A DNA stretch of 33,199 nt from Candidatus Krumholzibacteriia bacterium (GTDB lineage: Bacteria; Krumholzibacteriota; Krumholzibacteriia; WVZY01; JAKEHA01), in assembly GCA_025923935.1 (NCBI GenBank), contig JAICFA010000006.1, forward strand, positions 1 through 33,199. Reading direction: 5' to 3'. Below, one piece after another: positions 1-33,199 of this stretch (position 1 is its first letter; the number at the start of each line of letters is the position of its first letter). Under the pieces are notes generated by a model, which saw only the letters and a list, made by a program, of their open reading frames with translations, was not told the origin of the DNA and searched no databases. Position numbers and translations under genes: made by a program.

Positions 1-1996
1 CGGTGTTGCTGGTGCGGATCTCGCAGTTACGAATCGACACCATGGTTTGGTACGCGCGCACCGCGCCCGCGTAGCGCGCCATCACCGGAAGGAAGTCCTC
101 TTTGCCGTCGCCGTTTTGGAGCAGGAACCCGTCGATGCCCCCGCCCGCGGAGCCGGGGTAGAAATCGACGATGCCGGCCAGGTCGAGCACGGTCTTTCCG
201 CTCGCGACATTGCGCGCGGTGAACGAGGCGTTCCACGCACCTTGCAGCGTTACCCCCTTTTCGACGCCGAGAGAAAAGTCGTTGAACGTCATGGTGGGTA
301 CCAACACCGTGTCGCCGTCGCTGGCGGCGGCCATGACTTGCGCGAGTCCCGTCCCCGCGGTGGCCGGCGTGAGGTAGGGGAATTGATTCGAGCCCGAGGG
401 CGAGAAGTAGTGCTTGCGCGTCGGCAGTACCTCGAATGCGTCGTTGAGCATCGCAGTCTGCCCGTCGCGATTGCGTACCAACACGTCGACCGGTCCCAAC
501 GTCGAGCCGTTGTAAACCGACGCCCACACTGTCAACGTGCTCGCATTCACCAGGGTGGCCGAGTGCACGAAGATCTCCGGCCCCATCTCCACTTCGACGC
601 CCGCGACGAAATTGCTGCCGGTGAGCGTGATCGTCACCTCGGTGCCCTCGAGGCCGTCGTCGGGCGAGACCAGCGACAGCGTGGGGGTGGGGAGCGGGGC
701 GGGCGGATTGGGTGCGCACGGGCTGGCCGCGTCCCAGCCGATCATGGTCTTGGTGTACTGGCACAGCGAGTTTTCGTTGGAGCGCATCATGCAGGGCCGC
801 GACATCGGATTGCAATCCTCGCAGTTGGCGTTGGCGCCGCCGTACGCGCTGCACGAGCTCGCGCACGACGAGCAACCGCCGGTGTATTCGTCGCACGCGC
901 CGAAGATGTGTCCGGTCTCGTGCGAGATGACGACGTCGTGCGTCCAGCCCGGTGTGCGGAACAAGCTCCAGAAGTAGGGCCCGTAGATCCATGCGAAGGC
1001 GTAGCCGCCGTTGGCGAAGGCGGACGGTGCACCGATCGGGTTGTAGGCGATGAACGCCGAGTACGCACTATTGGCTTGGTAGGTCGCTTCCTGCCAGTTG
1101 TTGAATGCATCTACCTTGCTGAAATGGTTGCCCGACGGGTAGCCCATCTTCGTCATCACATTGGCCGCCCACGTGGAGACGAAGCCGTTGTCGTGGATGG
1201 AGGGCTCGACCCACTGTTGGCAACGCGGATCGAAGGCGGAGACGTGGTTGATGAGAAACGTGACCCAGCAGTCGAGGTGGTTGTCCGCGCGGCCGCTCCA
1301 CCACAACAGTCCGACGATGGCGGAGTTCATGTACTCCTGCATGTCTTGCACGGTCCACGTCCAGGAATTCGGATCGGCGCCGCTGCCGTCGCTCTCTACC
1401 AGAAAGAAGGTCACCGCGACCGTCCCCGTCATCTTGTCCGCGTAGGTCACCGGTACGGTGCCGTCGGGCGCGGACCCGGGGAGCAAGCCGCGCTCGGCCA
1501 AGGTGGCGTCGTCGAGGCCCACGCCGCGCAAATTCTCCAGCACATCGGATGCGTTCGACGCTTCGCGCGGCAAGGCGTCGCCGGCGTCGCGTCGCGGGGT
1601 GCCTGCGCCGTCGAGGATGCGATTCGCATTCTCGCGACGCTGAAATTCGCCGCTCACGATATCGTTGTACGTCGCGATTGCCGACACCGACGCCTCGTCG
1701 CTCATCTCGAAGCGGTCGGGAGCCACTTCGCTCCAGCGAATGTCGCGGATGCCTTCCTGGCCCACCAGCTGCGAGGCGGTGGCCGGATCGATCCATCCCA
1801 TCATGATCGACGGCGGCACCATCGCCCCGATGCGTCCGCCATTCTCCTGCACCAGTGCCCGCGCGCGATGCAGTGCCGCGATGTCCGGGGCATCGACGAC
1901 GATGAGGGTCAGCCCTTCAAACGGGGATGCGGCGAGAACGATCACCGGAGCAAGCAGGGCGAGGCAGACGACGAGAAAGAGCGAGCGCTTGAGCAT
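1..1996 (-). CDS. Secreted zinc metalloprotease (metzincin-like), with IPT/TIG-like domain and beta-helix-like C-terminal region; C-terminus truncated by window edge
   Basis: Not in ORF track because it is open at the window edge. Minus-strand reading from ATG at 1996-1994 (GGAG Shine-Dalgarno upstream) gives MLKRSLFLVVCLALLAPVIVLAASPFEG..., with HDVVISHETGHIFGACDEY (HExxHxxGxxD, plus coords 890-922), a Cys-rich segment, PCMMRS, then an IPT/TIG-like stretch (PTLSLVSPDDGLEGTEVTITLTGSNF) that stays open to base 1. Confidence 0.85.
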   Translation of the reverse strand, partial: MLKRSLFLVVCLALLAPVIVLAASPFEGLTLIVVDAPDIAALHRARALVQENGGRIGAMVPPSIMMGWIDPATASQLVGQEGIRDIRWSEVAPDRFEMSDEASVSAIATYNDIVSGEFQRRENANRILDGAGTPRRDAGDALPREASNASDVLENLRGVGLDDATLAERGLLPGSAPDGTVPVTYADKMTGTVAVTFFLVESDGSGADPNSWTWTVQDMQEYMNSAIVGLLWWSGRADNHLDCWVTFLINHVSAFDPRCQQWVEPSIHDNGFVSTWAANVMTKMGYPSGNHFSKVDAFNNWQEATYQANSAYSAFIAYNPIGAPSAFANGGYAFAWIYGPYFWSLFRTPGWTHDVVISHETGHIFGACDEYTGGCSSCASSCSAYGGANANCEDCNPMSRPCMMRSNENSLCQYTKTMIGWDAASPCAPNPPAPLPTPTLSLVSPDDGLEGTEVTITLTGSNFVAGVEVEMGPEIFVHSATLVNASTLTVWASVYNGSTLGPVDVLVRNRDGQTAMLNDAFEVLPTRKHYFSPSGSNQFPYLTPATAGTGLAQVMAAASDGDTVLVPTMTFNDFSLGVEKGVTLQGAWNASFTARNVASGKTVLDLAGIVDFYPGSAGGGIDGFLLQNGDGKEDFLPVMARYAGAVRAYQTMVSIRNCEIRTSNT

Positions 1997-2016
1997 GAAT
2001 ATCTCCATTGGATGCA

Positions 2017-2110
2017 AGACGCCTTGGACGTGCCGCCGCTCCCTAAACGCTGCGCGATGGGATTTATGGTCGCGCACTTTAACGTCCGCTGTGGCACGTC
2101 CAAGGCGTCT
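2017..2110. repeat. Intergenic inverted-repeat element, copy A (perfect 18-bp terminal inverted repeats)
   Basis: AGACGCCTTGGACGTGCC (2017-2034) is the exact reverse complement of GGCACGTCCAAGGCGTCT (2093-2110). Core 2027-2100 matches 10525-10598 at 69/74 positions without gaps. Confidence 0.85.
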
Positions 2111-2203
2111 CAAGGCAGGACAAATTCTAGCACGTCGCTCGTTCCCTCACCAGGGCGAGCCTGCGCGTGCGCGCAGGCTCGCTCGGTGAAAGGCGATTTC
2201 GAC

Positions 2204-5200
2204 CTAATGCATGATCGTGATTTTTCTCGTCAGCGTCTTTCGCTCAGCCTGCAGCTTCACGAAATAGATGCCCGAGGGAAGGCGGCGTGTGTCGAAGTTC
2301 ACGCGGCTCAGGCCCGCGGGGCGCGACGTATCCTCGAGCAGTGTCGCCACGCGGCGTCCCGCGACGTCGTACATGTTGATATTCACTCTCGACTCCTTAT
2401 CCAGCGTGTAGTCGATCGTGGCCGTACCCGTGGTGGGATTCGGATAGGGCGCGTGCAACACGAACGCCGGTGTGGGGCGCGTCGGTACGTCGGTGGCGGC
2501 TTCGCCCAAGCACGAGTTGAGTCGCATCTCGACGAACTCGTTCAAGGCGTCCGGGACCCCGCCGAACTCGCCCACCACGACCTTCATGATTCCATAGGCC
2601 GTCCACGGCTGCGGAATGACCGGGTCCACCCAGAATTCGAAGGTGGTGCTGGTGGCCGACCAATCGATCTCGATGTCGTAGTTGTTTCCGCCGTTCAGGA
2701 AGGCCGATACCGGCACGTCGTGCCACCGCATACCGGGACCGTTGGACGTCAGACTTCCGCTCGCGATCAAACCGCCGCGCGCGGTACCGACGGCGTCATA
2801 CACGTTAACGATGATGGACTGTCCCAGCGGAATGTTGGCCATCCAACCCACGGACGTGAGGTGCTGGTCCTTGATGGCCGTGATGTAGTGGCCGAAGATG
2901 AACGAACCCGTATTCGATCCCGTCGATCTGCCCAAGAACGGGCGCGTAATCTCGTACGGATTGGCGGCGACACCCTCGTCGTACGTGACGCGGAAGTGGG
3001 GTAACGCGAAATTGCCCGCGTTGCCGCCCTGCTCGCCGTTTACGACTTGAATCGGACCTCTAATGAACGGTTCGACGATGGTGTTTTCGTCCCACCATTT
3101 CCACAGCGCCGTATCACCCAGGCGCACTTCGAGGTCGTATTCCTCACCTTCTTCGAGCAGGTAGTGGATGGGCACGTCGTGCCACTGCAACCCGGCGGCC
3201 GGAACCGTGATGTAACCGGTGGCGAGAAGCGCGCCGCGAGCGGTGCCGACCGCGGCGTAGAGATTCGCCGTGAGGCGCTGGCCGGCGGTGTGGTCCACTT
3301 CCATGCCGAACGAGCTCAGGGCCACGGTCTGGTTGGCGCGGAAATACATCCCGCGTCCCTGGTTGCTATCGAGCGGACCGCCCGCGTTAAGCGGTGGCGC
3401 AGGCGTCGGGTTCATGGCGGTCGTGAAGCTCGGCGAAACCGCGGAGCCGATGAAGCTCAGCCGCACGAATGCCACGTCGCCGGCGTTGCCCGCGTACTCA
3501 CCGTTGAGAATGCGGAAGGTACCGCCCAAATCAAACGGCGCGGGCAATACCCCGGATTCTTGGAATCCGGGAAGCTGGCGAACCTCTCCCCACACCACAC
3601 TCACGTCGTACTCGGTGCAATCCTGGAACGTAAAGTTGATGGGAACATATTGGTAGACTTCGCCCGGGTGGTACACCGTCGCCGACGCGGTCGCGAGTAG
3701 TGCACCCCGAACCTGGTTGGCCGACGCGTAGATGTTCACCGTGAGCGATTGTCTCTGGAGCAGATCGGCCTTGATGCCGATGGCGGTGACGTTGAACGTC
3801 TTCAGCGCCTGCAAGAAATAGCCGGAGGAGGTGTTGTCGCGCGTCCACGCTCTCACCGGCCCGGTCGGATGCGAGTCGACACTCAGCACGCCGCCGGCGG
3901 TCGGCTGCGGGGGCTGGATCGCCTCGATATCATGCCATGCGATCGAGTAGTTCTGACTCCCGTTTACCAGGGAAGGTCCCTTGTGCGAGACCGTCAGCCG
4001 GTAATCTCCAGCCGGCAGGCTGGTGTAGCTGATTTTCTCGACATTGTCGCGCGCGTTGTCGGCTTGAGTCGCCGCATTGCCGGGGGCGGCTGGGTTCAGC
4101 GCCCACGGATTATAGGTGGCCCCGCCGTTGACGGCCACCAAGCGAATGTCGAGGTCGTTGCGGAGCCTGCTGGCCGGCGGGTCGACCGTGTTGGTTGACA
4201 CCGTACCCGCCGGGTCGGTCCACGCGATGGTCAGCTTGGGGGCGCGCAACGGCGAATCCACGTTGAAGTAGAACGTGTTCGTCGTGTTCTGCGGGAGATT
4301 GGTTTCGCCTGCCCCCATCGGCCCGAGCGCCGGAAAGTTCTCGGTGAAAGCGGTAGTAACGTTGTGCGCGATGGTGTCCATCGCACGCTCGGTGTTCATC
4401 AGGCCCCAACCGTTGGAGTAGTCGGGGCCGTTAGCAGCGCCTGCTTCGTCGGCGGTGTTGATGACGATCGCTTTGATGGTGGCCGAACGCGGCGCGGGCG
4501 CTTCGTCGGCGATCGAGGCCCAACCGCCCCAGTACATCCACGCCTGTGTCAGCAGGTTGATGGATCCGGAGACGTTGGGCGTGGCCATCGACGTCCCGTC
4601 GAAGGTGGTGTACGCGACGTTGCTCGCGTTCGAGGTCGAATACAAGCCTATACCGTTGGCGACGACATCGGGCTTGATGCGACCGTCGTCGGTCGGCCCC
4701 CAGCCGCTGAACGTCGACATGACGACACTCGCGGGATTCAGGTACCCGCCGGGAATGTCGTTCACCGCGCCCACGGTGAGGATGTTCTTGCCGGTGGACT
4801 GCGGATCCACCGTGTCCCAGCCCCCGGCTTGCCCGTCGGCCGGGTGGATGTCGTTGGAGAAAAGCCAATTGGCTGCAGCACTGCTCCAATGCCAGTGACC
4901 CGAGCCCGGCGCGGGACCGTTGTTGTTGCGGTCGTTGCCGGCCGACTTGACGATCAGATATTGCGGCGCATTGAACGCGACATTGTCCCAGTCGACCGCA
5001 CCCTGGTTGTACTGTCCAAACCGGTAATCCTCGGTCGTGCTGACATTGATATCGCCGAACCACATCCAGCCATTCCCCGCGTCGAAGAACCAACCGCAGA
5101 TGAGTCCATAGGAGTGATTGGAGGTGTACATGCCGGCGGCCGCTGCGGCGGCCATTTCGATGGCGTCGTTGGTCCAGTCGTACGAGCGCATTCCGCCCGC

Positions 5201-5800
5201 GGCGAACGACATCCCCTTGGCGAGGGGATCGACGCCGGTGGCGATCATGGTCCCGGCCACGTGCGTCGAATGGATGTGCGACCCAGCGCCGTCGCCGAGA
5301 ATGATGCGACCCGCCAACTCTTGGTGGGTGCTCAACGCCGACCCGGCGTCCCAAACGCCCAACTCACCCGAGCTGGTGAGCGAGCCATTCACGTTGTAGA
5401 GAGAGCCTCCGCCCGGGTGGACCCGGTTGGTGGCAATGGTGGCCGCCGCGTTGACGTTGTGAATCGAGTAATAAACGGGAATACCGTTTTCATCGACGTA
5501 CTGCAGCGCAATGTCGGGATTGGCGCGCAACCCTTCCGCGACCGCGCTTGTGCCCTCCGCGAGCGCGCGATACGCCGAAGACTGCGCCTGCATCAAGCGC
5601 CGGCGAGCGAGCTCGCGCTGCATGACTTCGAGCGCGGGAACGTCGGCTTCGAGTTTGGGTTTGTCGTTACTTGCGGATCCGCCGCCGTAGCCCATTTGAG
5701 CGGCGGCGAGTGGTGGGAGCATCAAGAGAATTACAGTGAAGGAGGCGAAGAGACACCAAGCTGCAGCGCGCGGACGCGCGTGCATGCGCCGACTGATCAT
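2204..5800 (-). CDS. Secreted S8 (subtilisin-like) serine peptidase with three tandem C-terminal modules and T9SS/FlgD-like C-terminal sorting domain
   Basis: GVWDAGS, HSTHVAGTM and GTSMATPNVSG match the S8 Asp/His/Ser motifs. N-terminal signal-like hydrophobic stretch; C-terminus YPNPTTGTATIDYTLD...DVAGRRVATLL...LPSGIYFVKLQ...KITIMH. Start placed at ATG 5800 (GGAG upstream); the ORF extends to 5842. Confidence 0.9.
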   Translation of the reverse strand: MISRRMHARPRAAAWCLFASFTVILLMLPPLAAAQMGYGGGSASNDKPKLEADVPALEVMQRELARRRLMQAQSSAYRALAEGTSAVAEGLRANPDIALQYVDENGIPVYYSIHNVNAAATIATNRVHPGGGSLYNVNGSLTSSGELGVWDAGSALSTHQELAGRIILGDGAGSHIHSTHVAGTMIATGVDPLAKGMSFAAGGMRSYDWTNDAIEMAAAAAAGMYTSNHSYGLICGWFFDAGNGWMWFGDINVSTTEDYRFGQYNQGAVDWDNVAFNAPQYLIVKSAGNDRNNNGPAPGSGHWHWSSAAANWLFSNDIHPADGQAGGWDTVDPQSTGKNILTVGAVNDIPGGYLNPASVVMSTFSGWGPTDDGRIKPDVVANGIGLYSTSNASNVAYTTFDGTSMATPNVSGSINLLTQAWMYWGGWASIADEAPAPRSATIKAIVINTADEAGAANGPDYSNGWGLMNTERAMDTIAHNVTTAFTENFPALGPMGAGETNLPQNTTNTFYFNVDSPLRAPKLTIAWTDPAGTVSTNTVDPPASRLRNDLDIRLVAVNGGATYNPWALNPAAPGNAATQADNARDNVEKISYTSLPAGDYRLTVSHKGPSLVNGSQNYSIAWHDIEAIQPPQPTAGGVLSVDSHPTGPVRAWTRDNTSSGYFLQALKTFNVTAIGIKADLLQRQSLTVNIYASANQVRGALLATASATVYHPGEVYQYVPINFTFQDCTEYDVSVVWGEVRQLPGFQESGVLPAPFDLGGTFRILNGEYAGNAGDVAFVRLSFIGSAVSPSFTTAMNPTPAPPLNAGGPLDSNQGRGMYFRANQTVALSSFGMEVDHTAGQRLTANLYAAVGTARGALLATGYITVPAAGLQWHDVPIHYLLEEGEEYDLEVRLGDTALWKWWDENTIVEPFIRGPIQVVNGEQGGNAGNFALPHFRVTYDEGVAANPYEITRPFLGRSTGSNTGSFIFGHYITAIKDQHLTSVGWMANIPLGQSIIVNVYDAVGTARGGLIASGSLTSNGPGMRWHDVPVSAFLNGGNNYDIEIDWSATSTTFEFWVDPVIPQPWTAYGIMKVVVGEFGGVPDALNEFVEMRLNSCLGEAATDVPTRPTPAFVLHAPYPNPTTGTATIDYTLDKESRVNINMYDVAGRRVATLLEDTSRPAGLSRVNFDTRRLPSGIYFVKLQAERKTLTRKITIMH

Positions 5801-5891
5801 GACTCTCCAAGCTCGAAGGAGCTGGTTTGGGTTTGGATACAACCCTCGAGACTTTGAGGGGGGCGGCTATCGCTTCACGGAAGGCGGCATT

Positions 5892-7196
5892 CTAGCACAG
5901 CGACCGCTTCGCCCGCCAAGAAGAGTATGTTTCCTTGGACGGGTTGAAGTAACCGTATTGCAGGTGGGGAAAGCGCGCTTTGAGGCGCTGCATGAACTCA
6001 CCGATTCCGAACCCCTCGCGCACCGTGCCCGCGGGCAGCCGGTCGCGATACAGCTCGGGGTCAATGTTCAGGTTGCGCATCTGTATCAGGTCCAGGTCGG
6101 CGTCCTCTATAAAGGAGGAGATGGCCTCGAGCTCGGGCTCGGTGTCGGTCACCCCCGGGAAGACCAGGTAGTTGATGGAGCGGTAGCGGTCGTGGCGGCG
6201 CACCACGCGCAGGGTTTCGCGCACGTCGTCGAAGGTGTATTTCTTGGGCCGGTAGTACGCCGTATAAACGTCGTCGCGCGCGCTGTTCATCGACACGCGT
6301 ATGGAGTCGAGACCCGCCCGGCACATGGCATCGACCACCGCGGGCAGGCTGCCGTTGGTATTGGCGTTGATGCTGCCGTGCGACGTGCGTGCACGAATGT
6401 GGCGAATGGCCTCGGGCAGCAGATCGCGGCCGAGCAGCGGCTCGCCCTCGCAGCCCTGGCCGAAGCTCACCACCGCTCCCGGTACTTTCTCGATGTGCGA
6501 CACTGCCATGTCGGCGATTTCTTCGGGGCGCGGCGCGCGTCGAATGCGATCGTGGCTCGCGCGAAACTCGCCGTCGGGCTGGAGCGAGATACAACCGATG
6601 CACTTCGAGTTGCACGCCACACTGGTCGGGATGGGTGCTTCGTGGCGGCCGATGAAGAAGTTTTGCGCCGCGCGGCAACCGTACTGCAAGGCACAGCGCT
6701 CGAGCTGCTGCACGACTAAATTGTCGGGCGATTGCGCGAGACGGCGTGCAACTTGTTGGGGCAAGCGCTCGGCATCGAAGCGCCACGGATCCTGGCGCGT
6801 GTCTGCATCGACGCGCACGCCCGTCGTCCAAAATTTGCCATCGGCGAACCCGACCGCGGCGTACGCAAACAACGGCAAGGGAGGAGCCGACGCGAGCGTG
6901 CGGTAGGCGGGGTGCAGGAACATGGTCCAGGCGGGCGCGAGAAAAGCCGCCACCGCGACCGCCTCGTCGCCCTCCCATTCCACGGCGTTGCCGGCGTCGT
7001 CGAGACCGATGGGACGCCTTCCCGGCAAGAGAAACAGGTCGCTGCCGCGGGGGAGCGGAATCAACTCGTCGGCCCGTACGCGGCGCGGCACACCGCCGCC
7101 CGTTCCCGCCAGCAAGAGCTCGGGGTGGTCGAGGATCGAGCCGTCGGCGCGCGCGTACACCATGCGCACCGGTTCTCTCGGTTGGGCCAGTACCAT
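5892..7196 (-). CDS. Radical SAM protein with ~170-aa N-terminal extension
   Basis: CNSKCIGC (CxxxCxxC) motif followed by SFGQGCEGEPLL, NTNGS, DSIRVSMNSA and INYLVFPGVTDTEPE, typical of radical SAM TIM barrels. Confidence 0.85.
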   Translation of the reverse strand: MVLAQPREPVRMVYARADGSILDHPELLLAGTGGGVPRRVRADELIPLPRGSDLFLLPGRRPIGLDDAGNAVEWEGDEAVAVAAFLAPAWTMFLHPAYRTLASAPPLPLFAYAAVGFADGKFWTTGVRVDADTRQDPWRFDAERLPQQVARRLAQSPDNLVVQQLERCALQYGCRAAQNFFIGRHEAPIPTSVACNSKCIGCISLQPDGEFRASHDRIRRAPRPEEIADMAVSHIEKVPGAVVSFGQGCEGEPLLGRDLLPEAIRHIRARTSHGSINANTNGSLPAVVDAMCRAGLDSIRVSMNSARDDVYTAYYRPKKYTFDDVRETLRVVRRHDRYRSINYLVFPGVTDTEPELEAISSFIEDADLDLIQMRNLNIDPELYRDRLPAGTVREGFGIGEFMQRLKARFPHLQYGYFNPSKETYSSWRAKRSLC

Positions 7197-7243
7197 CGCC
7201 CGACTCTATCACACGCCGCGCGGGCGTGGTATGCTGCGACGCC

Positions 7244-7765
7244 ATGGACGACCTTCGTTATCCTATCGGTGTCTTCGATTTCAAGCAGGCGATCACCGCG
7301 GAGAAAATTCGTGCCGCGATCGACGAGATTGCCGCGTGTCCTGCCGCGCTGCGCACCGCCGTGCGCGGCTTGGACGACGCCAAGCTCAATACGCCCTATC
7401 GCGACGGTGGCTGGACGGTGCGCCAGGTGGTGCACCACGTGCCCGATAGCCACATGAACGCGTTCACCCGCGTAAAGCTGGGACTCACCGAGGATCACCC
7501 GACCATCAAGCCGTACGAGCAACAGCTATGGGCCGAGCTGCCGGATGCGAAAGGCCCCATCGGCGTGTCGCTCACGTTGCTCGACGCCGTGCACGAGCGC
7601 TGGGTGCTTTTGCTGAGCACACTCGACGCGGACGCCTTCGCGCGCGCCATTCATCATCCCGAGAACGGCGACATGTCGCTCGGCTTGGTGACGCTGCACT
7701 ACGCGTGGCACGGCAAGCACCACGTCGCACACATCACCTCGCTGCGCACGCGCATGGGCTGGTAG
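7244..7765 (+). CDS. DinB/YfiT-family putative metal-dependent hydrolase (bacillithiol-transferase-like)
   Basis: MDDLRYPIGVFDF...GGWTVRQVVHHVPDSHMNAFTRVKLGLTEDHPTIKPYEQQLWAEL...LHYAWHGKHHVAHI, with the characteristic His positions of YfiT proteins. Confidence 0.85.
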   Translation: MDDLRYPIGVFDFKQAITAEKIRAAIDEIAACPAALRTAVRGLDDAKLNTPYRDGGWTVRQVVHHVPDSHMNAFTRVKLGLTEDHPTIKPYEQQLWAELPDAKGPIGVSLTLLDAVHERWVLLLSTLDADAFARAIHHPENGDMSLGLVTLHYAWHGKHHVAHITSLRTRMGW

Positions 7766-7772
7766 TCCGCGC

Positions 7773-10478
7773 GTGGAATTTCGCGCCGGCACCGAACTGC
7801 TTCACTACCGTCTAGTCGACAAGCTCGGCGAGGGCGGAATGGGTGTGGTGTGGCGCGCAGTCGACACCACCCTCGACCGCCACGTCGCAATAAAGATTCT
7901 CCCCGATGTCTTCGCCGGCGACCCCGACCGCGCGGCACGCTTCGAACGCGAAGCAAAAGTCCTGGCGTCGCTCAATCATCCCAACATCACCACTGTGCAC
8001 TCGGTGCACAAAGTCGACAGTGTGCGTTTTCTGGTCATGGAACTGGCGCAGGGTGTCGATCTCGCGCAACAGCTGTCGCGCGGGGCACTACCGCTGCGCG
8101 ACGTGCTCGACATTGCCCGCCAGATTGCGGAAGCACTGGAGTCCGCGCACGAGACCGGCGTCATTCACCGCGACTTGAAGCCGGCGAACATCACCGTGAC
8201 GCACGACGGCAAGGTCGAGTTGCTCGATTTCGGGTTGGCCAAGGCCCTCGACCCCGCCGCCTCGGGTCCGATCAGCGACCTGTCGAAATCTCCCACGCTG
8301 GCGTCGGGACACACCGCGGCCGGAATGATTCTCGGCACCGCGGCCTAAATGTCGCCCGAACAGGCGCGCGGCAAACCCGTCGACCGTCGCGCCGACATTT
8401 GGGCCTTCGGCTGCGTCGTGTACGAGATGCTGACAGGGAAGAAGGCGTTCGACGGCGAGACCGTGACCGACGTGCTGGCCGCGGTGGTGACACGTTCGCC
8501 GGACTTCACCGCGCTGCCGGCGAGCACGCCGCGCCGCTTACGCGGCCTAATGGAGCGCTGTCTGGAGAAAGATCCGCGCAAGCGTCTGCGTGACGCCGGT
8601 GAAGCGCGCATTGTCTTGGAAGACATCATTGCGAACCCGAACGAAGCCCCTGTGACCGCGGCGCTCGCAACCGTTCCGCATAAGAAGAATCAGTGGTGGA
8701 GAATCCCGCTCGTCGTGGGAGCCGTCATCGCATCGGCTTTCGTGCTGAATGCCATCACGGGCGAGGAAGAGGTGAAGCGACCGACGTTCGTGAGCGTCAC
8801 CCTCCCACGCGCCGACGTGGTGGATGCGGGGATGGAGAATCTGTGCATGGACATCGCGCGCGACGGGCGCACGCTGGTGTACTGCGCGCGGCGTGAGGGC
8901 GTCGTCCGATTGTTCGTGCGCTCCTTCGACCAGAGGGAAGCAGTGGAGCTCGCGGGTACGGAGGGGGCGGCCAATCCGTTCTTTTCACCCGACGGCGAAT
9001 GGGTTGCGTTCGCCGCCAATGCCAAGCTCAAGAAGGTGTCGGTGCGCGGCGGACCGGTGTTCGAAATTCGCAATCTCAACGAAGGCCACCGCGCCGGAGT
9101 GTGGCTCGAGGACGGATCGATCATTTGCGTGCCGAGCTTCGCGTCGCCAATTTTCCGCATTCCGCCGGGCGGGGGGGACGGAACGGCAGTCAGTGTGGTC
9201 GATACCGCCAAAGGCGAGCGCACGCACCGCTGGCCGGGCGTGTTTCCGGGCGGCGAGTGGGTGTACTTCACTGTCGGCCACCGGCGCAGTCCGGGCGACT
9301 ACGAAAACTCGGAAATTGCGGCCGTCTCCCTCAAGACGGGTGAACGGCGTAGCTTGATCCAGGGTGCCAGCATGGCGCGCTATGCACCTCCCGGTCACAT
9401 GCTCTTCTCGCGCGGCGGGGTGCTGATGTCGGCACCGGTCGACCCCGACAATCCCACGCTGCTCGGTCCGGCCGTTCCCGTGATGGACAAGATTGCGGGA
9501 GAAGCGACGAGCGGGGCGGTGCACTTTGCCGCCGCAAACAACGGCACACTGGCGTTCGTCACCGCACGCGAAGGCGAATACGACATGCGCCTGGCGTGGA
9601 TCAATCGTTTCGGAAAAGTGGAAGTGCTCAACGCTCCCCCGCGCCGCTACGTGGCACCGCGCGTCTCACCCGACGGTAAGCAGGTGTTTGTCACCGTTGG
9701 CCCCGCATTCGGTCGCGGGGACGTTTGGCGCTACGACATTGAGCGCGAAACACTCACGCGCGTGACCTTCGACGACCATTCCGTAATCGCGCTATGGACG
9801 CCAGACAAGCAGAGCTACCTCTTCCAGCGCGAAGACGGCCCGTTTCAGGTCATCAAGGCATCGCTGGTGGGTGATCCCAATGAGCGCGTGATGTATCAGC
9901 GCGATCTTCCGGTATACGTGTCCGACATCAGCCCCGACGGCAAGTGGCTGTGTATCAGCGACTGGGGCTCGCCACAGTCCGACATCTACCTTCTGTCGAC
10001 TGATGGCGGCGAGCCGATCCCGTGTGTTACGGACCCATTCGGGCAGTTCGGCGGCATGATCTCGCCGGACGGCAAATGGATCGCGTACACATCCAGCGAA
10101 ACGGGAAATTACGAGGTGCACATCCGGCCCTTCCAGCGTCCCGGCAACCGTTACCAAGTTTCGTCCGGCGGCGGCATTCACGCCATGTGGAGCCCGTCGT
10201 CGCGCGAGCTGTGTTATTTGCAAGGCTCGCGCATGATGTCGGTCTCGATCGACGCAACCGGAGGAGAAGTGCGCGTCGGAAGACCGGTTCAACTATTCGA
10301 TCTACCGACCATTGCCCGCCTGCAAGTCGACTACCGTGACTACGACATGACGAAGGACGGCACGCGTTTCATCGCCACGTATGTCGCCAATCCCGAGTTG
10401 GCGCGGCGGCGCATCGACGTGCTCATCAACGCCGGCGAGCTGCTCGAGAAAGCGGAGAAGAAGGGGATCGCGGACTAG
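7773..10478 (+). pseudogene. Serine/threonine protein kinase with C-terminal TM helix and TolB/PD40-like beta-propeller, interrupted by one in-frame TAA at 8346-8348 (possible split gene)
   Basis: 7773-8348 encodes GEGGMGVVW, HRDLKPAN and DFGLA, ending ...LGTAA-stop. 8349-10478 continues in the same frame with [30 protein letters not shown], a TM stretch ([18 protein letters not shown]) and repeated SPDGKW-type propeller motifs. Together they form one kinase. Confidence 0.8.
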
Positions 10479-10491
10479 CGCTGAGATGTTA

Positions 10492-10643
10492 GGCACGATG
10501 GACGTGCCTCACATTGGCACGATGGACGTGCCTCCGCTCCCTAAAAGCTGCGGGATGGAATTTATGGTCGCGCACTTTAACGTCCGCTCTGGCACGTCGA
10601 TCGTGCCACCGCACTAACGTGCTCTGGCACGTTCCATCGTGCC
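10492..10643. repeat. Intergenic inverted-repeat element, copy B, with extra palindromic arms
   Basis: Arms GGCACGATGGACGTGCC at 10492-10508 and 10516-10532; inverted arms GGCACGTCGATCGTGCC (10591-10607) and GGCACGTTCCATCGTGCC (10626-10643). Core 10525-10598 matches copy A at 69/74. Confidence 0.85.
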
Positions 10644-10648
10644 CATGG

Positions 10649-11884
10649 CTAGCTGGGCCGCGCCGCCGCGGTGCCTGCCACGAAACCGCTGGACCACGCC
10701 CACTGAAAATTGAAACCACCGATGCGGCCGTCGACGTCGCAGATCTCCCCACATAGATAAAGACCCGGACACACGCGCGACTCCATGCTGTCGAGATGCA
10801 GCTCTGATAGCGGCACGCCACCCGATGTCACTTCGGCGAAGTTGTAACCGCGCGAGCCGGTGATGGGGAGCGGCAAGTTGCAAAACATCGCCGCGATCGT
10901 GCGCCGCTGGTCGCGCTTTAGTGCATTGCCGCGCGTCGCGATGTCTACGCCCACTTGCTCGCATAGTGTGCGCACCAGGCGTTCGGGCAGCTTATCGCGG
11001 AGGAATCCACCGATGGACTTGGACCGCAACGCCTGCAGTTCGTTATCCAATGTCTCCGAGTTGGATCCGGGCAAGAAGTTGATGAACAAATTCGCACCCG
11101 AATCGGACGCAATCGCGTGCAGATAGTAGCGGCTCGTGTCGAGCACGGATGGGCCTGACAATCCGAAGTGCGTTAGTAGCGTCGAATTCGTGAACGCGAC
11201 CAGAGTCTTGCCCGTCCCCGAACGCAGCGTGAGGGTCGCGTCGAGCGTGACCCCGGCCAAGCTACATAGGAAATGACCACGGGGAAGTGTGAGAGGTACC
11301 AGGCCGGGCGTGAGCAACGGGGTAATGGTGTGTCCGAGTGTCGTGACCAACTCGTAGCCGAATCCGTCCGATCCCGACTTGGGAATGCTCTGGCCGCCGG
11401 TGGCGATGATGACTCGCTTGGCTTCGATGCTGTTTTCCGCGCGAACGGTGAATCCATCGCTCGCCGCCGTTATCGCTTGGACCCGGCTAGGGTGTTGAAG
11501 CTCGACCTTGTGACGACGCACTTCGGCAAGGAGGGCATTCAGCACAGTGCGTGCGTCGTCGGTGACAGGAAACAGCTTGCCGGTCTCTTCGCGTTTGAGC
11601 TGGACGCCGAGCTCCTCGAAGAACGCCACCGTCTTAGCGACGTCGAAGCGTCCCAGGACGTTGCGAATGGCGTTGCGTGATGAACCGGCAAACGCGGTCT
11701 CGTCGACTTGATAGTGGGTGACGTTGCAGCGCCCGCCGCCGGCGATGAGGATCTTGGCGCCGAGCTTGCGCGCTCCATCCAGCGCGAGCACGCGACCGGC
11801 TGGGTTCGCACGTCGCGCGGAAATGGCGGCCATCAGACCGGCCGCGCCCGCGCCGACCACGACGACATCGTAGGGCTCACGCAT
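10649..11884 (-). CDS. HI0933/BaiN-family NAD(P)/FAD-dependent oxidoreductase
   Basis: MREPYDVVVVGAGAAGLMAAISAR; KLGAKILIAGGGRCNVTH; ATGGQSIPKSGSDGFGY; CGEICDVDGRIGGFNFQWAWSSGFVAG are hallmark motifs of the family. Confidence 0.93.
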   Translation of the reverse strand: MREPYDVVVVGAGAAGLMAAISARRANPAGRVLALDGARKLGAKILIAGGGRCNVTHYQVDETAFAGSSRNAIRNVLGRFDVAKTVAFFEELGVQLKREETGKLFPVTDDARTVLNALLAEVRRHKVELQHPSRVQAITAASDGFTVRAENSIEAKRVIIATGGQSIPKSGSDGFGYELVTTLGHTITPLLTPGLVPLTLPRGHFLCSLAGVTLDATLTLRSGTGKTLVAFTNSTLLTHFGLSGPSVLDTSRYYLHAIASDSGANLFINFLPGSNSETLDNELQALRSKSIGGFLRDKLPERLVRTLCEQVGVDIATRGNALKRDQRRTIAAMFCNLPLPITGSRGYNFAEVTSGGVPLSELHLDSMESRVCPGLYLCGEICDVDGRIGGFNFQWAWSSGFVAGTAAARPS

Positions 11885-11952
11885 GGCGGGGAATATTACA
11901 AGAACGGCGGCCAAGGTGCCGCCGTCGAAAAATCAGAAAATGAAGCGGTGAA

Positions 11953-12405
11953 CTAGCGAGAGATGGCGACGCGAGTCGTGCTGACGTGGTCGCCGACGAT
12001 CACGTTGTAGTAATAGACGCCGTTCGGGAGCTCGCGTCCGTGCGAATCGCGACCGCAAAAACCGAGCTTCTGAACGCCCGCCGGCATATGCACGCGCGCA
12101 CCGCATACCAATACTCCGGCTTCGTCGATCACTTGGATCTCGACGTCGCATGCGGACGGAACGCGAACTTCAATTTCAGTGCTGGGTGCGTTGAGCTCGG
12201 TGGCGGTGGGAAGGACGGGACCGGTGATATCTTCGAACGGCTCGTACGTCAGCGTTTCGCTGAACGACGCATTGGCAGTGACGTGCGTCAGGTCGAGCAG
12301 TGCGGCCATGCGCTGCAGCGAGTATGCGCTGGCACTTCCAAAAGCGCCCAGCGACGCGCACGCGCACAGAGACAAAACTATTTTGCAACGGTTGCGGATG
12401 CTCAA
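11953..12405 (-). CDS. Small secreted protein with FlgD-Ig-like C-terminal domain
   Basis: TTG start at 12405 preceded by GGAGGatcgcc; signal-peptide-like N-terminus; C-terminus VEIQVIDEAGVLV...GFCGRDSHGRELPNGVYYYNVIVGDHVSTTRVAISR. The ORF track extends upstream to 12474. Confidence 0.7.
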   Translation of the reverse strand: MSIRNRCKIVLSLCACASLGAFGSASAYSLQRMAALLDLTHVTANASFSETLTYEPFEDITGPVLPTATELNAPSTEIEVRVPSACDVEIQVIDEAGVLVCGARVHMPAGVQKLGFCGRDSHGRELPNGVYYYNVIVGDHVSTTRVAISR

Positions 12406-12554
12406 GGCGATCCTCCGTTCGTACGTCGACTGCTTCGACAGAGGGGCTAACCCACCAGAGTCCGGCTGGGGCATGGCCTCTGGAACTTGTGGGGTGACTG
12501 TATTTTAGCAGGATATGAAGGCGCAGCGCAAAGGAAAGTTTGATGAGGATGTCT

Positions 12555-13130
12555 TCATGGCGACAAAATGCGAGCGACCCAGACCCCTCGCTCGAGGTGG
12601 TATTCAAGCCGTTCGTGGAGGCGGTCTTCGTTGCCGTACCAGAATTCGATGCGGTCCGGGACGATCCTAATGCCGGTCCAATAATCGGGTCGGGGAATGG
12701 GCTTCCCTTCATATGCGGTTTCGATCTCGCGCGCCCGCGCCAGCAAGGCGTGGCGGGACGGTAACGGTTCACTTTGCCGTGACGCCCAGGCGCTGATTTG
12801 CTTGGCCCGTGGGCGGACCGCGTAATAGGCGTCCGCCTCCCCTTGGCTCACCGCCTCAACTTGGCCTTCCACACGGACTTGAGTGTGGATCGGGGGCCAC
12901 CAGAAGCACAGCGAGGCCCACGCCGTGGTACCCAGCTCGCGGCCCTTGCGGCTCTCCAGGTTGGTGTAGACGACGAAGCCGCGCTCGTCCGCACCCTTCA
13001 GCAGAACCATTCGCACCGAGGGACGACCGGCCGCGGTGGCGAGGGCGCACGCGGTCGGTTCCTCCACGCCGGCCTTGGCGGCGCGGGCCATCTCGGCCTC
13101 GAACCGGTCGAGCAGCTCGCGTAGCGTCAT
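12555..13130 (-). CDS. pdxH: Pyridoxamine 5'-phosphate oxidase
   Basis: PSVRMVLLKGADERGFVVYTNLESRKGREL..FWWPPIHTQVRVEGQVE..SDAYYAVRP-like region (EADAYYAVRPRAKQISAWASRQSEPL) ..W.GIRIVPDRIEFWYGNEDRLHERLEY. ATG at 13130; 4-bp overlap with the upstream MFS gene. Confidence 0.93.
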   Translation of the reverse strand: MTLRELLDRFEAEMARAAKAGVEEPTACALATAAGRPSVRMVLLKGADERGFVVYTNLESRKGRELGTTAWASLCFWWPPIHTQVRVEGQVEAVSQGEADAYYAVRPRAKQISAWASRQSEPLPSRHALLARAREIETAYEGKPIPRPDYWTGIRIVPDRIEFWYGNEDRLHERLEYHLERGVWVARILSP

Positions 13131-14389
13131 GGCCCGGTCTCCTCGGTTGGGACGGCGGGCACGCGGAGCAAGAAGATCCCGCCCAACACAAAGAAGGCGA
13201 TCAGGGCGAGCATCGACAGGCGCGGGTTCCCGGTGGCCAGCCCCACCGCCCCCATCACCCACGGGCCCAGCACCGCCGAGAAACGGCCGATGGTGTTGTA
13301 GTAACCGAAGAATTGTGCGGACTCAGCCGCCGGAATCAATCGCGAGTAGAACGAACGGCTCAAGCTGTTGATGCCCCCCTGCGCGAGTCCCATTCCGCCC
13401 GCCAGCACATAGAACTCCCACGCGCTGCGGATGCGGTATCCCCAAATGCAAATGAGGATGTAGATGGCGATGGCGATCAAAATACCGGTTTTTGCGCCGA
13501 TGCGCTCGGCCATTTTGCCGAACGCCAGCGTGGCAGGAAAGCCGACGAATTGAATCGCGAGTAGGGCCACGATCAGTGTTCCCGCCGAAAACCCGAGCGA
13601 CAGTCCGTAGTCCATTCCCATGCGAACGATGGTGTGCACGCCGTCGATGTAGAACCAGTAACCGACGAGAAACAGGAGCGCGGTCCGGTGGCGACGAATG
13701 TTCCGAAACGTGTCGGCGAGCGCTCGCAGGCCGTTGGTGGCGACTCCGCTACGACCACGACCGGCGCCCGCTCGCTCGCGAACATGGCGCATCAGCGGAA
13801 TCGAAAAGATCGCCCACCACACCGCCACGCTGAGAAACGACCACCTGGCTGCGGTTGTCGCATCGGGCAGGCCGAACCGTTCCGGCATGCGGTACATCAA
13901 GATGTTGATCACGAACAATACGCCGCCGCCCAGGTAGCCGAGCGCGAAGCCGTACGACGAAACGAAGTCGGACGTTTGCGGCGTCGAGACGTCGAGGAGC
14001 AGCGAGTCGTAGAAAACGATCGAGGCGGAAAAGCCGAATACGGCAATCACGAACAAAACTGCCGCGATGGCCCACGAGCCGCTCGGAACGAAAAACAGTG
14101 CAGTGGTTGCGGCAATGCTGAGAGCCGCGCCGGCGAGTAGGAAGCGCTTGCGCGAGCCACCGGCGTCGGCCATCGCGCCGAGGGCGGGTGCGACCAGGGC
14201 CAGGGCCAAGCTCGAGATCGAGTTTGCGACACCGAGACGGTACGACGATTCGGTCGCCGCGACTCCGGCACTCCAGTATTGCTTGAACAACAGCGGGAAG
14301 AAGCCGGCCATCACCGTGGTAGAAAACGCCGAGTTGGCCCAGTCGTACCAGGCGTAAGCAGCGGCGGGTCGATCGATACGTCGGCTCAT
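13127..14389 (-). CDS. MFS transporter, UMF1/Atg22-like family
   Basis: AYAWYDWANSAFSTTVMAGFFPLLFKQYW; multiple TM segments; FYIDGVHTIVRMGMDYG; QGGINSLSRSFYSRLIPAAESAQFFGYYNTIGRFSAVLGP. Confidence 0.9.
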   Translation of the reverse strand: MSRRIDRPAAAYAWYDWANSAFSTTVMAGFFPLLFKQYWSAGVAATESSYRLGVANSISSLALALVAPALGAMADAGGSRKRFLLAGAALSIAATTALFFVPSGSWAIAAVLFVIAVFGFSASIVFYDSLLLDVSTPQTSDFVSSYGFALGYLGGGVLFVINILMYRMPERFGLPDATTAARWSFLSVAVWWAIFSIPLMRHVRERAGAGRGRSGVATNGLRALADTFRNIRRHRTALLFLVGYWFYIDGVHTIVRMGMDYGLSLGFSAGTLIVALLAIQFVGFPATLAFGKMAERIGAKTGILIAIAIYILICIWGYRIRSAWEFYVLAGGMGLAQGGINSLSRSFYSRLIPAAESAQFFGYYNTIGRFSAVLGPWVMGAVGLATGNPRLSMLALIAFFVLGGIFLLRVPAVPTEETGP

Positions 14390-14475
14390 GCGTGTTTGGC
14401 GAAAAAGGCCGTTGGTTCCGGCGCGCGGCCTCCGATAGACTAGGGCGCAGCGAATCCAAATGACAAGCGAAAGGA

Positions 14476-16446
14476 GTGCCGATGCCGGGCACCGACAAAA
14501 AGCAGCTGGATACGGTCTTGAAAGAGGCGCGTCGCTTCAAGCCGTCCAAAGAATTTCGCAAGCAAGCGCACATCGGCTCGGAAGCCGAATACCGGCGCCT
14601 GTACAAGAAGAGCATCCAGAACCCGGAAAAATTTTGGGCGGGTATCGCGAGCGAGCTGCACTGGTTCAAGCAATGGAACCAAGTGCTCGACGCGAAGAAA
14701 AAGCCCTTCTATCGCTGGTTTGTGGGCGGGAAGACCAATCTCTCGTATAACTGCCTCGACCGTCACCTCGATTCGCCCACGCGTCACAAAGCCGCTATCG
14801 TGTGGGAGGGCGAGCCCGGCGACCGCCGCGTGCTCACTTACGGGGATCTCCATCGCGACGTGTGCGTGTTCGTCAACGGGCTGAAGAAGCTCGGCATTCA
14901 AAAAGGCGACCGCGTCGCCATCTATTTGCCGATGACGCCCGAGCTCGTGATCGCCGTCTTGGCGTGCGCGCGTATCGGTGCTGTGCACACCGTCATCTTC
15001 GCCGGTTTTTCCGCCGAATCGATTCGCGACCGCGTCCAGGATTGCCAGGCCAAGCTCATCATCACCGGCGACGGCGGCTGGCGTCGCGGGAAAGTTCTCC
15101 CGCTCAAGGATATTGTCGACGAAGCATTGTCCGACGCACCCAGCGTGGCTTCGGTGGTCGTGGTGCGGCGCAATCTCGACAACCCACTGCCGTGTCACAT
15201 GAAAGACGGCCGCGATCATTGGTACCACGAGCTCATCGATGGTATGTCAGCCGATTGCCCTGCGGAAAAGATGGACAGCGAAGACTTGCTGTTTCTCTTG
15301 TACACGAGCGGGACCACCGGCAAGCCGAAGGGGATTATTCACACCACTGGCGGCTACATGGTGTTCACGTATCTCACTACCAAGTACACGTTCGACTTGA
15401 AGCCGGAAGACATGTTCTGGTGCACCGCCGACATCGGTTGGGTCACCGGTCACAGTTACATCATCTACGGCCCGCTGCAAAACGGTGCGACGTGCCTGCT
15501 GTACGAGGGTGCGCCCGACTGGCCCCATCGTGGGCGCTTCTGGGAAATGATCCAACGCTATCGAGTGAACATCTTCTACACCGCACCGACGGCGATTCGC
15601 GCCTTCATGAAATGGGGCGATGAATGGCCGAACAAGTATGACTTGTCCTCGCTACGGCTGCTGGGCACCGTGGGCGAGCCCATCAACCCGGAAGCGTGGA
15701 TGTGGTACCACAAGACCATCGGCCACAAGAATTGTCCCATCGTCGACACGTGGTGGCAGACCGAGACGGGTGGCATCATGATCACACCGCTGCCCGGTGT
15801 CACCGAAACCAAGCCGGGGAGCGCCACGCTTCCGTTCTTCGGCGTCGCTCCCGCCATCTTGAACGACGCCGGCAAAGAAGTGAATGCGGGATACCTGGCC
15901 ATCACCCAGCCGTGGCCCGGGATGCTGCGCGGCGTGTACGGCGACCCCGAGCGATATAGACAGACCTACTGGTCGAAATGGAAAGACATCTATTTCCCCG
16001 GCGATGGTGCCCGCCGCGACAAGGACGGCTACTATTGGATCGTGGGGCGTGTGGACGACGTGGTGAACGTCGCGGGCCACCGCATTGGTACTGCGGAGCT
16101 GGAGAGCATTTTCGTGGAACACCCGCGCGTGGCCGAATCCGCCGTGATCGGTGTGGCGCACGAGCTCAAAGGACAAGCCATGGTGGCGTTCGTCAGCCTG
16201 CGCGACGGTAACACCGAAACAGACGCGCTGGAGCAGGAGCTCAAGGACTGGGTAGTGAAAAAGATCGGCAAGTTCGCTCTTCCCGATCGCATCGTGTTTT
16301 CCGGCGATCTTCCCAAGACTCGCTCGGGAAAGATCATGCGCCGTCTCTTGCGCGACGTCGCGGAAGGACGCGCTCTGGGCAATGTCACCACGCTGGCCGA
16401 CGCGACGGTAGTCGAAAAACTGAAGGTCCAGTACGAAGAGGATTGA
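14476..16446 (+). CDS. acs: Acetyl-CoA synthetase
   Basis: [77 protein letters not shown] are Acs motifs. Confidence 0.95.
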
Positions 16447-17528
16447 CCACCGCTTTTCATATCGACGAGACCTATCTGCGCCATCGTAATCCCGAAGGGC
16501 ATCCGGAGCGGGTGGCGCGCATAGAGGCTCTGCTTTCGCTGGCGCCACGTGCGAAAGAAATCGGTGTCAGCGTTGTGCCCGCCAAGCGGCGTGCTTCGCT
16601 CGAAGAGCTTCGCCTTGCTCACACCGCCGAATATGTCGACGCCATCATGTCGACCGCGGGCCGCTCCTACATGCTCGATGCCGACACGTTCACGGTAGCC
16701 GAGTCGTTTGACGTCGCGACCTGTGCGGCCGGAGCGATGCTCGATCTGGTCGATCGCGTCATGGCGGGCGAGTTCGACAACGGCTTCGCCGCCGTGCGGC
16801 CTCCCGGCCACCACGCCGAGAGCGAGCGCGCGATGGGCTTTTGTTTGTTCAACAATATTGCCGTCGCGGCGGCGTACGCGCTGAACCACCATAAGATGGA
16901 GCGCGTGCTGGTGGTGGACTGGGACGTACACCACGGCAATGGTACCCAGGAGATCTTCTGGAACGATCCGCGCGTCTTGTTCATCTCATTGCATCAGTAT
17001 CCATTTTATCCAGGCACCGGCCGCTGCGACGAAATCGGCGACGGTGAGGGCCGCGGATTCACCGTCAATATTCCCATGCCGGGCGGTTTCGGCGACGCCG
17101 AATGGTTAGCCGCCTTTCACCGCGTCGTCGAGCCCATCGCACACCAATTCAAACCCGAGCTCGTGCTGGTGTCGGCCGGATTCGACGCGCACGCCAGCGA
17201 TCCGCTGGGCGGCATGCGCGTGACCGAAGCCGGATTCGCCGCCATGGCAGACTCGGTCCTCTCCATCGCACGGGAGCATGCGGGCGGAAAAATGATCGCG
17301 GCGCTGGAGGGCGGCTACGATGTCGATGCGCTGGCCGCAAGTGTTGAAGCGGTACTAGTTCGAATGACCGCCGGTACGGGTGGCGGCGACACGGGGACCC
17401 CGCGCGCAACAAGCGCGCGGGGTGGGGAGCCGTCAGGACCCGTACCGGTGGCCGAAACTGGTCGCGACCGATTCGGCCAAGTATTTGCACCCGTCAAAGC
17501 CGCGCTTTCTGCTTACTGGATGTTGTAA
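16443..17528 (+). CDS. Histone deacetylase-family (AcuC-like) protein deacetylase
   Basis: [81 protein letters not shown] start overlaps the acs stop by 4 bp (TTGA). Confidence 0.92.
17371..17448. repeat. 78-bp nested palindromic element inside the deacetylase coding region
   Basis: Outer arms CCGGTACGGGT (17371-17381) / ACCCGTACCGG (17438-17448), perfect 11 bp. Inner hairpin ACCCCGCGCGC (17397-17407)-AACAA-GCGCGCGGGGT (17413-17423), perfect 11 bp. 78 bp = 26 codons, frame kept. Confidence 0.8.
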
Positions 17529-17554
17529 CCGTTCGCTCCCTGTAAGGAGTGGCG

Positions 17555-18403
17555 ATGCCTTTTTCTACCTCCTCCGCTATCGCGATTTTACTCGCGGCGT
17601 CTGGCACTTCGCTCTCTCCGGACGTGGCGTCCGTGGTGAACGCGGACCGTGCCTTTGCGCGCGCGTCGGCGGAAAAGGGGATGCGCGCGGGCTTTCTTTC
17701 CTACCTGGCCGACGACGGTGTGTTGTTCCGCCCCGAGCCGGTGAACGGAAAGAAATGGTATCGCGCGCAAGCGGTGTCGACGGCGGGGTTCGTGTGGGAA
17801 CCGGAGTTTGCCGACGTGAGTGCGTCGAACGATCTGGGCTACACCACCGGGCCGTTTGCGAATCGTCCCGACAGCACGGTGCAAGCGAACGCCTTCGGTC
17901 ATTACGTGTGTATTTGGCGACGCGGCGCCGATCGCGAATGGAAAGTTGCGGTCGCGAACGCGCTGGCACACGCGCGCGTCGAGCGGCCGAAATCGATCGT
18001 GGCGGCGACGCGCGCGGCACTGCCGGAGGGGGTGACCCAGCAAGAAGCGTTGGCGGCAATTCAGCAGGAAGAACGAGACTTCGTCGAAGCCGTCACGCGC
18101 GGAGTCGAAGACGCCTTCGACACCTTCGCCAGCGAGGATGTGCGCATCTACCGCGTGGGGGAGTTGCCGGCCGTGGGGAGAGAGAACGCGCGCGCTTTGC
18201 TCGCGAAACGATCCGGTGAACACCACCTGCAAACGACGTCGACGGAAGTATCGCGGGCGGGCGATCTCGGCTTCACCGTCGGCCGCTGCGACGTGACCTA
18301 TCACGAAAAAACGTCGACGAGCTACACGTTGCGCATTTGGAAACGAATGCCGGATGGTGCGTGGAAGATCGTGCTCGATCTCGACAGTCCGGGCAGCGAT
18401 TAG
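17555..18403 (+). CDS. Secreted protein with two DUF4440/SnoaL-like (NTF2-fold) domains
   Basis: Signal-like N-terminus; two repeats of the form 'ADRAFARASAEKGMRAGFLSYLADDGVLFRPEPVNGKKWYRAQ' and 'EERDFVEAVTRGVEDAFDTFASEDVRIYRVGELPAVGRENARALLA', each ending in a W.ha.. type strand. ATG 17555 with AAGGAG upstream. Confidence 0.65.
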   Translation: MPFSTSSAIAILLAASGTSLSPDVASVVNADRAFARASAEKGMRAGFLSYLADDGVLFRPEPVNGKKWYRAQAVSTAGFVWEPEFADVSASNDLGYTTGPFANRPDSTVQANAFGHYVCIWRRGADREWKVAVANALAHARVERPKSIVAATRAALPEGVTQQEALAAIQQEERDFVEAVTRGVEDAFDTFASEDVRIYRVGELPAVGRENARALLAKRSGEHHLQTTSTEVSRAGDLGFTVGRCDVTYHEKTSTSYTLRIWKRMPDGAWKIVLDLDSPGSD

Positions 18404-19173
18404 AAGAGCGCAAGATCGGCGATCGACTCGATCACTAAATCGGGCGTGACACCGCTTCTCGCCACCGCGCTCTCGCGATACTTGCCCGACTTCACCAACA
18501 CACCACGCAGTCCGGCCGCTTGCGCGCCGGCAATGTCGTTGTAGATGTCGTCGCCGATCATGACGACGTCGTCCGCTTCCATCCCGAGCTCGGTCATGGC
18601 GGCGTAGAACATCGCCGGCGAGGGCTTGCCGACCACCGCCGCCGTCTTCCCGGTGGCGTACTCGAGCCCCGCCACGAACGCACCGATATCGAGCGCCAAG
18701 CCGTCCGCCACTTGCCAGTAGCGCCCCTTGTGCAGCGCCACGATCTCGGCGCCGTCCATCACGATGCGAAAGAGCTCGCTCATGAGGTCATAGTTCCACG
18801 CGCGCCCGATGTCGCCGATAACAATCGCTTGGTACGGTTGATTGTTGGTTAGGCCGGGGAATTCGTTGCGAATGGACGGTGAGATGACGAGCTTCACGCG
18901 CTCGATACCGGCCTGGCGCATGAGCGAGGCCGCCGCGGTGGGCGTGGTCACGAACTCGGACTCCTCCACGTCGAATCCCATCTCGAGCATCTTGCGCGCC
19001 ATCTGCGCGCGCGTGGTGGTGGTGGTATTGGTGACGAAGCGAATCGGAATCGAGCGCGCGCGCAAGCGCGCCAGTGTGTCGATGGCACCGGGGAGCGCGC
19101 GGTCCTCGACGAACCACACGCCATCCATGTCGGTGAGCAGTCCCTTGATGTTGCCGAATTCGTGCTTCTGCAT
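18400..19173 (-). CDS. HAD-superfamily subfamily IIA hydrolase (NagD/LHPP-like phosphatase)
   Basis: IKGLLTDMDGVWF, RFVTNTTTTTRAQ, VGKPSPAMFYAAMTELGMEADDVVMIGDDIYNDIAGAQAAGLRGVLVKSGKY. Confidence 0.9.
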   Translation of the reverse strand: MQKHEFGNIKGLLTDMDGVWFVEDRALPGAIDTLARLRARSIPIRFVTNTTTTTRAQMARKMLEMGFDVEESEFVTTPTAAASLMRQAGIERVKLVISPSIRNEFPGLTNNQPYQAIVIGDIGRAWNYDLMSELFRIVMDGAEIVALHKGRYWQVADGLALDIGAFVAGLEYATGKTAAVVGKPSPAMFYAAMTELGMEADDVVMIGDDIYNDIAGAQAAGLRGVLVKSGKYRESAVARSGVTPDLVIESIADLALF

Positions 19174-19176
19174 CGA

Positions 19177-20445
19177 TCACCCCGCCTCCGGTTTGCCCGT
19201 AATGAGTCGTGCGCCGCGATTGCGCGTGATGTACGCGAAGGCCCATTGCACCATGACCAGCACCTTGTTGTCGAACTCGATTAGATAGCCGATATGCACG
19301 AACACCCATAGAAACCAGGCGGGAAATCCGGAAAAGCGGGCGCGTCCCAGGTCGCACACGGCGGCGTTGCGGCCGATGACCGCGAGCTGGCCCTTGTCGC
19401 GATAGCGAAAGGGACGGTCGGTGCGCCCCAGGATGTGTTTGGCGACGTAGGCGCCTTCCTGCATGGCCACCGGTGCCAAGCCGGGAAGTGGTTGGGATCC
19501 GGGACCCGCCGCGCGCGCGAGGTCGCCGATGATGTACACGTCGTCGCGGCCGGGCAGCGTCAAATGATGGGTGACGACAATGCGTTTGCTGGCGTCGCGC
19601 TCGGCGCCGAAGCGATGCGCAACGACATCGCCGAACTCGGCGGTGGTCACGCCGGCCGCCCATAACACGGTGGCGGCATCGACGCGCTCCTGGTTTCCCG
19701 CCTGCACGATCTCGACGCCGTTGGCATCCACCGACGTCACCAGCGTGCCGGTGCGTACCACCGCGCCCAGCCGTTGCAACGACACGGCGGCTTTCGCCGA
19801 GAGATCGGGCGGAAACGCGGGCAGTATCCGTTCGCCGGCTTCCAACAAGATCACGCTCGCCTGGCGTGGATCGAACGCGCGGTAGTCGTGCACGAGCGTG
19901 GTGCGCGAGAGCTCGGCGATCGCCCCCGCCAGCTCCACGCCGGTCGGTCCGCCACCGACCACGACGAAGGTCAGGAGAAACTCTCGCTGCTTGGAATCCT
20001 CCTCGACCTCGGCGCGTTCGAAGGCATTCAAGACGCGCGCGCGAACGTGGATAGCGTCTTCGACAGTCTTCATGCCGGTGGCGTGGGGAGCCCATTCATC
20101 GTGGCCGAAGTACGACGTGCGTGAGCCCGTCGCAACAATCAGGATGTCGTACGTGACGGGATCGTGATTGCGAAGGTGGAGGACGCGCTCATTGGGCAGC
20201 ACGTCGATGACCTCCGCTTGGATGACGCGCGTACGCGGGCCGCGTCGCAGCACCGCACGAATGGGCGAGGCGATGTCGCCGGGCGACAATCCGCCGGTTG
20301 CGACTTGATACAAGAGCGGTTGAAAGAGGTGAAAGTTGCGCTGGTCGATGACGGTGACCCGAGCACCGGCGCGGGCCAGCACTTTGGCCGCGTACAAGCC
20401 GCCGAACCCGCCGCCGACGATTACGACGCCCGAGGCGGTGTTCAT
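19177..20445 (-). CDS. ndh: Type II NADH dehydrogenase (NDH-2-like FAD-dependent oxidoreductase)
   Basis: VVIVGGGFGGLYAAKVLARAGARVTVIDQRNFHLFQPLLYQVATGGLSPGDIA; TFVVVGGGPTGVELAGAIAEL; VYIIGDLA; PFRYRDKGQLAVIGRNAAV. ATG at 20445. Confidence 0.93.
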   Translation of the reverse strand: MNTASGVVIVGGGFGGLYAAKVLARAGARVTVIDQRNFHLFQPLLYQVATGGLSPGDIASPIRAVLRRGPRTRVIQAEVIDVLPNERVLHLRNHDPVTYDILIVATGSRTSYFGHDEWAPHATGMKTVEDAIHVRARVLNAFERAEVEEDSKQREFLLTFVVVGGGPTGVELAGAIAELSRTTLVHDYRAFDPRQASVILLEAGERILPAFPPDLSAKAAVSLQRLGAVVRTGTLVTSVDANGVEIVQAGNQERVDAATVLWAAGVTTAEFGDVVAHRFGAERDASKRIVVTHHLTLPGRDDVYIIGDLARAAGPGSQPLPGLAPVAMQEGAYVAKHILGRTDRPFRYRDKGQLAVIGRNAAVCDLGRARFSGFPAWFLWVFVHIGYLIEFDNKVLVMVQWAFAYITRNRGARLITGKPEAG

Positions 20446-20455
20446 GCCGCGGCCG

Positions 20456-21376
20456 CTAGCTGATCCCTTCGGACCAGCCGGTTTCCGCGTCCAGGGGAAG
20501 TCTCTCGGCGGCGCGCGCCCATACGTCGAGCACCAGGGCTCCGAGCAAGATAAACATGGCGAGCAGGTACATCCATGTAAGGAAAAGCGCACCGCCCGCG
20601 AGGGCGCCGTACACCGCGTGGCGTCGCGAGATCGCGACCGTCACGCTGGCACCCAGTTTTTGGAACACCGCCCACACCGCAGCCACCACCATCGCCACCA
20701 CTACCGCGCGCACCACTTGCGGACGCCGCGCCGGAATCGACAAGTAAAGGATCAGCAAGAACACCGCGAAGGAGCCCATCGAGAATGCGCGCCGCGGAAT
20801 CGACACCCACGAAGCCAGCTCGGACACACCGGGTGCGGCGAGCACGAGCTGGAACACGTAGTCGCCCACCGCGGCCACCGAGAAAAACAGCATGGCACCC
20901 ATCACGTAGGCCAGCGTCAGCAAGCGGCGCTTGAGAAACCCGACTTTGCGGCGCGAACCCATCGCTCCGTTGATGCTCCACTCCAACGACTCGAACAAGC
21001 CCGCGGCGACAAAGAAGAGCGAGACCAAGCCGAGGATGCCGAAACCCTGCCAGCTTTGTACCAGCTGCGCGATGTTCTCGAGCACCGCTTCGCCGGCACC
21101 GGGCGGAAGCAGCCCCAGCAGCGTGTCGTAGAGGTTGCTGTTGCTGACCGGCTGGTTGCGGAACACCCAGCCCGCGACAGCGGTGGTGATGAAGAGGAAC
21201 GGGATCAAGCCCAGCAGGAGATGGAAGGCAAGCCCCGCCGCCATGAGCGGAACGAGCCGCTGGCCGAAGAGCACGCGCACTTCGTGCAACACCCGGCCGA
21301 TGGTCAAGAACGCATGGAGCAGAATCACACCTCGGAAGATGGACGCCAGTATATCGCGGCGCGCTTTCGGGTCCAA
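20456..21376 (-). CDS. YihY/BrkB-family inner membrane protein
   Basis: LMAAGLAFHLLLGLIPFLFITTAVAGW; LFESLEWSINGAMGSRRKVGFLKRRLLTL; YGALAGGALFLTWMYLLAMFILLGALVLDVW. Start (TTG at 21376) uncertain. Confidence 0.88.
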   Translation of the reverse strand: MDPKARRDILASIFRGVILLHAFLTIGRVLHEVRVLFGQRLVPLMAAGLAFHLLLGLIPFLFITTAVAGWVFRNQPVSNSNLYDTLLGLLPPGAGEAVLENIAQLVQSWQGFGILGLVSLFFVAAGLFESLEWSINGAMGSRRKVGFLKRRLLTLAYVMGAMLFFSVAAVGDYVFQLVLAAPGVSELASWVSIPRRAFSMGSFAVFLLILYLSIPARRPQVVRAVVVAMVVAAVWAVFQKLGASVTVAISRRHAVYGALAGGALFLTWMYLLAMFILLGALVLDVWARAAERLPLDAETGWSEGIS

Positions 21377-21382
21377 AGTGGA

Positions 21383-21417
21383 AAAGAAAACGCCCCGCCG
21401 GGCGAAGGCGGGGCGTT
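21383..21417 (-). terminator. Intrinsic terminator downstream of nrdB
   Basis: Minus strand: AACGCCCCGCC-TTCGCCC-GGCGGGGCGTT followed by TTCTTTTC; perfect 11-bp stem (21389-21399/21407-21417). Confidence 0.85.
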
Positions 21418-21447
21418 AGAGTTCGGCGGTCGATTACCCGCCGGGCC

Positions 21448-22464
21448 TCACTCCTCCCAGCTCAAGACGCCGCCCGTCTTGTACTCCGTGACGCGCGTCT
21501 CGAAGAAGTTCTTCTCTTTCTTCAAGTCGATGACTTCGCTCATCCACGGGAACGGGTTGGCGACGTTGTATTGCTTGGGGAGGTTGATCCGTTCCAGCCG
21601 GCGGTCCGCCACGTACTTGACGTACTGGTGGATCGCATCGGCATTAAGGCCCAAGATCCCCTTGGGCAAACAATCGCACGCGTAAGCGTGCTCGAGGTCC
21701 ACCGCGCGCTTGATGTTGGCGACCAAGGTCGCCTTGAAATCTTCCGTCCAGATTTCCGGGTTCTCGATCACGATGTTGTTGATGAGATCGCAGCCGAAAG
21801 CAAGGTGGACCGATTCGTCCCGGAGGATGAATTGGAACTGCTCGCCCACGCCCACCATCTTGTTCTGCCGCAGGAACGACAGCATCATGACGAAGCCGGC
21901 GTAGAAGAAAATGCCTTCCATGATGACGTAGAAGCCCACCAGGTCGTGTACGAATTTCTGAATGTTCTCGCGGCCTTCGGTGCTGAAATTGGGGTCGAGG
22001 ATCGACTTGGTGATGTCGATGACGAAGTCGTCCTTGGCCTTGATGCTGGGGATGCTCATGTACATGCTGTAGACGTCGTCGGGGTCCAAGCCCAACGTGT
22101 CGCAACAGTAGATGAAGGTGTCGGTGTGGATCGCTTCCTCGAACGCCTGACGCAACAAGTACTGCCGGCACTCCGGGTTCGTTACGTGCCGGTAGACGGT
22201 GAGCACGATGTTGTTGGCGGTGAGGCTCTCGGCGGTAGAGAAAAACCCCATATTCCACAGCACCAGCCGACGTTCGTGCGAGGTGAGGGCGTCGGGACTC
22301 TTCCACATCTCGACGTCCTTCTGCATGTTCACCTCTTCCGGCGTCCAGTTGTTGGCCACCCCGTCCTTGTAGTGCTTGCGCGCCCAGTTGTATTTCATCG
22401 GCAGGATCTTGTTGGGATCCGTCGCCGAGCAATTGAGCAGAAGTTTTTCGCTAGGTCGTTCCAT
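21448..22464 (-). CDS. nrdB: Ribonucleoside-diphosphate reductase beta subunit, class Ic-like (Phe at radical-Tyr position)
   Basis: NMGFFSTAESLTANNIV, VTNPECRQYLLRQAFEEAIHTDTFIYCCDTLGLD, DESVHLAFGCDLIN, NPFPWMSE. ATG at 22464. Confidence 0.93.
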   Translation of the reverse strand: MERPSEKLLLNCSATDPNKILPMKYNWARKHYKDGVANNWTPEEVNMQKDVEMWKSPDALTSHERRLVLWNMGFFSTAESLTANNIVLTVYRHVTNPECRQYLLRQAFEEAIHTDTFIYCCDTLGLDPDDVYSMYMSIPSIKAKDDFVIDITKSILDPNFSTEGRENIQKFVHDLVGFYVIMEGIFFYAGFVMMLSFLRQNKMVGVGEQFQFILRDESVHLAFGCDLINNIVIENPEIWTEDFKATLVANIKRAVDLEHAYACDCLPKGILGLNADAIHQYVKYVADRRLERINLPKQYNVANPFPWMSEVIDLKKEKNFFETRVTEYKTGGVLSWEE

Positions 22465-22486
22465 CCGATGCTCCTTCACGCGCTGC

Positions 22487-25249
22487 CTATTGGCACGCTT
22501 CGCAGGTCGGGTCCTCGATCGAGCACGCCTTGGCCACTTGCGTGGCCGGGACGGTCTCGGCGGCGACGTGCGCCGCACCCGCGAACTTCTTGCTCTTCGA
22601 GTCGAGCGTGGATTTTTCGATCGACGACGCGCCCAGCGTGCGCAAGTAGTACGTGGTCTTCAAGCCCATCTTCCACGCCAAGATGTAGGTGTCGGAGATC
22701 TGCTTGCCCGACGTGCTGGTGGTGAAGATGTTGACCGACTGGCTCTGGTCGATCCACTTGCCGCGATGGGCGCCGTGCTTGACGATCCACACCGGATCGA
22801 TCTCGAACACCTCTTTGTACTTGGCACGAACCTCGGCGGGAATCTCGTCGATGCGCTGCACGCTACCGTCGTAGTACTTCACCTTTTCCATCATGTCCTC
22901 GTCCCACAGGCCGAGCTCTTTCAAGTCGCTCACCAGGAAACGATTGATGATGGTGAATTCGCCGCTGAAGTTCGACTTCACGTACATGTTCTTGTAGATG
23001 GGCTCGATGGACGGCACGCAACCAGCGATGTTGGCGATGGTGGCGGTGGGTGCGATGGCCATCATGTTGGAGTTGCGCAACCCGTGCTGCTGCACATGCG
23101 CGCGCACCGGCGCCCAATCCATCTCCGAGCGGCGGTCCACACCGGTCGACAAGCCGCGCTCGGACTCGAGCAGCTCCACCGTATCGATGGGAAAGAGGCC
23201 GCGATCCCACTTCGAGCCTTGGAACGACTCGTACGCGCCCTTCTCCTCGGCCAGCTCGGACGAGGAAAAGATGGCGTGATACGAAATGAATTCCTGCAAG
23301 CGGTCGGAAAACTCCACCGCGCCCTCGCTGTCGAACGGGAGGTTGAGCATGTAGAGCGCGTCCTGCAGGCCCATGATACCCAGGCCAATGGGGCGGTGGC
23401 GCAGATTCGCGTGGCGCGCCTCTTCGGTCGGGTAGAAGTTCAAATCGACCACGTTGTCGAGCATGCGCACCGCCATCTTGATGGTGTACTTCAGGCGGTC
23501 GCGGTTGAGCGCGCCGTTCTCGATGTGGCGCGAGAGATTGATGGAGCCCAGGTTGCACACCGCGGTCTCGTCCATCGACGTATTGAGCGTGATCTCGGTG
23601 CACAAGTTCGAGCTGTGCACGACACCGACGTGGTCCTGCGGCGAGCGCAGGTTGCACGGATCCTTGAACGTGATCCAGGGGTGGCCGGTCTCGTACAGCA
23701 TGGTGATCATGCGGCGCCACAGATCCACCGCGCGCAGCGTGCGATGCAGGCGAATCTCGCCCGCCGCCGCCATGCGCTCGTACTCTTGGTAGCGTAGCTC
23801 GAAGGCGCGGCCGTACAAATCGTGCAGGTCGGGCGTCTCGTCGGGCGAAAACAGCGTCCACGGACCGTCCTCCAGCACGCGCTTCATGAACAAGTCGGGA
23901 ATCCAGCTGGCGGTGTTGGTGTCGTGGGTGCGGCGGCGCTCGTCGCCCGTGTTCTTGCGCAGCTCGAGGAAGTCCTCGAAGTCGTAGTGCCAGCACTCCA
24001 GGTAGACGCAGGTCGCCCCGCGTCGCTTGCCGCTACGATTGATGGCGGCGGTGGTGGCGTCGACGATTTTCAAAAAGGGGACCACGCCCTGGCTGCCCAC
24101 GTTGGTGCTCTTGATCAACGCACCGGTGCCGCGGATGTTCGTCCAGTCGTTGCCCAGGCCGCCCGACCACTTCGACAACTGCGCGTTGTCGCCCACACAC
24201 TTCAAAATGTGCGACAAGTCGTCCTTTACCGTGGTGAGGTAGCACGAGCTCATCTGCGGATGGTTGGTGCCCGAGTGGAAGAGTGTGGGCGTCGACGGCA
24301 CGTAGTGCAGCGACGAAATCACATCGTAGAACTTGAGCGCCCAGTCTTCGCGGTCGTGGGGTTCGTTCAAGGCCAGCCCCATCGCGATGCGCATCCAGAA
24401 GTACTGCGGTGTCTCGAGAATCTCCTGCTTCAGGCTCTTCAGGAAGTAGCGGTCGTAGAGCACCTGCGCGCCCAAGTAGGCGAACAGAGAATCGCGTTCA
24501 GGGCGGAGCTCCGCACCCAGACGCACCAAATCATAATCGAGCAGGCGCGGATCGAGGCGTCCCGCTTCCACACCCGCCTGGATCTTGTGCGCGAAGCCGT
24601 TGCGGTGCGCGTCCGCGAACTCGTCGGCGAACTCGTCCATGCCGAGCACGGCCTTGTACAGGTCGTTGAACAGGAAGCGCGCGGCCAGCGTGGAATAGAC
24701 CGGGTCGCGCTCGATGCGGGCACGAATGGCCATGATGACGGCTTGGTTGATCTCGGCCGTCTTGATGCCGTCGTAGAGCCCGAGCTTGGTATCGCGCAGG
24801 ATACCGATAACGTCGATCTCGCCCTCGAGACCGATGCAGCAGTTCGTGATCGCCTTTTCGATTTCGGCGATGGTGAACTCGACCGTCTCGCCGCTGCGCT
24901 TGACGACCTTGATCTCGCGACGGTCGATGCGCTCCAGGAGCTCGTCCTGCTTGTGACGCCGGACCGCTTCGCGCTCCTTACGGTAGAGGATGTAGGCCTT
25001 GGCCACTTCGAACAGGCCGCGCTCGGCGAGCATCATCTCGACGACGTCCTGGATGTCTTCCACCCCGGGAATGCGCTCTTCGAACTTCTGCTCGATCAGG
25101 TCGGTGACGTCGTCGGTCACCGATGAATAGAATTCGGTGGCAACGGTCACACCGGTGGCGACACACGCCTTCTCGATGGCGTGCTCGATCCGGGTGCGGT
25201 CGAAGTCGACGATCGAGCCGTTGCGCTTCTTGATTTTGGTGATTTCCAT
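22487..25249 (-). CDS. nrdA: Ribonucleoside-diphosphate reductase alpha subunit with two N-terminal ATP-cone-like domains
   Basis: Two ATP-cone starts (ITKIKKRNGSIVDFDRTRIEHAIEKA; IKVVKRSGETVEFTIAEIEKAITNC); LNEP-type catalytic core (TNHPQMSSCYL, NLCTEITLNT, CNLGSINLSRH, GIMGLQDALYML, PTATIANIAGCVPSIEPIYKNMYVKSNFSG); C-terminal CSIEDPTCEACQ. Confidence 0.95.
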   Translation of the reverse strand: MEITKIKKRNGSIVDFDRTRIEHAIEKACVATGVTVATEFYSSVTDDVTDLIEQKFEERIPGVEDIQDVVEMMLAERGLFEVAKAYILYRKEREAVRRHKQDELLERIDRREIKVVKRSGETVEFTIAEIEKAITNCCIGLEGEIDVIGILRDTKLGLYDGIKTAEINQAVIMAIRARIERDPVYSTLAARFLFNDLYKAVLGMDEFADEFADAHRNGFAHKIQAGVEAGRLDPRLLDYDLVRLGAELRPERDSLFAYLGAQVLYDRYFLKSLKQEILETPQYFWMRIAMGLALNEPHDREDWALKFYDVISSLHYVPSTPTLFHSGTNHPQMSSCYLTTVKDDLSHILKCVGDNAQLSKWSGGLGNDWTNIRGTGALIKSTNVGSQGVVPFLKIVDATTAAINRSGKRRGATCVYLECWHYDFEDFLELRKNTGDERRRTHDTNTASWIPDLFMKRVLEDGPWTLFSPDETPDLHDLYGRAFELRYQEYERMAAAGEIRLHRTLRAVDLWRRMITMLYETGHPWITFKDPCNLRSPQDHVGVVHSSNLCTEITLNTSMDETAVCNLGSINLSRHIENGALNRDRLKYTIKMAVRMLDNVVDLNFYPTEEARHANLRHRPIGLGIMGLQDALYMLNLPFDSEGAVEFSDRLQEFISYHAIFSSSELAEEKGAYESFQGSKWDRGLFPIDTVELLESERGLSTGVDRRSEMDWAPVRAHVQQHGLRNSNMMAIAPTATIANIAGCVPSIEPIYKNMYVKSNFSGEFTIINRFLVSDLKELGLWDEDMMEKVKYYDGSVQRIDEIPAEVRAKYKEVFEIDPVWIVKHGAHRGKWIDQSQSVNIFTTSTSGKQISDTYILAWKMGLKTTYYLRTLGASSIEKSTLDSKSKKFAGAAHVAAETVPATQVAKACSIEDPTCEACQ

Positions 25250-25273
25250 AGCTCTCCTAGCGGCCTGAGGGGC

Positions 25274-25389
25274 CAAGACCGTTCTAACCTTAGCAATTGT
25301 AATGGGTTAGAGCCCAAGCGGTGGTCTTGATCCCGGTGGCGGCCCACGTAACTCGTTGCGGTGATTAACGCAACATGTTGGGTGGGCCG
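25274..25389 (-). promoter_or_regulatory. Structured 5' leader of nrdAB (candidate cis-regulatory RNA)
   Basis: Two nested stems: CAAGACC/GGTCTTG (25274-25280/25323-25329) enclosing TCTAACC/GGTTAGA (25283-25289/25305-25311); CGGCCCAC/GTGGGCCG (25340-25347/25382-25389) enclosing GTTGCG/CGCAAC (25355-25360/25369-25374). Lies between the predicted promoter and the nrdA ATG. Confidence 0.5.
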
Positions 25390-25422
25390 GCAGACCAACC
25401 CCCAACCGATTGAGGTTTGGCC

Positions 25423-25451
25423 ATATTACGGATGCCCCCTGGGGGCGTCAA
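25423..25451 (-). promoter_or_regulatory. Sigma70-type promoter for nrdAB
   Basis: Minus strand TTGACG (25451-25446) - 17 nt - TAATAT (25428-25423). Spacer contains the palindrome GCCCCC-A-GGGGGC (25434-25446). Confidence 0.7.
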
Positions 25452-25550
25452 GAGATTCTCCGGGTTGTGAAATGTTTATCTTCGCGTAGGTTATCCCCTT
25501 GCCCCATCGTAAGATAAGTCTTGCCACGCCAGGCAGCAATGTGGAATCTC

Positions 25551-25570
25551 GGTGGATAGCTCGTGGATAA
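25551..25570 (-). promoter_or_regulatory. Two DnaA-box-like sites upstream of the nrdAB promoter
   Basis: Minus strand TTATCCACG (25570-25562) and CTATCCACC (25559-25551), in the same orientation 11 bp apart; 8/9 and 7/9 match to TTATCCACA. Confidence 0.4.
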
Positions 25571-25592
25571 CGACGGACGACAATCTGGACCC

Positions 25593-26273
25593 ATGACCCC
25601 CATCTCCGAGAACGTCGCGCGCGTGCGCGCAAGGCTCGCAGCCGCGGCGTCACGCTGCGGCCGCAGTGCCGAAGAGATCACGCTGGTGGCCGTCACGAAA
25701 ACCTTCGATGCCTCCGTGGTCCGCGAGGTGGTTGCGGCCGGTGTACCGGATATCGGCGAAAACCGCGTGCAGGAGCTCCTCGCCAAGCAAGAGGCGCTCG
25801 CGGGACTCGACTGCCGGTGGCATCTCGTCGGTCCGCTGCAGCGCAACAAAGCCGGCAAAGTGGTCGGGCGCGTGGACCTCGTCCACGCCATCGACGGCGT
25901 TCGCATCGCCCAAGCGCTCGACCGGGTCGCCGGCGAGCGCGGTCTGCGCGCGCGCGTTCTCCTCGAAGTGAACTCGTCCGGCGAATCCAGCAAGCATGGC
26001 GTTGCTCCTGCGGACGCTCGCGCCGCCGCCGACGCGCTATGCGCGTGCGAACGTCTCGACTGGGACGGCCTGATGACCATCGGGCCGCTCGAAAACGGCG
26101 ACACGCGGGCGTGCTTCCGAATGCTGGCCCGGCTTTCCGAGGAGCTTCGCGCCGCGACCGGGAAGAAGCTCCCCATTCTCAGCATGGGCATGAGCGACGA
26201 CTTCGAGATGGCCATCGAAGAAGGCTCGACGATGATCCGTGTGGGCCGGTGTATCACCGGGGAGAGACGCTAG
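25593..26273 (+). CDS. yggS: YggS/PLPBP-family PLP homeostasis protein
   Basis: EEITLVAVTKTFDASVVREVVAAGVPDIGENRVQELLAKQEAL...WHLVGPLQRNKAGKVVGRVDLVHAIDG...LLEVNSSGESSKHGV...LSMGMSDDFEMAIEEGSTMIRVG. The ORF extends to a GTG at 25563. Confidence 0.92.
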   Translation: MTPISENVARVRARLAAAASRCGRSAEEITLVAVTKTFDASVVREVVAAGVPDIGENRVQELLAKQEALAGLDCRWHLVGPLQRNKAGKVVGRVDLVHAIDGVRIAQALDRVAGERGLRARVLLEVNSSGESSKHGVAPADARAAADALCACERLDWDGLMTIGPLENGDTRACFRMLARLSEELRAATGKKLPILSMGMSDDFEMAIEEGSTMIRVGRCITGERR

Positions 26274-26473
26274 CCCAGGGGAACACCATGGTGAAAAAAA
26301 TCTTACCACCCGGGCGGTGTTCTTAGTATTCTGCCGATGGCGGTCGAGCCGGAGGACGCCCATCCGCGGCGGCAACTGGTTCCGCTAGAAGTTGTTAGCG
26401 GTGGCGTTGCGGGCGGGCGTGGCGATTGCACACGATCCCGGCCGACAGACCACGAGCGAGGAGGGTTTTCGAA

Positions 26474-27325
26474 ATGCGCATCACTCCACTGGATGTTCGT
26501 AAGCAGGAATTCCGCAAGGCCATGCGTGGCCTCGATGCGGATGAGGTCTACGCGTTCCTCTCGACCGTGGCCGATGAGTATGAAGCCGTGCTCAACGACA
26601 ACAAGGCGCTGCGCGAGCGTCTGCTCGAGCTCGACGACAAGGTGCAGGAGTACCGCTCGATCGAGCGCACGCTGCGCGACACGCTGCTCACCGCCGAGCG
26701 CGTCACTCTCGAAGCCAAGGACAACGCGCGCCGCGAAGCGACCCTCATCGTCAAAGAAGCGCAGCTCGAAGCACAGAAGGCCTTGCGCGACATCACCGCT
26801 GATGGCGCACGTCTGCGCCAGGAGATTCAGCGCCTGCGCTCGCAGCGTGACGCCAACCTTGCCAGGATGAAGGTGGTGGCCGATTCGCACGTGAAATTCA
26901 TCGAGTCTGCCGCGCGCGACTTCCAAGCGGAAGACCGTGCCGCGGGTGAGGACGTCCGCCCCTCTGAACCTCGCGGTGCTGCGCCGACGCGGGCCGCGGG
27001 ATTGTTCGGCGCCTCCAATCCGGACACGCTGCCGCAGCGTACTTCGAGTATTTTCGAAGAGCGGGCCGATCGCGAAGACGCGCCGGCGGAAACGATGCCC
27101 GGCTTCGGCGAGATTCTCGACCGCTTGTCGCAGGGGCAGCGCGACGTGCTGCAATCGGGCGCGGGCATTCCCTCCGCCAACGACGAAGCCCCCGCGCCGC
27201 GAGCGGCCGATCCGGCCGCCGCGCAGCCGGTGGCAGGCGAATCGGAGTGGAACATGGATCAGTTCCGCCGCGACCTGCAGAACATCGCGTCGACCCTCCG
27301 TCAGAACGAAGACCGCGGCCGCTAG
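26474..27325 (+). CDS. divIVA: DivIVA domain-containing protein
   Basis: MRITPLDVRKQEFRKAMRGLDADEVYAFLSTVADEYEAVLNDNKALRERL plus coiled coil is the canonical DivIVA N-terminus; low-complexity acidic/Pro-rich tail. Confidence 0.88.
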   Translation: MRITPLDVRKQEFRKAMRGLDADEVYAFLSTVADEYEAVLNDNKALRERLLELDDKVQEYRSIERTLRDTLLTAERVTLEAKDNARREATLIVKEAQLEAQKALRDITADGARLRQEIQRLRSQRDANLARMKVVADSHVKFIESAARDFQAEDRAAGEDVRPSEPRGAAPTRAAGLFGASNPDTLPQRTSSIFEERADREDAPAETMPGFGEILDRLSQGQRDVLQSGAGIPSANDEAPAPRAADPAAAQPVAGESEWNMDQFRRDLQNIASTLRQNEDRGR

Positions 27326-27399
27326 CCCCGATCCTCCCCTGGAACTGCCCGTCCGCGCGCGGCGTTTTGACGTGCCCGCGTCGTACCGCTTTTGCTATC

Positions 27400-28233
27400 A
27401 TGCTGCCCCTCATGCGCGGGCTCTACGAGCGAATCGAAGAAGCAGCGGCGTTCGTGCGCGCACGCGCCAAGACGCGCCCGCGCTTCGGGCTCGTGTTGGG
27501 GACGGGCATGGGCGATTTGGCCGACGCCATGGACGTCGAAGCGGTAGTACCGTTCGCGGACATTCCACACTTCGTGCGCTCCACTGCGGAAGGCCACAAG
27601 GGCAACCTGGTGCTCGGGACACTGGGAGGAAAGCCGGTCGCGTCGATGCAGGGGCGCCTTCATTATTATGAAGGCTACTCGATGCAGGACGTCACGTTTC
27701 CGGTGCGTGTCTTGCGCGCGCTGGGTGCAGACGAGCTGGTGGTGTTCAACGCCGTCGGCGGCATGAGCCCGCATCTCGACCTGGGCGACCTCGTCGTGGT
27801 CACCGATCACATCAATCTGATGGGCGACAACCCGCTCATCGGTTGGAACGACGACCGGCTGGGCGATCGTTTCCCCGACATGTCGGAGCCTTACAGCCGC
27901 GTGCGCCGCGAGCTCGCCGAGCGCGTCGCACTCGAGCTCGGGACACCGCTGCGCCGCGCCGTTTTGGTCGCGGTGGCCGGGCCGAACCTGGAGACCGCGG
28001 CCGAGTACCGCTTCCTCGCGCGCATCGGCGCCGACGTGGTCGGCATGTCGATGGTGCCCGAGAATCTGGTAGCCGTTCACGCCCGCATGCAGGTGCTGGG
28101 CATCTGTGTCGTGACCGACTTGTGTAAACCCGACGCGCTCGAGGCCGCCGACATCGCGAAGATCATCGCGACCGCCCATGCCGCCGAGCCGAAACTGCGC
28201 GCGTTCGTCATCGAATACTTGAAGCGCGCGTAA
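27400..28233 (+). CDS. Purine-nucleoside phosphorylase (PNP class I, trimeric type)
   Basis: RPRFGLVLGTGMGDLADAM, GHKGNLVLGTLGGKPVASMQGRLHYYEGYSMQDVTFPVRVLRALG, FNAVGGMSPHLDLGDLVVVTDHINLMGDNPLIG, VAGPNLETAAEYRFLARIGADVVGMSMVPENLVA. Confidence 0.92.
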   Translation: MLPLMRGLYERIEEAAAFVRARAKTRPRFGLVLGTGMGDLADAMDVEAVVPFADIPHFVRSTAEGHKGNLVLGTLGGKPVASMQGRLHYYEGYSMQDVTFPVRVLRALGADELVVFNAVGGMSPHLDLGDLVVVTDHINLMGDNPLIGWNDDRLGDRFPDMSEPYSRVRRELAERVALELGTPLRRAVLVAVAGPNLETAAEYRFLARIGADVVGMSMVPENLVAVHARMQVLGICVVTDLCKPDALEAADIAKIIATAHAAEPKLRAFVIEYLKRA

Positions 28234-28265
28234 CCGACACACCGTCGGGCGGCGTGTCCGTACTT

Positions 28266-31200
28266 ATGAGCTTAGTTTCATATCCCAAACTTGGATCGAG
28301 CCAGAACGTCCCCGCCGCCGAGGAAGCGATTGCCGCGTTCTGGGAGCGCGAGCGCGTCTTCGAGCGCAGCGTGGAGAACCGCCCGGCCGAGAACGCGTTC
28401 GTGTTCTACGAAGGCCCGCCGACGGCCAACGGCCGCCCCGGCGTGCACCATGTCATCGCGCGCCTGTGCAAGGATCTCGTGTGCCGCTACCACACCATGC
28501 GCGGACGACGCGTGGTGCGCAAAGCGGGATGGGACACGCACGGGCTCCCGGTCGAGATCGAAGTCGAGCGCGAGCTCGGCATCGAGCGCAAGGAACAGAT
28601 CGAGGAATTCGGCATCGCGGAGTTCAATCGCAAGTGCCGCGAGAGCGTCTTCCGCTACGAGAAAGATTGGGTGGCGTTCACCAAGCGCATCGCGTTTTGG
28701 GTGGACCTCGAGCATCCCTACGTCACCTACCACAATTCGTACATCGAGTCGGTGTGGTGGATCTTGAAGGAGTATTGGAAGGCGGGGCTCGTCTACCAGG
28801 GGCACAAGATTGTCCCGTTCTGTCCGCGCTGCGAGACCTCTTTGTCCAGCCACGAGGTGAGCCAGGGCTATAAGGATGCCACCGACCCGTCGGTGTTTGT
28901 GATGTTCCACCGCGCCGATGCCGATGAAGACTTTCTGGTGTGGACCACGACACCGTGGACGCTCATCTCGAACGCTGCCCTCGCGGTCGGCGCAGATCAC
29001 GATTACGCCCGCGTGGTGCACAACGGCCGCACTCTCGTCTTGGCGCAGGCGCGGCTCGCGGTGTTGGAGGGCGAATACGAAGTGCTCGCCACCATGAAGG
29101 GCAGCGAGCTCGTGGGCGCGCGCTATCAACCGCTGTTCCCGTACTACGCCGACACACCGGGTGCGTTTCGCGTGGTGGCGGGCGACTTCGTGAGTCTGGA
29201 AGACGGTACCGGCATCGTGCACATCGCACCCGCATTCGGCGAGGACGACTATCGCCTGCACCGCGAGCACGAGGTTCCGCTCATCCAAGCGGTCGCCCCC
29301 AATGGGCGTTTCGTCGACGGTGTCAGCGAATGGAAGGGCCAGTTCATCAAGGACGCGGATCCGTCGATCGTGAAGGCGCTCAAGCAGAACTCGCGGCTAT
29401 ACAAGAGCGGCAAAATTACCCACTCGTATCCGTTTTGCTGGCGCTGCTCGACACCGCTCATGTATTACGCGCGGCCGGCGTGGTACATCCGCACGACCTC
29501 GTACAAAGACCGCATGATCGAGGCGAACAAGACCATCAACTGGGTCCCCAAGGAAGTGGGCGAGCACCGCTTCGGCAATTGGCTGGAGAACAACGTCGAC
29601 TGGTCGCTGTCGCGCGAGCGCTACTGGGGAACGCCTCTCAATATTTGGACGTGCACCGGGTGCGGCCAACAAGATGCGGTTGGCAGCATCGACGAGCTGC
29701 GCGAGCGTGCCGTCGCGTTTCCCAAGAACGAGCTCGACCTGCACCGGCCCTACGTCGACGAAATCGAGCTCACGTGCGCGTGCGGCGGATCGATGCGTCG
29801 CGTCAAGGAAGTGATCGACGTCTGGTTCGACTCCGGCGCCATGCCCTTCGCGCAGTATCACCACCCGTGGGACGAGTCGGGGATGTTCAAGACGCAGTTC
29901 CCGGCCGACTACATCTGCGAAGGCATCGACCAGTCGCGCGGCTGGTTCTATTCGCTGCTTGCCATCTCGGTGTTTCTCACCGGCAAGAGCCCGTACCGCA
30001 ACTGCCTCACCACCGAGCTGATTCTCGACAAGCACGGACAAAAAATGTCGAAGAGCAAGGGCAACGCCGTCGAGCCGTGGGACATCTTGAACGCCGACGG
30101 TGCCGACGCGCTGCGCTGGTACTTGCTCACCACCAGCCCGCCGTGGAGCCCGACGCGCTTCGACCGCGACGGGGTCAAGGACACCGCGCGCAAGATGCTG
30201 GAGAACCTGCGCAACGTGTACGCGTTTTTTGCGATGTACGCCGCGGTCGACGGATACCGGCACGGCCCCGACACGGGAGCACGCTCCCTTCTCGATCGCT
30301 GGATTCTGTCCCGTTATCACAGCATGGTCGCGCACGTGACACAGTGCATGGACGAGTACGACGCCACGCGCGCAGCGCGCTCGCTGGAGCGTTTCGTGCT
30401 GGACGACGTTTCCAACTGGTACGTGCGCCGATCGCGGCGGCGCTTCTGGAAGGGAACCGCGGGGCCCGACAAGACGGCGGCGTACCACACGCTGCACACC
30501 GTGCTGGACGGAACCGCGCGTTTGCTGGCGCCGCTCGTGCCGTACCTGGCGGAGGAGTTGTATCTCGCTCTGCGCGGCGTGACTCCGCAGCAATCGGCGC
30601 AGCACAGCGTCCACCTGGAAGACTTCCCGCGCGCGGATGCGAGTGCCATCGACGCGGAGCTCGAAGCCACCATGGAGGTGGCCCTCGAGGTGACATCGCT
30701 GGGGCGGACGGTGCGCAACGACACCGGGGTGCGCGTCCGCCAGCCGCTCGCGCGCGTTTTGGTGCACGCGACCGACGCTGCGCGACTCGATCGCTTCTTC
30801 GCCAACGACGAGGTCGTCGCACTGGTGAAGGACGAGCTCAACGTGCGCGCTCTCGAGCGCGTCGACCACCTCGAGCGGTTCGTAACACTCGCCGCCGCGC
30901 CCAACTTTCCGGTGCTGGGGAAGAAGTACGGCAAGCGCGTGCCGGTCATCGCCGATGCCATCAAGAAGCTCGACACCGCGTCGCTGCTCCGCTTCGGCGA
31001 AAAGGGGAGCGCCTTGCTCGCGCTCCACGACGGCGGCGAAGCGGTTACCGTGCTGCGCGAAGACGCCACCGTGGCGGCTACACCGGTGGCCGGCTTCGGC
31101 GCGCGCGAAGAGCGCGGTCTGACAGTCGTCGCCGACCTCGCCATCGACGACGATCTCAAGCTCGAGGGCGACGCGCGCGAAGTGATCAACCGGCTGCAGA

Positions 31201-31418
31201 ATCTGCGCAAGCAGTCGGGTCTCGACGTCACCGACCGCATCCGTCTGCGTTACGACGGCGGCACGCACGTGCAGCGCGTGTTCGAGGTACAGGGTGTCTT
31301 GATCGCCGACGAGACCTTGGCGCGCGAGGTGGCGCGCGGACCGGCGGACTGGAGCGGCCGCGCGCAATTCGAACTCGATGGTGAGCCGGTCACCGTGTGG
31401 CTCCAGAAATCGGATTGA
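28266..31418 (+). CDS. ileS: Isoleucyl-tRNA synthetase, IleRS2-like, with GVHH in place of HxGH signature
   Basis: FYEGPPTANGRPGVHHVIARLCKDLVCRYHTMRGRRVVRKAGWDTHGLPVEIEVE; WTTTPWTL; GIVHIAPAFGEDD; DVWFDSGAMPFAQ; KMSKSKGNAVEPWDIL. Confidence 0.95.
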   Translation: MSLVSYPKLGSSQNVPAAEEAIAAFWERERVFERSVENRPAENAFVFYEGPPTANGRPGVHHVIARLCKDLVCRYHTMRGRRVVRKAGWDTHGLPVEIEVERELGIERKEQIEEFGIAEFNRKCRESVFRYEKDWVAFTKRIAFWVDLEHPYVTYHNSYIESVWWILKEYWKAGLVYQGHKIVPFCPRCETSLSSHEVSQGYKDATDPSVFVMFHRADADEDFLVWTTTPWTLISNAALAVGADHDYARVVHNGRTLVLAQARLAVLEGEYEVLATMKGSELVGARYQPLFPYYADTPGAFRVVAGDFVSLEDGTGIVHIAPAFGEDDYRLHREHEVPLIQAVAPNGRFVDGVSEWKGQFIKDADPSIVKALKQNSRLYKSGKITHSYPFCWRCSTPLMYYARPAWYIRTTSYKDRMIEANKTINWVPKEVGEHRFGNWLENNVDWSLSRERYWGTPLNIWTCTGCGQQDAVGSIDELRERAVAFPKNELDLHRPYVDEIELTCACGGSMRRVKEVIDVWFDSGAMPFAQYHHPWDESGMFKTQFPADYICEGIDQSRGWFYSLLAISVFLTGKSPYRNCLTTELILDKHGQKMSKSKGNAVEPWDILNADGADALRWYLLTTSPPWSPTRFDRDGVKDTARKMLENLRNVYAFFAMYAAVDGYRHGPDTGARSLLDRWILSRYHSMVAHVTQCMDEYDATRAARSLERFVLDDVSNWYVRRSRRRFWKGTAGPDKTAAYHTLHTVLDGTARLLAPLVPYLAEELYLALRGVTPQQSAQHSVHLEDFPRADASAIDAELEATMEVALEVTSLGRTVRNDTGVRVRQPLARVLVHATDAARLDRFFANDEVVALVKDELNVRALERVDHLERFVTLAAAPNFPVLGKKYGKRVPVIADAIKKLDTASLLRFGEKGSALLALHDGGEAVTVLREDATVAATPVAGFGAREERGLTVVADLAIDDDLKLEGDAREVINRLQNLRKQSGLDVTDRIRLRYDGGTHVQRVFEVQGVLIADETLAREVARGPADWSGRAQFELDGEPVTVWLQKSD

Positions 31419-31443
31419 CAGTTGCGAGGGGCAGTACTATCTT
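31415..31443 (+). promoter_or_regulatory. Sigma70-type promoter for dksA/ylyA, overlapping the ileS stop codon
   Basis: TTGACA (31415-31420) - 17 nt - TATCTT (31438-31443); the ileS TGA is inside the -35 hexamer. Confidence 0.6.
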
Positions 31444-31502
31444 ACGTTCGCTTTGACGCCGGCGCTCTGCCGTAAATCATTATTCTAGAAAGGCTTGCGA
31501 GC

Positions 31503-31871
31503 ATGAACAAGAAGGATCTGCAGCGATACAAGAAGCTCATCGAGGACGAACGGCTGCGCGTCGGGGAGCGCGTCGACATGAAGGAAATTCAAGGGATGGC
31601 CGCAAGCCAGTCCGGCAATCAGAGCTACTCCAACCACATGGCCGACATCGGCAGCGACGCCATTGAGCAGGAACAGGCGTTTCTGCACGCCAGCCAGGGT
31701 ACCGACTACCTCATGGCGCTCGAGGATGCGCTGCGGCGCATCGACAAGGGCACCTACGGTGTGTGCGAGGAGTGCAGCGAAAAGATTCCGCCGCGCCGCC
31801 TGGAGGCGTTCTTGGCCGCGCGCTTGTGCGTGAAGTGCCAGTCGAAGCTCGAGCGCCTGCAGAGGAGCTAG
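31503..31871 (+). CDS. TraR/DksA-family C4 zinc-finger protein (YlyA-like)
   Basis: NQSYSNHMADIGSDAIEQEQ...ALEDALRRIDKGTYGVCEECSEKIPPRRLEAFLAARLCVKCQSKLE: four Cys in a CxxC-x17-CxxC arrangement. Confidence 0.93.
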   Translation: MNKKDLQRYKKLIEDERLRVGERVDMKEIQGMAASQSGNQSYSNHMADIGSDAIEQEQAFLHASQGTDYLMALEDALRRIDKGTYGVCEECSEKIPPRRLEAFLAARLCVKCQSKLERLQRS

Positions 31872-31872
31872 C

Positions 31873-32400
31873 GTGGCGTTGTTCCTGCCCGCGATCTTGA
31901 TCGTCGTCGTCGATCAGATCACGAAGTACCTGTTCTGGAGCAACGGCCAGAACTATGTGATTATCGACGGCTTCCTCAACATCACATTGGTAAAAAATGC
32001 CGGCGCCGCCTTCGGTATGTTCCAGGGCGGCCGTGCTTTTTTCATCGGCGCCAGTGTCATCGCCGCCGTTCTCATTACATACCTGGGGATGAAGCTCCCG
32101 CGCGAAGAGCGCGCCCGGCGGATTTGGCTGGGTTTCATCCTGGGTGGGGCGGTGGGCAATCTCATCGACCGCGCGCGTTTTGGCGAAGTGGTCGACTTTC
32201 TCCAGATCGGGTTTCAGGGCCACTACTGGCCGGTGTTCAACGTCGCCGACATCGGCGTCACGGTGGGCGCCTCCATGCTCATTCTGTATGCCCTGATGCC
32301 GCACCGCGCCGGCCGGCCCACGGTGGCCGACAGCGCTGCCGCCGCGCCACCGGCTCCCGCCGCAGAAGTGGCCAGCGAGGACGCGACGCCGCACGTGTAA
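31873..32400 (+). CDS. lspA: Signal peptidase II (lipoprotein signal peptidase)
   Basis: VVDQITKYLF, LVKNAGAAFGMF, GFILGGAVGNLIDRARFGEVVDFLQIG, PVFNVADIGVTVGA contain the catalytic Asp motifs. GTG start. Confidence 0.94.
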   Translation: MALFLPAILIVVVDQITKYLFWSNGQNYVIIDGFLNITLVKNAGAAFGMFQGGRAFFIGASVIAAVLITYLGMKLPREERARRIWLGFILGGAVGNLIDRARFGEVVDFLQIGFQGHYWPVFNVADIGVTVGASMLILYALMPHRAGRPTVADSAAAAPPAPAAEVASEDATPHV

Positions 32401-32428
32401 CTCCAGCGGTCGGGGCGGCGCTTCGGGC

Positions 32429-33199
32429 GTGAACTCTCCCAACTCCACCATCTCCATTACCGTCGATCCCGCCGCTGCCGGCGAGCGGCTCGACCGTTTC
32501 TGCGCCGCGCGCATTCCCGCCATCTCGCGCACGCAAGCGCAGGCCCTCAACGCGGGCGGAGGCATTCGCGTGGATGGGCGCGCGCGACCGGACAGCTACG
32601 CGTTGCGTGAAGGCGAAGAGGTGGTCGTCGATACCACACTCCTGCCGCGCCCGCGCAGCGCCGCGCCCGAGCCGCAGTCGCTGCCCGTCGCGGTGGTGTT
32701 CGAGGACGACGCAATCGTCGTGGTCAACAAGGCGGCCGGGGTGGTGGTGCATCCGGCACACGGCAACTGGGATGGCACCCTCGTCAACGCGCTGCTCGGT
32801 CGCGGAACCGCTCTCTCGGCCGTCGGCGGCGACCGCCCGGGTGTCGTGCACCGTCTCGACAAGGACACCTCGGGACTCATCGTGCTCGCGAAGACGGATG
32901 CGGCGCACCGCGCGTTGTCGGCGACCATCAAGGCGCACGAGTTGGAGAAGACCTACCACGCCGTGGTCGTCGGCAACGTGCGAGCACGCGCGCTCTCGGT
33001 GGAAGGTGCCATCGCCCGCCACCCGGTCCATCGCAAGAAAATGGCGGTGGTGAGCACGGGCGGGCGGCCGGCGCGCACGGAGGTCTTCGTGGTAGACACC
33101 TATTATCATTTCGACTATATTCGCGTGACCACTAAAACGGGACGGACGCACCAGATACGCGTGCACATGGCGCACGCCGGCAACCCTCTGCTCGGGGAC
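32429..33199 (+). CDS. rluD: RluD-family 23S rRNA pseudouridine synthase, truncated at right window edge
   Basis: Not in ORF track because it runs off the edge. GTG at 32429 gives VNSPNSTISITVDPAAAGERLDRFCAARIPAISRTQAQ (S4-like), GVVHRLDKDTSGLIVLAKT (catalytic Asp motif), TKTGRTHQIRVHMAHAGNPLLGD. Confidence 0.92.
   Translation, partial: MNSPNSTISITVDPAAAGERLDRFCAARIPAISRTQAQALNAGGGIRVDGRARPDSYALREGEEVVVDTTLLPRPRSAAPEPQSLPVAVVFEDDAIVVVNKAAGVVVHPAHGNWDGTLVNALLGRGTALSAVGGDRPGVVHRLDKDTSGLIVLAKTDAAHRALSATIKAHELEKTYHAVVVGNVRARALSVEGAIARHPVHRKKMAVVSTGGRPARTEVFVVDTYYHFDYIRVTTKTGRTHQIRVHMAHAGNPLLGD

What the first reader, a model, noticed from the sequence alone, without database searches (positions are those of the whole stretch)
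28440..28451. IleRS with inverted class I signature motif (GVHH instead of HxGH)
The codons GGC GTG CAC CAT, at the exact position of the HIGH motif (TANGRPGVHHVIAR), encode G-V-H-H, a swap of the first and third residues of HxGH. The rest of the enzyme, including KMSKS, is intact and reads like an IleRS2 enzyme. A GxHH variant has been reported in a subset of IleRS2 proteins and linked to extreme mupirocin resistance, so this organism may carry an intrinsically mupirocin-hyper-resistant sole IleRS. It sits in the housekeeping ileS locus, not in a resistance island.
Basis: partly seen in the sequence, partly recalled or inferred. Interest (0 to 1): 0.72.

Follow-up and report, generated by a model that had tools for sequence, protein, structure and literature searches.

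The report
Isoleucyl-tRNA synthetase with known swapped motif
The enzyme that loads isoleucine onto its tRNA in this uncultured bacterium has a rearranged catalytic signature (GVHH instead of HxGH); this variant was published in 2023 as a cause of very strong resistance to the antibiotic mupirocin, and it is the normal state across this bacterium's whole phylum, so the find is real but ordinary.

Summary
Codons GGC GTG CAC CAT at 28440-28451 encode Gly59-Val-His-His62 of a complete 1050-aa IleRS (28266-31418, +), exactly at the class I HIGH position; no HxGH exists elsewhere in the protein, and KMSKS, the editing site and the type-2 C-terminal domain are intact. Sequence and fold both match Priestia megaterium IleRS2, including 8c8w, the engineered GVHH mutant.

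Brkic et al. 2023 (PMC10485003) described G/AXHH in 86 of 163 IleRS2, showed by two-way mutagenesis that it raises mupirocin Ki about 200-800-fold, and solved structures. What I add: this is the only IleRS found in the genome (89% complete). The organism belongs to Krumholzibacteriota, where 67 of 80 genomes carry the GVHH form, usually as sole IleRS and inside a gene order (ileS-dksA-lspA-rluD) shared with other phyla. Two lineages in the phylum have instead a canonical IleRS1 or eukaryote-like IleRS. So the motif is an old vertical trait, not a recent resistance gain; whether mupirocin ever selected it is unproven. Hyper-resistance of this enzyme is inferred by homology, not measured. Verdict: genuine, new member of a known kind, low interest.

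The parts
28266..31418 (+). ileS: isoleucyl-tRNA synthetase type 2 (IleRS2), 1050 aa from ATG 28266 (alternative GTG start 28254)
   Evidence: TIGR00392 923.5 bits over cut-off; Pfam PF00133, PF08264, PF19302 DUF5915, no IleRS1 zinc finger; best solved structures are PmIleRS2 8c8w/8c8v
28440..28451 (+). [quoted passage not shown]
   Evidence: read directly; aligns without gaps with HVGH of PmIleRS2/TtIleRS2 and GVHH of the engineered mutant 8c8w; helix starts at residue 61 in the AlphaFold model
30042..30056 (+). KMSKS motif (residues 593-597), canonical
28944..28964 (+). editing-domain threonine-rich motif TTTPWTL (residues 227-233), intact
   Evidence: columns invariant among 36 aligned relatives
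30822..31409 (+). type-2 specific C-terminal domain (DUF5915, residues 853-1048)
   Evidence: PF19302 E=3.3e-43
31503..31871 (+). DksA/TraR-type zinc-finger protein, next gene downstream
   Evidence: PF01258; found downstream of ileS in most relatives
31873..32400 (+). lspA, signal peptidase II
   Evidence: PF01252; conserved neighbour
32429..33199 (+). rluD-like pseudouridine synthase (runs off the contig end)
   Evidence: PF00849, S4; conserved neighbour

Best explanation
This is the organism's housekeeping IleRS, of type 2, with the natural G/AXHH form of the class I signature motif. Shown here: the motif sits at the HIGH position in an otherwise complete IleRS2; it is the only IleRS found in the genome; it is the prevailing state throughout the phylum. 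Inferred from the 2023 study of homologues: the third-position His takes over the catalytic role of the missing first His, because the motif-bearing helix tip in IleRS2 is shifted away from the adenine; the same His clashes with mupirocin, so the enzyme should be active yet have a mupirocin Ki in the high-micromolar to millimolar range.
For: GVHH at residues 59-62 and no other HxGH. Ungapped alignment with PmIleRS2 and TtIleRS2 through the motif. Confident fold (pLDDT 91) nearest to PmIleRS2 structures, TM about 0.82, 44% identity. Type-2 C-terminal domain DUF5915 and no IleRS1 zinc finger. Single IleRS: other hits in the genome are ValRS/LeuRS/MetRS-like, below the ileS cut-off. GVHH in 67 of 80 phylum genomes. 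Published Ki values: DrIleRS2 ALHH 6600 uM, dropping to 8.1 uM with HVGH; PmIleRS2 1.08 to 460 uM and TtIleRS2 0.20 to 35 uM with GVHH; S. griseus IleRS2, which has the motif, about 10 mM (PMC10485003; PMC4861432).
Against: No biochemical data for this enzyme or, as far as I found, for any Krumholzibacteriota. The engineered GVHH-TtIleRS2 reached only 35 uM, so resistance depends on background and could be lower than millimolar. The genome is 89% complete, so a second IleRS cannot be fully excluded, though single-contig relatives G002 and G004 also have just one.
Confidence: 0.93

Rival explanations
1. The GVHH form is an old structural state of this IleRS2 clade kept by descent or for another reason (for example a trade-off with tRNA-dependent pre-transfer editing in the synthetic site), and mupirocin resistance is a by-product rather than its function. 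(This concerns why the motif is there, and is compatible with the best explanation of what the enzyme is.)
For: The motif is almost uniform over a whole phylum and in GxHH relatives from Calditrichota, Cloacimonadota, Zixibacteria, KSB1, Gemmatimonadota, some Bacillota and Actinomycetota. Lineages inside the phylum have changed to canonical IleRS1 or eukaryote-like IleRS. S. griseus IleRS2 lacks tRNA-dependent pre-transfer editing (PMC4861432).
Against: Mutagenesis in both directions ties the motif directly to resistance (PMC10485003). I found no editing data that link GxHH as such to loss of pre-transfer editing.
Confidence: 0.45
2. The enzyme is a degenerate or non-housekeeping paralogue, so the odd motif reflects loss of function.
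For: The first His of HxGH is catalytically important in other class I enzymes (stated in PMC10485003).
Against: Only IleRS found in the genome; all other motifs intact; housekeeping gene neighbourhood; conserved in dozens of relatives; a natural AXHH enzyme is fully active.
Confidence: 0.02
3. A recently acquired resistance gene in place of a sensitive IleRS1.
For: IleRS2 genes do move between bacteria (PMC4861432) and IleRS type switches occur inside this phylum.
Against: In the tree the window enzyme sits with its own order (support 100) and within a 38-row group made of the phylum's GVHH enzymes; the gene lies in a conserved ileS-dksA-lspA-rluD order.
Confidence: 0.03

Closest known systems
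G/AXHH (non-canonical signature) IleRS2, Brkic et al. 2023, e.g. Deinococcus radiodurans ALHH and Streptomyces griseus IleRS2
   Same: Same type-2 enzyme, same swap of first and third motif residues, canonical KMSKS, housekeeping IleRS.
   Different: From Krumholzibacteriota, a phylum not named in the main text of that paper; no kinetic data.
Priestia megaterium IleRS2 (8c8v wild type HVGH; 8c8w engineered GVHH)
   Same: Full-length fold and about 44% identity; the window's PTANGxPGVHH equals the engineered mutant's motif.
   Different: The natural P. megaterium enzyme is canonical and coexists with IleRS1; Leu585 of the window stands where it has His582 near the adenine/mupirocin site.
MupA/MupB (mupirocin-resistance IleRS2 of Staphylococcus)
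   Same: Same type-2 family; NCBIfam MupB and MupA models score 938 and 920 bits.
   Different: Far below the curated cut-off of 1900 bits; chromosomal housekeeping gene, not an acquired second copy.

Membership tests
IleRS (TIGR00392) | Score above the curated ileS cut-off | tested here: met
   923.5 against 621.4 bits
IleRS type 2 | Type-2 C-terminal domain, no C-terminal zinc-binding motif of IleRS1 | tested here: met
   PF19302 DUF5915 at 853-1048, no zf-FPG_IleRS match; CxxC pairs only at 186, 391, 463, none near the C terminus
IleRS type 2 | Groups with IleRS2 and not IleRS1 | tested here: met
   about 30% identity to the phylum's own IleRS1 (L120, L121), 42-60% to IleRS2
Non-canonical G/AXHH IleRS2 | Gly/Ala first and His third in the HIGH position | tested here: met
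   GVHH residues 59-62
Non-canonical G/AXHH IleRS2 | Amino acid activation with near-normal efficiency | not testable with these tools
   needs ATP/PPi exchange with purified enzyme
Mupirocin hyper-resistant IleRS2 | Mupirocin Ki in the high-micromolar to millimolar range | not testable with these tools
   needs inhibition kinetics; inferred from homologues
Sole IleRS of the genome | No second ileS1 or ileS2 | tested here: met
   one match over cut-off in G000 at 89% completeness; one each in single-contig relatives G002, G004, G012, G028
MupA/MupB | Score above the curated cut-off of 1900 bits | tested here: not met
   938 and 920 bits

The most novel reading that the evidence does not exclude
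GxHH, not HxGH, is the older state of the large bacterial IleRS2 group that includes this enzyme, with the canonical motif of Bacillota IleRS2 (the P. megaterium type) a later reversion. That would make the swapped motif a long-standing alternative catalytic signature of class I synthetases rather than a recent resistance adaptation.
Probability: 0.3. Interest if true: 0.45.

Novelty: new member of a known kind. Interest (0 to 1): 0.15.

Why it matters
It shows the swapped motif is not a curiosity of a few soil bacteria but the standard state of an entire uncultured phylum's only IleRS, which cautions against reading the motif as a sign of mupirocin exposure and widens the natural set of enzymes in which the mechanism can be tested. 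It has no direct clinical meaning: nothing suggests mobility or a pathogen.

Tried and rejected
Compensating residues: Leu585 (P. megaterium His582, near adenine and mupirocin) and Asn121 differ almost perfectly between GxHH rows and the Bacillota HxGH rows. Rejected as motif-linked: the eukaryote-like HYGH enzymes also have Leu and Asn, Thermus HVGH also has Asn, and five GxHH enzymes have His at 585. The motif changes only 2-3 times on my trees, too few for any test. Second IleRS: other class I hits in the genome fall below the cut-off and are ValRS/LeuRS/MetRS-like. Recent transfer: contradicted by tree and gene order. Pfam searches failed on wrong coordinates or frame; the second was repeated correctly.

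Full report
What is there. The codons at 28440-28451 are GGC GTG CAC CAT and encode Gly-Val-His-His. They lie in frame in an ORF of 1050 codons from ATG 28266 (or 1054 from GTG 28254) to the stop ending at 31418. The motif is residues 59-62 in EGPPTANGRPGVHHVIARLCKD. There is no HxGH anywhere else in the protein, and KMSKS is at 593-597.

What the protein is. NCBIfam gives isoleucine--tRNA ligase, 923.5 bits against a cut-off of 621.4; the MupA and MupB models match at about half of their cut-off. Pfam shows the class I core, the anticodon-binding domain and DUF5915 at the C terminus, with no IleRS1 zinc finger. In the Protein Data Bank the closest full-length sequences are the P. megaterium IleRS2 entries, and the best of them by score is 8c8w, the engineered GVHH mutant, with the motif in register and no gap. 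An AlphaFold model built from the window protein and 35 relatives is confident (mean pLDDT 91.2), places the motif at the start of helix alpha-1 (helix from residue 61), and its best fold matches are again P. megaterium IleRS2.

Is it known. Yes. Brkic et al. 2023 (PMC10485003) reported that 86 of 163 IleRS2 in their set carry G/AXHH, that no IleRS1 does, and that swapping the motif in either direction changes the mupirocin Ki by about 200 to 800-fold with modest catalytic cost. They solved structures that explain why IleRS2 can accept the third His and IleRS1 cannot, and modelled the clash of that His with mupirocin. An earlier paper (PMC4861432) measured a Ki of about 10 mM for S. griseus IleRS, which carries the motif.

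How this case fits. The window is a contig of a 3.16 Mb draft genome of 418 contigs, 89% complete. One gene passes the IleRS cut-off; the other class I hits are ValRS-, LeuRS- and MetRS-like. Of the 80 genomes held for that phylum, 67 contain the PTANGxPGxHH stretch, nearly always in a single IleRS, including single-contig relatives in the same order. Of the 13 others, two have a canonical IleRS1 (PPYANGDIHVGH: G011, G019) and two a eukaryote-like IleRS (PPFATGLPHYGH: G007, G012), while most of the rest have fragments or no gene in the draft. Outside the phylum the nearest relatives also carry GxHH (Calditrichota, KSB1, Cloacimonadota, Zixibacteria, Gemmatimonadota, some Bacillota, Acidimicrobiia), while Bacillaceae and Epulopiscium-type IleRS2 carry HxGH.

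Gene context. Downstream of ileS lie a DksA/TraR zinc-finger protein, lspA and an rluD-like gene, and upstream a purine nucleoside phosphorylase-type protein, DivIVA and a PLP-binding YggS-like protein. The ileS-dksA-lspA-rluD order recurs in the phylum and in several other phyla. This is a housekeeping locus.

Mechanism, with the status of each step. Swapped motif in a complete IleRS2: shown. Sole IleRS: shown within the limits of an 89% draft. Active enzyme in which His61 does the work of the missing first His: inferred from published homologues. Mupirocin hyper-resistance: inferred; expected Ki at least tens of micromolar and probably high-micromolar to millimolar. Selection by mupirocin: not shown; the phylum-wide, mostly vertical pattern together with replacement in some lineages makes it only one of two reasonable readings.

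A side result. On two trees with the motif columns left out, the Bacillota HxGH enzymes fall inside the GxHH rows, and holding all HxGH rows together is weakly rejected (p-AU 0.027). That hints that the canonical motif of the Bacillota enzymes is a reversion, whereas the 2023 paper inferred HXGH for the ancestor of the major clade. My sampling was chosen by similarity to a GxHH query and the group was named after seeing a first tree, so this is a lead and not a result.

Verdict. The case adds one phylum to its range. Interest is low.

Noticed in passing
L120 (G019), L121 (G011): Two Krumholzibacteriota genomes of one genus have a canonical IleRS1 (PPYANGDIHVGH) instead of the GVHH IleRS2: a type switch inside the phylum, away from the dksA-lspA-rluD locus.
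   Followed up: partly
L117 (G012), L118 (G007): Two genomes of another family have a eukaryote-like IleRS (PPFATGLPHYGH, KMSKRLKNYP) as their only IleRS.
   Followed up: partly
G001 (same order, 96% complete, 80 contigs): No IleRS of any type was detected, only ValRS- and LeuRS-like genes; probably an assembly or binning gap.
   Followed up: no
L122 (G005:C178:1-1626): A second, distant IleRS2 fragment with ITANNPMGVHHAWGRTYKD beside the usual type in the same draft genome; only 34% identical to the window enzyme, possibly contamination.
   Followed up: no
L043, L047, L057, L068-L070, L073, L075, L078, L081: Bacillota IleRS2 with canonical HxGH branch inside the GxHH rows (p-AU 0.027 against one HxGH clade), hinting at a reversion not named in the main text of the 2023 paper.
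   Followed up: partly
L080: A Solirubrobacteraceae IleRS2 reads GTHH: the second motif position is Thr, outside the Ile/Val/Leu/Met/Tyr set listed in the 2023 paper.
   Followed up: no
G021:C107 and G021:C147: Two stretches matching the GVHH pattern in one genome (5% contamination).
   Followed up: no
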